Source: Nitrospira tepida (GTDB lineage: Bacteria > Nitrospirota > Nitrospiria > Nitrospirales > Nitrospiraceae). From it: a stretch of DNA of 64,000 nt. This document shows positions 1-64,000 of this stretch, piece after piece. A program made the position numbers and the translations under genes. A model generated the notes under the pieces. It did not search any database. It had not been told where the DNA came from and saw nothing but the letters and a program-made list of their open reading frames with translations. The stretch covers positions 372,001 to 436,000 of the forward strand of contig NZ_OX365700.1 of assembly GCF_947241125.1 (NCBI RefSeq). Reading direction: 5' to 3'. Every line of letters begins with the position of its first letter. Positions within the stretch are counted from its first letter, which is position 1.

Positions 1-24
1 CCTGCCGCTCTCCTCTCGCATCGA

Positions 25-486
25 TTACCGTGCCGCCGGCGCCGGGTCCGGAGGCGGCGGTTCGTTGATCGTGCCCCAGAACAGGCCCAGCTCCGTGACC
101 GTTTTCCTGAACGCCCCGAACTCGACCGGTTTGACCACGTAGGCGTTGGCTCCGAAGGCGTAGCAGCGCAGAATGTCCTGTTCCTCGCGCGACGAGGTAA
201 AGATGACGACCGGGATGCGCTTTAGCATGTCGTCCGATTTAATGGCGCGGAGCACCTCCAGCCCGTCGACCTTCGGCATTTTCAGATCCAGCATGATGAC
301 CGTCGGCTGGCCTTCCGGACGAGCGGCGTAGGGGCCCCGGCGATAGAGATAGTCCAAGACTTCCGAACCATCCCGGCAGAGGGTCACTTTCTCGGCGAGC
401 CGCTGCTCTTCCATGGCGGCCAGGGCCAACTCGGCATCCTGGGGGTTGTCGTCGGCCAGCAGGATCGGTTTGTAGCTCACGGTCAT
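25..486 (-). CDS. Single-domain response regulator (Rcp1-like receiver)
   Basis: A 153-residue protein made of one CheY-like receiver domain. The acidic pair is D12/D13, the phosphoacceptor is D67 in VIMLDLKMP, the conserved Thr is T97 in VIFTSS and the Lys is K119 in VVKP. There is no output domain, so it probably works by protein-protein contact, as Rcp1-type partners of phytochrome-like kinases do. Its start overlaps the stop of the upstream histidine kinase gene by 4 bp (ATGA), so the two are translationally coupled and form a two-component pair. A proline-rich tail of about 12 residues follows the domain. The signal sensed is unknown. Confidence 0.9.
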   Translation of the reverse strand: MTVSYKPILLADDNPQDAELALAAMEEQRLAEKVTLCRDGSEVLDYLYRRGPYAARPEGQPTVIMLDLKMPKVDGLEVLRAIKSDDMLKRIPVVIFTSSREEQDILRCYAFGANAYVVKPVEFGAFRKTVTELGLFWGTINEPPPPDPAPAAR

Positions 487-1892
487 GCCGCCATCTGAAG
501 CGGAGCCCGATGGGTGGGCAGAGCGATGTAAAACGTGGCGCCCTTGTCGGGCTCCCCTTCCGCCCAGCTCCTGCCCCCGTGCCGGTGGACGATCCGTCGG
601 ACGTTGGCCAGGCCGATCCCCGTCCCCTCGAACTCATCGGCCCGGTGGAGCCGCTGAAAGACGCCGAACAGCTTGTCGCGATAAGCCATGTCGAACCCGA
701 CGCCGTTATCCTTCACGAAGAAGACGGTTTCCTGCGGAGAGGACGAGTCGGCTCCGATCTCGATCTTCGCCAACGGCCTCGTGCTCGTGAACTTCACGGC
801 GTTGGCGATCAAATTGACGAAGATCTGCCGTAGCATGGAGGGGTCGCCCTGGACGACCGGCAGATCCTCGATCTGCCAGGCGACGGCGCGCCCCTGCAGG
901 TCCGGTTGCAGGTGCTGGATCACCTCTTTCACCAGTTGGTTCATATCCACGTCGGTCGTCGTCATCTCGGCCCGTCCCATGCGCGAGAAGCTCAGGAGAT
1001 CGTCGATCAACTGGCCCATCTGTTTGGCGGCCTGGGAAATGGTCGTGAGGTACCGGCGCGCTTTTTCGTTGAGGTCCTGCCCGGCGGCCTTCTCCAGCAA
1101 GGCGACGTAGCCGTCGATGTGGCGGAGCGGAGCCCTCAAGTCGTGCGACACGGAGTAGCTGAAGGCTTCCAATTCCTTGTTGGCCGCTTCCAGCAGTTCG
1201 CCCCGGTGCGCGAGTTCCCTGGCCACCCGCTCCCGCTCGGCAAGGTCGTGCCGGATGAGATAGTAGACCGACGACAGCAGCACGCATTGCAACAGCGTCC
1301 CGCCTCCGAGCAGCCAAATGTTCAGGCGGGTGCTGGCCGCCGAGTCATGGGCCCGACGTTCGATCGACTCGGTTTCTTCCCGGCTAATCTCCGACAGGAT
1401 GAGCCGCACCCCTTCGAGTTCACGGTTGGCGTCCCGTCCGGACACCAGCGGACGCACCCCCTGATAGCCGTGTTTCTGGCGTTGGACGATGCCGGCCCGC
1501 TCGGCGTCGAGCACGCGCTTGATGCGGGTTTCCAGCAACCGGACCCGTTCCTGCTGCAAAGGGCTTTCGCTGACCGATTCCTGAAACGTCAGCACATAGG
1601 CCGGGGCCAATTCGATGGCGGCTTGGTGCGCATCCAGATAACTGTCGTCGCCCGTGACCAAGTAGCGGCGGGAGCTGCGTTCGGCTTCTTCCAGCAGGGC
1701 GAGCAGGTCGTCGAGGCCCTTGACGAGGCGATGGCTCCGGGCGTCATGTTTGGTGTTCGTGATGAGGATGGAGGTGTTGCGATAGACCAGGAGGCTGATG
1801 GCGCCGACGACGAGGAACACCAAGCCGAAGCCGAGCAGCATGAGGTGATGAATGGACCACTGTGCGAACGAATTGCGGTATGGGATGCGCAT
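483..1892 (-). CDS. CHASE3-type membrane sensor histidine kinase
   Basis: A 469-residue membrane kinase. A transmembrane helix lies at about residues 17-38, followed by a helical extracytoplasmic region of about 140 residues with CHASE3 character (the stretch around RRYLVTGDDSYLDAH is typical). A second helix lies near 190-212. A HisKA domain follows with the phospho-acceptor His near residue 249 in SVSHDLRAPLRHI, then a HATPase_c domain with the N box NLIANAVKF and G boxes DNGVGFD and GTGIGL. It autophosphorylates and should hand phosphate to the receiver encoded immediately downstream. The stimulus cannot be read from the sequence. A TAGAAT -10-like hexamer lies on this strand at 2009-2014, but no good -35 accompanies it. 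Confidence 0.92.
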   Translation of the reverse strand: MRIPYRNSFAQWSIHHLMLLGFGLVFLVVGAISLLVYRNTSILITNTKHDARSHRLVKGLDDLLALLEEAERSSRRYLVTGDDSYLDAHQAAIELAPAYVLTFQESVSESPLQQERVRLLETRIKRVLDAERAGIVQRQKHGYQGVRPLVSGRDANRELEGVRLILSEISREETESIERRAHDSAASTRLNIWLLGGGTLLQCVLLSSVYYLIRHDLAERERVARELAHRGELLEAANKELEAFSYSVSHDLRAPLRHIDGYVALLEKAAGQDLNEKARRYLTTISQAAKQMGQLIDDLLSFSRMGRAEMTTTDVDMNQLVKEVIQHLQPDLQGRAVAWQIEDLPVVQGDPSMLRQIFVNLIANAVKFTSTRPLAKIEIGADSSSPQETVFFVKDNGVGFDMAYRDKLFGVFQRLHRADEFEGTGIGLANVRRIVHRHGGRSWAEGEPDKGATFYIALPTHRAPLQMAA

Positions 1893-2125
1893 GGGTGCGT
1901 GGACCGGAACATGAGGACGCGCGCGCCTTTCCGGGGCATCGATCTGGAGGCTGGGACAGGGATCGCGTCGATGCGGCGCACCGGGCCGGCTGGATCCGGT
2001 CGGTCGGTATTCTAGCAGAGAGGGGGACGGGCCTTGACGGATTTCGCGTTTCGCGCAGCGGGTAAACGGGAGCGTGGCGGCGACGGCCTATGGAATGACA
2101 GGCACCAGGGCGAGAGGCGGAACGA

Positions 2126-3619
2126 TCAACCGCCGGGCATTGCCGGCGGAGCCGCGTGGGCGATCGAGCCGGCAAGATTGGAAAACATGAGCGTGGCGGA
2201 GACGACCCAGTCGATCACCGGCTGCGGGTAGATTCCCAGCGCCAGCGTGCCGGCCAGGCCGATGTACAGCACCGCCTGCATCGACCCCGGCACCCGCAGC
2301 GGCGTCGGATCGGTCGGCTCGTTGATATACATCTTCTTGACGACGATCAAGTAGTAGTACATGGAGATGACGACATTGACCAGCCCGACGGCGATCAATG
2401 TGTAGAGGCCTTCCTTGATGGCCGCGACGAAAATATAGAGCTTGCCGATGAACCCGGCGAGCGGGGGAACTCCGGCCAGCGACAGCAGAAACAACAGCAT
2501 GGCAAAGGCCAAGAGCGGCGAGCGGCGGTTCAGGCCGTTGTAATCTTCGATCTCGTCGCTGCCGATCAGATTGCCGACAGTAATGATGACGGCGAAGGCG
2601 CCCATATTGGCGAACAGATAGGTGAGCAGGTAGAACAGGATGGCGTCCTCCCCCATCTTGGTGCCGGCCGCCAAGCCGATCAGCACGTTTCCGATCTGCG
2701 CGATGCCGGAATAGGCCAGCAGCCGTTTGATGTTGCGTTGGGCGATCGCCACGATGTTGGCGTAGGTCATCGACAGGATGGAGACGGCGACCAATATCAT
2801 GACCCAGGCCGGCTTCATCGTCGCCAGCGCGATGTAGAACATGCGCAGCAGAATGGCCAAGGCCGCGCCTTTCGGGGCGATCGAGAGGAAGGCCGTGACC
2901 GGCGTAGGCGCCCCTTGATACGTGTCCGGAATCCAGGCATGGAACGGGACGGCGCCGATCTTGAAGCCGAGCGCGGCAAAGATCAGCAGATAGCCCGCGA
3001 TGAGCCCGGGCGTCGGCTCGGGTCCCATCATGTCGGAGAAGACGAGCTTGCCGGTCTCGCCGTACACGAGGCTGATCCCGTAGGCCAGCAACCCGGCGGC
3101 GAACACGCCCAGGATGAAGAATTTGATGCCGGATTCGTTGGAGGCCAGGTCGTCGCGCAGATAGGAGACCAGCACGTAGAAGCCGAAGGTCGAAAATTCC
3201 AGCGTGACGAACAGGGAGAGCAGGTCGTTGGCGGAGGCCATGAACATCATGCCCAGCGCCGACATGAGCAGCAAGAAGTAATACTCCCCGCGGAAAAAGC
3301 GGAATTTGCGGATGTATTCGATCGAGGCCAGCACCACCATGAGGGTGGCGGCCACGATGAAGATCTTGAAGAAGATCGCCATCCGGTCGAGCACGAACAT
3401 GTTGCGAAACAGGGCTCCCGTCACGTGCGAGAGGTCCAGCCAGACCAGACAGGCGAGGGTGCTGACGAGCGACAGGACGCTCAACGAGGCGATGTGAATC
3501 TTCGGCAGCTTCGGCCAAGCGAAATCGACCGCCAGGATCGCGCAGACCCAGAGCGTCAGCACGATCTCCGGCAGCATCAGCAACAGGTCGGAGAGGGAGA
3601 GGGACAGCGAAAACGTCAT
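2126..3619 (-). CDS. nuoN: NADH-quinone oxidoreductase subunit N
   Basis: A 497-residue antiporter-like membrane subunit of complex I with about 14 hydrophobic helices. The ion-channel residues expected for NuoN are visible: Glu in LEFSTFGFY, Lys in GFKIGAVPFH, Lys in IAPKGAALA and Lys in FIGKLYIF. It pumps ions in the membrane arm during electron transfer between low-potential donors and quinone, or in reverse. It is the last gene of the nuo operon and its start overlaps the upstream nuoM stop by 4 bp. The length is normal for the family. Confidence 0.96.
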   Translation of the reverse strand: MTFSLSLSLSDLLLMLPEIVLTLWVCAILAVDFAWPKLPKIHIASLSVLSLVSTLACLVWLDLSHVTGALFRNMFVLDRMAIFFKIFIVAATLMVVLASIEYIRKFRFFRGEYYFLLLMSALGMMFMASANDLLSLFVTLEFSTFGFYVLVSYLRDDLASNESGIKFFILGVFAAGLLAYGISLVYGETGKLVFSDMMGPEPTPGLIAGYLLIFAALGFKIGAVPFHAWIPDTYQGAPTPVTAFLSIAPKGAALAILLRMFYIALATMKPAWVMILVAVSILSMTYANIVAIAQRNIKRLLAYSGIAQIGNVLIGLAAGTKMGEDAILFYLLTYLFANMGAFAVIITVGNLIGSDEIEDYNGLNRRSPLLAFAMLLFLLSLAGVPPLAGFIGKLYIFVAAIKEGLYTLIAVGLVNVVISMYYYLIVVKKMYINEPTDPTPLRVPGSMQAVLYIGLAGTLALGIYPQPVIDWVVSATLMFSNLAGSIAHAAPPAMPGG

Positions 3620-5283
3620 GGCCGTCTGGCCTCCGGTCGTTGAGCGGCGGACCCAGCGGTGGAATCCGGGTGAGACGACGCCAGTTCGACGGTCCGGTCC
3701 GCCGCCGGCTCGGCGGCCGCCACAGGCACCACCTTGGAGATCCGCGCGACCAGCGGATCGACCCCCGCGCGGACCACGGAATAGAAGTGTCCGGGGAACA
3801 GGAAAAACCCGATGCTGCAGGCCATCATCAGGAAGAACGGCACCCGGTCCACGGCCGCGACGGCGTCGTGCGCGTGGCTATGGTGCTGGTCCATGGGGCC
3901 GTAGAAGACGGCGCGCATCATGCGGAAGAGATAGCCCATCGTCAGGACGATCCCGATCACGGCCACGATGACCTGTAACGGATACTTGTTCCAACTGCCG
4001 ACGATGATCATGACTTCGGCGATGAAGTTCACCGTGCCCGGCATCCCGACGGAGGCCATGCAGGCGACGATCGTGCAGCCGGCGATGAAGGGCATGCGGT
4101 TGACCAGTCCTCCCAGCGACGGAATGTCCCTGGTGTGGGTTTGGTCATAGACCCAGCCGGCCATGGCGAAGAGCATGCTGGTGGCCAGCGCGTGGGCGAA
4201 CATGTAGATGACCGCTCCGCTCAGGCTGATGTAGTCCAGCGCCGCCATGCCGAGGAACACGTAGCCCATGTGGCTGGAACTCGAGTAGCCGATGACGTAC
4301 TTGGTGTCCTTGGCGTAGAACGCCACGAACCCGCCGTACAGCATGCTGAAGATGGACAGGACCGCGGCGATCGGCATCAGCTCACGGGTGGTCTCCGGCA
4401 GAATTTCGAAGGCCACGCGAATGATGGAGAAATGCCCGAGCTTCATGAGCACTCCGGCATGGAGCATGCTGGTCGCGGCGGGGGCGGCCGCGTGGCCGAC
4501 CGGCGACCAGGAGTGCAGCGGCCAAATCGGCGCGATCGAGGCAAATCCGAAGAAGATCAGCAGCCAGATGATCGTCGCGACCGGTCCGCTGAAATGGGCC
4601 TGCTCCCGCAACACGAGAATGTCGAAGGTGTTGAGCCCGGAGAACTTGTAAATCAGCAGAATGCCCATCAGCGCCACGACGGCAAAGGCCGACAGGAACA
4701 GCACGAGCTTCATGGCGGCGTACTCTTTGCTGTTCGAGGCGAAGTTGAAGATGAACCCGATCGAATCGCGCTTCTTCAAGCCCTCCGGGTCGGTCATTTC
4801 GAGGTACTTCTTCGTGTGGCTTCCCCACATGCCCAGGAGCAGATACATGGGAATGACGGACATTTCGTAGAAGAAGTACAGGAAGAAGAGATCCAGCGAC
4901 ATGAAGACGCCGATCGTGGCGGCCGCGAGGATCAGGAGCCAGCTATAGAATTGCTTCACCCGGTCCTTGATGTGCCACGAGACGAAAATGCCGGCGAAGA
5001 GCAGGATGCAGGAGGCCAGCACCAGCGGGGTCCCGATGCCGTCCACGCCAAGATAGAACGCAATGCCCAGTTCACGCGACCATTCGTACCGTTGGACGAA
5101 CTGAAAGCCGCCTTTGGCCGGATCGTAGGCGAAAAACATGTAGAACGAAGCTAGGAGGCTGATGCCGGCCGCGCAGGCCGCGATGCTGCGGATGAGGAGC
5201 GTCTGGCGCTCGGGAGTGAAAATCAGCGCGATGACGCCGAGAAACGGAGCGAACAGGATATAAAGGAGCGTGTAGTCGGCCAT
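3616..5283 (-). CDS. nuoM: NADH-quinone oxidoreductase subunit M, copy 1 (divergent)
   Basis: A 555-residue antiporter-like subunit, one of two adjacent NuoM homologues. The TM5 Glu is kept (E140 in FFYEMSVIP), as are the TM8-type Lys (K281 in GVLMKLG) and the late Glu in FIAEVMIIVG. The TM7 Lys, which sits in FAFKAP of the neighbouring copy, is Ile here (residue 250, FASIAP). The following loop is also unusual: SPVGHAAAPAATS replaces the usual LPDA-type sequence. Between TM5 and TM6 there is an insertion of about 20 residues (around 156-190). Tandem NuoM subunits are the hallmark of the so-called 2M complex I reported from Nitrospira and some other lineages. It overlaps nuoN by 4 bp and lies 7 bp from the second nuoM. 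Confidence 0.94.
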   Translation of the reverse strand: MADYTLLYILFAPFLGVIALIFTPERQTLLIRSIAACAAGISLLASFYMFFAYDPAKGGFQFVQRYEWSRELGIAFYLGVDGIGTPLVLASCILLFAGIFVSWHIKDRVKQFYSWLLILAAATIGVFMSLDLFFLYFFYEMSVIPMYLLLGMWGSHTKKYLEMTDPEGLKKRDSIGFIFNFASNSKEYAAMKLVLFLSAFAVVALMGILLIYKFSGLNTFDILVLREQAHFSGPVATIIWLLIFFGFASIAPIWPLHSWSPVGHAAAPAATSMLHAGVLMKLGHFSIIRVAFEILPETTRELMPIAAVLSIFSMLYGGFVAFYAKDTKYVIGYSSSSHMGYVFLGMAALDYISLSGAVIYMFAHALATSMLFAMAGWVYDQTHTRDIPSLGGLVNRMPFIAGCTIVACMASVGMPGTVNFIAEVMIIVGSWNKYPLQVIVAVIGIVLTMGYLFRMMRAVFYGPMDQHHSHAHDAVAAVDRVPFFLMMACSIGFFLFPGHFYSVVRAGVDPLVARISKVVPVAAAEPAADRTVELASSHPDSTAGSAAQRPEARRP

Positions 5284-5290
5284 GACTTGT

Positions 5291-6850
5291 TTAATCCCGC
5301 ATCGAGTGCCGGGTGGTATCGATCATCGTGACAGTGCCGCGGTCCAGGCGGTCGACGAGCGCCTGGACGGAGCCGTTCATCATGCGCAAGAAGGGCGATG
5401 GATACAGGCCGATCCAGATGATCATGATCGTCAGCGAGACGCTGATGACCAGCTCCCCCAACTTGAGATCAGGCACCGCCTGAGCCAGACCCTTGCCGAG
5501 CGGGCCCAGCATCGACCGTTCGTAATACCACAGAAAATAGGCCGCCCCGGTGATGACGCCGGTGACCGCGATGGCGCCGTACAGCCAATAGGCCTTGAAG
5601 GCGCCCATCAGGATTAGGAATTCGCCGACGAACCCGTTCGTCCCCGGCAACCCGATCGAGGCCAATCCAATGATCAGCAAAAAGGTCGCGAGCAGCGGGG
5701 CCTGTTTGGCGAGGCCGCCGAAGGACGACAGATGGGTGCTCTGCCTCCTGGAATACAGAAACCCCGCCACGAAGAAGAGTCCGGCCGTGCTGAAGCCGAG
5801 GTTGATCATCGTCAACAGGCTGCCTTGAATGCCCTGATAGTTCAGCGCAAAGGCCCCGACCGCCACGAACCCCAGGTGGCTGACGCTGCTGAAGGCCAGC
5901 AGCCGCCTGAAATCGGGCTGGATCAGCGCCACGACGGCGCCGTACACGATGCCGGACAGGGCCAGCACCATGATGATGGTGACGACGCTCTCATGTTTGG
6001 AGGCTTCGGGCAGCAACGGAAGGCTGAACCGGAGGAATCCGTACGTGCCCAGCTTGACCCCGGCCAGCATGACCGCCATGCCGATCGGGCCTTCGAGCAA
6101 GGCGTCCGGGAGCCAGGTATGGAACGGAAACAGCGGAGCCTTGAAAGCGAAGCCCAGGAACAACAGCCAGAAGATCAGAATCTGCTTGTTAACCGAGATC
6201 GGCGCCTGCAGGAGTTCGAGAAAATCAAATGAGTAGACCGGCTCGATGTGACTGCGCACCGCCCAACTGTGATAGTTGATGTCGAGCAGCGCGATCCCCA
6301 CGAGCATGAAGACGCTGCCGAGAAGCGTGTAGAGCGTGAACTTCAACGCCGCATATTGACGCTCCGCGCCGCCGCCCCAGAGCTTGATCAGAAAATAGCT
6401 GGGAATCAGCATCAATTCCCAGAACACGAAAAAGACGAACAGATCCAGGCTGACGAACACGCCCATGGTCGTGGTTTCGAGGGCCAGCAGCGCCATCAGG
6501 TAGAGGCGGATCTTGTGTCGCACCTGATCCCACGAATAGATGATGACCAGCGTGGTCAGGAACGCCGTCACGCCCACGAACAGCACGCTGATGCCGTCCA
6601 CCCCCAGGTGATAGCTGATGCCGAGCGGGGCGATCCATGCGACCCGTTCGACGAACTGCATGGCCGGCGAATCGGGCACGAAATGGACGAGCACGACGAT
6701 GGCGAGCGCCAGTTCCAGCAGGGACACGCCGAGCCCCACGGCCTTGACCATCTCCTCGTCGTCCAGGAACCAGAGCACGAGCGCTCCCAGCAGCGGGACG
6801 GCCAAGAGACAGGACAGAATGGGGAAATTGAACGACAGCTCTTCCAGCAT
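5291..6850 (-). CDS. nuoM: NADH-quinone oxidoreductase subunit M, copy 2 (canonical)
   Basis: A 519-residue antiporter-like complex I subunit with a full set of ion-pathway residues: E145 in FWELMLIP, K237 in FAFKAPLFPFH, K266 in AGVKLG and a Glu in FVGEFLILMG. It resembles ordinary NuoM more closely than the neighbouring copy does. It sits directly downstream of nuoL and 7 bp upstream of the other nuoM, in one operon. With two NuoM subunits the membrane arm should hold one extra antiporter module. That fits an enzyme built to couple more ions per electron pair, for example in reverse electron flow to a low-potential acceptor. Confidence 0.95.
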   Translation of the reverse strand: MLEELSFNFPILSCLLAVPLLGALVLWFLDDEEMVKAVGLGVSLLELALAIVVLVHFVPDSPAMQFVERVAWIAPLGISYHLGVDGISVLFVGVTAFLTTLVIIYSWDQVRHKIRLYLMALLALETTTMGVFVSLDLFVFFVFWELMLIPSYFLIKLWGGGAERQYAALKFTLYTLLGSVFMLVGIALLDINYHSWAVRSHIEPVYSFDFLELLQAPISVNKQILIFWLLFLGFAFKAPLFPFHTWLPDALLEGPIGMAVMLAGVKLGTYGFLRFSLPLLPEASKHESVVTIIMVLALSGIVYGAVVALIQPDFRRLLAFSSVSHLGFVAVGAFALNYQGIQGSLLTMINLGFSTAGLFFVAGFLYSRRQSTHLSSFGGLAKQAPLLATFLLIIGLASIGLPGTNGFVGEFLILMGAFKAYWLYGAIAVTGVITGAAYFLWYYERSMLGPLGKGLAQAVPDLKLGELVISVSLTIMIIWIGLYPSPFLRMMNGSVQALVDRLDRGTVTMIDTTRHSMRD

Positions 6851-6900
6851 CAGATCGGCTCGCTTTCAGTCATCGAGAGGCCCGCCATGCGTCGGCTCTC

Positions 6901-8871
6901 TTACAACGCGCTCCACCAGATCCACACGAGATGGACGATCACAAACAACCCGGCCACGATGATGGCAGCATAGTGGTGCACCAGGCCGCTTTGCAGTTTC
7001 CGCCAGGAGCGAGCCATCAGATGGTTGGCGTACCCGACGATGTTGAGAAATCCGTAGATCACATACTTTTCGGTCCAGGTGCTGCCGGCCGCGGTCAATT
7101 CGGTCATGCGGCCGACGCCGCGGACGATCCCATCGATCACGGTCCGGTCGAACCAATCCCAGACCAATCCCATCCGTTTCATCGGCTCGACGAACAGGGC
7201 GTCATAGATCTCATCGACATACCACTTGTTCAACAGCGCGGCATAGAGCCGGGGCGAGCGGGCCGCCCAGGTGTCGGCCGTGCCCGGCTTCACCGTATAG
7301 AGGAAGTGGGCCAGCAGCCAGCCCAGTAGGGCGATCACCGTAGCCACGCCCATGAGCATGATCGTGAGCCCGGCGCCGGCCTCGTGCTCCCCCCCTCCCG
7401 TGCCCGCCACCGGGCTGAGAAAACGATGGAACCACCCGTGCTCCGGCGGGACACCGGGCAACCCGCCGACCAGGGACAAGGCGGCCAGGACGAACAGTGG
7501 TCCGAGCATGACCGGCGGCGATTCGTGGGCATGTTCCCAGGTGTGATGGTCCACGCGCGGTTCTCCGTAAAACGTCAGGTAGGTCAGGCGAAACATGTAG
7601 AACGATGTGAGCAAGGCCCCCAAGGCCGCCATCCCGTAGAGGATGTAATGATGATGGGTGAAGGCGTGGGCCATGATCTCGTCCTTGCTCCAGAATCCGG
7701 CGAAAGGGAACATTCCCGCGATCGCCAAGGTGCCGATGAGAAACACGCGGTGGGTCCAGGGAATCTTCGAATGCAGCCCTCCCATCTTGCGGATATCCTG
7801 CTCTCCGTGGAGGGCATGGATGACCGAGCCGGCTGAGAGAAACAGCAAGGCCTTGAAGAAGGCATGGGTCATCAGGTGAAAGATGGCGGCTGCATAGGCT
7901 CCGACGCCACAACCCAGGAACATGTACCCGAGCTGGCTTACGGTGGAATAGGCGAGCACGCGCTTGATGTCGGTCTGGACCAGGCCGATCGTGGCGGCGA
8001 AGAGGGCCGTCGAGCCGCCGATGATCCCCACGGTCGTCATTGCGGTCGGCGACATGTCGTAAAACACGTGGTTGCGCACGATCATGTAGACCCCCGCCGT
8101 GACCATGGTGGCGGCGTGAATGAGCGCACTCACCGGGGTGGGGCCTTCCATCGCGTCGGGCAGCCAGGTGTACAGGGGAATCTGCGCGGACTTGCCGACC
8201 GCGCCGATCAAGAGGCAAAGGGCAATGGCCGTTGCCATTTCCGGCGAGATCTGGCCGGCCTGGGCCAACACCGTGGTGTAATCCAGCGACTTGAAATTCA
8301 CGAAGATGAGGAAGATGGCCAGCAAAAAGCCCGCGTCGCCGATCCGATTGACCACGAAGGCCTTGGTGGCCGCCTTGGCGGCCGAAACCTTCTCATAGTA
8401 GTAGCCGATCAACAGGTAGGAGCAGAGCCCCACGCCTTCCCATCCGATGAACAGCACCACGTAGTTGTTCCCCATCACGAGGAGCAACATGGAGACCATG
8501 AACAGGTTCATGTAGGTGAAGAAGCGCGTGAACCCGTCCTCCCCGTGCATGTAGCCGACCGAATAGAGGTGGATCAGAAAGCCCACCCCGGTCACGACGA
8601 GCAGCATGATGCAGGTCAGGGGATCGATCAGATAGGCCAGATTGATGTTGAGGTCCCCGCCGAAGATCCACTGGTAGGCGACCACGTCGCGAGAACCGCC
8701 GGTGCCCAACACGTCCGCGAAGACGGCGACAGCGCAGAGGAACGACAGGAACACGGAGCCGCAGGCCAGCCGTGCGGCCATATGGTGCGAGTACCGGCTG
8801 CCAAGCAGGCCGTTGGCGATTGCTGCCAGCAGGGGGAAGATGGGAATCAGCAGAACTAGCCAGTCGAACAT
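6901..8871 (-). CDS. nuoL: NADH-quinone oxidoreductase subunit L with long lateral helix
   Basis: A 656-residue distal antiporter-like subunit. The TM5 Glu is in FIGWEGVGLCSY and the TM7 Lys is in GAVGKSAQIPLYTW (near residue 226). The C-terminal part starting at NKWYVDEIYD (near residue 547) is the amphipathic lateral helix that runs along the membrane arm. From there to the last transmembrane helix I count about 86 residues, against about 57 as I remember E. coli NuoL. The helix is therefore longer by some 25-30 residues, which fits the need to span one extra NuoM. It lies 1 bp downstream of nuoK. Confidence 0.95.
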   Translation of the reverse strand: MFDWLVLLIPIFPLLAAIANGLLGSRYSHHMAARLACGSVFLSFLCAVAVFADVLGTGGSRDVVAYQWIFGGDLNINLAYLIDPLTCIMLLVVTGVGFLIHLYSVGYMHGEDGFTRFFTYMNLFMVSMLLLVMGNNYVVLFIGWEGVGLCSYLLIGYYYEKVSAAKAATKAFVVNRIGDAGFLLAIFLIFVNFKSLDYTTVLAQAGQISPEMATAIALCLLIGAVGKSAQIPLYTWLPDAMEGPTPVSALIHAATMVTAGVYMIVRNHVFYDMSPTAMTTVGIIGGSTALFAATIGLVQTDIKRVLAYSTVSQLGYMFLGCGVGAYAAAIFHLMTHAFFKALLFLSAGSVIHALHGEQDIRKMGGLHSKIPWTHRVFLIGTLAIAGMFPFAGFWSKDEIMAHAFTHHHYILYGMAALGALLTSFYMFRLTYLTFYGEPRVDHHTWEHAHESPPVMLGPLFVLAALSLVGGLPGVPPEHGWFHRFLSPVAGTGGGEHEAGAGLTIMLMGVATVIALLGWLLAHFLYTVKPGTADTWAARSPRLYAALLNKWYVDEIYDALFVEPMKRMGLVWDWFDRTVIDGIVRGVGRMTELTAAGSTWTEKYVIYGFLNIVGYANHLMARSWRKLQSGLVHHYAAIIVAGLFVIVHLVWIWWSAL

Positions 8872-8872
8872 G

Positions 8873-9175
8873 TCACCACTTCAACAGATTCATCTCGTCC
8901 ACGTTGGTCGAGATTTTTCCCCGGAACACGACGATGATGATCGCCAGGCCGATGGCGGCTTCTCCGGCCGCGATGGCGATGACGAACAGCGCGACGAGCT
9001 GGCCCGCCATGGATTCCAGATAATGCGAAAACGCCACGAGGTTGATATTGGCCGCGTTCAGCATGATCTCGACGGACATCAGGACGATGATGAAATTCCG
9101 CCGGATCAACACGCCGAGGACGCCGGTCATGAACAGGATCGTGCTGACGGTCACGTAGGCGGACAGGGGAATCAT
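8873..9175 (-). CDS. nuoK: NADH-quinone oxidoreductase subunit K
   Basis: A 100-residue, three-helix membrane subunit of complex I. The conserved glutamates occur in the usual places, VEIMLNAANINL and AAGEAAIGLAI. It has the normal length and sits immediately upstream of nuoL with only 1 bp between stop and start. A 56-bp gap separates it from the upstream gdx-type gene, which interrupts the usual nuoJ-nuoK junction. Confidence 0.96.
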   Translation of the reverse strand: MIPLSAYVTVSTILFMTGVLGVLIRRNFIIVLMSVEIMLNAANINLVAFSHYLESMAGQLVALFVIAIAAGEAAIGLAIIIVVFRGKISTNVDEMNLLKW

Positions 9176-9231
9176 GATTGTTCCATCAGATCACGACGAT
9201 GAGTTGCCTTCGGCATGGCCAAGCGATGTCC

Positions 9232-9549
9232 TCAGGTGGACGAGACCTTGAGCCCGACGATCCCGGCGATGATGAACAGGAGGCTGAGCATCCGCCACGT
9301 ATCCCGCGACTCTCCGAAGAGCAGCATGCCCAGCGTCGCGGTTCCGGCCGCGCCGATGCCGGTCCAGACGGCGTAGCCGGTTCCGATGGGAATCGTCTTG
9401 AGCGCCAGCGCCAGCAACCAAATGCTCAGGGCCATGGACACCCCGAACAACGCGCTGGGCCACAGCCTCGTGAACCCCTCCGTGTATTTCAGCGAGACCG
9501 CCCACCCGACCTCGAACAATCCCGCCACAATCAGATAGAACCACGCCAT
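9232..9549 (-). CDS. gdx: SMR-family exporter, Gdx (SugE) subtype
   Basis: A 105-residue, four-helix small multidrug resistance protein. The active-site Glu lies in the first helix (GLFEVGWAV). The segments [11 protein letters not shown] and [12 protein letters not shown] match the SugE subtype, now known as guanidinium exporters (Gdx), rather than the EmrE drug subtype. I chose the ATG at 9549 because it follows a strong purine-rich ribosome binding site (GGAGAGGGAG) and gives the usual N terminus; an upstream in-frame start at 9594 would run back into nuoJ. It lies 13 bp after nuoJ and 56 bp before nuoK on the same strand, so it should be transcribed with complex I. No guanidine riboswitch fits in the short spacers. 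Confidence 0.9.
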
Positions 9550-9562
9550 CTCCCTCTCCATC

Positions 9563-10093
9563 TCATGGACGATCCTGGCTCTCCGGCTTGGCATCCGTCG
9601 GTGTTTTCGCCAGCACGATGGCTCCGACGATCGCGGCCGTGAGGAACAGACCGATAATCTCGAACTGCAAGATGTGGTCGCTGAACATCTTGAGGCCGAT
9701 CGCGACGGTATTGCCGGTCTTCAGCGTGAGATCGGTCGGCGCATCGCCCTTCGCCCCGCTGAAGGGGGTGCGAAACAAAATAAACAGGAGGTAGAGGCTG
9801 CCCAGGACCGCCGGCGCCAACAGGTACGGGTAATGGGCATGGAAATACCGCTCTTCGGTCTTCAGGTTCAGGAGCATCAGCACGAACAGATAGAGCACGA
9901 GGATCGCGCCGGCGTAGACGATCACCTGCACCGCCCAGAGGAATTCCGCGTTCAACAGAATGAACAGGCCGGAGACGTGCAACAGCAGGGCCAACAGGGC
10001 CAGGCCGCAATGGACGGGGTTCTTCAGGGCGACCGTCAACACGCCGGCCACAATGGCCACCAGCGAGAAATAGGCAAAGAACACCGCGATCAT
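9563..10093 (-). CDS. nuoJ: NADH-quinone oxidoreductase subunit J
   Basis: A 176-residue, five-helix membrane subunit of complex I. The family pattern is clear in [18 protein letters not shown] and in the [20 protein letters not shown] segment. It belongs to the quinone-proximal part of the membrane arm together with NuoA, NuoH and NuoK. It follows nuoI after about 40 bp and precedes the gdx-type gene by 13 bp. The C terminus is charged and ends shortly after the last helix. Confidence 0.95.
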
Positions 10094-10132
10094 CGTCTTC
10101 TAGGTTCCTTCGACAGGCCGGTGCACGGTCGC

Positions 10133-10723
10133 TTACGTGAGGTGCTTCGGCGGCGGCTGCGTCCCCTTCGCCACGGACTGGGGAAAGTAATATCGGTACT
10201 CGCGGCTCGAGTCGCTGTTTTTTTCCTGGCCGTGGGCGTAGAGATATTTCTTGCCGTCTTCCAGGAACTTTTCACCGATCTCGTACAGCCGCTTTTTATC
10301 GAACAAGAGCGTCCGTTTATCGTGGGTGGAAAACTCGTAGAGCTTGGTCATGGCGAGGGCGTTGACGGGGCAGGCTTCGACGCAATATCCGCAAAAGACG
10401 CACTTCGTGATGTCGATGTAAAACTCGCTGGCGTACCGCTGGAGCGGCAGGGACTTGTCTTCCGCGCTGACCACCTTGATGCAGCGCGAGGGACAGGCGG
10501 CTTCGCAGAGGTCGCATCCCACGCACCGCTCCTTGCCGTCGTCGTACCGCAACAGGGCGAGCGCGCCCCGGTGGGTGTCAGGAATCTGACGCTGCTCGCG
10601 CGGATATTGAAAGGTGATCGGCCGGTGAAACATGTGCTTGAAGGTCACCTTCATGGCGTCCCAGATTTCGTCGAACAGGATCGCGTGGAGGATCTTCTTG
10701 GTCACACTGGCGACTTTCATCAT
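10133..10723 (-). CDS. nuoI: NADH-quinone oxidoreductase subunit I
   Basis: A 196-residue iron-sulfur subunit of the peripheral arm. It carries two [4Fe-4S] motifs, CVGCDLCEAACPSRC and CVFCGYCVEACPVNA, which hold the N6a and N6b clusters that pass electrons towards NuoB. The length is normal. It lies only 26 bp downstream of nuoG. In most nuo operons nuoH lies between nuoG and nuoI, and here there is no room for it. Confidence 0.96.
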   Translation of the reverse strand: MMKVASVTKKILHAILFDEIWDAMKVTFKHMFHRPITFQYPREQRQIPDTHRGALALLRYDDGKERCVGCDLCEAACPSRCIKVVSAEDKSLPLQRYASEFYIDITKCVFCGYCVEACPVNALAMTKLYEFSTHDKRTLLFDKKRLYEIGEKFLEDGKKYLYAHGQEKNSDSSREYRYYFPQSVAKGTQPPPKHLT

Positions 10724-10749
10724 CGTGCTCTTTGGGCCGGCGTCCCGAC

Positions 10750-13458
10750 TTAGGCCTTCTCCACAAATACCGGCGTCAATTTGAACGTTGGGACCTTCGT
10801 GACCGGATCGATCTCGACCGCCATGAGGTCCTTCACAGGCGGCTCGTTGAAATGCTCCGGGAAGAAACAGGCGCCTGGCAGGACGGTCGTATTCGGCTGC
10901 ACGGCCATGACCAGCGAGCCCTTCGCCGAGGTGACTCGGACCGTGCCCCCTTCCGCCAACCCCAGCCGCGACAGGTCTTCCAGGCTCATATGGAGGCGGC
11001 CGTTGTTCGGCGCGATGTTGATCAAGCCGGATGCTTGCGTCGAGAGTTTGCCCGAGTGGTACAGCAACTGTCCCATGATCAACCGATAGGGCTTGTCCGG
11101 CGATGGCTCGGTTCCCGGCTGGGCATAGCGCGAAGAAACCTGGACCGCATAGCCATTGGAGAAGTAGGCGTCGGGCGAGACCATGGGTTTCTTCGCTTGG
11201 CCGAGATTATAGTAGCCGGGCAAGAGCTTCATGATCTCGTTCTGAATATCTTGCGAGGATTCGTAGTCCCACTGATGGCCGAGCCCGCTTGCGAGCGCGG
11301 TCATGATGTGCCAGTCCGGCAGGCTTTCTCCGAGGGGGTCAAGCGTCTGGCGGATCCGCTGGACCTGTCCCTCTTGATTGGTCACCGTCCCGTCCTTTTC
11401 GGCGAAGGTGCAGGCCGGCAAGACAAAATGGGCCAGTTTGCCGGTCTCGGTCAAAAACGGATCCTGGCAGATCAGGAGATCGAGCTTCTCAAGGGCGGCC
11501 CGCACATCGGCGGAGGCCGGCAATGTCTCAAGCGGGTTTTCGCCCACGAGATAGAGCGCCTTGATCTGCCCGGTTCGGCAACGGTCGAGGATCTCCATCA
11601 AGCTTGCGCCAGACCCGGCCGCCGGTAAGGTCGCCGGCTGCGGCTCCGACCCCCAGGCCTTGGCGAATCTGGCCCGAGCGGCTTCATCGGAGAATGGGGC
11701 CTGGCCCGGGAGGAATTCCGGCGCCACGCCCATATCGACGGCTCCCTGTTCGTTGGCCTCTTCGACCACCGTGTTGAGGCCGCATCCCGGCCGTCCCAAC
11801 TTCCCCGTGATCCAGAGGAAATCGATCAAGGTGAGCAGGGTCCGATAGCCGCCGCTCCGCCGCACGATGCCTTCGCCGGCGATGACCAGGGCGCGGGGGG
11901 CTTCGGCGAACAGGGTGGCGGCTTCGACGATCTGTTCGATCGAGGCGCCGGTTTGGGTTGCGATCCGCTCCAACGAGAGGCCGGCAACCGCCTGTTTGAG
12001 CGCGGCCAGGGCCTGCGGGTGTTTCCCTGTGGCCTCCTGGTCGATCAGATCCTGATCCAGGGCCGCCTTGACCAATCCTTGTACGAAGAGCCCTTCCGTA
12101 CCCGGCTTGACCAACGTGGGGTGCGAGGCCAGCTTGGCGATGTTCGTGTTGAAGGAATCGACGACGATGACCTGGGCCTTGTACACCCGAATCGCTTCCT
12201 TGACCCGCAGGCTCGCGACGGGATTGGTTTCGGTGATGTTGGAGCCGACCAAGAGAATGGCTTTTGCCTTGGTGATGTCGGCCGAATCGTTGGTCATCCG
12301 TCCGACCCCCAGGGCCTGCCGCGCCGCATGGACGAAATTCAGGTGGCCGTATCTCGCGCTGCTGTCGATCTGGTTGGTTCCCAGCGCCACGCGCATGAGC
12401 TTTTGGAACAGGTACAATTCCTCGTTGGTGCAGCGCGCAGTGATGAGTCCCGCGATCGCCTGCGGTCCGTGGGCGCTCTTGACGGCCTCGATGCGTTCGA
12501 TGAGCTGGTGCATGGTATCCAGCCAGGGCGCCGATATCAGCTCGCCCTCGCGGCGGACGAGCGGTTGCGTCAGGCGCGTCTTGCTGTCGATGAACTGGAA
12601 CCCGAACCGGCCGCGAACACAGAGGCCGCCATGTCCCTTCGCCGTCTCGGTGCGGTCGCCCCATTTGTTCTTCCAGGACAGATGAGAAGTGACCCGCACC
12701 ACCTGGGTGTCTTTGGTCTCCACATACATCTGGCAGCCGTCGCCGCAGTAGTTGCAGGTGGTCAGGGTCTTCTTCATCTGCCAGGGCTTGTACTGGTACT
12801 TCGAGTACTTGTTGGTGATGGCGCCCACGGGACAGACGGCCAAACAGTCGCCGCAAAATTCGCATTGCAGCGGCTGGTCCCCCTTGGCCACCACCTGGTT
12901 GAAGCCGCCCTTCTTCATGAACTGCAAGGCGTCGATCATTTGCACGTCCTTGCAGATGTTGATGCACTCGCCGCAGGCGATGCAGCGATTCATGTTGAAG
13001 TCCAGCACCAGGCTGCGCGTATCTTCGGGGATGAGTTTCTGTTTGGCGCTGGCCAGGTTCGTGACCCCGTGCAGGAAGGCCATGTCCTGGAGTTCGCAAT
13101 GGCCGTCGGCGTCGCACACGGGACAGTCGAGCGGATGCACGGAGAGGTGTTTCTCCACCGCCTTCTTGCGGGCGAGGAATAGATCCTCCCCCTCTGTCCG
13201 GATGACCATCCCGGCGGTCGCCTTGGCGGTGCAGGACCGAACCGGCGCCTTCTTGCCTTCCTGCATGACCAGGCACATGCCGCAGGATCCGAACGGATCG
13301 AACGTGTAGTGGTAGCACATGGCCGGAATGATCTTGCCCGTGCTCGCGATCACGTCGTACAGCGAGACGCCGTCCTTGGCCGTGACCGTCTGGCCATCGA
13401 TGGACAATTCGATGGTCGTCGCTTCCGTGTCAGGACTAGTGGTTGGTTTCAGTGCCAT
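10750..13458 (-). CDS. nuoG: NADH-quinone oxidoreductase subunit G
   Basis: A 902-residue iron-sulfur/molybdopterin-fold subunit. In order it has an N-terminal [2Fe-2S] domain (GSCGMCLV and flanking Cys), a His-Cys3 motif (HPLDCPVCDADGHC), two ferredoxin-like motifs (CIACGECINIC and CEFCGDCLAVC), and a formate-dehydrogenase-like [4Fe-4S] motif (CNYCGDGC) leading into the molybdopterin oxidoreductase fold and its C-terminal beta-barrel. I chose the ATG at 13458 because the in-frame extension up to 13497 lies inside an intergenic inverted repeat. nuoE and nuoF, which supply the NADH site, are not next to it, so its electron donor here is open; ferredoxin or a remote NuoEF are both possible. Confidence 0.94.
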   Translation of the reverse strand: MALKPTTSPDTEATTIELSIDGQTVTAKDGVSLYDVIASTGKIIPAMCYHYTFDPFGSCGMCLVMQEGKKAPVRSCTAKATAGMVIRTEGEDLFLARKKAVEKHLSVHPLDCPVCDADGHCELQDMAFLHGVTNLASAKQKLIPEDTRSLVLDFNMNRCIACGECINICKDVQMIDALQFMKKGGFNQVVAKGDQPLQCEFCGDCLAVCPVGAITNKYSKYQYKPWQMKKTLTTCNYCGDGCQMYVETKDTQVVRVTSHLSWKNKWGDRTETAKGHGGLCVRGRFGFQFIDSKTRLTQPLVRREGELISAPWLDTMHQLIERIEAVKSAHGPQAIAGLITARCTNEELYLFQKLMRVALGTNQIDSSARYGHLNFVHAARQALGVGRMTNDSADITKAKAILLVGSNITETNPVASLRVKEAIRVYKAQVIVVDSFNTNIAKLASHPTLVKPGTEGLFVQGLVKAALDQDLIDQEATGKHPQALAALKQAVAGLSLERIATQTGASIEQIVEAATLFAEAPRALVIAGEGIVRRSGGYRTLLTLIDFLWITGKLGRPGCGLNTVVEEANEQGAVDMGVAPEFLPGQAPFSDEAARARFAKAWGSEPQPATLPAAGSGASLMEILDRCRTGQIKALYLVGENPLETLPASADVRAALEKLDLLICQDPFLTETGKLAHFVLPACTFAEKDGTVTNQEGQVQRIRQTLDPLGESLPDWHIMTALASGLGHQWDYESSQDIQNEIMKLLPGYYNLGQAKKPMVSPDAYFSNGYAVQVSSRYAQPGTEPSPDKPYRLIMGQLLYHSGKLSTQASGLINIAPNNGRLHMSLEDLSRLGLAEGGTVRVTSAKGSLVMAVQPNTTVLPGACFFPEHFNEPPVKDLMAVEIDPVTKVPTFKLTPVFVEKA

Positions 13459-13467
13459 GGTACTTGC

Positions 13468-13552
13468 AATCGTCAACCGTTCTGCGTCATCCGTCAATCG
13501 GTTCGGAGAGCAACCGCCGCCATGGCGCGATTGACGCGTGACGGTTGACGCC
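13468..13552. repeat. Intergenic quasi-palindrome, element A
   Basis: The gap between nuoD and nuoG holds two arms of related short words in opposite orientation. The left arm near 13471-13500 contains CGTCAACCGT and CGTCAATCG. The right arm near 13528-13550 contains the reverse complements CGATTGACG and ACGGTTGACG. Read as RNA the arms pair, with a bulge of about 11 nt in the left arm. It lies inside the nuo operon and could act as a hairpin between the nuoD and nuoG parts of the mRNA. The same build, with different words, recurs near 39.8, 40.05 and 50.9 kb. Confidence 0.75.
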
Positions 13553-13558
13553 TTTTAT

Positions 13559-14815
13559 TTATCGGTCGCACTCCCCCATCACGATGTCATAGGTGCCGAA
13601 GATCGTGACCGCGTCGGCGATCATGTACCCCTTGGCCATGAAATCAAAGGCGCCCATATGAATGAAGGAAGGCGAACGGATTTTCAACCGGTACGGTTTC
13701 CCGCCGCCCGTGCTCACGATATAGAACCCGAGTTCGCCCTTGTGGGCCTCGGTGCCGCAGTAGATTTCGCCCGGCGGCGCATTGAACCCCTGGGAGAACA
13801 ATTTGAACTGCTGAATCATCGATTCCAAGTTGGTAAAGACCCGTTCTTTCGGCGGCAGCGTCACGCTGGGGACATCCGCCATGACCGGACCCTCAGCCGG
13901 GATCTGCTCCAGGCACTGGCGGATGATCTTGACGCTCTCGTGCATTTCCAAGACTCGAATCCAATACCGGTCATAGGTGTCGCCGTTCTTGCCGACCGGC
14001 ACGCTGAACTCGCAGCGAGGATAGGCGCCGTAGGATTCGTACTTCCGCAGGTCGTAATCCACTCCGGAGCCGCGCAAGGTCGGGCCGCTCAACCCGAAAT
14101 TGACGGCATCTTCAGCCGAGATGACGGCCACGCCCTTGGTCCGGGCCAGCCAGATGCGGTTCTTTTCGAGGAATACGACGTATTCCTCGATTTTCGGCGG
14201 AAAGTAATCGAGGAACTTGCGGATCTTCTCGAAGAGGGCCGGCGTGAAATCCCGCTCGACCCCGCCGATGCGGTACCAACTCGTGGTCAGCCGGGCTCCG
14301 CACAGCTCGTCGAACCAATCCAGCAGAATCTCCCGATCCCGAAACGTATAGAAAAAGACCGTCATGGCCCCGATGTCGAGCGCCTGCGTGCCCAGCCAGA
14401 AGAGGTGGCCGATGATGCGCTGGACCTCGGCGACGATCGTTCGCAGATACTCCGCCCGTTCCGGGACGGTGATGTTGACCAGCTTCTCGACCGCCCGGCA
14501 ATAGGCGTAGTTGTTGTACATGGCGCAGACGTAGTCCAGCCGGTCCGTGTGCGGAATGAACTGGTGGTAGGTGCCCTCCTCCGCCAGCTTTTCGACTCCG
14601 CGGTGCAGGTAGCCCATGACCGGGATGGACTTGACGATCCGCTCGCCTTCCAGCTCGAGAATCACCTTCAACACGCCGTGCGTGCTGGGGTGCTGCGGCC
14701 CCATGTTCAGCAGCAATTCTTCCGTGCGCAACGTCGGGAGGGTCTCGCTCTCCGGATGTTGCGGGTCGACCTTGTAGACGGTCGTGCGTTGGTCTTCGAA
14801 GGGTCGGGACGCCAT
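13559..14815 (-). CDS. nuoD: NADH-quinone oxidoreductase subunit D
   Basis: A 418-residue 49-kDa-type subunit that forms the quinone pocket with NuoB. The family start of the domain is seen in LNMGPQHPSTHGVL, followed by HRGVEKL and the segment WFDELCGARLTTSWYRIGG. The C terminus ends with the usual DIVMGECDR. It is related to the large subunit of [NiFe] hydrogenases but lacks the nickel cysteines, as expected for NuoD. It lies 9 bp downstream of nuoC. nuoC and nuoD are separate genes here, not fused. Confidence 0.97.
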   Translation of the reverse strand: MASRPFEDQRTTVYKVDPQHPESETLPTLRTEELLLNMGPQHPSTHGVLKVILELEGERIVKSIPVMGYLHRGVEKLAEEGTYHQFIPHTDRLDYVCAMYNNYAYCRAVEKLVNITVPERAEYLRTIVAEVQRIIGHLFWLGTQALDIGAMTVFFYTFRDREILLDWFDELCGARLTTSWYRIGGVERDFTPALFEKIRKFLDYFPPKIEEYVVFLEKNRIWLARTKGVAVISAEDAVNFGLSGPTLRGSGVDYDLRKYESYGAYPRCEFSVPVGKNGDTYDRYWIRVLEMHESVKIIRQCLEQIPAEGPVMADVPSVTLPPKERVFTNLESMIQQFKLFSQGFNAPPGEIYCGTEAHKGELGFYIVSTGGGKPYRLKIRSPSFIHMGAFDFMAKGYMIADAVTIFGTYDIVMGECDR

Positions 14816-14824
14816 GCCGTGCCT

Positions 14825-15337
14825 TTAGGACATCGGTTCGTTCAAGAAATCGAAGGTGTCGCGCCATCCCTTGCCGCGAAGCGGAAAATCCTTCCGGAGC
14901 GGGTACCCCTCCGTATATTCATCGGGCATCAAAATGCGGCGCAAATCGGGATGATTCCGAAAACGGATACCCATCATGTCGAAGACTTCCCGCTCCATGA
15001 AGTCGGCGCCTTTCCAAATGTCGCAGAGGGAATCCACGACACAGTCCGACTCGCGGACCCGTGTTTTGAGCCGAATGCGATGGCGTTTCCTGATGGAGTA
15101 GAACTCATAGACGACTTCGAACCGCTCCTCATCTTCGGGCCAATCGACGGAGCTGACGTGCACGATATAATCAAAATCCAATGCGGGGTCGTCGTGAAGC
15201 AGCCGCGCCACGCGGTGCAGCGCGTCCGGTGTGACCGTCACAGCCAGGTCGCCCCGCCATTCGACCGCCTTCACGAAACCTTCCGGGAAGGCGTCCTTGA
15301 TCCGGCGGGCCATGGGATGCAGGGAGTCGGCGGTCAT
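14825..15337 (-). CDS. nuoC: NADH-quinone oxidoreductase subunit C
   Basis: A 170-residue 30-kDa-type subunit of the peripheral arm. The signature region is present as FMEREVFDMMGIRFRNHPDL followed by RILMPDEYTEGYPLRKDFP. It packs against NuoD and has no cofactor. It starts 1 bp after the nuoB stop. The length is near the bacterial norm for an unfused NuoC. Confidence 0.96.
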   Translation of the reverse strand: MTADSLHPMARRIKDAFPEGFVKAVEWRGDLAVTVTPDALHRVARLLHDDPALDFDYIVHVSSVDWPEDEERFEVVYEFYSIRKRHRIRLKTRVRESDCVVDSLCDIWKGADFMEREVFDMMGIRFRNHPDLRRILMPDEYTEGYPLRKDFPLRGKGWRDTFDFLNEPMS

Positions 15338-15338
15338 G

Positions 15339-15866
15339 TCACGCTTTCAGGTGCTGCTTCACCTGCTCCGGCTGCTTGACGAAGACTCGTTTCTGCATGA
15401 TGCGCTCTTGCAGCTTGAGAATCCCGTCGAAGAGCGCCTCCGGCGTCGGAGGGCACCCGGGGACATAGATATCGACCGGGACGAATCGGTCGACCCCCTG
15501 CACGACGCTGTAACTGTCGTAAATGTTGCCCGAGGTAGCACAGGACCCCATCGCGATGACGTATTTGGGCTCGGGCATCTGGTCGTAAATTTTCCTGATC
15601 ACCGGCGCCATCCGCCGGCATACGGTCCCGGCGACGATCATGAGGTCCGATTGGCGCGGCGAGGCGCGAAAGACGCCCGCGCCGTACCGGTCCATATCGT
15701 AGCGGGACGAGACGGCGGCGATCATTTCTATCGCGCAGCAGGCCAGACCGAAGGTCATCGGCCACAACGAACCCTTGCGGGCCCAGTTCACCGCCTTCTC
15801 GACGGTGGTCGTGATCACGTCCGCCTGACCGTCTTTGTCGTGACGCCCGATTTGGATCAAGCCCAT
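15339..15866 (-). CDS. nuoB: NADH-quinone oxidoreductase subunit B
   Basis: A 175-residue subunit holding the terminal [4Fe-4S] cluster N2, which reduces quinone. The ligand cysteines are visible: the adjacent pair in GLACCAIEM, one in MGSCATSGN and one in [10 protein letters not shown]. It is the most conserved part of complex I and the match is unambiguous. It follows nuoA after 41 bp and runs straight into nuoC. Confidence 0.97.
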
Positions 15867-15907
15867 GGTGACACCTATAGGACGTTCAATCCCCTATACC
15901 CGTCCGG

Positions 15908-16291
15908 TCAATCCCACTCCAAGGCGCCTTTTCGCCAGGCATAGACATAGGCGATGACGAACAGGCCGATGAAAATGATCATTTCAAGGAGCCCGATCAA
16001 GCCGATCTTGTCGAACACGACGGCCCAGGGATACAGAAAGATGATCTCGATATCGAAGATGACGAACAGCATCGCAAAAATGTAGTACCGGACCGGGAAC
16101 GGCATGCGCGCATCTGAAAAGGGCTCCGATCCACATTCATAGGTGCTCAGTTTTTCCGGTTCCGGGTACTTGGGTTGAACGAGATAGCTCACGATCAATG
16201 TGACGACCCCAAACGCCAGCGCGACGAAAATGAACAGCAGGATGGGGAAGTAACTGTTGAGATATTCGAGGAGCAGCTCGGTTCCGGCCAT
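15908..16291 (-). CDS. nuoA: NADH-quinone oxidoreductase subunit A
   Basis: A 127-residue, three-helix membrane subunit and the first gene of the nuo operon. The family motif YECGSEPF and the segment RYYIFAMLFVIFDIEIIFLY are clear. A purine-rich AGGGGA lies about 9 nt upstream of the ATG. A sigma70-like promoter (16337-16366) precedes it, so transcription of the whole cluster probably begins here. Confidence 0.96.
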   Translation of the reverse strand: MAGTELLLEYLNSYFPILLFIFVALAFGVVTLIVSYLVQPKYPEPEKLSTYECGSEPFSDARMPFPVRYYIFAMLFVIFDIEIIFLYPWAVVFDKIGLIGLLEMIIFIGLFVIAYVYAWRKGALEWD

Positions 16292-16336
16292 TGCGGTCCC
16301 CTACGTGGGCATTCGGGGAAGAAAAAACGAGCGGCA

Positions 16337-16366
16337 ATCTTAGTCACCGGCAGAAAGCAATAGCAA
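16337..16366 (-). promoter_or_regulatory. Predicted sigma70-like promoter of the nuo operon
   Basis: On the minus strand TTGCTA (16366-16361) and TAAGAT (16342-16337) are separated by 18 bp. The expected start point lies about 40 nt upstream of the nuoA ATG. Prediction from sequence only. Confidence 0.55.
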
Positions 16367-16892
16367 GCGCACAAAGGACCTACCGGGGCCCCACCCCGAA
16401 AGTCCTAAACGCCGGCCCTCGGACTCCTTCCACTGCTTCGACCTCTTCCCGGCGAGGCTGCCCGGTCTATCACAGAAAGAAGGTGAAACATCAGAATTGG
16501 CCAGCCGCAGACGGAACCGTCCATCCCTTCCTCAAACTGAAAAACGCAGTCAAGTAGTGGCGGCGGCTATTCCAGCCCAAGGATCATCCCGCCCTGAGAC
16601 GGCCGACATATGAGGGTCAGGTGCGGTCGGTCTTCATGTTGGAGGCGGGCATGCGGAGCCCCGACGATATGGCGTCCGACCCGGGCTCCCATTCGGCTTT
16701 CAACGGCGGGACAGCCCTTCCCTTCTTACGACGCGGGATCTGCGTCTCGATTCGTCCTGGCTTTGTCTGACGGACGCGCGGCGCAGCGCCGGGTTGTTCA
16801 GCCATGGCTGTTCCCCGTAAACTGACAGGTGCGAGGCCTGTCATCACGATCTCTCCTCGGTCCACCGATGTTCCAAGGTTTGCCGGGATCGC
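16367..16892. other. Intergenic region without a supported gene
   Basis: About 530 bp lie between the divergent nuo promoter and the promoter of the OmpA-like gene. Short open frames exist on both strands (for example minus 16617-16865), but none has a recognisable motif, ribosome site or conserved start. It may hold regulatory sites for both flanking transcripts; I see no clear tRNA, hairpin terminator or repeat in it. Confidence 0.5.
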
Positions 16893-16920
16893 TTGACAGC
16901 ACTTCGCGATCTGCTAAGGT
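16893..16920 (+). promoter_or_regulatory. Predicted promoter of the OmpA-like gene
   Basis: TTGACA at 16893-16898 and TAAGGT at 16915-16920 are separated by 16 bp. The start codon follows 18 nt after the -10 hexamer, leaving a leader of about 12 nt with only a weak GGA as ribosome site. Confidence 0.5.
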
Positions 16921-16938
16921 TGCCACGTCGGACCAATC

Positions 16939-18573
16939 ATGAGATCCCATCTCGTACCAGCCTCCGGTTTCTTCCTCACCCTCTTGGTTCTTGCTCACCT
17001 GCCGGCGACCCAGGCGATGGGTGGATACACCGTCGATCCGGCTGTCGAAAGCGTGGTCCGCGGAGACCAGCATTGGGCCTTTCCCGCCGGCTATATCCGC
17101 CTGAGCATGCCATCCGAAGGCGTGGTCAATCAAGTCACCGGGGACAGCCAGGTGGCGGGAAGCCGGATGCTGGTGGGCGGGACCCAACGGCTCTACCTGA
17201 AGATCAAGCCCGGGAGCGAGACCGCGGTCGGTGATCTCCTGACGGTCTATCGCAAACAGCATAAGGTCTTTCATCCCGCCACTCGACAATACCTGGGGGA
17301 ACTCATCCATCAATTTGGTGTCGTCAAAGTTGTCGCAATAGAAGGGCAATTCGCTCATGGGCAGTTGGTGGCCTCATTTGCGCCGATTGGACCGGGCGAT
17401 ATGTTGACCCGGTTCGTTCCCCCGACTGTTGAGAGCCGATCTGAGTCCGGTCGAGCGGCAGCCGATGTCCATGGGATCATCGTTGATTTCCCCGCCAACC
17501 GTATGCTCGTCGGGCAAATGCAGGTGGTGTATTTGGACATTGGGCGAAACGACGGCCTGCAGGTGGGCGATTATTTTGAAATCTATCGGGTGGGAGGGGG
17601 CTTGCCTCGTCGGGTCATCGGAGAGGTCAAGGTTCTGTCCTTGGAAGATTCCACCTCGACCGTCCTAGTCACCAAGGCGATCGCTCCCTTGCTGATCGGA
17701 GATCGAGTGGGAATGCGTACCGCGACCACCCCGATCCCGGTGGTTGAAGTGCCGGAGGAGAGCCCTTCGAACAAGAGCGATGTCCAACAATTGGCCAGGA
17801 AAATCGATGACCTGACTCGTGCGAGCGGTGGTCGGGCCGGCATGCAGGTGGAACAGACCGGCAACACGGTCGTTCTCAGCGTGAACGACCTGGCTGACCG
17901 ATTGTATTTCGAGTCCGGTGAGGCCGCGATCAAACCGGATTTCCAGCCGATTCTGAAGCAGATGGGAGACATTCTCCGGCAGGAGGGAGCCGACACGAAG
18001 ATCCGGATCGAAGGCCATGCCGACAGTATGGAAATCGGGCCGTCACTGAGAAGCAAATATCCAACGAACCTGGAGTTATCCAAGGCCCGCGCGATAAACG
18101 TGGCCCGGTACCTCGTAGAGGAAGCCGGAATTGCGCCGGAGCGGCTTTCGTCCGTCGGGCATGGAGCGTCTCGGCCGGTCGCCACCAATGCCACCGATCA
18201 GGGACGACGAAAGAATCGCCGCGTCGAGGTCGTCCTCTACACGCCATCCAGGCCTCCGGACGCACCGCAGGCTCCTCAGACCTCCCCTCAGGGCGAGTCG
18301 GGGGGAAATTTCACTCAGGTCCAAAGCCCCGCGCCAACCATTCCCAATGGCCTTTCTCCTGAACCGGCCGTAGGTAGTACGCTGTCGCCGAGTCCGGTTG
18401 CGGCCGCGCCGGTCGAGAGTCAACCGGCCCAAGGTTCTGGATCTTTGGTAGATCAATCTTCGGACGGCGCGGAGCCGGCAGGTTCTGAATCGGCTCCGGA
18501 CACGGTTCCCCTGGATCGATCGGAGCCGGCGGAGCCGCAGTCCGCCGACGCTGCTCCCGCCCCCGCTCCGTAG
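16939..18573 (+). CDS. Secreted OmpA-family protein with duplicated N-terminal domain
   Basis: A 544-residue envelope protein. It begins with a Sec signal peptide (hydrophobic core FFLTLLVLAHLPA, cleavage expected after ATQA). Two related modules follow, one around YLKIKPGSETAVGDLL (near residue 93) and one around YLDIGRNDGLQVGD (near 193), suggesting an internal duplication. Residues of about 318-434 form an OmpA-like peptidoglycan-binding domain, with IEGHADS and SKARAINVARYL, ending in GRRKNRRVEVVL. The last 110 residues are low-complexity Pro/Ala/Ser/Glu. It probably tethers something to the peptidoglycan in the periplasm. The partner is unknown, and it stands alone behind its own promoter. 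Confidence 0.88.
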   Translation: MRSHLVPASGFFLTLLVLAHLPATQAMGGYTVDPAVESVVRGDQHWAFPAGYIRLSMPSEGVVNQVTGDSQVAGSRMLVGGTQRLYLKIKPGSETAVGDLLTVYRKQHKVFHPATRQYLGELIHQFGVVKVVAIEGQFAHGQLVASFAPIGPGDMLTRFVPPTVESRSESGRAAADVHGIIVDFPANRMLVGQMQVVYLDIGRNDGLQVGDYFEIYRVGGGLPRRVIGEVKVLSLEDSTSTVLVTKAIAPLLIGDRVGMRTATTPIPVVEVPEESPSNKSDVQQLARKIDDLTRASGGRAGMQVEQTGNTVVLSVNDLADRLYFESGEAAIKPDFQPILKQMGDILRQEGADTKIRIEGHADSMEIGPSLRSKYPTNLELSKARAINVARYLVEEAGIAPERLSSVGHGASRPVATNATDQGRRKNRRVEVVLYTPSRPPDAPQAPQTSPQGESGGNFTQVQSPAPTIPNGLSPEPAVGSTLSPSPVAAAPVESQPAQGSGSLVDQSSDGAEPAGSESAPDTVPLDRSEPAEPQSADAAPAPAP

Positions 18574-18603
18574 GAATCGCCGGTTCTCTTCCTCCGCGTA
18601 AAA

Positions 18604-18632
18604 TTGTCCCCCTGGATCGCGGCTGCTAGAAT
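18604..18632 (+). promoter_or_regulatory. Predicted promoter of priA (leaderless arrangement)
   Basis: TTGTCC (18604-18609) and TAGAAT (18627-18632) are separated by 17 bp. The -10 ends 7 nt before the in-frame GTG at 18640, so the transcript would begin at or next to that start codon. Confidence 0.6.
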
Positions 18633-18639
18633 GCGGCGC

Positions 18640-20964
18640 GTGGGAACCGATCGGTTCGAGCCAAGCACCTGCGCCCAATCCGAGTTCCCGCCACGATTTG
18701 CCGAAGTGGTCGTGCCTCGCCGCCTGCATCGGTCCTTTACCTACTCCATCCCGGCCTCGCTTCAGTCGGTGGTTCGAGTGGGCACCACTGTCACCGTTCC
18801 CTTTGGGTCCACGACCGTTAGCGGCATCATCGTAGACCTCGCCGTGCATCCCCGGATTCCACGCCCCCCCAAAGGATGGCGGGCGATTCTTGCCGTCGGC
18901 CATCGAGAAGACGATGCGCTCGACCCTCAATTGTTGAGCCTCGCCCGATGGGCGGCTGAGTATTATCTGGCCCCGTTGGGGCAATGTCTGCCGTTGCTCC
19001 TGCCGCCGAGATCCTTGCAGCCACCACAGATGAAATTTGTGCTCGCACTCGAGGGAAGGACGGGCCCCGGAGGCCACGTCTCGCTCAATGGGTTGGAAAC
19101 GGAGGTCCTCGCGCGATTGAAAAAGTCGAAGCGTGGCCGGACTCTGTCGATGCTCAAACGAAGCCTGCCATATCTGACACAGGATACGCTGCTGTCGCTG
19201 CTGAATCGCGGACTCGTGAAGGCCGTCGCGACTGACCCTGTAAACCAGAGTATGACTCAGGCCCTCGGCGAGACCAAGCCGGGAGTTCAGCTTGCCTGGC
19301 AGGGGAAGGCCGGTAAACCAGTTGCGGCTGCGCCGGAGCCCCTCTTGCGCGATATCCAGGAATCGGTGATCCGGCGATGCCGGATGCCGATCTTGGTCGA
19401 GGCGGAAGAGCAAGTACGGACACTAGTGATGGTCGCGGCCGCCCGCATGGTCTTGGAAACCAATCGACGATGTCTGTTTATCACTCCGGAGATCCGGCGG
19501 GCTTGCGCGATCGGTGATACGCTCGCGGCACACTGGGGGGCTCGGGTGGCCCTGCTGCATAGCGGGCTCTCACCAGCCGCGCGTGTCAGCACCTGGCAGC
19601 GCATCCGGAGCGGGAGAGCCGATGTGGTGATCGGGACCAGATCGGCCGTGTTCGCGCCCTTGCTGAATCTGGGCCTGATCGGTGTCGAGGAGGAGGAAAG
19701 TCCCTCCTACAAGGAGGAGCGGGAACCCCACTACCATGCGAGGGAGGTCGCCTGGCACCGGTGCGAGCAGGAGCAGGCCGTCCTCCTGCTGGCCAGCGGC
19801 CATGCCTCTCTGGAAACGCAAGAAAAGGTCAGGTTGAAGGGCTCTCTCTGGTCCCTTCCAGCCGAGCCATCGAACGTTCCGATCGAGGTGGTCGATCTTG
19901 CGCAAAGCCCGTTCGGCTCCGTCCTGTCTGGTGCCCTGCTTGAAGGCATGCGCCGGACCCTGGATGCGGGGCAGAGAGTGGTGCTGTATGTGAACCGGCG
20001 GGGCTATGCCCCGTCGCTGACCTGCGGAGCTTGCGGCAACGCGCCGAGCTGCACACGTTGTTCCGTGCCGCTCATGTTCTCCCGCCAGGACCGCCTCCTG
20101 ACCTGCCGGTATTGCGGCGGTCGGACTGCGGCTCCGGACCGTTGCCTGGTCTGTTCCGGCACCGAATTTCGATTGATCGGCTTCGGCACTGAGCGGCTGG
20201 AAGAAGAAGTTCGCAGCCAATTTCCGTCCGCCCGTATCCTGCGCCGAGATCGAGACGAGGTGGGCTCACGATCAAAGGGCATGCCATCGTGGGAGGCTAT
20301 GGGGACCCGCTCGTGGGATATCCTGATCGGCACGAGACTGGTCCTGCATGAGCCTGCCGCCCAAGGCTCTGTCCTATTGGGACTCCCCTTGGCCGACGCA
20401 GGACTCCATGTGCCGGATTTTCGGGCGGCCGAGCGAACCTATCACAGTCTGTTGGATGCCATGGCCTTGGTCGAGGGCCAGACCGGCGCTCGAGCCATCC
20501 TCCAGACCTTCCTGCCCCACCATCACGTCATCCGAGCGATTGCCGAAGGCCGTCGGGACCTGTTCACGAATGCGGAACTGGAGCTGCGGAAGGCGCTGGG
20601 CTATCCGCCGTTTGCCAGTCTGATCGTGCTGCAGGTGTCAGGAGGAGACGAACCGGCCGTTCACCGAGCCATAGAGCAATGGGCTACGTTGTTTCGGAAA
20701 GAGGTGGGCCTGCGGGAAGAGCCGGGCTCCGGGCACGCTGCCCGATCCGGGTCCCGGGTGAGGCTCCCGATTGACGTGTTGGGTCCGGTGCCGGCCCCTG
20801 TCGCGCGGCTGCGGGGCCAATACCGATGGCGCCTGCTGGTCAAGACGACGGAGGGGGCGGAGGCTCGGGAACTGGTGCGCAGGACGCTCGAGGATCTCTC
20901 CCGTCTGGTGAGACGCAGGACCCTCAAGTTCGAGGTGGATGTGGACCCCGTGGACCTGGGCTAA
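18640..20964 (+). CDS. priA: PriA-family primosomal protein with eroded helicase motor
   Basis: A PriA homologue (primosomal protein N', replication restart) of about 774 residues. The N-terminal DNA-binding region is present (FAEVVVPRRLHRSFTYSIP). NRRGYAP, the eight zinc-binding cysteines (CGAC, CTRC, CRYC, CLVC; about residues 461-506) and DFRAAERTYH are all conserved. The motor is not. Where a GxTGSGKT Walker A should be (near 245-262), the sequence reads RMPILVEAEEQVRTLVM. DEEH is replaced by EEEE (near 348), and the GRAGR of motif VI is missing (DAMALVEGQTG). It probably binds DNA or loads primosome parts without ATP-driven unwinding. I chose GTG 18640 from the promoter position; ATG 18631 is the alternative. 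Confidence 0.88.
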   Translation: MGTDRFEPSTCAQSEFPPRFAEVVVPRRLHRSFTYSIPASLQSVVRVGTTVTVPFGSTTVSGIIVDLAVHPRIPRPPKGWRAILAVGHREDDALDPQLLSLARWAAEYYLAPLGQCLPLLLPPRSLQPPQMKFVLALEGRTGPGGHVSLNGLETEVLARLKKSKRGRTLSMLKRSLPYLTQDTLLSLLNRGLVKAVATDPVNQSMTQALGETKPGVQLAWQGKAGKPVAAAPEPLLRDIQESVIRRCRMPILVEAEEQVRTLVMVAAARMVLETNRRCLFITPEIRRACAIGDTLAAHWGARVALLHSGLSPAARVSTWQRIRSGRADVVIGTRSAVFAPLLNLGLIGVEEEESPSYKEEREPHYHAREVAWHRCEQEQAVLLLASGHASLETQEKVRLKGSLWSLPAEPSNVPIEVVDLAQSPFGSVLSGALLEGMRRTLDAGQRVVLYVNRRGYAPSLTCGACGNAPSCTRCSVPLMFSRQDRLLTCRYCGGRTAAPDRCLVCSGTEFRLIGFGTERLEEEVRSQFPSARILRRDRDEVGSRSKGMPSWEAMGTRSWDILIGTRLVLHEPAAQGSVLLGLPLADAGLHVPDFRAAERTYHSLLDAMALVEGQTGARAILQTFLPHHHVIRAIAEGRRDLFTNAELELRKALGYPPFASLIVLQVSGGDEPAVHRAIEQWATLFRKEVGLREEPGSGHAARSGSRVRLPIDVLGPVPAPVARLRGQYRWRLLVKTTEGAEARELVRRTLEDLSRLVRRRTLKFEVDVDPVDLG

Positions 20965-20978
20965 CGGGTCGGATGGGG

Positions 20979-21437
20979 TCAGGCGCGCCGCCCTTTCTGC
21001 GATCGGCGACGCCGTCCAGGGGGAGCACTGCTAGTAGCGTCCCCCACCCGTTGGGGCGATGCTTGAGCGGTTCCTTCCGGTATCCTGGTACGTTTGAACA
21101 GGCCATAGGCGAACGTGAACCAGAAGATCGACGAGAACAGCCCGAAGAGGATGGCGGTCAGCATGTCCTGCATCTGTTGTTCGGTCGGGTCCATGCCGGC
21201 CAGCTTGATCCGGACCATCATGGAAATGGGCCAGGCCAGGCTCTCCGCGCCGAAGAGGAGGGTCGTCCAGGCCCAGATGGCCGTGTTGTTGGAGCAGAGC
21301 CAGCCGAGCGCGCCGGCGATGAGCCCATAGACGGCGACGGCGGCGGGCGGGGACAGCTCGCCCACGGCGATCCACAGGCCCGTTGTGAGGACGAGACTTC
21401 CAAGGAGAGCGTTGAGATAACGAATCCACATGGCCAT
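20979..21437 (-). CDS. Small membrane protein of unknown function
   Basis: A 152-residue protein with four predicted transmembrane helices: around 8-25, 29-48, 52-72 and 92-116. The last helix has the aromatic run FSSIFWFTFAYGLF. It ends with a basic, disordered tail rich in Arg, Lys and Ser. I recognise no family. It converges on priA, with 14 bp between the two ends. Confidence 0.7.
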   Translation of the reverse strand: MAMWIRYLNALLGSLVLTTGLWIAVGELSPPAAVAVYGLIAGALGWLCSNNTAIWAWTTLLFGAESLAWPISMMVRIKLAGMDPTEQQMQDMLTAILFGLFSSIFWFTFAYGLFKRTRIPEGTAQASPQRVGDATSSAPPGRRRRSQKGRRA

Positions 21438-21604
21438 CGAGTGTCTGGCTGAACGAGATCGGCGACTTGGCAGTCTCCTCGGTCAGGAGCGGGAAGTCAA
21501 CTGAGACGCCCCAATGACCACTTGGTCAAAGGTTCGGGGATGGCGCAGCAGGAGGAAGAAACCCCCCTTGGATGGAATGGGGGAGATTGCGTGGGCGACG
21601 GCGG

Positions 21605-21976
21605 TCAGTGAACCAATTCGGACTCGGCCGCCTCGACGAGGGCCGCGAGATCAAATGGTTTCTGGAGCGTGCGCCTGGCTCCCAACATGCGGGCGACCTC
21701 CAGGAAGTTCAGGACGCCGATCATGTCGCTTCCGCCGGTAATGGCGATGACCTTGACCGCGGGGAATTCGCGCCGAAGCTGGATGATGCTTTCGAGTCCA
21801 TCCTGGTCCGGCATCAGGATGTCCATGATGACCAAGTCGAAGGGCTGTTGGCGGTAGCAAGCAAGCGCCTCCTTGCCGTCGGCCGCCTCCTGCACCTGAA
21901 AGCCGGCTCGCTCCAGCGCGGCGCGCATGAGGGTCCTGATCTGATCTTCATCATCGACAATCAGCACGGATGCCAT
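21605..21976 (-). CDS. Receiver-only response regulator
   Basis: A 123-residue CheY-like protein. The acidic pair is D8/D9 (VLIVDDED), the phosphoacceptor is D52 (VIMDILMPDQDG), the switch Thr is T80 and the Lys is K106 (LQKPF). I chose the ATG at 21976 because it gives the typical receiver start MASVLIVDDED; an in-frame extension to 22102 adds low-quality Arg/Gly-rich sequence. No kinase gene is adjacent, so its partner is unknown. Confidence 0.88.
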   Translation of the reverse strand: MASVLIVDDEDQIRTLMRAALERAGFQVQEAADGKEALACYRQQPFDLVIMDILMPDQDGLESIIQLRREFPAVKVIAITGGSDMIGVLNFLEVARMLGARRTLQKPFDLAALVEAAESELVH

Positions 21977-22201
21977 GGTCGTACTTGCCTGTTGGTGAAA
22001 ACTCCAGGCCCCTCGTCGGCCTCCATAGGTTCCCTCATCCCGTCTTCGAGTGCAAGCGCTTCGCGATTCTCTTCCGCCTCTTCCGTTGTGCGAACGCCGC
22101 AAGGCGCCAATCCCAGCTCAATTCGGTCGCCCTCATTTGGATGAACTTCGAACCGGCATATGAGGATTGGGACGGCTGGATAGTTCGAACGGAGATGGGG
22201 A

Positions 22202-22285
22202 TGGTGCCGAAGGCGGGACTTGAACCCGCACGGCTTGCGCCACACGCCCCTCAAACGTGCGTGTCTGCCATTCCACCACTTCGGC
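22202..22285 (-). tRNA. tRNA-Leu (anticodon GAG)
   Basis: Read on the minus strand, the 84-nt sequence folds as a class II tRNA. The acceptor GCCGAAG pairs with CTTCGGC. The anticodon stem CACGT/GCGTG encloses the loop TTGAGGG, giving anticodon GAG. A long variable arm and the T arm (GGGTTCAAGTCCC) follow, and CCA is encoded. A strong promoter lies just upstream. Confidence 0.95.
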
Positions 22286-22306
22286 AACCGGAGAAGTGTG
22301 AGGCGC

Positions 22307-22336
22307 ATTATAGAAGTGGGCCAAAATTCTTGTCAA
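22307..22336 (-). promoter_or_regulatory. Strong promoter of tRNA-Leu(GAG)
   Basis: On the minus strand a consensus TTGACA (22336-22331) and a consensus TATAAT (22312-22307) are separated by 18 bp, 22 nt ahead of the tRNA. It shares its -35 base pairs with a divergent promoter on the plus strand. Confidence 0.8.
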
Positions 22337-22359
22337 TCAACCGATCGTCCGGCTAGAAT
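22330..22359 (+). promoter_or_regulatory. Divergent promoter of the HAD phosphatase gene
   Basis: TTGTCA (22330-22335) and TAGAAT (22354-22359) are separated by 18 bp. The -35 overlaps the opposite-strand -35 of the tRNA promoter (TTGTCAA is nearly palindromic), so both promoters cannot easily be occupied at once. Confidence 0.65.
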
Positions 22360-22420
22360 CACGGCACACACGTGGAATCGACTCCTCGCTGGTTGTCCCG
22401 TGCTCCATCTCGAGGCTCAC

Positions 22421-23119
22421 ATGTCCAGGTCGAGCAGCCCCCATCAGGCAGACCGTCGATCCGCGCCCACTGTCGGGGCCTTTTTCGATGTCGATAACAC
22501 CCTGCTCCCCGGCGAGGCCAGCGAGGTGCGATTTTTTCGCTATCTCTGGCAGCGGGGTGTTGTGGGCCTTCGGGAGGCAGTCGAGAGCCTGTGGTGTCTG
22601 TTGCGTCATGTCCCGCCGGTGTCGTTCCAGCCGCTCCGGCTGAAGAAGCTGTATTTGGCCGGCAAGCGGCCGGCGGAGATCGAGCCGCTTGCGGAGGCCT
22701 TTTGTCGGACGCATCTCATTCCAAGGCTCTCGGCCGAGGCGATGGATCAGGTGGATCGCCACCGCCGAGCCGGGCATCGTCTGGTCCTGGTCACCGGCTC
22801 GCTGGAGTGTCTGATCAAACCCATGGCGGACTTTTTACGGGTGGAGACCGTGATTGCCGCGCGCCTTGAAGAAGGGTTATCGGGCTACACAGGCCGGTTG
22901 CTGCCACCCCTCCCCTACGCGGATGGCAAACGCGCGCTCATCGAAGCGCATGCCAAGGAGCATGGAGTCGATCTGAGCGCCAGCTATGCTTACGGGGATA
23001 GTCCGGGAGACGTCGAGCTGCTGGAAGTGGTGGGGCATCCCACCGTGGTCAATCCGATCCGAGGCATGGCCCGCATTGCGAAGCACCGGGGCTGGCCGGT
23101 GAACCGCTGGGCCTCGTGA
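22421..23119 (+). CDS. HAD-IB family phosphatase (SerB-like)
   Basis: A 232-residue haloacid dehalogenase hydrolase. Motif I is FFDVDNTLL, with the nucleophile D23 and the acid D25. Motif II is the Ser/Thr of LVTGSLE. The motif III Lys is in DGKRALIEAH, and motif IV is YAYGDSPGDVELL. The small helical cap between motifs I and II and the general layout match subfamily IB, which includes phosphoserine phosphatases and related enzymes on phospho-alcohols. The substrate is not certain; 1-acyl-glycerol- or phosphoserine-type substrates are both possible. I chose ATG 22421; the in-frame GTG at 22403 is an alternative. Confidence 0.88.
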   Translation: MSRSSSPHQADRRSAPTVGAFFDVDNTLLPGEASEVRFFRYLWQRGVVGLREAVESLWCLLRHVPPVSFQPLRLKKLYLAGKRPAEIEPLAEAFCRTHLIPRLSAEAMDQVDRHRRAGHRLVLVTGSLECLIKPMADFLRVETVIAARLEEGLSGYTGRLLPPLPYADGKRALIEAHAKEHGVDLSASYAYGDSPGDVELLEVVGHPTVVNPIRGMARIAKHRGWPVNRWAS

Positions 23120-23161
23120 GGGATGCCGGCCACCGGTTGGCGATGCGCTGTTGGTGCCGAT

Positions 23162-23797
23162 ATGCGCGTCACGGAAATTTTTCACAGCATTCAGGGCGAG
23201 TCGACGTTCATGGGGCGCCCCTGTGTCTTTGTCCGCCTCACCGGCTGCGCGTTGCGTTGCACCTGGTGCGACACTGAGTACAGTTTCTACGGGGGGACGG
23301 AAATGGGCCTGGAACAGGTGCTGGCCGAGGTGGCCGGTTATGGGTGTCCGCTGGTGGAGGTGACCGGCGGAGAGCCGCTGCATCAGCCGGATGCATTCCG
23401 GCTCCTCTCGCGGCTTTGTGACGCGGGCTATGAGGTGCTGTTGGAGACCAGCGGGGCCGTCGATATCGGTCCCGTCGATCGGAGGACCCATATCATCATG
23501 GATGTGAAATGTCCGGGGAGCGGAATGACCGATCGGATGTACTGGCCCAATCTCGACAAGCTGTCCGTCAAAGACGAGGCCAAGTTCGTCCTGCAGGATC
23601 GGGCGGATTATGAATGGGCTCGCGATGTCGTGGCGCAGCACGCCCTCGCCGATCGCTGCGCGGTCCTGTTCAGTCCCGTGTTCGGGAAGCTGGACCTCCA
23701 GTCGCTGGCGGAGTGGATGCTGGCCGATCGCCTGCCGGTTCGGTTCCAGGCGCAATTGCATAAGTTTATTTGGTCGCCGGATCGGCGCGGTGTATAA
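23162..23797 (+). CDS. queE: 7-carboxy-7-deazaguanine synthase
   Basis: A 211-residue radical SAM enzyme of the queuosine/7-deazaguanine pathway, which contracts 6-carboxytetrahydropterin to 7-carboxy-7-deazaguanine. The N terminus IFHSIQGESTFMGRP is diagnostic, followed by the cluster motif CX3CX2C at C29, C33 and C36 (CALRCTWC) and VEVTGGEPL. I chose ATG 23162 because homologues begin close to this point. The other queuosine genes are not in the window. Confidence 0.94.
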   Translation: MRVTEIFHSIQGESTFMGRPCVFVRLTGCALRCTWCDTEYSFYGGTEMGLEQVLAEVAGYGCPLVEVTGGEPLHQPDAFRLLSRLCDAGYEVLLETSGAVDIGPVDRRTHIIMDVKCPGSGMTDRMYWPNLDKLSVKDEAKFVLQDRADYEWARDVVAQHALADRCAVLFSPVFGKLDLQSLAEWMLADRLPVRFQAQLHKFIWSPDRRGV

Positions 23798-23845
23798 CGG
23801 GCGTGATGATGATGTGATGGTTGAGAGAGAAAGGGGACGTAGCGG

Positions 23846-25363
23846 ATGAACCGGTTACAGGTTGAGGCGAAGCAGGGGCGGCTTGAGCAGGAAAGTACAG
23901 AGGTCGCCGTCATCCCACATTTCGAGGGAGAGACCGGCTTGAAAGCGGAAACAGCCTCGTTCGACAAGGCCCTTGGCGGCACCTTGCTCGACGTCGTCAA
24001 GAGCGGGGAGTTCGAGGGAAAAATCGGCGAAACCTTGGTCGTCCATACCCAGGGCAAGATTCCGGCCAAACGCCTACTTCTCGTGGGACTGGGAAAACGG
24101 AAAGAGTTTCATCTGGATGCCTTGCGCCAGGCGTTCGGCTATGCGGTCAAGCGGGTGCGTCAGGCCAAGACGGAGGCGTTTGTCGCCACGCTGCCCCCCC
24201 TGTTGCCCCGAGGGACGACGACGGTCGATGCCGCACAGGCCATGACCGAAGGGGCCATTCTCGGAAACTATCAGTTCACCGAGTATCGAAGCGAGCACAA
24301 TGGCGCCCCAAAGGCGGTCGCCCGGTTTCTGATCGTGACGGCGGACAAGGGCCAACTGAAACAGGTGGCCGAGGGTGTACGGCGTGGAACAGCCACGGCG
24401 GAAGCGACCGTCTTGACGCGCGATCTGTGCAACCATCCCTCCAATGTGATGACGCCGACGCGCATTGCCGAAGAAGCCAAGACCGTCGCCAAGGAGCAGG
24501 GGGTCAGCCTGAAGGTGCTCGAAAAGGATGAGATGGAAGAACTTGGCATGGGGGCCCTGCTCGGCGTGGCCCGCGGCAGCCATGAGCCGCCCAAGTTCAT
24601 CATTCTGGAATACAAGGGACCGAAGACACCGAAAGACAGCCGGCCCATCGTCCTGGTCGGCAAGACGATCACCTTCGATACGGGGGGGATTTCGCTCAAG
24701 CCGGCCGACAATATGGAGCAGATGAAGGCGGACATGACCGGCGGGGCGGAGGTCTTGGCGACCGTGCGGGCGGTGGCGCGGCTCCGGCTCTCCGCCCATG
24801 TGATCGGGCTCCTCCCGGTCGCGGAAAACATGCCGGGCGGACGCGCGATGAAGCCCGGCGATATCGTGAAAACGCTTTCAGGAAAGACTGTCGAGGTGCA
24901 AAATACCGATGCGGAAGGCCGGCTGATTTTGGCGGACGCCCTGGCCTACGCCGCCCGCTACAAGCCGGCGGCCGTCATCGATATCGCCACCCTCACTGGC
25001 GCTTGCGTGGTCGCGCTCGGCCAGTTTGCCATCGGCCTGTTCGGCACCAACGAGACGCTCAAGCGTCGCGTGCAGGCGGCGGGACAGAAATCCGGGGAGC
25101 GTGTGTGGGAAATGCCCTTGTGGGACGAGTATTTTGAGCAGTTGAAAAGCGACGTGGCCGACATGCGGAACATCGGTGGTCGCGGGGGCGGGATGATCAC
25201 CGCTGCGCTGTTCCTGAGCAAATTCGCGGGGAACTACCCTTGGGTGCATCTGGACATCGCCAGCACCGATTGGAGCGAGAAGGAGCGCGCCTATATTCCG
25301 AAGGGCCCGACTGGCATCGGCACGCGCCTGTTGTTGCAATATGTCATCGATCAGGCCAAATAG
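23846..25363 (+). CDS. pepA: Leucyl aminopeptidase (cytosol aminopeptidase, M17)
   Basis: A 505-residue two-metal aminopeptidase. The catalytic C-terminal domain shows GKTITFDTGGISLKP, MKADMTGGAEV and the M17 signature NTDAEGRLILAD, which carry the metal ligands and the catalytic Lys and Arg. The N-terminal macrodomain-like region is less conserved, as usual. Some homologues also bind DNA, and nothing here tells whether this one does. A good ribosome site (AAGGGGA) precedes the ATG. It is followed after about 30 bp by nagZ on the same strand. Confidence 0.95.
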   Translation: MNRLQVEAKQGRLEQESTEVAVIPHFEGETGLKAETASFDKALGGTLLDVVKSGEFEGKIGETLVVHTQGKIPAKRLLLVGLGKRKEFHLDALRQAFGYAVKRVRQAKTEAFVATLPPLLPRGTTTVDAAQAMTEGAILGNYQFTEYRSEHNGAPKAVARFLIVTADKGQLKQVAEGVRRGTATAEATVLTRDLCNHPSNVMTPTRIAEEAKTVAKEQGVSLKVLEKDEMEELGMGALLGVARGSHEPPKFIILEYKGPKTPKDSRPIVLVGKTITFDTGGISLKPADNMEQMKADMTGGAEVLATVRAVARLRLSAHVIGLLPVAENMPGGRAMKPGDIVKTLSGKTVEVQNTDAEGRLILADALAYAARYKPAAVIDIATLTGACVVALGQFAIGLFGTNETLKRRVQAAGQKSGERVWEMPLWDEYFEQLKSDVADMRNIGGRGGGMITAALFLSKFAGNYPWVHLDIASTDWSEKERAYIPKGPTGIGTRLLLQYVIDQAK

Positions 25364-25396
25364 CCGGCGCACGTCGCCGCCTTGGATACGCAGCCG

Positions 25397-26494
25397 ATGA
25401 CGCTGAAGGAGAAAGTCGGCCAGCTCTTCATGCTTGGATTTATGGGGACCTCCCTGTCCAAGGATTGGGCGCGGGTGATGGCCGAATACCATCCGGGCGG
25501 GGTCATCTTCTTTTCCCGCAATCTGGAGTCGCGCGATCAGATCGTGCACCTGACGAATGAGCTACAGAAGCGCGCGACGGAGCCGCTGCTGATCGCGATC
25601 GATCAGGAGGGCGGACGGGTCTCGCGACTCCCCAAGGGTTTCACGATTTTCCCTCCGGCGGAGACGGTGGGACACTGTCACTCGACCGACACCGCCTATG
25701 CGGCGGCGTCCGCGACCGCCAGAGAGTTGCGGGCGGTCGGGATCAACATGAACATGGCCCCCGTGCTGGATGTAAACAGCAACCCGCAGAACCCCATCAT
25801 CGGCGACCGGGCCTTTGGCGCCACGCCCGCGGAGGTCTGTGAATACGGCCTGGCCACCATGGCGGGCCTGCAAGACAACCGCGTCGTGGCCTGCGGCAAG
25901 CATTTTCCCGGCCACGGCGACACGACCAAGGATTCCCATAAGGAATTGCCGGTCGTCACCGCCTCGCTCGACCGCCTTCGGGACGTCGAACTCCGCCCGT
26001 TCCGGCACGCGATCGAAAACGGCCTGGCGAGCCTGATGACGGCCCATGTGCTCTACCAGTCGCTGGATGCCGAATATCCTGCTACCCTCTCCACCCTCAT
26101 CCTCCGCTCCCTGTTGCGGGAGGATCTCGACTTTGACGGCCTCCTGGTGACCGACGATCTGGAGATGCACGCCATTCTGGACCACTACGGCGTCGAAGAG
26201 GCCGCCGTCCGGGCCTTTATCGCCGGGGCCGATATCCTGCTGATCTGCAAGGATCAGGAGCGGGAAATCCTGGCGATGGAAGCCGTGCTCGCCGCCATCA
26301 AGGACGGAACGATCAGCGAAGCGCGCCTGGAGGCCTCGCTGCGCCGCATCGCACGGGTCAAACAACGGTTCATCCATCCCTACGAGCCTGCCCGAATCTC
26401 CGAAGCCAAGACGATTGTCGGCTGCCAGGCGCATCGCGCTGTGTTAGACTCCGTGCTCGATTCACGCGCCAAGCGTGCGAGCCTCCAGGTTTGA
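25397..26494 (+). CDS. nagZ: Beta-N-acetylhexosaminidase (peptidoglycan recycling)
   Basis: A 365-residue glycoside hydrolase family 3 enzyme. The NagZ fingerprints are IAIDQEGGRVSRLP, the catalytic loop KHFPGHGDTTKDSH with its His/Asp dyad, and the nucleophile Asp in LLVTDDLEM. It removes GlcNAc from muropeptides in the cytoplasm. The start is ATG 25397; an in-frame TTG at 25382 is also possible. It lies close behind pepA and just ahead of a small unknown gene, so the three may share a transcript. Confidence 0.93.
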   Translation: MTLKEKVGQLFMLGFMGTSLSKDWARVMAEYHPGGVIFFSRNLESRDQIVHLTNELQKRATEPLLIAIDQEGGRVSRLPKGFTIFPPAETVGHCHSTDTAYAAASATARELRAVGINMNMAPVLDVNSNPQNPIIGDRAFGATPAEVCEYGLATMAGLQDNRVVACGKHFPGHGDTTKDSHKELPVVTASLDRLRDVELRPFRHAIENGLASLMTAHVLYQSLDAEYPATLSTLILRSLLREDLDFDGLLVTDDLEMHAILDHYGVEEAAVRAFIAGADILLICKDQEREILAMEAVLAAIKDGTISEARLEASLRRIARVKQRFIHPYEPARISEAKTIVGCQAHRAVLDSVLDSRAKRASLQV

Positions 26495-26505
26495 GGCACG
26501 GAGCC

Positions 26506-26892
26506 ATGGCATTGAAAAAAGGCGATATCCTCGACGAGCGCAAACGCTTCCCCGACAGTTGCGGCCTGGTTGTGAAGATCATGGGCGGCGGGGAGGGGTT
26601 CGCCAAGGTCGTCTGTTGCGGCCATGAGTTGACCGAAGATGATCTGGTGACGGAGATCGCCGAAAGCCGGGGCCGAAAAAAAGGCCAGCTTCCGCCGGGT
26701 GCCATGCTCGAAGAGAACCGGCAATTCCCCGGCTCTTGCGGACTTCGCGTGTTGGTCATCGACGGTGGCGCAGGGTTGAGCGGCATTCACTGTTGCGGCC
26801 ATGTGATGACGGTCGATGCCGTCAACGACCTCCGTTTCGGTCAGATGCGAAGCACGCCGCCGGAGCCGAATTCGCCGGCCGGCCATGCCTGA
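26506..26892 (+). CDS. Small protein with two desulforedoxin-like repeats
   Basis: A 128-residue protein built of two tandem copies of one module. Copy 1 (about 10-44) has FPDSCGLVVKIMGGGEG and VVCCGHELT. Copy 2 (about 67-104) has FPGSCGLRVLVIDGGAG and IHCCGHVMT. Each copy has one Cys (C19, C78), a glycine-rich turn and a CC pair (C37/C38, C96/C97). This resembles the desulforedoxin or desulfoferrodoxin N-terminal metal knuckle (CxxCG...CCG), but the first Cys of the four is missing and a His follows the last Gly. It could bind Fe or Zn with three Cys plus His, or pair across copies. The function is unknown. A GGAG lies before the ATG. Confidence 0.75.
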   Translation: MALKKGDILDERKRFPDSCGLVVKIMGGGEGFAKVVCCGHELTEDDLVTEIAESRGRKKGQLPPGAMLEENRQFPGSCGLRVLVIDGGAGLSGIHCCGHVMTVDAVNDLRFGQMRSTPPEPNSPAGHA

Positions 26893-26931
26893 CCCCGGAC
26901 CGTAACCGCCTGTTGACCAACGAGGGACGGC

Positions 26932-27408
26932 ATGGGTGAGTGCTCTCCACGACTTCGACGCATTTTGGATTGGATGGAATCCCTCGACCGGTGGGGCTAC
27001 GTCACGGCCGGTCTGAGCCTGCTCCTGCTCGGCATGCTCGTGTTCGTGCATGCCTGGTACATCTTTCTCGCGAAAAGCTCCCAGATCGGTCTGTTGCCGG
27101 CCGGCCTGAAACTGTTGAACGATCTGCTCCTGGTGATTATTCTGCTGGAGCTGTTTCGGACCGTCGTCCGGTTCCTGCAAACCGAGGTCCTGTCTCTTGA
27201 GCCCTACCTGGCCGTGGGGGTCATTGCCTGCACGAGGCGGGTGCTCACGGCCAGCGCCGAACTGTCCCATCAACCCTCGATCACCTCGGAGCAGTTCTAT
27301 CAGTACCTCATGGACGTCGGGCTGAACGTCGCCGTTATCATGGTGCTGGTGGTAGGGGTCTTTCTCGTGCGGCAACGTCCCGAGCGGCCGGCCCCGGCTC
27401 CATCGTAG
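26932..27408 (+). CDS. PsiE-like membrane protein
   Basis: A 158-residue inner-membrane protein with four helices: around 22-44, 60-80, 92-105 and 127-148. The order of helices and the segment DLLLVIILLELFRTVVRFL resemble the phosphate-starvation-inducible PsiE family. Function in that family is not established. It lies 40 bp downstream of the desulforedoxin-like gene on the same strand. I see no Pho box. Confidence 0.65.
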   Translation: MGECSPRLRRILDWMESLDRWGYVTAGLSLLLLGMLVFVHAWYIFLAKSSQIGLLPAGLKLLNDLLLVIILLELFRTVVRFLQTEVLSLEPYLAVGVIACTRRVLTASAELSHQPSITSEQFYQYLMDVGLNVAVIMVLVVGVFLVRQRPERPAPAPS

Positions 27409-27575
27409 TAGCGTTGTCGTCCGGACAGATTTACGAATCGACCCTTCTCAAGATGCTCGGACATCCATCGCTGTTCTGCACTCCTTCACCATGCGGGTAT
27501 CCTCTTCAACAGCCCACGCTTGCCCATCTCCCCCTTCCTGTGGCATCATCCGCCTTCTGTCTCGACAGGACGGCT

Positions 27576-28082
27576 ATGGCGGAGCCCTTGGAATACGTGG
27601 GATCGATTCATATTATTCTGGGACCCTACCGAGGGAATCCCGTGGCGCTGTATCTTCGGCGCAACGAAGGCAAAGTCGTCATCTCGCCCAAGGTCTATCC
27701 GTTCAACAGTATCGCCGGCGAAGCGGAGACCCCCAACAAGGCTGCAGCCGATTTTGAAGAGAAGTGGAAGGCTAAGGCGCTGGTGGCTCCGGACATGTAC
27801 GATGGGCCCAATTGGGAAGGGGGCATTAAACCGGAACGCCCAGCCCCGCCCAAGCCGGCAACGGCCCCGAAACCAGCTCCGGCAGCGGCTGGGGAAGGGG
27901 CGGCGAAACCGGCGGCCCCGGCCAAGGCTGCTCCAGCAGGTGCTCCCGCTCAGGCCGCTCCCGCGCAAGCCGCCACCGTCGAACCGAAAAGCGACGGAAC
28001 CGCAGCACAGGAAGCCTCTCCGCCATCCCCGATTCAGCCGGAGCGTGCGGCCGTCCAGTCTACCCCCTCCTCGAAAAACTAA
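27576..28082 (+). CDS. Hypothetical protein with Ala/Pro-rich tail
   Basis: A 168-residue protein. The first 85 residues look folded (GSIHIILGPYRGNPVALYLR and VVISPKVYPFNS) and are followed by about 80 residues of Ala, Pro, Lys and Gln low complexity. I recognise no family. I chose ATG 27576 because sequence upstream in frame shows no coding character. Its last 4 bp overlap the convergent permease gene. Confidence 0.65.
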   Translation: MAEPLEYVGSIHIILGPYRGNPVALYLRRNEGKVVISPKVYPFNSIAGEAETPNKAAADFEEKWKAKALVAPDMYDGPNWEGGIKPERPAPPKPATAPKPAPAAAGEGAAKPAAPAKAAPAGAPAQAAPAQAATVEPKSDGTAAQEASPPSPIQPERAAVQSTPSSKN

Positions 28083-29533
28083 CTCTGTTCGACTGATTCT
28101 GGTAAAGGGGCTGAAGCCGCAGCAGGCTGATTCTGGTTGTTGAGCCGGCTGTGCTTGGCTCCATAGCCGACATAGACCCCGATTCCGATTGCCGTCCACA
28201 CGACGAATCGGACCCAAGTGATGGCGGGCAAGAAGGCCATGAGGCCGAGACAGGCCAAGGTCCCCAGGATGGGGATGATCGGCATGAAGGGAATGCGGAA
28301 GGGGCGAGGATGGTCCGGGCGGAGCTTTCTGAGCACGATGACGCCGATGCAGACCAGCACGAAGGCGAACAGTGTGCCGATGTTGGTCATGTCCGCCGCC
28401 TCGCCGATCGGGATGAAGGCTGAGAGGATGGAGACGCAGACTCCTGTGAGAATGGTCGCATGGTGCGGCGTGCCGTAACTCGGGTGCACCGTCGAGAGCC
28501 AGGGACCGAGCAGCCGGTCCCGTGACATCGCGAAGAAGACGCGGATCTGTCCCAGCATCATCACCACCAACACGCTCGTAATCCCCGCCACCGCTCCCAC
28601 CGCCACCAACGCCGCGCCCCAGGTGAACCCCGCCACCCGCAAGGCTTCCGCGACCGGCGCATGGACGTCGATCTGCGAGCTGGGCAGCAATCCCGTCAGC
28701 ACCGCTGCCACGCTGACGTACAGCACCGTGCAGATCCCGAGGGAGGCCAGGATGCCGATCGGCAGATCGCGCTGCGGATTGCGGGCCTCCTCCGCGGTGG
28801 TCGAGACGGCGTCAAACCCGATGTAGGCGAAAAAGACAAGCGCCGCCGCCGCCCCGATCCCTTGAATCCCTCCCGGGGCAAAGGGTGTCCAGTTGGCTGT
28901 ATCGACCGACGTGATTCCGGTGGCAATGAAGAACAGGATCACGCCGAGTTTCACGAGCACGATGGCACAGGTCGTGCGCGCGCTTTTCTTGATTCCTAGG
29001 ACGAGAATCCAGGTCACCAACAGCACGATGACGGCGGCCGGCAGGTTGGCGAGGCCGCCGTCGGCCGGAGCGCGGGTGGCCCATTGAGGCAGGGCGATCC
29101 CCATCAGGGTCAGCAGGTTGGTGAAGTAACCAGACCAGCCGATGGCGACCGCAACGCAGGCGACGCCATATTCGAGAATCAGGTTCCATCCGGCCAGCCA
29201 GGCCATGAATTCGCCGAGTGTGGCATAGGAATAGGTGTAGGCGCTGCCGGCCACCGGAATCATGGCGGCGAATTCCGCGTAACAGAGCGCGGCCAGCGCG
29301 CAGGTGATGCCGGACAGGACAAAGGAGAGGACGATGCCCGGGCCTGACCCAGGCCGGTTGGCGTCGCCCACGATCGCCGTGCCGATCAGCACGAAAATGC
29401 CGGTCCCGATGATGGCGCCGATTCCGAGCCCAGTGAGGTCGAAGGCCGTCAAGGTGCGCTTCAGCCGGTATTGGGGATGGTCCGCGTCCGCCAGGATCTG
29501 CTCGATGGATTTGGTTTTGAAGAATGGATTCAC
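28079..29533 (-). CDS. APC-family amino acid permease
   Basis: A 484-residue transporter with 12 or more hydrophobic helices. The first helix carries the APC substrate-binding turn GIGAIIGTGIFVLIG, and AAMIPVAGSAYTYSYATLGE is typical of the cationic amino acid transporter branch (YfnA- or CAT-like). It probably imports or exchanges amino acids across the inner membrane. The substrate cannot be read from the sequence. It is a single-gene unit on this strand. Confidence 0.88.
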   Translation of the reverse strand: MNPFFKTKSIEQILADADHPQYRLKRTLTAFDLTGLGIGAIIGTGIFVLIGTAIVGDANRPGSGPGIVLSFVLSGITCALAALCYAEFAAMIPVAGSAYTYSYATLGEFMAWLAGWNLILEYGVACVAVAIGWSGYFTNLLTLMGIALPQWATRAPADGGLANLPAAVIVLLVTWILVLGIKKSARTTCAIVLVKLGVILFFIATGITSVDTANWTPFAPGGIQGIGAAAALVFFAYIGFDAVSTTAEEARNPQRDLPIGILASLGICTVLYVSVAAVLTGLLPSSQIDVHAPVAEALRVAGFTWGAALVAVGAVAGITSVLVVMMLGQIRVFFAMSRDRLLGPWLSTVHPSYGTPHHATILTGVCVSILSAFIPIGEAADMTNIGTLFAFVLVCIGVIVLRKLRPDHPRPFRIPFMPIIPILGTLACLGLMAFLPAITWVRFVVWTAIGIGVYVGYGAKHSRLNNQNQPAAASAPLPESVEQS

Positions 29534-29638
29534 GGTGGACCGGTGTCAGGACGTGGTTACGACCGCCGTCCGGGCTTGGGAGCGGTCTTCTGGTCAAGTA
29601 TAGCAGTCTCGTGCGGTGAGAAGGCTCCGATCGTGCGG

Positions 29639-30376
29639 TCAGCCGCGTGCTCTGGCCGCCGCCAAGAAGGCGCGGAACAAACGCTGGTGATATTCGAACC
29701 GGTCGTACAGAAACTCCGGGTGCCACTGAATCCCGAGGAAGAAGGGGTGTCGCGGCGACTCGATCGCTTCAATCACGCCGTCCGGCGCCGTTGCGCTGGC
29801 GGTGAGTCCTGGCGCGACGCGCTTGACGGATTGATGGTGCGAGCTGTTGACCCGAATCTCCCGCTGTCGCAGGATGCGATGCAATAGGCTTCCGCCGGCG
29901 ATCGAGACGGTATGGGACAATTCCGTCGCCGGAGGAGCCTGGCGATGGTCCAGCGGCGAATGGAGTTGGGCGGGGATATCCTGCACCAGGCTTCCACCGA
30001 GCGCGACGTTCATGGCCTGCATCCCCCCGCAAATGCCCAAGGTCGGTAATCTGGTCCGGCGGGCCAGCCGGGCGAGGGTCGATTCGAAGGATGAACGGCG
30101 CTCGCTCATCACGGTGAATGGGTAACGCTGTCGCTCGCCGTAGAGACGGGGAGAGAGATCAGGGCCGCTACCGGTCAACAACAGTCCGTCGAGGTCCGAG
30201 AGCAGGCGCTTCCGGTCGGTCTCGGCGGCGGCCAGCGGGAGGATCACCGGGAGCCCTCCCAACTCTTCAATCGCGCGAACGTATCGGGCCCGTAGGAAAT
30301 AGGTGGGCTCCTTGCCTCCCATATCCTCCCGGTTCCCGGGGTTGAAATCAGGTGTAACGCCGATGACCGGCTTCAT
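29639..30376 (-). CDS. Class I glutamine-amidotransferase-like hydrolase (PuuD-type)
   Basis: A 245-residue enzyme of the peptidase C26 / gamma-glutamyl-GABA hydrolase family. The nucleophile Cys lies in GICGGMQAMNVALGG, and the partner His-Glu pair is in GIQWHPEFLYD. The motif NSSHHQSVK is also family-specific. Such enzymes cleave gamma-glutamyl amides, for instance in putrescine degradation. No other putrescine gene is near, so the true substrate is uncertain. It is followed by the divergent-to-convergent permease unit on the same strand, with about 105 bp between. Confidence 0.85.
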   Translation of the reverse strand: MKPVIGVTPDFNPGNREDMGGKEPTYFLRARYVRAIEELGGLPVILPLAAAETDRKRLLSDLDGLLLTGSGPDLSPRLYGERQRYPFTVMSERRSSFESTLARLARRTRLPTLGICGGMQAMNVALGGSLVQDIPAQLHSPLDHRQAPPATELSHTVSIAGGSLLHRILRQREIRVNSSHHQSVKRVAPGLTASATAPDGVIEAIESPRHPFFLGIQWHPEFLYDRFEYHQRLFRAFLAAARARG

Positions 30377-30394
30377 CCAGGTTGATGGAGTTCG

Positions 30395-30823
30395 TCAGCG
30401 GGTCGGAGCCGCTTCGGCTTCCTCTTCCTCCTGGGGAACGCCGAGGAAGCGCACGGGCTTGTCTCCCCGCAAATGGTCGGGCGTGATCACATAGGTGCCG
30501 CGGAGGCTGGTATCCCAGACCTTCTTGGCCACCTTGTCGTCGCCTCCGCTCAACCCGTAGGCGAACCCGCCCACGATGCCGCCGAGGATCGCATAGACGA
30601 CCTTGGTCGGCATGTACAGGAGGTTGACGAAGAAGGAGGCGACGCCCATGCCGGCTTGCGAGCCGGTCGATTCCGCTCCGCCTTCCTCTTTCGACTGAGC
30701 CGAGGCAAGTGGAACGAAGACAAGATGAGAAACGGCGAGAATCATCAGGACGAGAGCGATGGATTGAAACACCGAGCCACGAGACCCAACGGCTCCACAC
30801 CAGCCGAACGGCAACACCTTCAC
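30395..30823 (-). CDS. Hypothetical exported protein with glycine-rich helix
   Basis: A 142-residue protein. The N terminus has a long signal peptide or anchor (FQSIALVLMILAVSHLVFVPLASAQ, with ASAQ as likely cleavage site). A second hydrophobic stretch near residues 78-98 contains glycine spacing (VVYAILGGIVGGFAYGL), as in glycine-zipper proteins. The C terminus is acidic. I recognise no family. It ends 18 bp before the PuuD-like gene on the same strand and may share its transcript. Confidence 0.6.
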   Translation of the reverse strand: MKVLPFGWCGAVGSRGSVFQSIALVLMILAVSHLVFVPLASAQSKEEGGAESTGSQAGMGVASFFVNLLYMPTKVVYAILGGIVGGFAYGLSGGDDKVAKKVWDTSLRGTYVITPDHLRGDKPVRFLGVPQEEEEAEAAPTR

Positions 30824-30971
30824 GACGTTCCCTCCTGGTTGCGAGTGATCAAGCTCGTCGCCGCATTTCGCAAGGCGAACACGCAGTCAAGGCCACATAT
30901 AGCAAATCTGCCCTCGAAAGCAAACATTTAAATCCCGGTTGGACGACCGGAACGATGAGCCTTGGCAGAGA

Positions 30972-31421
30972 CTACCGAGCGGCGAGATCCAATTCGGCGA
31001 GGACCTGCTGTTTGATCGATTCGCTCAGTTCGGAAAAGACCTCGGGAAGGTGGTCGTCGAGCGGGCCGATGCCCAGCGTCGTATTCTCCTGAGGGAGCCC
31101 GTCGTCGAGTGCCGCGTTCAGCTTGCACGTGCAGGCGTGGATCACCAGCAAGTCCTCGGCCCGATGCCGGTACTCGCGGCGCGCGTCATCGTCCATCGGA
31201 GCCAGAATTCTCTCCAGCCACGAGTCGAAGCGCAGTCGATCTTTAAGGGCGGCCGCGAGACCGGCGGGCATTTCGACCAACACCTGGATGCCGGCCTTCC
31301 AACTCCGTTTCTTCACGTTGAAGACGCAATGAAGCCGCGCGGTATCTCCCGAAGCGATCTCGGGACCGTAAAACAGAGTCACGCGGTATTGGGGAGCCGT
31401 CGGAGGCGTCAGCAAGGACAT
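30972..31421 (-). CDS. Hypothetical protein
   Basis: About 149 residues, soluble, with mixed alpha/beta character; the N-terminal part FNVKKRSWKAGIQVLVEMP looks like beta strands. I recognise no family. A TAGAAT -10 hexamer (31435-31430) ends 8 nt before the ATG at 31421, so I prefer this start, probably leaderless, over the in-frame one at 31442, which overlaps the -10 region. It is divergent from the M24 peptidase gene. Confidence 0.6.
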   Translation of the reverse strand: MSLLTPPTAPQYRVTLFYGPEIASGDTARLHCVFNVKKRSWKAGIQVLVEMPAGLAAALKDRLRFDSWLERILAPMDDDARREYRHRAEDLLVIHACTCKLNAALDDGLPQENTTLGIGPLDDHLPEVFSELSESIKQQVLAELDLAAR

Positions 31422-31485
31422 GACGCCGTATTCTACCATCACGGATCACGCACCGGTCATGCTTTCTCCGGCCTGAGCGTCCTCT

Positions 31486-31514
31486 TTGACGGCGTCCGAT
31501 CACGAGGCTAAGAT
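31486..31514 (+). promoter_or_regulatory. Promoter of the M24 peptidase gene (leaderless arrangement)
   Basis: TTGACG (31486-31491) and TAAGAT (31509-31514) are separated by 17 bp. The ATG at 31521 is 6 nt after the -10, exactly where the transcript should start. Confidence 0.7.
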
Positions 31515-31520
31515 GCCGGC

Positions 31521-32756
31521 ATGGCCAGGCAGGACAGACAGCAACGGATAGACGACATTCAGGCGGCCCTCCGGCGTGCTTCGAGATTGGCTGGATCGGC
31601 AGGCGTGGAGGGTGTGGACGGCTGGTTGTTCTATGATTTCCGGCACTCCGACCCGATTGCCTATCGGATTCTGCTCCTGGATCCCACCCAACACGTCACG
31701 AGGCGATGGTACTACTGGGTGCCGGCGCACGGACGACCGGTGAAATTGAGCCATCGCATCGAGCCGCATGTCCTCGATGCGTTGCCGGGCGAGACGCTGA
31801 CCTACGTGTCGTGGCAGGAGCAACAGGATCGGTTGCGCATCATGCTTCCGCATGGGGCTCGGGTCGCCATGCAGTACTCGCCGATGAACGCCATTCCCTA
31901 TGTCTCCCGGGTCGATGCCGGCACCGTCGAGCTGATCCGCAGCTTCGGAGTCGAACCGGTGACGTCGGCCGATTTGGTCCAGCAGTTCGAGGCGGTCTGG
32001 ACGACGGAGCAGTTGGCCTCGCATCGCGCGGCGGCGGAGGTGCTGCGGCGCGTGGTCGATGAAACGTTCCGGGAGGTGGCCGAGGCAATCACCGCCGGAC
32101 GCTCGCTGACCGAGTACCGTTTGCAGCAGTTCATGCTGGGACGGTTTCAGGCGCATGGCGTGGCGACGTCCAGTCCTCCGATTGTGGCGGTCAATGCCCA
32201 TAGCGCCGATCCTCACTACGGACCGGCCGCCGAATCCTCCGCGCCGATCTCGCGGGGCGACCTGCTCCTGATCGATCTGTGGGCCAAGCAGCCGGCAGCC
32301 GGCGCCGTCTATGCCGACATCACGTGGACCGGCTTTGTCGGGCCGTCGGTGCCGGCGCGCCAGCAGGAGGTCTTTCAGATCGTCCGGCGCGCTCGTGATG
32401 CGGCGTTTGAGTTTGTTCGCAAACGCATTCAATCAGGCGATTGTCCCTGCGGATGGGAGGTGGACGAGGTCTGTCGCCTGGTGATCGAGAAGGCCGGCTA
32501 TGGCGAGCGGTTTGTCCATCGCACCGGCCATTCGATCGGTGAAGAGGTTCATGGCAACGGGGCGAACATCGATAACCTGGAGACGCGGGATCTTCGGCGG
32601 CTCCTGCCCCACACCTGTTTTTCGATTGAACCCGGCATTTATCTCCCAGGCGACTTTGGCATCCGAAGCGAGCTGGATGTCTATCTCGACGACCGGGACG
32701 CCCTGGTGTTCGGTCTTCCACTCCAGACTGAGCTCATCCCGATTTTAGGCCTCTAA
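31521..32756 (+). CDS. M24-family metallopeptidase (Xaa-Pro aminopeptidase-like)
   Basis: A 411-residue protein with an N-terminal creatinase-like domain (about 1-165) and a C-terminal pita-bread domain. The five metal ligands are visible: Asp in LLLIDLWAK, Asp in YADITWTG, His in RTGHSIGEEVHG, Glu in FSIEPGIYL and Glu in IRSELDVYL. It should cleave N-terminal residues before proline or a similar substrate in the cytoplasm. It has no signal peptide. The mRNA is predicted to be leaderless, and no ribosome site precedes the ATG. Confidence 0.9.
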   Translation: MARQDRQQRIDDIQAALRRASRLAGSAGVEGVDGWLFYDFRHSDPIAYRILLLDPTQHVTRRWYYWVPAHGRPVKLSHRIEPHVLDALPGETLTYVSWQEQQDRLRIMLPHGARVAMQYSPMNAIPYVSRVDAGTVELIRSFGVEPVTSADLVQQFEAVWTTEQLASHRAAAEVLRRVVDETFREVAEAITAGRSLTEYRLQQFMLGRFQAHGVATSSPPIVAVNAHSADPHYGPAAESSAPISRGDLLLIDLWAKQPAAGAVYADITWTGFVGPSVPARQQEVFQIVRRARDAAFEFVRKRIQSGDCPCGWEVDEVCRLVIEKAGYGERFVHRTGHSIGEEVHGNGANIDNLETRDLRRLLPHTCFSIEPGIYLPGDFGIRSELDVYLDDRDALVFGLPLQTELIPILGL

Positions 32757-32804
32757 CAGGGTCGGCTTGAGGGCGGTGGGGCGGTCGGACCGGGCGCTCT
32801 TGCC

Positions 32805-32834
32805 TTGACACTCTTGACAGGCCCCGGATAGAGT
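32805..32834 (+). promoter_or_regulatory. Predicted promoter of the TatA-like gene
   Basis: TTGACA (32805-32810) and TAGAGT (32829-32834) are separated by 18 bp. A second TTGACA lies 9 bp further on. The ATG follows about 80 nt later, with AGGTGA as ribosome site. Confidence 0.6.
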
Positions 32835-32915
32835 GGACTGAGTCTTCGCAGGCCACGGCGAGGTCCGGTTTGCCGTTCGGACCTTCACGATGACATCATC
32901 TTTATAGGTGACCCG

Positions 32916-33749
32916 ATGTTCGGTACGATGGGGTTTTCCGAGCTCATCATCATCCTCGTCATCATCCTGATCATCTTCGGGGCCGGCCGGTTGCCGCAAA
33001 TTGGAGAGGGCATCGGGAAAGCCTTAAAGGGGTTCAAGAAAGAAGTTCAGGAGCCGTTGCCGCAGGCCGAGCCGGCTGCGCAGACGGTCGAGGCACCTTC
33101 GATGGAAGCTACGGCGGCTAATGCCACATCGGGTTCGACCCCGACGACGCCTCCGCCGCAGCCGACCGCTCCCTATACGCCGGGTCCTGAGCTGACCCCG
33201 GGAACAACAGCGGCCATGATGGCGGCCGCGGCGCCGCAGGCCTACCAGGCGCCACCGAAGCCGGCCACCCTGACCATTTCCCAACCCATTCATCAGCCCG
33301 TTGCGCCACCGCCCCCCTTGCATCAGCCGCCGACGATGGAGGAACGGCTCGCGCAACCGGCGCCGGCGATGCGGGCTTCCTATCCGCCGATTCCGCCCAC
33401 TGCTCAGGCGAAGCCGGCGGCCAAGCGTCCCTCGGCGATCGTCAACAAAGAAGCGGTGGCTCGGGTGCAAGCCCAGCAGGCTGCCATGCGCGCCAAATCA
33501 GCAGCCGGCTCCGGATCTTCCCAGGGAGGCGGACTGAGCCCGCAGGACATGCAGGATTTTGGACAGGGGTTGGGCGAAGCGTTTCGCCTGGTCCGGGAGA
33601 CGACGGCCGAAATACGGGGAGCCATCGAGCCGCAGGTCAGGGTGTTTCAAACAGAGGTCGATGCCGCTCAGAAAGAAATCCAGGACTCGGTCGAGGTGGC
33701 CAAACAGATGCCCTCGATCCACGAGGAAACCCCGCCGAAACCAGCCTGA
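32916..33749 (+). CDS. TatA/TatB-like protein with a very long C-terminal region
   Basis: A 277-residue protein. Residues 1-45 are a classic TatA/TatB start: a short N terminus, one transmembrane helix ([18 protein letters not shown]) and an amphipathic helix ([16 protein letters not shown]). TatA proteins are normally 60-90 residues and TatB up to about 170. Here about 150 residues of Pro/Ala/Gln-rich linker follow, then a helical segment (about 210-270, [18 protein letters not shown] onward) with coiled-coil character. It is part of twin-arginine protein export or a specialised relative. No tatC lies in the window. Confidence 0.82.
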
Positions 33750-33771
33750 CCACCGCCTGCCCGTCAATCCT

Positions 33772-34572
33772 GTGCTCAAGCTCGTACCTCCCATTCGGCC
33801 TCTACGAAGCGTCTTCGGGTTCCTGATTCTTACAAGCTTCTTACCGGCCTGTCATAACCAATCCTCCGATCCCGATCCGCAAGGAGCCGTGACCAGGTTG
33901 ATCCGATTGGCGGGAGATCGCGACCCCGAGGTCCGGCTCACGGCAGTGCTGGCGCTCGGCCGAATCGGAGCGGAGGAATCAGCTTCAACCCTGCGTGAGC
34001 GGCTACAGGACAACGATAGCCGGGTACGACAATGGAGCGCTTGGGCGTTGGGGAATCTGAATCGCCCCGATGCTCTGCCGCAAGAGCAGGCGGTGTCCCT
34101 CGTTGCCCGGCTCGGCGACCCGGTTCAGCCGGTGCGACTGGCGGCGGCGCAGGCCTTGAACGAACTGGATCAAGATCCTGGAATAGCTCGGTGGCTTCTT
34201 GAGGCGTTTCAATCGCAGGAATCCGAGATGCGCAAGGCTGCGGCCCGTGCCTTGATCGGTCAGGTTGGGAGCGACGCGCTTCCCACTCTCATACGGGCCT
34301 CCGCCGATCAGGACGCAGAAGTGAGGCAAGCCGTTGTCGCGGCATTGGGGGAGTTGGGAGATGCTCGGGCGATCCCTCCGCTTCTGGACCGGCTGGCGCA
34401 CGATCCGGCAGATTCGGTGAGGGCTGAGGCGGCCTTTCGACTGGGGAAGATTGGAACCGCGGATCTGGTCTGGCCCTTGCGACAGGCGGCAATGAGCGAT
34501 AAAGATGCTCAGGTGCGGCGTTGGGCGGCTGCGGCCGTGGAAGCGGTCAGTTCGGTATCCGGCTCCGGTTGA
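33772..34572 (+). CDS. HEAT-repeat lipoprotein
   Basis: A protein of about 266 residues starting at GTG 33772. A signal peptide ends in the lipobox LPAC (FLILTSFLPAC), so it is probably lipid-anchored on the periplasmic side. The rest is five or six HEAT-like repeats of about 31 residues with the pattern DPEVRLTAVLALGRIG, DSRVRQWSAWALGNL, DAEVRQAVVAALGELG and DSVRAEAAFRLGKIG. Such solenoids bind other proteins. It lies 22 bp behind the TatA-like gene and may be translated with it. Its end overlaps the convergent PilZ gene by 26 bp. Confidence 0.8.
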   Translation: MLKLVPPIRPLRSVFGFLILTSFLPACHNQSSDPDPQGAVTRLIRLAGDRDPEVRLTAVLALGRIGAEESASTLRERLQDNDSRVRQWSAWALGNLNRPDALPQEQAVSLVARLGDPVQPVRLAAAQALNELDQDPGIARWLLEAFQSQESEMRKAAARALIGQVGSDALPTLIRASADQDAEVRQAVVAALGELGDARAIPPLLDRLAHDPADSVRAEAAFRLGKIGTADLVWPLRQAAMSDKDAQVRRWAAAAVEAVSSVSGSG

Positions 34573-35065
34573 GGGACTCGACGAGGTGCACGATCCTCTC
34601 CCGGGCTTCCGGGGCGATGTCGGTGAACTGAATGCCCATTCCAGGGAAGAGCAGCAGCCGCTCCGTTTTGGTCCGCCTCCAGACGACGCGACCCTGTGCG
34701 GCGATTTTTTCGCTCGGATGATCCGGTAGCGTAAACTCCACGGTGAGTTCGCTGCCGGGCTGAAGCGGGCTCCCGCTCTCGATGAACAGGCCTCCGCCCC
34801 CGATCCCTCCCGTCAGGCTCTCGAATTCCTTTCCTTCCGAGGTCACACAGTGCACCTTGATGGCCAGTGGAGCCCGTGGATAGGCTCGGGCGTGGGCGTA
34901 TTCGTCGCCGTCCTGGGCTGAAAGGATTCGATCGATCACCCAGGCCCAGGTGAGGGTCCCGATGTGATGGCCGCCGTGGTCGTAGAGGGCGACCGTTTCT
35001 CGATCACAGTCGATCTCAAGGGTTTTGCCCTGATGGTATTGCGTCGAGAGAATCGGAAATCTCAT
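34547..35065 (-). CDS. PilZ-domain protein, copy 2 of a tandem pair
   Basis: A 172-residue protein. The first 55 residues form a small domain (GKTLEIDCDRETVALYDHGG), followed by a PilZ domain (about 60-165) with the RxxxR element in RAYPRAPLAIKV and GGIGGGGLFIES. The usual D/NxSxxG of c-di-GMP-binding PilZ reads TGGIGGGG here, so the second ligand motif is altered. The sequence resembles the Myxococcus-type paralogous PilZ family. It is closely related to the neighbouring gene 35105-35638 and is probably in one operon with it. Confidence 0.82.
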   Translation of the reverse strand: MRFPILSTQYHQGKTLEIDCDRETVALYDHGGHHIGTLTWAWVIDRILSAQDGDEYAHARAYPRAPLAIKVHCVTSEGKEFESLTGGIGGGGLFIESGSPLQPGSELTVEFTLPDHPSEKIAAQGRVVWRRTKTERLLLFPGMGIQFTDIAPEARERIVHLVESLNRSRIPN

Positions 35066-35104
35066 GGAGGGGTGGCCCAGTCTTCAGTCACGCACGGACG
35101 GCGG

Positions 35105-35638
35105 CTAGAACCCCGCCGTTCTCAGCGAGCGAACCAAGTCGATGATCCGGTTGCGGACGTCAGGGGCGATTTCGTTGAACTTAATCCCCATCCCCGGGGA
35201 AAAGGTGTATTGATCGGCCTTGGGGCATACCCAGGCGACGATGCCTCGGGCCGACAGCCAGTCGGTCGGGCGCTCCGGGAAGGCAAATTCGATAAACAGG
35301 TTCGTCCCGATCGCGAGCGGCTCCTCGCTCTCGATAAAGATTCCGCCTCCGCCGATTCCTCCGGCCCGGCTCTCAAAAGTCTGGCCTTCCGGGGTCCGAT
35401 AGCGCACCCGCAAGGCCAGGGACACGCGGGGTTCACGCCTAGCCTCCTGGGGCGGGCGTGATTCATGGTAGGCGAGGACCTGTTCGATAATGGAATCCCA
35501 CGAAATACTGCCGATCAATTCGCCGCTTGCGCCCCGGAGAATCAGGACCTCGTGTTCGGGGTCCATTTCCAGAGTTTTTCCGCTGTGGCGGCGGTTGGCC
35601 GGAACCGAATGTTTGAGGCTGTCTCGTGCCGTGGTCAT
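35105..35638 (-). CDS. PilZ-domain protein, copy 1 of a tandem pair
   Basis: A 177-residue paralogue of the downstream gene with the same layout: a short N-terminal domain (GKTLEMDPEHEVLILRGASG) and a PilZ domain with RREPRVSLALRVRY and GGIGGGGIFIES. The conserved FSPGMGIKFNEIAPDVRNRI also matches the second copy. Whether it binds c-di-GMP is uncertain because the D/NxSxxG motif is degenerate in both copies. A promoter (35652-35679) lies just upstream. Confidence 0.82.
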   Translation of the reverse strand: MTTARDSLKHSVPANRRHSGKTLEMDPEHEVLILRGASGELIGSISWDSIIEQVLAYHESRPPQEARREPRVSLALRVRYRTPEGQTFESRAGGIGGGGIFIESEEPLAIGTNLFIEFAFPERPTDWLSARGIVAWVCPKADQYTFSPGMGIKFNEIAPDVRNRIIDLVRSLRTAGF

Positions 35639-35651
35639 CGTCCCAAGGGGA

Positions 35652-35679
35652 AGTATAGCGCAGGGTCTTGATTTGTCGA
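35652..35679 (-). promoter_or_regulatory. Predicted promoter of the PilZ gene pair
   Basis: On the minus strand TCGACA (35679-35674) and TATACT (35657-35652) are separated by 16 bp, 13 nt ahead of the ATG at 35638. Confidence 0.5.
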
Positions 35680-35818
35680 ACGAAAACGTGAGTTTGGATC
35701 GGGCAGGTTTGTCGATGAGACGCGGCCGCCGGCCCGGGTCTCTATGGGAGGGGGGCTGCCAGCCCCTGACTTTTTACAGAGGCGCCGGCTCGGGCAAAGC
35801 CGTAGAGCAGAAACTGAA

Positions 35819-35854
35819 GGCCGGTCCGAGGACCAGTGGGTGCTTGGACCGGCC
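35819..35854 (-). terminator. Hairpin downstream of clpX
   Basis: A perfect 9-bp stem, GGCCGGTCC (35819-35827) against GGACCGGCC (35846-35854), with an 18-nt loop, begins 35 nt after the clpX stop. No clear U-run follows on the minus strand, so it may be an mRNA 3'-end stabiliser rather than an intrinsic terminator. Confidence 0.4.
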
Positions 35855-35889
35855 GAAGAGAGTAAAGCGTATGGTGCTTGACGATAAGA

Positions 35890-37140
35890 TTAGGCGCTCT
35901 TGATGTCCTTGTCGTGCTCGAAGATCCGGATCGGGACGTTCTTGCCTTCGACCACCTCCTCGGTCACGATGATTTCCTTGATCTGTTTCTGGGACGGCAC
36001 GTCGTACATCACGTCCAACATGACCTCTTCCAAGATGGCGCGCAGCCCGCGCGCGCCGGTCTTCTGGGCGTAAGCCTTCTTGGCGACGGCATTGAGCGCG
36101 CCCTCGGTAAACTTGAGCTTGACCTTCTCGAAAGAGAGCAGCTTCTCATACTGTTTGGTGAGAGCGTTGCGGGGTTCGGTGAGGATGCGAATCAGCGCCC
36201 GCTCGTCGAGTTCTTCAAGGGTGGCGACAACCGGCAGGCGTCCGATGAACTCCGGGATCAGCCCGTACTTCAACAGGTCCTCCGGTTGCACCCTGGCCAG
36301 GACATCTCCGAGGCGCACGTCCTTCCGGCTCCGAATGTCCGCGCCGAACCCCATCTGTTTGCGGTTGAGGCGCTGCTCGATGATATTTTCGAGCCCGACG
36401 AAGGCGCCTCCGCAGATGAAGAGGATGTTGCCCGTATTGACCTGGATAAATTCCTGGTGCGGGTGCTTCCGTCCGCCTTGCGGCGGGACATTGGCGACCG
36501 TTCCCTCGATCAGCTTGAGGAGCGCCTGCTGCACGCCCTCGCCGGACACGTCGCGCGTGATGGAGGGGCTGTCGCTCTTCCGACTGATCTTGTCGATTTC
36601 ATCGATATAGACGATGCCCCGCTCCGCCCGTTCCACGTCGTAGTCGGCCGCTTGCAAGAGCTTGAGGATGATGTTTTCCACATCCTCCCCGACGTAGCCG
36701 GCTTCCGTCAGCGTCGTGGCGTCCGCGAGCGTAAACGGCACGTCCAAATAGCGGGCCAGGGTTTGGGCGAGCAGGGTCTTGCCCGTCCCCGTGGGCCCGA
36801 TCATCAGGATATTCCCCTTCTGCAGTTCGACCTCGTCCACGTCTTTGCTGGAAATGCGCTTGTAGTGGTTGTGGACGGCCACGGAGAGGATTTTCTTTGC
36901 CCGCTCCTGGCCGATCACATATTGGTCGAGGTGGTGCTTGATTTCGGAAGGCTTCCGGAGTTTCGAGGAAATCTCTTCCTTCGCTTCCTCCCAGTCCTCC
37001 GCGATGATGTCGTTGCAAAGGTTGACGCACTCGTCGCAGATGTAGACGGTCGGCCCGGCGATCAGCTTGCGCACCTCATCCCGGCTTTTTCCGCAAAAGG
37101 AACAACGTAAGTGGCGGTCCATCTTGTCCTGCTTCGCCAT
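35890..37140 (-). CDS. clpX: ATP-dependent Clp protease, ATPase subunit ClpX
   Basis: A 416-residue AAA+ unfoldase. The N-terminal zinc-binding domain has C13, C16, C35 and C38 (CSFC, CDEC). Walker A is GPTGTGKT, Walker B is [10 protein letters not shown], and the ClpP-docking loop is near IGFGAD ([10 protein letters not shown]). It unfolds tagged proteins and feeds them to ClpP. It is the third gene of tig-clpP-clpX, a common bacterial order, 37 bp behind clpP. Confidence 0.98.
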
Positions 37141-37177
37141 GCGGCCTCCTGGTGTAACGAGTGACCTCTGCTCCGTG

Positions 37178-37798
37178 CTACTTGCTCGCCGTGAGCCCGC
37201 CGGTCTCTTTCAGCATTTTCGGAGGCCGGGTGATGACTTCGTCGATGAGCCCGTACCGTTTCGCTTCCTCGCCGGACATGAAGTAGTCGCGCTCGGTGTC
37301 TTGGGCGATCTTCTCCAGCGGTTGCCCTGTATGTTTCGCGAGGATTTCGTTGAGGCGCTCGCGGATCTTGAGAATCTCCCGCGCATGGATATCGATCTCC
37401 GTGGCTTGCCCCTGAAATCCGCCCATCGGCTGGTGGATCATCACCCGGGCGTTGGGGAGCGCGAAACGCTTTCCTTTGGTTCCGGCGGCCAGGAGCAGCG
37501 CCCCCATGCTGGCCGCCTGTCCCAGGCAAATGGTATTGATGGGCGGCTTCACATACTGCATGGTGTCGTAAATGCCCAGCCCGGCCGTCACGCTGCCGCC
37601 GGGCGAATTGACGTAGAGATTGATGTCTTTTTCCGGGTCCTCGGCCTCCAGAAACAACAACTGCGCGATGATCAAATTGGCGAAGACATCGTCGATCGGC
37701 GCTCCCAAGAAGATGATCCGGTCTTTCAACAGCCGAGAGTAAATGTCATAGGCTCGCTCCCCTCGGTTGGTCTGCTCGATCACAATCGGTACCAGCAT
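37178..37798 (-). CDS. clpP: ATP-dependent Clp protease, proteolytic subunit
   Basis: A 206-residue serine peptidase. The catalytic triad is S97 (GQAASMGA), H122 (VMIHQPMGG) and D171 (ERDYFM). The length and the N-terminal axial loop region are normal. It forms the tetradecameric chamber served by ClpX. It lies between tig and clpX on the same strand. Confidence 0.98.
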
Positions 37799-37877
37799 GC
37801 ACTCCGTTCCTTTCTTCCGTTCCGGGCCGCGGGAGCCCGGCTGAACCTGTCCCGGCCGCGCCCAACTGGTCGTGGGA

Positions 37878-39203
37878 TTATCCTTGAATCACCGCATGTC
37901 GGTAAACAAAGTCCAGGGCCTTGTCGGCGAGAATACGGCTCCGCAATTCGTCACGCGAATCGTTCCCGCCGGCCTGGATGATCCGTTGCAGCTCCAGGGT
38001 GTCGATCTTGAGTTCCGCAGCCATCCGCGCGATCTCGGCTTGGAGATCGGCTTCCTCGACCGTGAGGCCTTCCTTTTCCGCCACGGCATCCAGGATGAGA
38101 CCCAGTTTCACCCGTCGGGTCGCCTCGGGAAGCGCTTCTTCCTGGAGTTTCTTCAATTCCTCGGGGCGCAGAGCCTGCTCGTCCAGCTCGTCTGTTATCC
38201 CACGTTTCTGATGGCGAGCGTGGAGTTGCGACCGCACGATGGCCGTGACTTCGCGATCTACGAGCGCCTGGGGCAGATCAAAGTGATGGGTGTCCAGGAG
38301 CCGTTTCATGATTTGCTCCTTGTACCCGTCTTCGATGTCCCGTTTCAGCGCCTTCTCCATTTGGTCCCGCAGTTTGTCCTTGAGTTCGTCGAGGCTGTTG
38401 TACGGGCCGCAGTCCTTGGCGAACTCATCGTCCAGCGTTGGCAGGGTCTTGTGCTTCGCCGACACGATCGTGATGCGAAACGCCACCGTTTTGCCTGCGA
38501 CTCTCTGGTCCGGATGGGTGGCCGGATAGCTTTGGGGAATTTCGATATGGGCTCCTTCAACCTGTCCGTTCAGGTGCTGATCGATCTCAAGGCCCAGGAC
38601 CGGGATCTTTGATCCGATTCGATGCAAATGCCCCTGCTTTTTGGTGCCGTCAAGGGGCTGTTGGTCCAGAAACCCCTCGATATCCACCACGGCAAAATCC
38701 CCTTCCTTCAGAGAGACACCGGGAGGGGCGGGCTGCAACTGAGCCTGCTGCTCGCGAAGCACCTCCAGCGCCTTCGCGATTTGCTCGTCCGTGACGGTTC
38801 GTTTGTCGGGCTTCAACGAGATCGGGTTGGGCGGCCGGTAATCCCGAAGCTCGATCTTCGGCCGAATTTCCACCGTCGCGGTAAAGGCGAAGGAGGCATC
38901 CTTCTTGATTTTCACCCGGTCGATCGGCGGAATCTCCACCACGACCGGATGGATGCCCGTTTGGCGGACGGCCCGGTCGTAGTATTCCGGGACGAGCGTT
39001 CGGATGACGTCTTCTTCGACCGTTTTCGCATAGCGCCGCTCCAGCAGCGAAACCGGCGCTTTTCCCGGCCGAAAGCCCGGGACCTGCACCTGGCGATTGA
39101 GTTCCGCATAGGCACGCCGGAACCGTTCCTTCACTTCTTCTTCAGGGACTTCGATCCGGATGGCCCGTTTCACCGGGCCGAGTTCGGTCATTTCAACCTT
39201 CAT
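37878..39203 (-). CDS. tig: Trigger factor
   Basis: A 441-residue ribosome-bound chaperone. The N-terminal ribosome-binding domain has the signature as [14 protein letters not shown]-type prolyl isomerase domain follows ([15 protein letters not shown]), then the long helical C-terminal chaperone domain. It meets nascent chains at the exit tunnel. It is first in tig-clpP-clpX, with AAGG before the ATG. The upstream tRNA-Leu and its promoter are on the same strand, so co-transcription is possible. Confidence 0.97.
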
Positions 39204-39266
39204 AATACCTTGCGCTCGATGAGGTTGTTCAGGTGGCTGATTTGACGGCTGTCAGCGGTCTCATCG

Positions 39267-39349
39267 TGGTGCGAGAGGAGGGACTTGAACCCTCACGGTT
39301 GCCCACGAGATCCTAAGTCTCGCGCGTCTGCCAGTTCCGCCACTCTCGC
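39267..39349 (-). tRNA. tRNA-Leu (anticodon UAG)
   Basis: Read on the minus strand, the 83-nt class II tRNA has the acceptor GCGAGAG paired with CTCTCGC and the anticodon stem CGAGA/TCTCG around the loop CTTAGGA, giving TAG. The T arm is GGGTTCAAGTCCC and CCA is encoded. It lies 63 bp upstream of tig. Confidence 0.95.
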
Positions 39350-39386
39350 AGCTCTAAGTCAGCGTTTTTCGCAATAGGCTAGCTTC

Positions 39387-39416
39387 CTTCTACCCCCGCC
39401 CGCACAGGTGTGTCAA
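39387..39416 (-). promoter_or_regulatory. Promoter of tRNA-Leu(UAG)
   Basis: On the minus strand TTGACA (39416-39411) and TAGAAG (39392-39387) are separated by 18 bp. Between this site and the divergent tRNA-Ser promoter (39417-39656) I see no gene. Confidence 0.6.
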
Positions 39417-39656
39417 CCGAAGACTCCGCCCCATTTTCAGCTTGTAGGAACAGCATGCGTGTCGTGATTACAGTGATCCCTTCGAATGGTGGAGAAGAAA
39501 CTCGCAGGGGGGATGATGCATCGGGCTTCCTGTAATCCACCTCCACCGGGGGAACGACTCATCAGGCTGGATTCGTCCACAAATCGGGCAACAGGTCCTT
39601 AGTCCCGCGACCGTCCTGTGGCGGCGGTATGTTGCAGGCGGCCCATGGGCGGCGCC

Positions 39657-39685
39657 TTGCCGGTCTCGGAGGCGCGTGTTAAGAT
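39657..39685 (+). promoter_or_regulatory. Promoter of tRNA-Ser(GGA)
   Basis: TTGCCG (39657-39662) and TAAGAT (39680-39685) are separated by 17 bp, 25 nt ahead of the tRNA. It may also serve the SRP RNA downstream, for which no separate good promoter is visible. Confidence 0.6.
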
Positions 39686-39710
39686 GCCGCCTTTCATGCC
39701 CTTGGCGCGC

Positions 39711-39800
39711 GGAGAGGTGCGAGAGTGGACGAATCGGCGTGCCTGGAGAGCACGTGAACTGGCAACGGTTCCGTGGGTTCGAATCCCACCCTCTCCGCCA
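39711..39800 (+). tRNA. tRNA-Ser (anticodon GGA)
   Basis: A 90-nt class II tRNA. The acceptor GGAGAGG pairs with CCTCTCC. The anticodon stem CGTGC/GCACG encloses CTGGAGA, giving anticodon GGA. A long variable arm and GGGTTCGAATCCC follow, and CCA is encoded. Confidence 0.95.
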
Positions 39801-39809
39801 TACCAAGCA

Positions 39810-39924
39810 GAAATGAGGAATTTGGAATGATGAATTGGGAATGCTGTAATGCTGTGATGTTATTCGGTGGTCCAGCTCTGTTCGCCCATTCAACATTCCT
39901 CGTTCAGAATTCATCATCGAATTT
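39810..39924. repeat. Intergenic quasi-palindrome, element B
   Basis: The spacer between tRNA-Ser and the SRP RNA holds A/T-rich words repeated on opposite strands. The left part (about 39810-39845) has GAGGAAT, GATGAATT and GGGAATG on the plus strand. The right part (about 39887-39924) has ATTCAACATTCCTC and AATTCATCATCG, which are the same words reversed but in a different order. The composition contrasts sharply with the GC-rich surroundings. Confidence 0.65.
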
Positions 39925-39930
39925 GGTATA

Positions 39931-40031
39931 GGGGCTGGGCCCTGTGCAACAGAATCCTGTGAACCCCGCCAGGTCCGGAAGGAAGCAACGGTAAGCGGGC
40001 AAGTCTGTGTGCCGCAGGATCACCTGGCCCC
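39931..40031 (+). ncRNA. ffs: Bacterial small SRP RNA (4.5S)
   Basis: About 100 nt that close as one long hairpin (GGGGC at the start against GCCCC at the end). The apical SRP domain is diagnostic: CAGGTCCGGAAGGAAGCA holds the GGAA tetraloop, and the symmetric loop needed for Ffh binding is complete further on (GCAACGGTAAGC). It guides membrane proteins to the translocon together with Ffh and FtsY. It lies between tRNA-Ser and dnaX, a position seen in many bacteria. Confidence 0.95.
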
Positions 40032-40048
40032 ACTCTCCGCCGTCGGCA

Positions 40049-40131
40049 AGTGCTGAGTACACAGTGTTGAGTACCGAGTGAAAGTGGGGAGTCATCTCTT
40101 CCCTCTCAGAACTCAGCACTGAGCACTGGAG
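40049..40131. repeat. Intergenic quasi-palindrome, element C
   Basis: Between the SRP RNA and dnaX the word AGTGCTGAGT and variants occur on the plus strand at about 40050-40080 (AGTGCTGAGTAC, AGTGTTGAGTAC, CGAGTG). The reverse complements ACTCAGCACTGAGCACTG follow at about 40111-40128. The same word (CACTCAGCACTCAG) recurs at 61278-61298. Confidence 0.7.
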
Positions 40132-40141
40132 CCTAGCGACC

Positions 40142-42058
40142 ATGGACTATCAGGTCTCCGCACGAAAATATCGGCCGGGCACGTTCTCGGACGTGATCGG
40201 CCAACCCCATGTCGTTCAAGCCCTCGTCAACGCCGTCTCCTCCAAACGAATCGCCCACGCCTTTCTGTTCTCGGGCACGCGCGGCGTCGGCAAAACGACG
40301 ATCGCGCGAATCCTGGCCAAAGCGCTGAACTGCGAGCAGGGGCCGACGGGAACCCCCTGTAATCGTTGCGTGAACTGCACCGAAATCGCTCAAGGCACCG
40401 CGGTGGATGTGGTGGAGATCGACGGAGCGTCCAATACCAGCGTCGATGACGTGCGCGAGATCCGCGAGAACGTGAAGTTCACGCCGTTTCGAGGGGCCTA
40501 TCGAGTCTACATCATCGACGAAGTGCACATGCTGTCCAACTCCGCCTTCAACGCGCTCCTGAAGACCCTGGAGGAGCCTCCGGCCCATGTCGTCTTTATC
40601 TTTGCGACGACGGAGCTGCACAAGATTCCGGCCACGATCCTCTCTCGGTGCCAACACTATAGTTTTCGGCGGATTCCGCGCGCGGAGATCGTCGAGCGCC
40701 TGGCGCTCGTGGCGGCGCAGGACGACGTGTCCATCGAACCGAGGAGTTTGACGCTGGTTGCGCGGGCGAGCGAAGGCAGCATGCGGGACGCGCTCAGCCT
40801 GTTTGATCAAGCCATCGCGCTCTGCGGCAAGACGGTCAACCATGACGACCTGGAGCAGTTGCTGGGCGCGGTTCCGGTAGAGTTGGTGCGTTCGTTCATC
40901 CAGGCGCTTGAACGGCGCGACAGTTTAGCCGCTGTAGAGGTCATTGCCGCGCTGCTGGAACAGGGGCAGGATCTTCGGGCCTTTTGCGCGGATGTGGTGG
41001 AATACCTGCGCAATCTGCTGGTGGCGTCGGTCGTGCCATCCGTGCAGGAGCTTCGGGGACTGGTGGAGGCGGCGGACGAGGAGTTGACGCTGTTGTTGGA
41101 GGAAGCGTCACGATTTTCCAGCGAGCGTCTGCAGCAGGTGTTTCAGGTGTTTTCACAGGCCGAAGACGGCCTGCGTCTGAGCATCCACCCTCGCTTTGCC
41201 TTGGAAGCCGCCGCGATCCGGGCGACCACAATGGCGGAGGCGACCGCACCCATTGCCGACAGTTCGATGCAAGCTCGGGTGGCGATGCCTCCACCTGGCA
41301 AGGTCGCTCCGTCTTCATCTCCGGCTCCTGTCCGGACAAAAACTCCGACCGGTCCAGCCGCAAACAGTCTGAACCAGGCGAAACCGCGCCCAACCGATCC
41401 GACCTCTGGCCGGGGAAACGACAGGAGCCGCTCAGGGCTTGCGAGGCCACTGAAGTCACCGGATGCCAGATCGGTCTCGCCCGAAGGTCTGGAAGGTCGG
41501 AGGGGAACAACGAAGGGGGATGAACCCTCGGTTGCGGACGCATCTGCGCTGTCTCCCAAGGGGGAGAGAAGTCAGCAGGAGCAAAGGTCTATTGGACCCC
41601 CGCAGGAGGCTCTGCCTGAGAGCCAACAACTGCCGCCCCTCGCATTGGAGTGGGAACACTTCGTCGAGTGCATGGCTGCCACCCATCCAAGTATTGCGTC
41701 GTTCCTGGAGCGAGGCCGGTTGGTGGAAATGGAACATGGCGAAATCGTGCTCGGCTATGCCAAAACGGAGACGGTGGCTCGGGCCATGATGGAGAAAGAG
41801 GACAATCTTCGCATCATGCGGTCGGTTGCCGAAGCACTCGCCGGCCGGCCGGTCACAGTCCGCATCGCCGAGCTGGCGGACGCCACTCCTGCGGGCCCCA
41901 CGATGGCCGAGGCGCGGGCGGCGCGCCGACGGGAAGAAACCACGCTCCTCTTCGAGCGCACGCGCGCGCATCCGCTCGTGAAGGAGGCCCTTGCCCTGTT
42001 CGGGGCGGACGTGGTCGAAGTGAGACGACTCGGTGCCGAGAAGGAGGCCCAGGTATGA
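40142..42058 (+). CDS. dnaX: DNA polymerase III subunits gamma and tau
   Basis: A 638-residue clamp-loader ATPase. Walker A is GTRGVGKTT (45-53), the zinc-binding cysteines are C64, C73, C76 and C79, and Walker B lies in VYIIDEVHML. The clamp-loader domains end near residue 375. A disordered Pro/Ser/Arg-rich linker and a C-terminal tau-type domain (about 500-638) follow. It forms an operon with ybaB and recR. I see no A-rich slippery site of the kind that makes gamma in E. coli. Confidence 0.96.
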   Translation: MDYQVSARKYRPGTFSDVIGQPHVVQALVNAVSSKRIAHAFLFSGTRGVGKTTIARILAKALNCEQGPTGTPCNRCVNCTEIAQGTAVDVVEIDGASNTSVDDVREIRENVKFTPFRGAYRVYIIDEVHMLSNSAFNALLKTLEEPPAHVVFIFATTELHKIPATILSRCQHYSFRRIPRAEIVERLALVAAQDDVSIEPRSLTLVARASEGSMRDALSLFDQAIALCGKTVNHDDLEQLLGAVPVELVRSFIQALERRDSLAAVEVIAALLEQGQDLRAFCADVVEYLRNLLVASVVPSVQELRGLVEAADEELTLLLEEASRFSSERLQQVFQVFSQAEDGLRLSIHPRFALEAAAIRATTMAEATAPIADSSMQARVAMPPPGKVAPSSSPAPVRTKTPTGPAANSLNQAKPRPTDPTSGRGNDRSRSGLARPLKSPDARSVSPEGLEGRRGTTKGDEPSVADASALSPKGERSQQEQRSIGPPQEALPESQQLPPLALEWEHFVECMAATHPSIASFLERGRLVEMEHGEIVLGYAKTETVARAMMEKEDNLRIMRSVAEALAGRPVTVRIAELADATPAGPTMAEARAARRREETTLLFERTRAHPLVKEALALFGADVVEVRRLGAEKEAQV

Positions 42059-42381
42059 GCAAGAACCCGTTTGGCAACATGGCCAGCTTGATGAAGCAGG
42101 CGCAGGCGATGCAAGAGCAAATGACGAAGATCCAGGAGGAAGCGGCGTCCAAACAAGTCACCGGGACGGCCGGCGGCGGGATCGTCACGGTCACGGTTAC
42201 CGGCGGCATGCAGGTGGTGTCCGTGAAGATCGATCCCGAGGTCGTCAAGTCCGGCGACGTCGAGATGCTCCAGGACTTGACGGTTGCCGCCACGAACGAG
42301 GCCCTTCGCAACGCCCGAGAGATGATGGCCAACGAACTCAAATCGCTCACCGGCGGATTGAATATCCCCGGCCTGCTCTAA
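42055..42381 (+). CDS. ybaB: YbaB/EbfC-family nucleoid-associated protein
   Basis: A 108-residue DNA-binding protein with the family pattern NMASLMKQAQAMQEQM, then GGGIVTVTVTGGMQVVSVKIDP and the C-terminal GGLNIPGLL. It overlaps the dnaX stop by 4 bp and is followed by recR, the order found in most bacteria. Homologues bind DNA as dimers and affect many genes. Confidence 0.95.
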   Translation: MSKNPFGNMASLMKQAQAMQEQMTKIQEEAASKQVTGTAGGGIVTVTVTGGMQVVSVKIDPEVVKSGDVEMLQDLTVAATNEALRNAREMMANELKSLTGGLNIPGLL

Positions 42382-42398
42382 ACTCAAGAGGGACGGCC

Positions 42399-43013
42399 AT
42401 GGCGGCGGTGCTCACGGGAGATCGGCGGGGCTTGTTGGGTGGGCTGATTCAGGAATTGGTGCGGTTGCCGGGAATCGGCCAAAAGACGGCGCAGCGGCTG
42501 GCATTTCATCTGCTCAAGGCCGAACGGGACGACGCGCTTCGACTGGCGGACGCTATCAAGGCCGTCAAGGATGGACTCAGCTTCTGCAACGATTGCCGCA
42601 ACATCGCCGAGGGCGACCTGTGCGACCTCTGTTTGGATCCCAAGCGAGACCGAACGCGCATCGTCGTCGTGGAAGAACCCAGCACCCTCTATGCAATCGA
42701 ACGGACCCGCAGTTACCACGGCCTCTACCATGTTCTGCTGGGCGCGCTCTCGCCCTTGGACGGCGTAGGACCGTCTGATATCAAGGCGCAGGAACTGATG
42801 GACCGGCTGCAGAGAGGGGGCGTCCAGGAGGTCATTATCGCCACCAACCCCACGATTGAGGGGGAGGCCACGGCTCTGTATCTGACCAAACTGATCAAAC
42901 CCCTGGGAATTCGGACGTCGAGGATCGCCTACGGCATCCCTGTTGGCATGGATATCGAGTATGCGGATGAAGTGACGTTGATCAAATCCTTGGAAGGTCG
43001 CCGAGACCTCTAG
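42399..43013 (+). CDS. recR: Recombination mediator RecR
   Basis: A 204-residue protein of RecFOR recombinational repair. It has a helix-hairpin-helix (LPGIGQKTAQRLAFHLL), a zinc finger with C63, C66, C75 and C78, a Toprim domain (VVVEEPSTLYAIE) and a Walker-like C terminus. It helps load RecA on gapped DNA. It is third in dnaX-ybaB-recR, 17 bp after ybaB, with AGAGGGA as ribosome site. Confidence 0.96.
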   Translation: MAAVLTGDRRGLLGGLIQELVRLPGIGQKTAQRLAFHLLKAERDDALRLADAIKAVKDGLSFCNDCRNIAEGDLCDLCLDPKRDRTRIVVVEEPSTLYAIERTRSYHGLYHVLLGALSPLDGVGPSDIKAQELMDRLQRGGVQEVIIATNPTIEGEATALYLTKLIKPLGIRTSRIAYGIPVGMDIEYADEVTLIKSLEGRRDL

Positions 43014-43038
43014 CGCGCGACCAACCTCATCCGGTGCA

Positions 43039-43068
43039 TTGATCTCAGAACCTGCACGTTGCTATGAT
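43039..43068 (+). promoter_or_regulatory. Promoter of the DksA-like gene (leaderless arrangement)
   Basis: TTGATC (43039-43044) and TATGAT (43063-43068) are separated by 18 bp. The ATG at 43075 begins 6 nt after the -10, so the transcript should start at the ATG. Confidence 0.6.
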
Positions 43069-43074
43069 AACGCC

Positions 43075-43557
43075 ATGTTGAGGCGGGACTCCGAACGAAC
43101 CAAATCCGCGCCCTCCCGCCGGGCATCCTTGTCCCGCCAGCCGGCGCTCCAAGACCGGTCCTCTCGCGGGTCCCAAGCGGCGAATTCTTCATCAACATCG
43201 ACCCGGGACGCGCAACTGCAAGAGATCCGTCACGAGTTGGAACGGCAGCGGGCCGAGTTGCTGGAGGAGGCCGGTGTCGGGTTCGTCCAGCAGTCCAAAA
43301 CCCCGGCCTTTCCCGACGTGAGCGATCAAGCGACCGCCGAAGCCGATCAGCATTTTGCCATGCGCATTCGGGAACGGGAGCGCAAGCTGATCAAGAAAAT
43401 CGACGAAGCGCTCAGTCGGATCGCTGCCGGAACCTATGGCATCTGCGAAGTATGCGGAGAAGAGATCCCATTCCCCCGTCTCAAGGCCCGTCCGGTGACC
43501 ACGCTCTGCATCGAGTGCAAGACACGCCAGGAAGAGCAGGAAAACGGACGACGGTAG
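43075..43557 (+). CDS. DksA/TraR-family zinc-finger protein
   Basis: A 160-residue protein. A disordered Ser/Arg-rich N terminus of about 45 residues is followed by a helical coiled-coil region and a C-terminal zinc finger, CEVCGEEIPFPRLKARP then CIEC. This places it in the DksA/TraR/YteA family, which acts on RNA polymerase through the secondary channel or has general stress roles. The acidic tip of true DksA (DxxDxA) is not obvious; DVSDQATAEAD is the closest. No ribosome site precedes the start. Confidence 0.88.
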   Translation: MLRRDSERTKSAPSRRASLSRQPALQDRSSRGSQAANSSSTSTRDAQLQEIRHELERQRAELLEEAGVGFVQQSKTPAFPDVSDQATAEADQHFAMRIRERERKLIKKIDEALSRIAAGTYGICEVCGEEIPFPRLKARPVTTLCIECKTRQEEQENGRR

Positions 43558-43610
43558 TCTTCTCTCCTCGACGCTCAGGACGTTGGGACCGCGACCTGCC
43601 GACTCTGAGA

Positions 43611-44795
43611 TTACCGCTGTAGATTCTTGACCCGCTCTTTCACGCGGGCCGCGCGCTCAGCCTCATCCGGATTCCCTTCGACCAGCGCTAAGTAGGTTTC
43701 ATACTCGGAAATGGCCAGCTTTCGGTTGGTCGGTTCATAGGATTCAGCCAGATTGAAGCGAGCCAGCGGGTAGTTGGGCCGGAGCGTGACGGCTCTCTCG
43801 AATGAGGCGATCGCCTGGTCCCGGTCCCCCAGTTGCCGATAGATCGTGCCGAGATTATTCAGCACCTCGGGCACGTTGGGTCTGATCGCCAACGACTGCT
43901 GCATCGCCGCCTTGGCCTTCTCGGAGGCGCCCTGCGCCTCCAGAGCCAAGCCCAGCTTGTGATAGGCTTCCGCGAGCCGCACCTTGTTGGAGAATCCGCT
44001 GTTGATCGCCTTCTGATAGGCATCGGCCGCCACGTCGGCATGGCGCGTTCCGCAATAGGCAAGTTGGGCCGCCTCGCCGCGCGCGAACTGCTGCAAGGAC
44101 GCGAAGGGTTCCTGATCGACCGACCCTTGTCCGGTTTTTTTGCTCTCCGCGCCGCGGACCCGATCCAAGAATTCCCTGCGATAGGGAGAGAACAACGACA
44201 CGTAGGGGTCGATGGTGAATGAAGCCGTCAACAAGATGGGCTGGTCGCGCGTACCGGTGACGAGATACTGAGCGGTCGTCTTCTCGTCGCCCGTCTGGTA
44301 GAGCGAACTGGTATCCATCCGGGCCTTGCTCGGCAACTTCGGAACGGACAGATAAAAGTTCAGCACCGGTCGGAGCTGCGACAACGTCTCGCGGAGGACC
44401 GGATAGGGCTTCAAGTCGAGCCCGGCCGGATAGACAAAGAGGGCTCCGACCAGGGTGCCGTCCTGATCGAAAAACCACGCCTCCTCGCTGCCGGACTCGC
44501 TCTGGGTTTCATTGATGCGGAACTCGCGACCGGCTCCCCAGGGAATCTCTTGATGTCCGGTCGCATGGGATTGCATAAACGCGGCGTGCGTGTCGCAGAG
44601 GTGAGCCGATTTCATGAGCACCAAATCGCTTGCGGATGGAGGAAGCTGTGGGCGAGGATCGGGCGCCGCACAGGCCGTCAGCCAACAGAGGCTGGCGACT
44701 ATGGCGTACCGGTCGAGCCTGGTGGCGAGCCATGCGGCTTTCCAAGCCGAACGCCGGCCGGCAGAGGAATGATCGAGGGAACTGAACATAGCCAT
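43611..44795 (-). CDS. TPR-repeat lipoprotein
   Basis: A protein of about 394 residues. The N terminus has a signal sequence with lipobox WLTAC, so it is probably anchored to a membrane on the periplasmic side. The middle (about 90-220) is of unknown type. The C-terminal part has four to five TPR units (LAEAYHKLGLALEAQGA, VPEVLNNLGTIYRQLGD, YPLARFNLAESYEP), which bind partner proteins. I chose ATG 44795. A GTG 30 bp upstream is in frame, but a strong hairpin (44796-44820) lies between the two and covers the ribosome site. Confidence 0.78.
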   Translation of the reverse strand: MAMFSSLDHSSAGRRSAWKAAWLATRLDRYAIVASLCWLTACAAPDPRPQLPPSASDLVLMKSAHLCDTHAAFMQSHATGHQEIPWGAGREFRINETQSESGSEEAWFFDQDGTLVGALFVYPAGLDLKPYPVLRETLSQLRPVLNFYLSVPKLPSKARMDTSSLYQTGDEKTTAQYLVTGTRDQPILLTASFTIDPYVSLFSPYRREFLDRVRGAESKKTGQGSVDQEPFASLQQFARGEAAQLAYCGTRHADVAADAYQKAINSGFSNKVRLAEAYHKLGLALEAQGASEKAKAAMQQSLAIRPNVPEVLNNLGTIYRQLGDRDQAIASFERAVTLRPNYPLARFNLAESYEPTNRKLAISEYETYLALVEGNPDEAERAARVKERVKNLQR

Positions 44796-44820
44796 CCCGG
44801 CGGGAGGTGCTCCTGCCGGG
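44796..44820 (-). promoter_or_regulatory. Hairpin abutting the start codon of the TPR lipoprotein gene
   Basis: On the minus strand CCCGGCAGGAG and CTCCCGCCGGG pair over 11 positions with one mismatch and a 3-nt loop. The AGGAG ribosome site is inside the stem and the ATG begins on the next base, so translation could be gated by this structure. Confidence 0.5.
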
Positions 44821-44891
44821 ATCACCCATTATGCAGAGAAAAGGGTGGGCGTGTGAAGACGGAAACGCAACAAGAAGCAGGTCAGGAGCAA

Positions 44892-45239
44892 TCAGCGCTG
44901 TCGGTACGCATCCAGCATGGCATCTTCGTTGGTATAACCGGTCGCTCGCGGGAACGTTGAGCTGATCGAATACAGCGGCCGATTCACCACATAGTCGAGC
45001 CCCACTCCAATCGGATGCATCACAAAACCTGCCCATCGCCACGGGTTATCGTCCGCAGGCGCTCCGGCGGCAGGATTCGTATAGACCAAGGCCGTGCTGT
45101 CGAGGGTGGAATAGATGCTGGTCCGAACGTTGGAATCCGTCATGCCCGACGTTCCATCGTATGGCACGCTTGAGCAGCCGGAAACCACCAGCCCCAATGA
45201 AAAGATGGCACCGGCCAAGAACCTTGCCTGATTACACAT
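44892..45239 (-). CDS. Small lipoprotein of unknown function
   Basis: A 115-residue protein with a signal peptide ending in the lipobox VSGC (SLGLVVSGCSS). The mature part is about 93 residues, with no motif I recognise. It contains WRWAGFVMHPIGVGLDYVVN, a short hydrophobic stretch that may lie against a membrane. It lies 66 bp upstream of the TPR lipoprotein gene's GTG on the same strand, so the two lipoproteins may be one unit. Confidence 0.7.
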   Translation of the reverse strand: MCNQARFLAGAIFSLGLVVSGCSSVPYDGTSGMTDSNVRTSIYSTLDSTALVYTNPAAGAPADDNPWRWAGFVMHPIGVGLDYVVNRPLYSISSTFPRATGYTNEDAMLDAYRQR

Positions 45240-45401
45240 GGGTCACCTCGTTAGCAATGGTCGGTCATGGTCCAGGCCGGGAGATGGACCCCGGCGCACA
45301 GGAGAAAGTCTAGCTCACCAACCCCGACCTGTCTAGGAAGTAGCCGGAATACAGCATGTTTCGGCCAGATTGATCAGAAGGGGAGGGGAAGTGGAGAAGG
45401 G

Positions 45402-45477
45402 ATGGTGGGCGATACTGGTATCGAACCAGTGGCCTCTTCCGTGTGAAGGAAGCGCTCTCCCACTGAGCTAATCGCCC
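45402..45477 (-). tRNA. tRNA-Val (anticodon CAC)
   Basis: Read on the minus strand, the 76-nt tRNA has the acceptor GGGCGAT paired with ATCGCCC, the D arm TAGCTCAGTGGGAGAGC and the anticodon stem CTTCC/GGAAG around TTCACAC, giving CAC. The T arm is CTGGTTCGATACCAG and CCA is encoded. Confidence 0.95.
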
Positions 45478-45489
45478 AACCAAGGGCCG

Positions 45490-45518
45490 ACTCTAGCATG
45501 GGGCCCAGGGTCAGTCAA
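45490..45518 (-). promoter_or_regulatory. Promoter of tRNA-Val
   Basis: On the minus strand TTGACT (45518-45513) and TAGAGT (45495-45490) are separated by 17 bp, 12 nt upstream of the tRNA. Confidence 0.65.
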
Positions 45519-45635
45519 TGTGAGAGGCGTCGGTCACGGTCATTGGAGACGTCCTGTGGCTGGCTCTGATCAGCGCATTCCGTTGAAGTCGATGACCCCT
45601 GCGCGTGAGCTGTTCCAATGACGACGGACCGTGCC

Positions 45636-45665
45636 TTGACAGCAATGAAATCCCATTCGTAGAAT
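45636..45665 (+). promoter_or_regulatory. Promoter of trmFO-xerC-hslVU
   Basis: A consensus TTGACA (45636-45641) and TAGAAT (45660-45665) are separated by 18 bp. The start codon of trmFO follows about 40 nt after the -10. Confidence 0.7.
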
Positions 45666-45704
45666 GCGAAACCCACATACGCGCTTCTCATACCTTCCAC
45701 TTCC

Positions 45705-47021
45705 ATGCGAGACGATCTTCTCATTATCGGCGGGGGGCTTGCCGGCTCCGAAGCCGCCTGGCAGGCGGCTAACCGGGGAGTCAAGGTCACCCTCTATGAG
45801 ATGCGGCCGAAAGAGCCGACCAAGGCTCACAAGACCGGGCTGCTCGCCGAGCTGGTCTGCTCCAATTCGCTGGGCTCCTCGGAAATCCTGAGCGCGCCGG
45901 GCATCTTGAAGGAGGAAATGCGGCGACTGGGGTCCTTGATCATCCGGGCGGCCGAGCAGGCGCGGGTGCCGGCTGGTTCCGCCCTTGCCGTGGACCGCGA
46001 ACAGTTTGCCCAGCAGATCACGCGGGAATTGGAAGGCCATCCCAACGTCAGGATCCTGAGAGAGGAGGTCACGGACATCCCGGATGACGCCGTCTGCATC
46101 GTGGCGACCGGCCCCCTCACCTCGGATCGGTTGTCTCAGGCAATCAGCCGGCTGACGCACCACAAGCATTTGTACTTTTTTGACGCGATTTCCCCGATCG
46201 TCGATGCGGACTCCATCAACATGGAAGTGGTCTTCCGGGCGTCGCGATACGATAAGGGGGGCGACGACTATCTGAATTGCCCCTTTGACGAGGCGACCTA
46301 TCACGCGTTCTATCAGGCGTTGCTGGCTGCCGAGAAGGTCCAGCCCAAGGACTTTGAAAAGATCCCGTACTTCGAAGGCTGTATCCCTATCGAGGTCATG
46401 GCCGAGCGGGGTCCGCAAACGATGCTCTTCGGTCCCCTCAAGCCGGTCGGGTTGGAAGATCCGCGCACGGGCCGGCGGCCCCATGCCGTCGTGCAATTGC
46501 GGGCGGAGAACATCCATCGCACGAGCTACAACCTGGTCGGGTTTCAGACCAAGTTGACCTATCCGGAGCAACGCCGCGTCTTTCGCATGATCCCAGGGTT
46601 GGAGCAGGCCGAGTTCCTGCGGTACGGAAGCCTGCATCGCAACACCTTCATCAATTCCCCCCGGCTCCTGCACAACACCTTGCAGATGAAGACGCGGGAG
46701 CAGATCTTTTTCGCCGGCCAAATCGTAGGGGTCGAGGGCTATACCGAATCGGCGGCGATGGGCGGCCTGGCCGGGATCAATGCCGTCCGCCTCCTGTCCG
46801 GGTTGCCGCCGGTGACGCCGCCGCCGACCACCGCGCACGGCTGCTTGCTGCACTACATCACCACCTGCGAGCCGAATCATTTCCAACCGATCAACACCAA
46901 CTACGGGCTCTTCCCCCCGCTTCCCACCCGCATCCGGGACAAGGAGCAGAAACGCCGGCTGATCGGAGAACGGGCCGTCAAGGACCTGGAGGCATGGAAG
47001 ACGCAATCCGGGCTTTCGTGA
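45705..47021 (+). CDS. trmFO: Folate-dependent tRNA m5U54 methyltransferase
   Basis: A 438-residue flavoprotein that methylates U54 of tRNA using methylenetetrahydrofolate. The N-terminal FAD motif is [15 protein letters not shown]. Family landmarks include [19 protein letters not shown] and [11 protein letters not shown]. It begins the block trmFO-xerC-hslV-hslU, an order known from Firmicutes and other phyla. Its last 28 bp overlap xerC. Confidence 0.97.
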
Positions 47022-47935
47022 CCTTCTTGGACGTTCAGCGCGGGGCCTCGCGGGACACGATCCGTAGTTACGAGTCCGATCTCCGACAGGTCGCGAAATT
47101 CCTCCAACACCAGCAGGGGAGTCAGGGCGATCCGTCTCTGACAAGCCTCACGACACAATCAATCCGGGATTATCTCGCCTGGCTGGACGGCAGGGGGGAG
47201 AAGAAATCCTCCCTGGCGCGCAAGCTGGCCACCTTGCGGAGTTTCTTCCGATTCCTGAACAGGGACGGACGTCTGTCGGGAAATCCGGCCGAGCAGGTCC
47301 GCATGCCGAAGCAGGCCAAACCGCTGCCGCGGGTGTTGACCAAGGATGATGCGGGCGTGCTGATGGAGATGCCCGAGGGAGATACGGCGCTTGCGCGGCG
47401 CGATCGGGCTATCCTCGAAACCCTCTACTCAACCGGTGCGCGGGTCAGCGAGCTGGTGCGATTAAATCGGGAAGATCTGGATCTGGTGAATGGTCTGGTC
47501 CGGCTCTCCGGCAAAGGGCGCAAGGAACGGATCGTGCCGATCGGCCAGGTGGCGATCGACGCCATCGCCCAGTATGAAGCGGGCGAGCTGCGTCACGGCG
47601 GCTCGGCCACCACGGATCGAACCGGCCCGGTCTTTCGGAATCGTCGCGGAGGGCGGTTGACCGTTCGCAGCGTCGAGCGGATCGTCGCGCGCTATTCCGC
47701 TGCGCTGCCGGGCGGGCGCGTGAGTCCCCATGCGCTACGGCATTCGTTCGCCACGCACTTGCTTGACGAAGGGGCCGATCTTCGTGCTATTCAGGAATTG
47801 CTGGGGCACGCGTCGTTGGCGACGACACAACGTTACACGCATGTGGCAACGGACCACCTCATGGCGGTCTACGATCGCGCGCATCCGCGCGCAGGCAAGA
47901 CGCCCCCTGCCCGCCCGGCGACCACCAGACGATGA
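46994..47935 (+). CDS. xerC: Tyrosine recombinase XerC
   Basis: A 313-residue site-specific recombinase. The N-terminal SAM-like DNA-binding domain is followed by the catalytic domain with the first Arg in [11 protein letters not shown], the Lys in [22 protein letters not shown], the His in [11 protein letters not shown] and the nucleophile Tyr in RYTHV. It resolves chromosome dimers with a second Xer protein. Its context in trmFO-xerC-hslVU marks it as the housekeeping enzyme, not the integrase of an island. Confidence 0.94.
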
Positions 47936-48468
47936 CGATCCGCTCCACCACCATTCTCTGTGTCCGTCGTGACGGGCGCGTTGCCATGGGGTCCGACGGC
48001 CAGGTCACGCTCGGCACCACCGTGATGAAACAGAACGCCAGGAAGCTGCGACGCCTCTATCAGGACCGGGTTCTCGCCGGCTTTGCGGGCGCCACCGCCG
48101 ACGCGTTTACCCTGTTTGAAAAGTTCGACGCCAAGCTGGAAGAATACCGGGGCAATCTGACGCGTGCGGCGGTCGAACTCGCCAAGGACTGGCGGACCGA
48201 CCGAGTCCTCCGCCGCCTGGAAGCCCTGCTGGCCGTGGCGGACATCGAAAACTCCTTCGTCATCTCGGGCACCGGCGATGTGATCGAGCCGGAGGACGGG
48301 ATTCTGGCGATCGGCTCCGGCGGACCCTACGCGCTGGCGGCTGCCAGGGGGCTGCTCATGCATTCGACCTTGAATGCGCGCCGCGTGGTCGAGGAGTCCA
48401 TGCGGATCGCGGGGGGGATCGACATCTACACCAATCAACAGCTCGTGGTCGAGGAGCTGGCCAGGTAG
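47932..48468 (+). CDS. hslV: ATP-dependent protease HslV (peptidase)
   Basis: A 178-residue proteasome-like Thr peptidase. The catalytic Thr should be the first T of [13 protein letters not shown] (residue 6), exposed after removal of the leading residues. [18 protein letters not shown] and [14 protein letters not shown] are family landmarks. It overlaps xerC by 4 bp and is followed by its ATPase partner hslU. Confidence 0.97.
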
Positions 48469-48503
48469 GCTCCTCGGTCGATCGGTCGAACGATAGGATT
48501 ACC

Positions 48504-49898
<1,395 letters not shown>

Positions 49899-50003
49899 AG
49901 ATGCGATCCCATTCCGCATGCAGCCGCCCGCTCGCCGAGTCCCATCGGCGCCGTCCCTCGCCGCCTCGCCATTGGCCATGGGTGCTCAACCCGGAGCCTG
50001 CAC

Positions 50004-50894
50004 ATGAATAGATTGATCAAGAAAGCCAACGTCCTGGTCGAGGCCCTGCCCTACATCCGGACGTTTCGCGGGAAGACCGTCGTGGTCAAGTACGGCGGAC
50101 ACGCCATGACCGACGCGCCCTTGAAAGAGCGGTTTGCCCAGGATGTGGTGCTGTTGAAATACGTGGGGTTGAATCCGGTCATCGTGCATGGCGGCGGGCC
50201 GCAGATCGACAAGATGCTCGACCGTCTGGGGATCGAGGCGAAATTCCGGCATGGCGTCCGGGTGACGGACGCGGCAACCATGGAAATCGTGGAGATGGTG
50301 CTGGCCGGCAAGATCAACATGGAAATCACCGACCTGATCAACCGGCACGGCGGAAGCGCCGTTGGATTAAGCGGAAAGGACGGAGGGCTCATCCTCAGTA
50401 AGCCGCTCACGGCCAAGGCTTGGGCGGAGAGCCTGGAAAAGGATCTCGGCGAGGCCGACGGCGACTTCGGCCTGGTGGGCGACATCGAAACCATCAACCC
50501 GAGCCTGCTGCACAAGCTGCAGGAGGATCATTACATTCCGATCATCGCGCCGATCGGGACCGATTACGAAGGCAACACCTACAACATCAACGCGGATCTG
50601 GTGGCCGGCTCGATCGCGGCGGCGCTCAAGGCGGAAAAGCTCTTGATGCTGACCGACGTCAAGGGCATCCGCGACGCCAACGGGCGCCATCTGTCTACGG
50701 TGTCGCGCAAGGACGTGCAACGGATGGTGAAGAAGGGGGTCATCGGCGAGGGCATGTTGCCCAAGGTCCACGCCTGTCTGGACGCCCTGGAAGGGGGCGT
50801 GAGAAAAGCCCACATCATCGATGGGCGCGTGCCGCACGCGATCCTGCTCGAAGTCTTTACCGACAAGGGCATCGGCACAGAAATCGTGGCATGA
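50004..50894 (+). CDS. argB: Acetylglutamate kinase
   Basis: A 296-residue amino acid kinase that phosphorylates N-acetylglutamate in arginine synthesis. The phosphate-binding Lys and glycines are in VVVKYGGHAM, and VIVHGGGPQID and NINADLVAGSIA follow. The N-terminal helix (RLIKKANVLVEALPYI) is of the type that mediates hexamer formation and arginine feedback in the long-form enzymes. No other arginine gene is adjacent. A GGAG ribosome site precedes the ATG. Confidence 0.96.
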   Translation: MNRLIKKANVLVEALPYIRTFRGKTVVVKYGGHAMTDAPLKERFAQDVVLLKYVGLNPVIVHGGGPQIDKMLDRLGIEAKFRHGVRVTDAATMEIVEMVLAGKINMEITDLINRHGGSAVGLSGKDGGLILSKPLTAKAWAESLEKDLGEADGDFGLVGDIETINPSLLHKLQEDHYIPIIAPIGTDYEGNTYNINADLVAGSIAAALKAEKLLMLTDVKGIRDANGRHLSTVSRKDVQRMVKKGVIGEGMLPKVHACLDALEGGVRKAHIIDGRVPHAILLEVFTDKGIGTEIVA

Positions 50895-50895
50895 A

Positions 50896-50988
50896 CGACA
50901 AACGATGTGAAACGTTCATCGTTATTCGTTAAACGTAGGAGACACCTTCCGCTTTCCACACGTTTAACGGTGAACGATTCACGCATGG
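50896..50988. repeat. Intergenic quasi-palindrome, element D
   Basis: Between argB and the M28 peptidase gene the left arm reads GTGAAACGTTCATCG and then CGTTAAACGT (about 50905-50936). The right arm (about 50959-50983) reads ACGTTTAACGGTGAACG and then ATTCAC, the reverse complement words. The two arms pair with a bulge, as in element A. The right arm runs to within 3 bp of the M28 start codon. Confidence 0.75.
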
Positions 50989-51851
50989 CTTCTCACGAGA
51001 GTTTGTTGGCTCACCTCCGGCAATTGGTCGGCGAGCGGCATCCGCGCGCGTCGCCTGCGGCCTTACAGCAGGCAGAACAGTATCTCATCGCGAGCTTTCA
51101 ACGGTCCGGCTTGCCGGTCAAGACCCATGGATTCCGCGCGCTCGGCGGCACCTACCACAACGTCGTGGCCTCGCTGCCGGCCGTGCGGGACAAAAAGGCG
51201 CCGCCGCTCCTGATCGGCGCCCACTACGATACCGTTGCCGGATCGCCCGGCGCCGACGACAACGCGAGCGGCCTGGCCGTCATGCTGGAGGCGGCGGAGC
51301 AACTCGCGCAAGTGCAACTGGCCCGACCGGTCCACTTCATCGGGTTTTGCCTCGAAGAGTGGAACCTGTTGGGGAGCCGGGCCTATGCCGCCCATCTGCG
51401 GAAACAGGGCCGGGAGATCAGAGGCGCGATCGTGTTGGAATGTGTCGGCTTTGCCTCCCAGACGGAGGGGTCGCAAACGCAGCCGCCAATCCCAGTCAAA
51501 ATGCCAGCGACCGGCGATTTCCTGGGCGTGGTGGGCAACGAGCCGGCTAAGACGTTGGTGGAGACGATCGTGCAGGCCGGGCAACAGGCGGCCGCTCCGC
51601 TCAAGGCCACCCCCCTCGTCGTGCCGGGCCAGGGGGAGCAGTTTCCTGACACGCGCCGGAGCGACCACGCGTCGTTTTGGGTCTACGGCTTTCCCGCCGT
51701 CATGCTCACCGACACGGCCAACTTCCGCAATCCCCATTACCACCAGCCGACGGATACGCTGGAGACGCTGAATCTGGAGTTTCTGGCCAAGGTCGCGGCA
51801 ACCGTCACGAGGGCTGCGATCGACATTGCTGGCTTGGGGCAGCAATCCTAA
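50985..51851 (+). CDS. M28-family zinc aminopeptidase
   Basis: A 288-residue metallopeptidase. The zinc-binding and catalytic residues appear in GAHYDTVAGSPGADDNASG (His, Asp, catalytic Asp), CLEEWNLLGS (Glu pair), VLECVGF (Glu) and NPHYHQPTDTLE (His). It has no signal peptide, so it is probably cytoplasmic. I chose ATG 50985; an in-frame extension to 50907 runs through the intergenic repeat. It is the last gene before the accessory region that begins near 51.9 kb. Confidence 0.85.
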   Translation: MASHESLLAHLRQLVGERHPRASPAALQQAEQYLIASFQRSGLPVKTHGFRALGGTYHNVVASLPAVRDKKAPPLLIGAHYDTVAGSPGADDNASGLAVMLEAAEQLAQVQLARPVHFIGFCLEEWNLLGSRAYAAHLRKQGREIRGAIVLECVGFASQTEGSQTQPPIPVKMPATGDFLGVVGNEPAKTLVETIVQAGQQAAAPLKATPLVVPGQGEQFPDTRRSDHASFWVYGFPAVMLTDTANFRNPHYHQPTDTLETLNLEFLAKVAATVTRAAIDIAGLGQQS

Positions 51852-51919
51852 ACTGCATCTGGACAGTCGCATCGTCCTGGTGTAGCTTCGCGCCCAAATC
51901 GACGGTCACCAAAGATCGA

Positions 51920-52645
51920 ATGGCACGGAACGGAAAAATAAGTTCGAAAGGCATCGGGGGATGGCCAGAGAGCGAACGTCCGCGGGAGCGGTTATTACGC
52001 CAGGGCGCACAGTCTGTAACGGATGCAGAGTTGGTGGCGATCCTCCTGCGGGTCGGCGTACAGGGGATGAGTGCCATCGAATTGGCTCGGCACATTCTTG
52101 AGAAATTTGGCTCACTTCGAGCTCTGGGTGAAGCCCCGCTCTCGGCACTTTTCGCTGTCAAAGGTTTGAAAGGTGCAAAGGCGGCTCAGTTGGTTGCTGC
52201 GATGGAAGTAGCGCGGCGGGTGTCTGTGCCTGACGGGCGAAAACGCATTACGATCAAGAATACAAATCAGGCAGAGGCCTATCTTCGATCGCGATTGCAG
52301 GGACTCCCGGAAGAACATTTCAGGGTACTGTTCCTGAATCGACGCGGAACATTGATAGAAGACGCGTTGCTGGCTGTGGGTGCAGTTGACCAGGTCAGGC
52401 CACCGATACGACTTCTTGTAGCGAGGGCGCTGCAGGCCAACGCAAGTGCAGTAATCCTGGGTCATAATCATCCATCAGGTGTCGCCGACGCGAGTGAGTC
52501 AGATCGGCTTTTCACTGAGGACTTGTACGCCGCTCTGAAGCCGATCGGAATCAAACTGCTGGATCACCTCATTTTTGGTGAACGCGACACCTTCAGTTTC
52601 GCTGATAATGGTCTTATGGACGAGGTGGCGCTGAATGTTGGTTGA
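51920..52645 (+). CDS. radC: RadC-family JAB-domain protein
   Basis: A 241-residue protein. The N-terminal helix-hairpin-helix (LRALGEAPLSALFAVKGLKG) is followed by a JAB/MPN domain with the metal motif GHNHPSGVADASESD. Function is unsettled despite the name; such genes often sit in mobile or defence islands. Base composition is visibly lower in GC than the argB side. It is the first gene of the accessory region and lies 68 bp after the M28 gene. Confidence 0.9.
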   Translation: MARNGKISSKGIGGWPESERPRERLLRQGAQSVTDAELVAILLRVGVQGMSAIELARHILEKFGSLRALGEAPLSALFAVKGLKGAKAAQLVAAMEVARRVSVPDGRKRITIKNTNQAEAYLRSRLQGLPEEHFRVLFLNRRGTLIEDALLAVGAVDQVRPPIRLLVARALQANASAVILGHNHPSGVADASESDRLFTEDLYAALKPIGIKLLDHLIFGERDTFSFADNGLMDEVALNVG

Positions 52646-52701
52646 AGAACAGATCACGCGAGAGGACCTGTTGGAGATCAGTGGGTGAGAAAGACAAGAT
52701 C

Positions 52702-52979
52702 ATGACGCCCGAACAACGACAAGAGATGATCCACCTCCTTCAAAAGGAGGAGGCGGTTTCGCCTGAATGGGCGGGCATGTTATTTCCGCCGGAGAAGCGG
52801 GAATACGAGCTGGTGTATCACGGCAAGGAGTGAGAGAAAAGACGAACAGCCCTTTGTTAGCTTCAGGGCAACCGTGGCAGAATATGCTGATCTACGGCGA
52901 TAACCTTCAAGTGCTACGAACGCTGGGCACCGAAACCACAGCACTTCCGGGTCAGCTACAGACTGAACTGGTGTCGTAA
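52702..52979 (+). pseudogene. Truncated, frameshifted DNA methyltransferase (N-terminal remnant)
   Basis: Residues read in one frame are TPEQRQEMIHLLQKEEAVSP and REYELVYHGKE up to a TGA at 52831. The homology continues in another frame after about 52840 with PWQNMLIYGDNLQVLRTL, then becomes unrelated and stops at 52979. From memory these pieces match the first 90 or so residues of adenine-specific DNA methyltransferases of type III-like systems, whose catalytic DPPY motif should lie further on and is absent. A deletion or insertion of the helicase gene probably removed the rest. The TAA stop overlaps the ATG of the helicase gene (TAATG). Confidence 0.65.
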
Positions 52980-55900
52980 TGGCTCTCCGCGATCCAGTTC
53001 AGGAGCGGGTAGTTTCAACTTACATCCGTCGGCTTCTCGGCGGGGTCGGTCGTAGCGCGATCCTGAGGGCATTTCCGACACGTACGGTTAAACGGATCGA
53101 TCTAGCTCGGCTCCGCATTGCCGGCGAACCCGCACCGGAAGAACTTGTCCAAGGCCTCGTAAAGCCGGAAGGCCGATATCGCCTTGTCTTCCGCCATTAT
53201 CGGGAGCCTGGTGAACGTGGTAAGCAGAGCCAGGCGCTATTCACCACTCTTCGCACGAAGCTCGCCCGCGAAGCTCAGGCCGCCCATCGCGAGACAGGGC
53301 TTTGGATGCTCTGGCTTGCATACCCGCTCCTCTACGTACCGCATCCAAGCGCCGAACATGATGAGTACTTGCTCGCCCCGCTGTTCCTCTGGCCAATCAA
53401 AATCGAAAGCGGTGCTCTTCCCGAGGGAGAGGTTCTTCTTACCCGTCAGAAGGGTGCGCCGCGATTCAATCGCATTGCATGGCAGTGGATACGCCGCAAC
53501 TTGGATTTCGACCCTCCAGAGCCGACCGGTCACGATCTCCTCGAACTGGCGAGCTTCGACGACCTCCGCAGGTTAGTAGGCCAATCCTGCGGAGGTTTCC
53601 GACCAGTGCTTAACACCCGCCTTGGACCTTCCATCGAGGCGGTTCCGGAACGGAATACCTTGGAGCAGGTAAACGAGCCGAAGCTTTTCGATGCAGGCAT
53701 CGTGGGGCTGATCCAATGGGAGAACATGGAATTGCTCGCTGACCTGGAAAAGCTACACGGAATGGAGGAATTGGAAGGGCCAGCGGGTGACGTTCTCCGA
53801 GAGCGAGAGCGGCCACAGGCAACCCCGCTTCAGCCTCCCCCTGAGGTGGAGCGTTTCCTGGTGACAGATTCGGATCATACCCAGGAGATCGCGATATGGA
53901 TGGCCCGCCGACCCGAGGGTGCCGTAATCCATGGACCGCCTGGCACAGGGAAGTCACAGGTCATCGTCAACATCGTCGCCGACACGCTTGCCCGAGGGGA
54001 AAAGGCGCTCGTCGTGTGCCAGAAAAAGGCGGCGCTGGATGTCGTCGCCACCCGGCTGCGGAAAGTTGGTCTGGGAGAGTTATTTATTCAAGTCGACGAT
54101 GCGGAGAGCGACCGCCGACGTGTTATCGAGATGCTTCGCGACCAAGAGCAGCTAGTTCTTCCATACAATGGCAACGAGCGCACCAGGATTGCGCAGGAAA
54201 TCGAGCGGATCGAGAAGGAGTTTCAAGAGTATGCCACGGCACTCTTCCACGTCCGTGAGCGCCATGGTGTTAGCTATCGCACGATGCTCGCACGGATTGC
54301 TCGCATCGAGCGGGAGCACCCTGATGTCAGACCTCTAGCAGGGATCAGAGAGATATTGAAGCACACAAACGACACGGAGCTTTGCCGACTCCTCGAAGCA
54401 CTTAAGCAGATAGAGGGCCTATTCTGGGAAGCCGATGTTCCGAACAACCCCTGGTTGCAGGGGCGGGAAGACCTGACTGGCGATCGGTACCAACTCGAAC
54501 AGATAGAGGGAGATCTTGAGCGGGCGGTACCAGTCGCCGAGAAAGCCGATGAGTGGGCAGGACAGCAGGCATCCGTGGGAGGCGAGCTAGTCGGGTCGCT
54601 TGAAGCGATCCGCGACGCAGCGGAGCGTCTTGCACAGCTTTGGCCAGCGTTGGATTCGAGCGTGGTGTCGGAGGTGATACCGCCAAAGGAAGCAGTCTCG
54701 CGGATTGAAGATATTGACTATAGGAGAATTGCCAGGGCTGTCGAGAGAGTCATCGCTAAACAAGGGTCACTTTTCCGTATCTTCTCCCGGACATTTTATC
54801 GGGATCGACAGATCATCCGAAATTTCGTTGAACGATACGAGTGGTCAAAAGATCCTTTGGCGGGCGAGATCTTTCATCGAATCGCCGAGCAGGCCAGCGC
54901 AGCGGCCGCGTGTGAGATAGTCCTGAAGACCCTCGGCAAGTGGTTTAAGGACTCGTATGTGAATTCCCTTTGCAACTCGATCCGCACAGGTTCCGCTGCG
55001 GCTCCGTGCCTCCGTAGGCTAAAGGAATATCTTCCGCGTCTCCCCATCTTGTTACGCTACCTGGCTACTGTCTCGGGTCTGGATCAGCGCGGTCGAGAGG
55101 TTGTCGGAGCGCTTGAGACCGCATCGGCGGGAATTCCTCGAAATTGGCCGAAGGTAGTCGAGCTGTCTGCGCTGCTAGCCTGGGTTGGGAATGCAGAGAG
55201 AGATTCGCCGATCCTGCGGCGCCTTACTCCAGAACTCTACGACGCGAATCGAACGCGTCTCGTCGATTTGGTGAAACAGAAACGGGGCTTGGAGTCGCAA
55301 GCAATCCGAGCTCAATGGGCATCGAAATGGCCGACGATCGACCACCGCTGGCGCAGGGGACTTCGTTTTCGAGGTCCTCGCTCACAAAGGCTTCGTGAGA
55401 TCGTCGAGACAGGGGCTGGCCGGGGACTCTTCGATCTCAGGCCGTGTTGGCTTGTGAACCCCGGAACCGCGAGCCAAATCTTCCCTCTCAGGTCGTCACT
55501 TTTCGACGTGGTGATCTTCGATGAGGCCTCCCAGTGTCCCCCGGAATACGCGCTCCCTGCCCTGTACAGGGGGAGACGAACAGCGGTGGCAGGGGATGGA
55601 AAACAGTTGCCTCCGACCATGTTCTTCAAGGCGGCGTTTGACTTTGACATTGAGGAGGACGGCGAAGGCGAGACGCATCAAAACGATGGGGAAAGGCAAG
55701 CCGAAGATCAAATGGACATTGGAATCGCCTCTGGCGCGGACGATCTCCTATCCCTTGCGCAAGCCCGGCTTCCAGATGCGCACCTCAACGTGCACTATCG
55801 GTCGCTCGACCCTGTCCTGATTGCCTTCTCAAATGCCGCCTTCTATAGGAATCGTCTCGAATCGCCTGAGCCCGCTGTGAGGGTCACACAGGAGGGTGGC

Positions 55901-56893
55901 GCACCCGCGCTCTTCATCGAGCGAGTGGACGGCGTCTACCAAGCTGATCGAACAAATCCGGACGAAGCACGGCGCGTGGCCGCCTTCCTGAAACAATTGT
56001 GGCAATCCCCAAGAAATCGGCCGACGGTTGGGGTCGTCACATTCAACGAGGCCCAAAGAGAAACGATCGAAGATCTGCTCGAGACCGAGGCCGCTCGGGA
56101 CACGGATTTTCGCCTGTCATACGAACGGGAGCTAACCCGCGTGGAGGATGGCGAGGATGTGGGGTTTTTCGTCAAGAGTCTTGAGGCTGTGCAGGGCGAT
56201 GAACGCGATGTGATCCTTTTCTCGACGACGTACGGCCGGCGCACCGACGGACGGTTCATCCGAAGCACCCTCGGTCCGATCAACAGGCAAGGCGGAGAAC
56301 GTCGCCTGAACGTTGCCATTACTCGAGCCAAGAGATGGGTCCGAATTTTTACATCACTTCCAGTTCACGAGCTTGCCAGTGCCCTTACTCCAGGCGCGGT
56401 CGAGACCGCTGACGCCGCAGGGCGGGCTATGCTTCAGCTTTACTTGGCTTATGCGGAACACATCGCCAAGGGTGAACGGGAAGCAGCCCTAGCGATTCTC
56501 GGCCGTGCTCTCGAACTATCTGGCGGCCTCGAAGAGCATCGGGGACCGGTCGGAGCCGAAGAGTCGGAGTTCGAGATCGAAGTGCGAGAAGCGTTGTGCG
56601 AGACGCTTGATCTTGAAATCGACCCTCAGGTCAGTTCCGGGTCTTTCCGGATTGATCTGGGTATCCGCGCCCCCGACGGTGGGGGATATATTCTGGGCGT
56701 CGAGTGTGATGGAAAGGCCTACCACAGCGCACCTTCAGCCCGGGCTTACGACTATTGGCGACAGGCGGTTCTCGAGCAGCGCGGCTGGAGAATTCACAGG
56801 ATCTGGTCCACGGCGTGGCGAAACGACCGGGCTAGAGAGATTCATAAGGTCGAACAGCGAATCACCAAAATTCTTCAGTCTTGTCGAAGTTAG
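52979..56893 (+). CDS. SF1 helicase with C-terminal PD-(D/E)xK-type nuclease, probable phage defence
   Basis: A 1304-residue protein. Residues 1-290 show no family I know. Walker A is HGPPGTGKSQ (near 317-325), followed by a long helical insertion (about 380-800). The Walker B motif is VVIFDEASQCP (near 845), with DERDVILFS, then RRLNVAITRAKRWVRI, the last SF1 motif of the UPF1-like branch. Residues of about 1190-1304 form a Vsr/MTES_1575-like endonuclease fold (FRIDLGIR, LGVECDGKAYHS, LEQRGWRIHRIWSTAW). This helicase-nuclease layout is typical of single-gene anti-phage systems such as those called Hhe; I cannot confirm the match without a search. Confidence 0.82.
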   Translation: MALRDPVQERVVSTYIRRLLGGVGRSAILRAFPTRTVKRIDLARLRIAGEPAPEELVQGLVKPEGRYRLVFRHYREPGERGKQSQALFTTLRTKLAREAQAAHRETGLWMLWLAYPLLYVPHPSAEHDEYLLAPLFLWPIKIESGALPEGEVLLTRQKGAPRFNRIAWQWIRRNLDFDPPEPTGHDLLELASFDDLRRLVGQSCGGFRPVLNTRLGPSIEAVPERNTLEQVNEPKLFDAGIVGLIQWENMELLADLEKLHGMEELEGPAGDVLRERERPQATPLQPPPEVERFLVTDSDHTQEIAIWMARRPEGAVIHGPPGTGKSQVIVNIVADTLARGEKALVVCQKKAALDVVATRLRKVGLGELFIQVDDAESDRRRVIEMLRDQEQLVLPYNGNERTRIAQEIERIEKEFQEYATALFHVRERHGVSYRTMLARIARIEREHPDVRPLAGIREILKHTNDTELCRLLEALKQIEGLFWEADVPNNPWLQGREDLTGDRYQLEQIEGDLERAVPVAEKADEWAGQQASVGGELVGSLEAIRDAAERLAQLWPALDSSVVSEVIPPKEAVSRIEDIDYRRIARAVERVIAKQGSLFRIFSRTFYRDRQIIRNFVERYEWSKDPLAGEIFHRIAEQASAAAACEIVLKTLGKWFKDSYVNSLCNSIRTGSAAAPCLRRLKEYLPRLPILLRYLATVSGLDQRGREVVGALETASAGIPRNWPKVVELSALLAWVGNAERDSPILRRLTPELYDANRTRLVDLVKQKRGLESQAIRAQWASKWPTIDHRWRRGLRFRGPRSQRLREIVETGAGRGLFDLRPCWLVNPGTASQIFPLRSSLFDVVIFDEASQCPPEYALPALYRGRRTAVAGDGKQLPPTMFFKAAFDFDIEEDGEGETHQNDGERQAEDQMDIGIASGADDLLSLAQARLPDAHLNVHYRSLDPVLIAFSNAAFYRNRLESPEPAVRVTQEGGAPALFIERVDGVYQADRTNPDEARRVAAFLKQLWQSPRNRPTVGVVTFNEAQRETIEDLLETEAARDTDFRLSYERELTRVEDGEDVGFFVKSLEAVQGDERDVILFSTTYGRRTDGRFIRSTLGPINRQGGERRLNVAITRAKRWVRIFTSLPVHELASALTPGAVETADAAGRAMLQLYLAYAEHIAKGEREAALAILGRALELSGGLEEHRGPVGAEESEFEIEVREALCETLDLEIDPQVSSGSFRIDLGIRAPDGGGYILGVECDGKAYHSAPSARAYDYWRQAVLEQRGWRIHRIWSTAWRNDRAREIHKVEQRITKILQSCRS

Positions 56894-57158
56894 TGTAACG
56901 GGGCTGCGTTAGAGAATAATGTGACGCCGAACAGTAGGTGGCGGATTAAGAGGTGCGTGACCGTCTGCGTGGACGATTGAGGGGCGGGCAAGACGGTCAC
57001 ATGGGTCTCTGGAGGCTGGATTTCGTCGTTTCTGGGCAGAAGAAGCGCGAGTAACGGCGATCAAGCCCATTGGCTCATTCTATGTGTGAATTTAACGGCC
57101 ATCCACCGCCGGCTTGGCGATTTGTTTCAGCGCCTTTCCCGGGAAAGTAGTGATCACA
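56894..57158. other. Intergenic stretch, no gene seen
   Basis: 265 bp between the helicase-nuclease gene and the zinc-finger remnant. I find no motif, RNA or repeat in it; it may be eroded sequence of an upstream partner of the zinc-finger gene. Confidence 0.4.
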
Positions 57159-57398
57159 ATGACGAGCAACTACACTGAGTAACATTGTCCTCTCTGTGGT
57201 GGCGAGAAAAAAGCCGGGACCACCACCTTTACGGCCGATTTTGAGTTTGGCGTGGTGGTTGTCAGACATGTCCCTGCTCTGGCATGCGCCCTGTGTGGAG
57301 CAGACTGGATTCAGGATGATGTGGCGGCGCGTTTGGAAACGATCGTTGCCGAGGCCAAAGCCAAGCGACTGCAGGTTGAAGTGACCACCCTGGCCTGA
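57159..57398 (+). pseudogene. YgiT-type zinc-finger protein broken by a nonsense codon
   Basis: From ATG 57159 the frame reads MTSNYTE, then TAA at 57180-57182, and then continues without interruption as HCPLCGGEKKAGTTTF, the first CxxC, and ALACALCGADWI, the second CxxC, to a TGA at 57396. This is the complete YgiT/MqsA-N-type zinc finger of about 78 residues. In-frame start codons downstream of the stop come only after the first zinc knuckle, so a functional product is unlikely. Such proteins are usually antitoxins next to a DUF4258-type toxin; no toxin is recognisable upstream. Confidence 0.75.
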
Positions 57399-57534
57399 CC
57401 GTCAGCTCTATCTCCAGTCTAGCTTTCATCGGCCGGGGCGGGCGTGAATGGGAGCAGGATGCCATGCTAGCCTCCCGCCACCGGATGGACGCTCTCTTTC
57501 AGTCCCTCCTCCACCGCGTATTCCAGGAAGAAAG

Positions 57535-58095
57535 ATGACAAGCGAAAAGAAGCCCACCGGCTGGTCGGCCATTCGCCGCTATCTGAACGAGCAGCCGAAA
57601 CCGGCCTTGCTGGCGCTGGTCAAAGACCTTTACGACGCCTCATCCGGCAATCGCAATTTCCTGCACGCCCGCGTGCAGGCCGAGGCTGGCGACGGAACGG
57701 CCGTGGAAAAGTATCGGCGTACGATCATCGAGCAGTTCTATCCCTCACGAGGATACGGTAAGATCAAACTGACCGAGGCACGCAAGGCCATCCGCGAGTA
57801 CCGCAGGGCCACAGGGAACCTGGCAGGCACGATTGACCTGATGCTGACTTACGTGGAGACCGGCACGGAGTTCACGCGAGACTACGGCGACATCAACGAG
57901 GCCTATTACAACAGTCTCGAATCCGTCTTGCGCGAGATGACGCAGCTTTTGCGGATGGAAGAACCGGCGTCGTATCCGCGGTTCCGGGAACGGATTCAAC
58001 GGCTGGAAGATCACGCCGACCACATCGGTTGGGGCTACGGCGATGCGCTTCGGCACCACGTCCGTTTGCTCGAAGCGGAGCTGGCAGGCGAATGA
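57535..58095 (+). CDS. Hypothetical protein (DUF6155-like)
   Basis: A 186-residue soluble, mostly helical protein. The core includes LVKDLYDASSGNRNFLHAR and KIKLTEARKAIREYRRATG, which resembles the DUF6155 family as I remember it; no function is known. A purine-rich site (GGAAGAAAG) lies just before the ATG at 57535. The stop overlaps the start of the next, broken HTH gene by 4 bp (ATGA). Confidence 0.72.
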   Translation: MTSEKKPTGWSAIRRYLNEQPKPALLALVKDLYDASSGNRNFLHARVQAEAGDGTAVEKYRRTIIEQFYPSRGYGKIKLTEARKAIREYRRATGNLAGTIDLMLTYVETGTEFTRDYGDINEAYYNSLESVLREMTQLLRMEEPASYPRFRERIQRLEDHADHIGWGYGDALRHHVRLLEAELAGE

Positions 58096-58364
58096 AACCA
58101 TCCTACACCGCACGACAGGGCCAGTTTCTGGCCTACCTCCACCACTACCGCATCGTGAACGGCTGCGCGCCGTCCGAGGCGGACATGCAACGGTTCTTTT
58201 AGGTCACACCCCCGAGCGTGCATCAGATGGTCCTCACGCTGGAACGCCGCGGCCTCATTCGACGCGTTCCCGGCCAGGCGCGCAGCATCACCGTGAACGT
58301 TCCGCCGGAGTCGTTGCCCCAGTTGGAGCGGCCCCAAGGGACCGCTATCCCAAACCGACTGTGA
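58092..58364 (+). pseudogene. LexA-like winged-HTH protein broken by a nonsense codon
   Basis: The frame from ATG 58092 reads YTARQGQFLAYLHHYRIVNG and EADMQRFF, then TAG at 58200-58202, and continues as VTPPSVHQMVLTLERRGLIR and onward to a TGA at 58362. Without the stop it is a 90-residue DNA-binding domain like that of LexA, with the recognition helix in PPSVHQMV. The TAG most likely replaced CAG (Gln). The piece after the stop has GTG and ATG codons, but they would lose the first helices. Confidence 0.75.
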
Positions 58365-58450
58365 TCGCGTTATCCGGTCATGCGCACCGCCGTCCAGGAA
58401 ACACTGTTGAGATCGCGATTGACTGTCGAAACTCTGGAGGATCATCAGAC

Positions 58451-58597
58451 ATGCACGTGATCGACCTCCGCCGACAGGTGTGTGCCGCCCGCGTCATCGA
58501 AATTCGAGCGATGGGACATATGCAGACGCAAAGTCGCCAGCGGCTGGACCATTTGTTCACGTCACTTCTGCACAGAACCGTCAGAGGCGAATTGTGA
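58451..58597 (+). pseudogene. Possible C-terminal remnant of a type I restriction specificity subunit
   Basis: An open frame of 48 residues ends in RLDHLFTSLLHRTVRGEL. This resembles the helical C-terminal end of HsdS proteins (LDxLFxxLLHxLMTG). No target-recognition domain precedes it. The similarity is short and from memory, so it could be chance. Confidence 0.35.
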
Positions 58598-58645
58598 GTG
58601 GGGAAAAGCAGAGTGGGTGGTGCCCAAGACGGGCAAAACTGCGGC

Positions 58646-58924
58646 TCAGGAAATGTGTCCTGCGGCCCGCAAGAGATCAATGTAGCCTTCGGACGAAAGA
58701 GGACAATCTATAAGATCGAGGAATTGCTTGCGGTTCAGTTTCACTTGCCGAGCCATTGCACTCAGAAGGGAGTCAGGAAGCTCCCTTTCCCCGTGACTCA
58801 GCTTTGTGAAGATCGCAGTTTTCTTGCCGGCGACCCACAAATGGAAGAACGTATGATCATTCTCCTTCTTTCTGAAGCCCTTCTGCTGAAGGGCGGTTGC
58901 TATGTCCCGCGCGGATCTTGGCAT
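58646..58924 (-). CDS. HicA-like small protein, putative toxin partner
   Basis: A 92-residue basic protein. The pattern SARDIATALQQKGFRKKE, then DHTFFHLWVAGKKTAIFTKL and SHGERELPDSLLSAMARQ, resembles the double-stranded-RNA-binding-like fold of HicA mRNA interferases, extended at the C terminus (RKQFLDLIDC). The His in NDHTFFHL may take the place of the HicA active-site His. It begins 9 bp after the 360-residue gene upstream on the same strand, whose C terminus looks HicB-like, so the pair may be a toxin-antitoxin unit. Function is inferred only. Confidence 0.6.
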   Translation of the reverse strand: MPRSARDIATALQQKGFRKKENDHTFFHLWVAGKKTAIFTKLSHGERELPDSLLSAMARQVKLNRKQFLDLIDCPLSSEGYIDLLRAAGHIS

Positions 58925-58933
58925 GCCTTAGAG

Positions 58934-60016
58934 CTACGAAGCGGCAGGTGCGTCGGCGCGTAGTTCTAGCAGGCGCCGCTTTAGGCCTAAGGCTTTTTCA
59001 TCAAGCACCTCATCATTTTCCTCTGCGAACTCTTGCCAGAGATATGCGAAGTTTGCGTGAAGGTCACGCAAGGCTTCGTCGCGACGTTCGCCGTAGCCCC
59101 AGAGGTTCAGAGTCTCGTTTCGGTATACCCAAAGGCCGTCAACATATTCGACTTGGACCTGAATCGGCTTTCGGATCTCAAAACGCCTACCGGAGTGTTC
59201 AAAGCGAGTTAGCCTTAGTGGCTCCATGCTGACGGTCTCTATGCCAAGGACGGTGTCCAGTCTCGTAACTCGCCCCTCGTGGTCCACAGTCCCCAACCCT
59301 GTTGCCTCGACATACGAACCAGGAAGAAGATTTGCCACTTCGTCGCGGAGCGATTCAGAGTAATAGCAGTCAATTTCTACCCCACGCTGGCGTATCGTGA
59401 TCTTTTCCGGCCCCGTGTCGAAGTAAATTTTGACGAGCTCACCTATGACGGTCGCCTGTTCGGCAGTGGTAGGCATCGCGTCCCGCTCTAGGAGGTGACG
59501 CACGGCTTGTCGCGTCTCAGCGGAAAATACTAACCGTGGGTGTCGCGCTGGTGACCAGTTCTCCAGTTCGACAAGATAGTCGTCTAAAGTACCAGGAAGC
59601 AATGCGTCGAATGCTCTGAGGAGATAAGTTCGATCCGACCGACGAAGACTAGACTGCTCCGTTTCACTCGACTGTATCTGAATTGTTCGTCCAAACTCGA
59701 AGATGAGATCAATTGATTTCTGTGCAACATCCTCCTCCGGAAGCAAGGTTGGGCCAGGCACTGGGGTCTCCACTTCAATGACAAGGTCGCTGTGGTGGGC
59801 ATTAACAAAAGACAGCTCGACGACTTCTCGGTATTTGTTGTACCAGAGTCCTCGTCTGGCACTCGGATCACGTGCAACAGCCGCTGCTGCATGAAAGAGT
59901 AAGTTCTGAAGTGCCTGTAGCTTTGAGGCCAGAATGGCGATCGGCACCTCACCGCGTGGGAAGCCATCACCACGCAAGGTGAGTCGTAACCGTCTATGCT
60001 CATTAATTGGAGGCAT
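58934..60016 (-). CDS. Hypothetical protein with HicB-like C-terminal segment
   Basis: A 360-residue soluble protein. Residues 1-270 have no family I recognise; they are alpha/beta with a helical hairpin (AILASKLQALQNLLFHAAAA). Residues of about 285-345 read IQVQVEYVDGLWVYRN, then LNLWGYGERRDEALRDLHAN and FAYLWQEFAEE. This strand-strand-helix pattern is like that of HicB-type antitoxins (partial RNase H fold, GxGxTxxEAxxN). It is followed after 9 bp by the HicA-like gene. If it is an antitoxin, it is far larger than usual (80-150 residues), and the N-terminal domain is a novelty. No good promoter is visible upstream. Confidence 0.6.
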   Translation of the reverse strand: MPPINEHRRLRLTLRGDGFPRGEVPIAILASKLQALQNLLFHAAAAVARDPSARRGLWYNKYREVVELSFVNAHHSDLVIEVETPVPGPTLLPEEDVAQKSIDLIFEFGRTIQIQSSETEQSSLRRSDRTYLLRAFDALLPGTLDDYLVELENWSPARHPRLVFSAETRQAVRHLLERDAMPTTAEQATVIGELVKIYFDTGPEKITIRQRGVEIDCYYSESLRDEVANLLPGSYVEATGLGTVDHEGRVTRLDTVLGIETVSMEPLRLTRFEHSGRRFEIRKPIQVQVEYVDGLWVYRNETLNLWGYGERRDEALRDLHANFAYLWQEFAEENDEVLDEKALGLKRRLLELRADAPAAS

Positions 60017-60316
60017 TGCTAAGTCAGTAGCAGAGGCAGCATATCTTAACGGAGCTATGCTCGGGCTACAACTATCATCCCGGAAGTGGAGAGGACTTGC
60101 TGGGTTGGCAAAGACAAAGGGACAGGTGGAGACCTGCGTTAGCGCGGCTTGGCCCTTGATTGGCGGAGATGCACGGAGCTGGAATCTCGGCAGGCCGTTT
60201 GCGGCTCCCGACTCGGTATCCTCTTCCAGGCTTTCTCCATTTTGTTTTTAAAGGAGAGTCGTAGTCTGGGGCGTCTCGACCTTTCTGCTGTGTGGGCATT
60301 CCGATCAGCGGATTGC
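60017..60316. other. Intergenic region without a recognised gene
   Basis: 300 bp between the divergent HicB-like fusion gene and the hicB pseudogene. Neither strand shows a recognisable coding motif, RNA or repeat; it should contain the promoter of the minus-strand pair. The HicA gene expected next to hicB is not present. Confidence 0.4.
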
Positions 60317-60331
60317 TATAATCCGCTCCGG

Positions 60332-60519
60332 ATGAGCTTCAGGATGACGTTTTATCATTTCGAAATCGTGGTGGAGAAAGAGTCAGACGATGTGGGCTAT
60401 GCCGCTTACAGTCCAACGCTGCCGGGCTGTTTCAGCAACGGCAAGACAATCGAGGAGGCAGGCGGAATATCCGCAAAGCCATCCAACAGCACATGACCTC
60501 CCTCTTAGCTCACGGCTAG
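60332..60519 (+). pseudogene. hicB: Frameshifted HicB-family antitoxin
   Basis: The frame from ATG 60332 (or 60344) reads TFYHFEIVVEKESDDVGYAA, YSPTLPGCFSNGKTIEEA and then runs out as GGISAKPSNST. The expected helix resumes in another frame as NIRKAIQQHMTSLLAHG and ends at TAG 60517. A net shift near 60463 (for example two extra G in GCAGGCGG) explains it. An extended -10 promoter (TGCTATAAT, ending at 60322) lies 9 nt before the ATG, so expression may persist although the C-terminal helix is lost. Its toxin partner is missing. Confidence 0.75.
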
Positions 60520-60560
60520 TCGGTCCCGCAGAATGAGAACCGTCCGCCGTTCAGTCAGTG

Positions 60561-61256
60561 ATGAAACCTCGATTGCAACCCCAGACTGTTCAGGCGATCA
60601 GCCGCGTCTTTGACGAACTGGATTACCGGCTCCTCGGCGAGGTCTATTGCCACGAGGGCGGCGAGGAGTTCTGGCGGGCGAGACGCGGGCGTTGCCGTCG
60701 GCTGGGCATTAAGCTCGGCGAGGTGCTCAAGCTGAGGCTGAAGCCAGGCGGACGCAGCCTCTACGTCGGCGCTGGCGTGGCTGAGTTGCCGGTGTTGATC
60801 ATGGAGACGGTAGATTTACAGCGAGCGGTCGTGGCCTGTAATCTCAGAGGCGACGAAGTCCAGGAGCTGAATCGCGCCGCGAAGGACCTCCCGTTTCGCT
60901 TTGAGCATCGTGACGCGACCTCCGTGCGGGGATCGTTCGATCACTTGTGGATCGTCAGCGTGTTGAACGATCCGGAAAGCTACCCCGAGCTCTCCGAACT
61001 GTCCTATGGGCGTGCCAATCCTGTGACGTTTAACCTAACGGCCTTCCGAAAGGAACGGCGCGCGGTGACGCGTCTGGTCGATCGATGTCTCAAGAACCTC
61101 ACACGTCGCGGGCTCGTGACCACGTCAACAGAAGAAGCGATCTGGATTGCGGAATGGTGCGCGGAGCGGCAGATCCACTGGAAGGTTGAACGCCGGACGT
61201 ACAAAACCGCGCTGGTCGAAGACCCTATCTGTTTCATTCAGATCGGAACGCAGTGA
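60561..61256 (+). CDS. Orphan methyltransferase-like protein
   Basis: A 231-residue protein with a Rossmann-like core. A glycine motif (RSLYVGAGVAELPVLIME) is followed by an acidic and hydrophobic strand (VVACNL) and FRFEHRDATSVRG, then FDHLWIVSVLND. This order resembles class I SAM-dependent methyltransferases, but the motif is GAGVAE rather than GxGxG and the family is unknown. A leading GTG at 60558 directly precedes the ATG. It is the last gene of the accessory region. Confidence 0.55.
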   Translation: MKPRLQPQTVQAISRVFDELDYRLLGEVYCHEGGEEFWRARRGRCRRLGIKLGEVLKLRLKPGGRSLYVGAGVAELPVLIMETVDLQRAVVACNLRGDEVQELNRAAKDLPFRFEHRDATSVRGSFDHLWIVSVLNDPESYPELSELSYGRANPVTFNLTAFRKERRAVTRLVDRCLKNLTRRGLVTTSTEEAIWIAEWCAERQIHWKVERRTYKTALVEDPICFIQIGTQ

Positions 61257-61277
61257 CAGGATTGGAAGAGGCCGATG

Positions 61278-61298
61278 CACTCGGCACTCAGCACTCAG
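61278..61298. repeat. Short ACTCAGCACT-word repeat, element E
   Basis: CACTCGGCACTCAGCACTCAG repeats the word CACTCAG three times, the same word as in element C near 40.1 kb. Here only one orientation is present. It abuts the MITE, which may have inserted into and cut off the other arm. Confidence 0.5.
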
Positions 61299-61302
61299 AG
61301 AC

Positions 61303-61602
61303 CTAGCCCGCATTATTCATGACGGTTCGTCGCGAAATCGCGCAGTCGCCAAGCGAGACGGGCAAGCACAGCCGCGAAGGACCAAGGCGTACTTGAAACA
61401 GTACGTCGAGGGAGTGAGCGGCGAGCACGCCCGCCATACCAAGCTTCGCTTGAGCCGCCGCATTCGATCACATCGCGGCGGAGAGGCACTTTGCCTTCGA
61501 CTTCTCATGTTGGCTCTGTCGCAGCGGCGAATTGGGGTGCCCATTGCGCTTCTGTTGCAATGGGCCTAAGCAGCAGAAGCGTTCATGAATAATGCGGGCT
61601 AG
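61303..61602. mobile_element. MITE-like element with 20-bp perfect terminal inverted repeats
   Basis: CTAGCCCGCATTATTCATGA at 61303-61322 is repeated exactly, inverted, at 61583-61602. The interior of about 260 bp has no transposase. It contains nested hairpins: CGTACT/AGTACG, GCCCATTGC (61539-61547) with GCAATGGGC (61557-61565), and GCTTCTG (61548-61554) with CAGAAGC (61574-61580). The ends remind me of IS1380-family termini, which I could not check. It behaves like a non-autonomous element. A CTAG or TA may be the target duplication. The right end provides the stop codon of the gamma-carbonic anhydrase gene. Confidence 0.75.
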
Positions 61603-62144
61603 ACCCAAAAGCCGAGCGGCTTCTCCGGATCGCTCAGATACTGGCTGGCGTAGCGGACGTAGTTCTGGGCCGACTCCCTGATCCAGGCCAGTTCTTCTTC
61701 GGTGACCGGACGCTTGACCTTGGCGGGAGAGCCCAGAACCAGGCTCTTGGGTGGGACGATGGTCCGTTCGGTGATCAAGGCGCCCGCTCCGACCACCGAG
61801 TCTTCCCCGATCACCGCGCCATCCATGATGATGGCGCCCATGCCGATCAGGACCCGGTCCTTCACCGTGCAGCCGTGCAGGACCACATGGTGGCCGATCG
61901 TCACGTCATCGCCGATGACAAGCGGCGCGGTGTCGTGCGTGACGTGGAGCACGCAGAGATCCTGGACGTTGGTCCGGTGGCCGATTCGGATAAAATTCAC
62001 GTCGCCGCGGATGACGGCATGAAACCACACGCTGCACTGCTCGCCCAGGACCACGTCGCCGATCACGACGCCGGTATCCTCGATGAAGCAGGACTTCGGG
62101 ATGGTCGGCGTGATGCCTTGAAATGTCCGGATCATGGACCGCAC
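61599..62144 (-). CDS. Gamma-carbonic anhydrase-family hexapeptide protein
   Basis: A 181-residue left-handed beta-helix protein of the YrdA/PaaY group. Hexapeptide repeats run through residues of about 20-150. The three zinc-ligand histidines are in LCVLHVTH and TIGHHVVLHG. Such proteins trimerise; some are carbonic anhydrases, others have unknown substrates. The stop codon (TAG at 61601-61599) lies in the terminal repeat of the MITE, so the last residue or two may have been changed by the insertion. Confidence 0.9.
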   Translation of the reverse strand: MRSMIRTFQGITPTIPKSCFIEDTGVVIGDVVLGEQCSVWFHAVIRGDVNFIRIGHRTNVQDLCVLHVTHDTAPLVIGDDVTIGHHVVLHGCTVKDRVLIGMGAIIMDGAVIGEDSVVGAGALITERTIVPPKSLVLGSPAKVKRPVTEEELAWIRESAQNYVRYASQYLSDPEKPLGFWV

Positions 62145-62217
62145 TGTAAGCGAGCGCTTGGCTACGAATCAAGCGTCGTTGACAGGGTTTACAGGTCGCC
62201 CGTAGACTGACTTGCTT

Positions 62218-63795
62218 ATGAGCCGCAAGGCGACTTCTATGAAACACGAACCGCGGACATCCTCCCCTCGCTCATCCCTCTCCCCTATGCCTGGGGAGCG
62301 GATCAGAGAGAAGGGAACCAAGATCGGCTTCGTCAATCTGGGGTGCTCCAAGAACCAGGTGGACTCCGAGATCATGCTCGGCCAGCTTGTGGCCGGCGGC
62401 TTCGAGCTGACGAGCCGTCCCGAACAGGCCGAGGTGGTGATCATCAACACCTGCGGTTTCATCGAGGAGGCCAAGCAGGAATCCATCAACACGATCCTGG
62501 AACATGCGGAGCTGAAAAAGACGGGGGCCTGCCGGGTGCTGATCGCGGCCGGCTGTCTCGCGCAGCGCTACCAGGGCGACCTATTGCAGGAGTTGCCGGA
62601 GCTGGACGGGATCGTGGGCACCGGCGAGTTCGGCAAGATCGCGGACATCACCCGCTCGCTGCTTCAGCCCAAACAACCGGCGCAGCGGTCCTGGATCAGC
62701 CCGCCCCCGTTTCTTTACGACGCGATGGCCCCGCGCATCCGGCTGGGCCGTGCTCACTCCGCCTACGTGAAGATCGCCGAAGGCTGCAACCGCCACTGCA
62801 CGTTTTGCGCGATCCCGATCATGCGCGGCAGGCAGCGCAGCCGGTCCATCGAGTCGATCGTCGCCGAGGCCGAACGGCTGGCCGAAGAAGGAGTCCAGGA
62901 GCTGAACCTCATTTCCCAGGACACGATCAACTATGGGGTGGATCTGGGCCTGCGGCAGGGCCTCACGTTGCTGCTGCGCGAGCTCGTCAAGGTGAAAGAC
63001 ATGCGCTGGATTCGGCCTTTTTACCTCTACCCGCAGCAGGTCACCGACGAGCTATTGGATTTATATGCCGGCGAAGAGAAGATCACCAAATACATCGACA
63101 TGCCGCTCCAGCACATCAACGACGCCATGTTGATCCGCATGCGCCGGCTCGGCGACAAGGCCTTCCTGACCAAGCTGGTCGAGCGGATTCGCTCCCGCAT
63201 TCCTGGGGTGACGTTCCGCACGGCCTTCATCGTCGGCTTCCCGGGCGAGACCGAGGCCATGTTTGATGAACTGGCGCAGTTCATGGAAGAGGCGGCCTTC
63301 GACCGGGTGGCCGTGTTCGGCTATTCCGACGAGGAGGAGACGCCTGCGTGTGATTTGCACGGCAAGATCGACCAGTCGGTCATCGAAGAGCGGCGGAGCG
63401 AGTTGCTGAACCGGCAAGAGACGATTGCGCTGCGTCAGAGCCTGGGTAAAGTTGGTTCCACCTTGTCGGTGCTGGTCGATGGCTTGTCAGAGGACAATGA
63501 GTTTCTGCTCGAAGGCCGTCATGAAGGGCAGGCGCCGGAGATCGATGGGGTCGTGTACTTGAGCGAGAGCGATGTCGAGCCCGGCGAGTTCGTGCAGGTG
63601 AAAATCACCGAGGCCACCGCTTACGATCTGGTCGGCCAAGCCATTGAGCCGGTCCGGACAAGATCGAAAGCGGGTCTGCAGACCAGGCCCGGACCGTCCG
63701 CCCCGCAGGCGCGACGGGCGCCCTCCGCTCCACAGATGCGACGAGAGTCCTCCGTCGTGCCCCTCATCATGCCCACGAAGGTCCGGGCACAGTAG
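62218..63795 (+). CDS. rimO: Ribosomal protein S12 methylthiotransferase
   Basis: A protein of about 525 residues that methylthiolates Asp88 of S12. The N-terminal UPF0004 domain has the three cysteines in NLGCSKNQVDSE, NTCGFIEEAKQ and AAGCLAQRY. The radical SAM motif is CNRHCTFC, with YPQQVTDELLDL and the C-terminal TRAM domain (VLVDGLSEDNEFLLEGR). The protein has a 30-residue N-terminal extension and a 45-residue Arg/Pro/Ala tail after TRAM, both unusual for RimO. The start is ATG 62218; ATG 62239 and a TTG at 62212 are alternatives. Confidence 0.94.
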   Translation: MSRKATSMKHEPRTSSPRSSLSPMPGERIREKGTKIGFVNLGCSKNQVDSEIMLGQLVAGGFELTSRPEQAEVVIINTCGFIEEAKQESINTILEHAELKKTGACRVLIAAGCLAQRYQGDLLQELPELDGIVGTGEFGKIADITRSLLQPKQPAQRSWISPPPFLYDAMAPRIRLGRAHSAYVKIAEGCNRHCTFCAIPIMRGRQRSRSIESIVAEAERLAEEGVQELNLISQDTINYGVDLGLRQGLTLLLRELVKVKDMRWIRPFYLYPQQVTDELLDLYAGEEKITKYIDMPLQHINDAMLIRMRRLGDKAFLTKLVERIRSRIPGVTFRTAFIVGFPGETEAMFDELAQFMEEAAFDRVAVFGYSDEEETPACDLHGKIDQSVIEERRSELLNRQETIALRQSLGKVGSTLSVLVDGLSEDNEFLLEGRHEGQAPEIDGVVYLSESDVEPGEFVQVKITEATAYDLVGQAIEPVRTRSKAGLQTRPGPSAPQARRAPSAPQMRRESSVVPLIMPTKVRAQ

Positions 63796-63888
63796 ACCCG
63801 CCGTCCTGTTCCATTTGTCGCCGTCTCCCAAGCACTCCCGCAATCCCGCTCGTTGCCAAATCGCCGCGTAACCTGTCAGAGTAGAACT

Positions 63889-64000
63889 ATGACTGAGTCG
63901 CCTTCTGCCGTGGTGTTGCTCATCCACTGTCCGGACCGCAAGGGCATCGTCGCCCGGGTGGCGGGATTCATCAATGAGTTCGGGGGGAATATCCTCGATT
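63889..64000 (+). CDS. purU: Formyltetrahydrofolate deformylase, N-terminal part
   Basis: The first 37 residues of an ACT-domain protein, cut by the window end. The sequence VVLLIHCPDRKGIVARVAGF and INEFGGNIL is the typical start of PurU, which hydrolyses 10-formyltetrahydrofolate to formate. An ACT-only protein cannot be excluded from this fragment. It follows rimO after about 95 bp. Confidence 0.75.
   Translation, partial: MTESPSAVVLLIHCPDRKGIVARVAGFINEFGGNILD

Follow-up and report, generated by a model that had tools for sequence, protein, structure and literature searches.

The window analysed here, a stretch of 64,000 nucleotides from the Nitrospira tepida genome, carries a priA gene flanked by a gene for an OmpA-family protein and a small convergent gene (Table 1). 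The assignment as PriA relies on profile, sequence and fold comparisons. The NCBIfam model TIGR00595 (priA) was matched above its cut-off (355.7 versus 230.35 bits), and with phmmer the PriA structures 6dgd and 4nl4 aligned over nearly the full length of the protein (E = 1.7e-72). The AlphaFold model had a mean pLDDT of 82 and showed a confident PriA fold; when it was used as a Foldseek query, the top nine PDB matches were all PriA (E = 6e-50). The sequence-only reading of this DNA had claimed a full-length frame, and all 786 codons are open, with the stop where that reading placed it. The start at TTG 18604 is provisional: ATG 18631 and GTG 18640 (the start chosen in that reading) are possible alternatives, and no obvious Shine-Dalgarno sequence was seen before any of the three codons.

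Table 1. Features of the priA locus in the window
Feature	Position	Strand	Remark
OmpA-family gene	16939..18573	+	544-aa frame, directly upstream of priA; context, outside the proposed mechanism
priA, motor-dead PriA homologue	18604..20964	+	786 aa from TTG 18604; assigned by TIGR00595, phmmer and fold match
3'-DNA-end-binding domain (3'BD), PF17764 (PriA_3primeBD)	18703..19005	+	kept; aa 34-134, Pfam E = 7.7e-21
Motif I (Walker A) position	19381..19422	+	RMPILVEAEEQVRT, aa 260-273; P-loop lost; R272 at the place of the catalytic Lys230
Motif II (DEEH) position	19687..19698	+	EEEE, aa 362-365
Aromatic-rich loop region	19723..19764	+	kept; EPHYHAREVAWHRC, aa 374-387; R380, A383, R386
Cysteine-rich region with eight zinc-binding cysteines, within the helicase core	20023..20154	+	kept; aa 474-517
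Motif VI (QVAGRAGRA) position	20455..20478	+	lost; DAMALVEG, aa 618-625
PriA C-terminal domain, PF18074 (PriA_C)	20608..20949	+	kept; aa 669-782, Pfam E = 1.8e-17
Small protein gene, convergent with priA	20979-21437	-	no Pfam match
tRNA-Leu (gag)	22202-22285	-	

An active SF2 helicase carries Walker A (GxTGSGKT), Walker B (DEEH) and a motif VI GRAGR with its arginine finger, and none of these was found in the window PriA. The place of GxTGSGKT is occupied by AEEQVRT. In the AlphaFold model a strand (residues 261-266) is followed by a helix (residues 269-285) with only a two-residue link between them, so that no phosphate-binding loop is predicted. The whole protein was scanned, and neither G-x4-GK[ST] nor GK[ST] was found anywhere in it; hence, no intact Walker A has been displaced to another site. 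Of the acidic residues in motif II, only E364 persists in almost every homologue. His stands in place of the motif III Thr, and the Gly-His of motif V is gone. The absence of Walker A, the change of DEEH to EEEE and the disappearance of GRAGR, all three reported in the sequence-only reading, are thus borne out.

The same reading had described the eight zinc cysteines, NRRGYAP and DFRAAER as kept. All were found: the cysteines at positions 474, 477, 483, 486, 501, 504, 514 and 517, NRRGYAP at 464-470 and DFRAAER at 605-611. The Pfam Zn_ribbon_PriA model scored 22.3 bits, just under its 26-bit cut-off, and in the 3'BD residues Y47, G60, G74, Y121 and G126 are conserved. To place these residues in a wider frame, 142 PriA sequences were aligned, in which 115 positions are at least 90% conserved among the 42 canonical ones. 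The canonical-invariant positions that the order of N. tepida (Nitrospirales) has lost cluster in the Q-motif and in motifs I, II, III, V and VI. Those kept in at least 90% of the sequences of the order include (E. coli numbering) the eight cysteines, Arg338 and Ala341 in the region of the aromatic-rich loop, D567/R569/E572, P631-P632, G674-P675 and D728-P729, as well as the main 3'BD positions Y18, G29, G44, Y88 and G93. The window PriA therefore combines lost helicase motifs with kept DNA-binding domains, a combination expected of a Deinococcus-type PriA pseudohelicase.

The genome is complete (a single contig of 4.73 Mb), and neither PF17764 nor the profile of the order matched any PriA in it besides this one. 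The next matches coincided with RecG and with a 1159-aa Mfd-like protein, both other members of SF2, which rules out a second canonical PriA. PriC and DnaT were detected in none of the 61 genomes of the order searched, with a positive E. coli control, so neither of them is a candidate replacement. Every one of the 61 genomes has RecG, and DciA turned up in each of the 32 genera searched; UvrD-type helicases are also present in the window genome. DciA is widespread among bacteria, and for this reason its presence is weak evidence of a partnership with PriA, which their co-occurrence may nevertheless suggest. A link between motor loss and missing AddAB/RecBCD was rejected, since AddAB-like PDDEXK_1 nucleases are found in genomes with and without a PriA motor alike (141 of 148 genomes, the window genome included).

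To learn whether the loss is lineage-wide, PriAs of the order and of the phylum were compared. Among the PriAs of the order, 64 were aligned (families f1-f4; G036, masked at the motif I site, and the fragment G049 are left out of this set), and not one of them has a P-loop, as compared with 42/42 canonical PriAs. The P-loop was likewise absent from 10 named Nitrospirales-type records with a readable motif I, namely Nitrospira moscoviensis NSP M-1, Nitrospirales bacterium NPIRA06 and eight others labelled Nitrospira, Nitrospirae or Nitrospiraceae. Outside this group GKT was present in 68 of 69 named records; the 69th, from Candidatus Manganitrophus, breaks off at motif I but has DEEH. Canonical PriA was found in the three families sampled from three other orders of the class, and the majority of the remaining families of the phylum have it as well. 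The loss is thus order-wide and not phylum-wide. No 3'BD match was obtained in G035, G040 and G053, three draft genomes of the order sample with at least 200 contigs each; in G035, a C-terminal fragment of PriA lies at the end of a contig. In G155, a 2.0-Mb genome (99% complete, 80 contigs) from the same family as the window genome, PriA was not detectable with TIGR00595 or with the order's profile; either PriA was lost in a reduced relative or it falls in an assembly gap, and PriA may be dispensable in some relatives, as this genome hints. In family f4 (L035, L065, L067 and L068) the P-loop is missing, DEEH is kept and PRRG replaces NRRG at motif IV, a state that is a possible hint at the sequence in which the motifs were lost.

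A second motor-dead clade was found in the phylum, with 35 sequences from ten families (f11, f17, f19, f21-f27; loci L136-L170), with f22 and f24 showing some of the strongest erosion. The PriA tree was built from Nitrospirota sequences without the motif columns. On this tree the motor state needs two changes: clade A, which is the order (bootstrap/SH-aLRT 100/99), and clade B (100/100) are each nested among motor-competent families. A tree constrained to a single motor-dead clade is worse by 36 log units (p-AU 0.0168), which disfavours a single ancestral loss common to both. Clade B has lost the PriA motor independently of clade A. The footprint is alike in the two clades, with the same ATPase residues lost and the same DNA- and zinc-binding ones kept. 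At the Lys230 position Arg is found in 48 of the 64 clade A sequences, mainly in families f1 and f4, and Glu in 28/35 of clade B, and Glu322 is kept in 96 of the 99 motor-dead sequences. The refixing of particular residues at the Lys230 site suggests that a function there continues. Three clade B sequences carry a GKS (N-terminal, residues 46-78 of the frame) that lies far from motif I and was judged to be due to chance. Family f16 (L126-L134) has a motor-competent yet divergent PriA that scores about 440-470 bits against TIGR00595; in it GKTR replaces GKTE after the P-loop, and motif VI reads GRVGR.

Selection was estimated on pairs of relatives, the window priA itself lying outside the estimate. 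The median dN/dS was 0.254 (0.13-0.38) for 21 independent close pairs of motor-dead PriAs and 0.152 for 8 motor-competent pairs. Within motor-dead PriA, pN/pS peaked at 0.388 in the ATP segment and fell to its minimum of 0.164 in the zinc region. We conclude that: i) motor-dead PriA is under purifying selection, and ii) the constraint is somewhat relaxed, since its dN/dS exceeds that of the motor-competent relatives. The earlier claim of selected change rather than decay gains support from fixation across four families, from the retained zinc- and DNA-binding residues and from a dN/dS well below 1.

These data bear on several other explanations. A recent pseudogene, or a sequencing or assembly artefact, would account for the motif loss itself, and nothing further was found in its favour. 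The frame is uninterrupted over 786 aa, independent assemblies from across the order show the same loss, motor-dead PriA is under purifying selection and the gene order is conserved. Many other priA loci of the order, among them that of N. moscoviensis, have a homologue of the OmpA-family gene close to priA, and homologues of the small convergent frame are widely kept beside priA across the order; the retention of both neighbours argues for vertical inheritance. The order-wide pattern refutes the pseudogene and the artefact, whose probability we regard as practically nil, and indicates that the loss reflects neither chance nor decay. It is also extremely improbable that a motor-dead PriA was acquired horizontally from Actinobacteria or Deinococcus-Thermus. 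The window PriA scored 411 bits with PRK05580 and at most 201 bits with the PRK14873 models, which we take to be actinobacterial PriA, so PRK14873 is not its best match; actinobacterial PriA is also a divergent orthologue, and by these scores the window protein is nearer to canonical PriA. In the tree of Nitrospirota sequences, the clade of the order has motor-competent Nitrospirota families as its neighbours, a position that argues for an origin independent of the Deinococcus-Thermus pseudohelicases, even though a motor-dead PriA is documented in that group (PMC4504706). The sequence-only reading had cited actinobacteria as the known precedent. This precedent is weaker than stated, because the literature gave only the comment that actinobacterial PriA is "smaller and very divergent" (PMC1193525) and the proven case is that of Deinococcus radiodurans (PMC4504706).

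Could the protein still hydrolyse ATP at a non-canonical site, formed by R272, E362-E365 or clade-specific residues? The prevalence of Arg at the Lys230 position in the order, the retention of E322 and the DEEH of family f4 would fit such a site. However, the loss extends jointly to the P-loop glycines, Thr231, the Thr of motif III, the Gly of motif V and the two arginines of motif VI; the model has only a two-residue link at the P-loop site, and PMC4504706 states that a K-to-R change by itself abolishes the ATPase of E. coli PriA. We consider residual hydrolysis very unlikely. Another explanation is that the former PriA moonlights in a different DNA-related role outside replication restart, for example in SSB or fork signalling. 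The missing motor, the moderately raised dN/dS and the relative G155 without priA are compatible with it, but all the fork-binding elements and the whole architecture of PriA are kept, the identical set is kept in two independent clades, and this is the only PriA of a genome whose order yielded neither PriC nor DnaT (61 genomes). A moonlighting role is therefore an unlikely explanation.

PriA is regarded as a helicase that nearly all bacteria possess. In a survey of 100 genera from 18 phyla its motifs were well conserved, with Deinococcus-Thermus as the exception (PMC4504706). The PriA of D. radiodurans shows neither ATPase nor helicase activity and binds ssDNA, fork DNA and DnaB; its Walker A and B motifs are degenerate, like those of the protein described here, and no clear PriB or DnaT is present in its genome (PMC4504706). 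Its reported hallmark is a K-to-R change in GKT with poor Walker A/B matches, whereas in the present case, in a different phylum and in two separate clades, the P-loop is missing entirely, together with motifs III, V and VI. E. coli PriA (NP_418370.1; PDB 6dgd, 4nl4 and 8fak) shares with the window PriA the domain order, the fold, the eight zinc cysteines, the 3'BD, the aromatic-rich loop and the C-terminal domain. Unlike the window PriA, it has all SF2 motifs; it is an active 3'-5' helicase and works with PriB, DnaT, DnaC and PriC, of which PriC and DnaT were not found in the genomes of the order searched. ATPase-deficient E. coli PriA mutants are cited in PMC4504706 as viable and as assembling primosomes. 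The K230R variant (priA300) is a functional analogue, a motor-less restart protein in viable cells (PMC4752480, PMC4504706), but it is a single laboratory point mutation in a cell that has the PriB, PriC and DnaT pathways. In recG ruvAB cells of E. coli, priA300 blocks PriA-dependent unwinding of joint molecules (PMC4752480). In Caulobacter, DciA loads DnaB at forks, and a partnership with PriA was suggested there (PMC9825169).

Because of the precedents in D. radiodurans, the E. coli mutant and Caulobacter DciA, we favour a passive fork-binding platform. It is likely that the window protein is a PriA pseudohelicase and the sole PriA of the cell, in which the motor was lost, the fork-recognition and docking surfaces are under selection, and DnaB is reloaded on a passive platform. 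The 3'BD would bind the 3' end of the nascent leading strand, and the helicase lobes and the zinc region would bind the fork junction. PriA, predicted to be devoid of ATPase activity, would then serve as a platform on which DnaB is recruited and handed over without unwinding, probably with DciA as the loader. Where the lagging strand needs clearance, this could be done by RecG, a UvrD-type helicase or another enzyme; alternatively, only forks with an exposed lagging-strand template would be used. The sequence-only reading had left the choice between another helicase and restart without unwinding. We favour the latter over a helicase standing in, and retain both alternatives.

A broader proposal, which we put forward tentatively and think doubtful as it stands, is that loss of the PriA motor is a recurrent adaptive transition, made at least twice in one phylum besides Deinococcus-Thermus, towards ATP-independent docking of DnaB/DciA, with the P-loop site refixed for structure or partner binding. 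The Arg at the Lys230 position in f1 and f4 and the Glu in most of clade B would then represent this refixation, and an unwinding PriA would perhaps be a liability at recombination intermediates. In recG ruvAB cells of E. coli, priA300 blocks PriA-dependent unwinding of joint molecules (PMC4752480).

PriA pseudohelicases are known; what is new, as far as the literature searched shows, is the phylum, the recurrence, with two further independent losses, and an erosion deeper than that reported for Deinococcus-Thermus. In that literature, no paper was found that connects Nitrospira with loss of the PriA motor. The order that holds Nitrospira and a second large clade, both without the PriA motor, are a natural experiment on whether unwinding by PriA is needed for replication restart. 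The direct question, whether a scaffold-only PriA together with DciA is enough for the reloading of DnaB, can now be tested.
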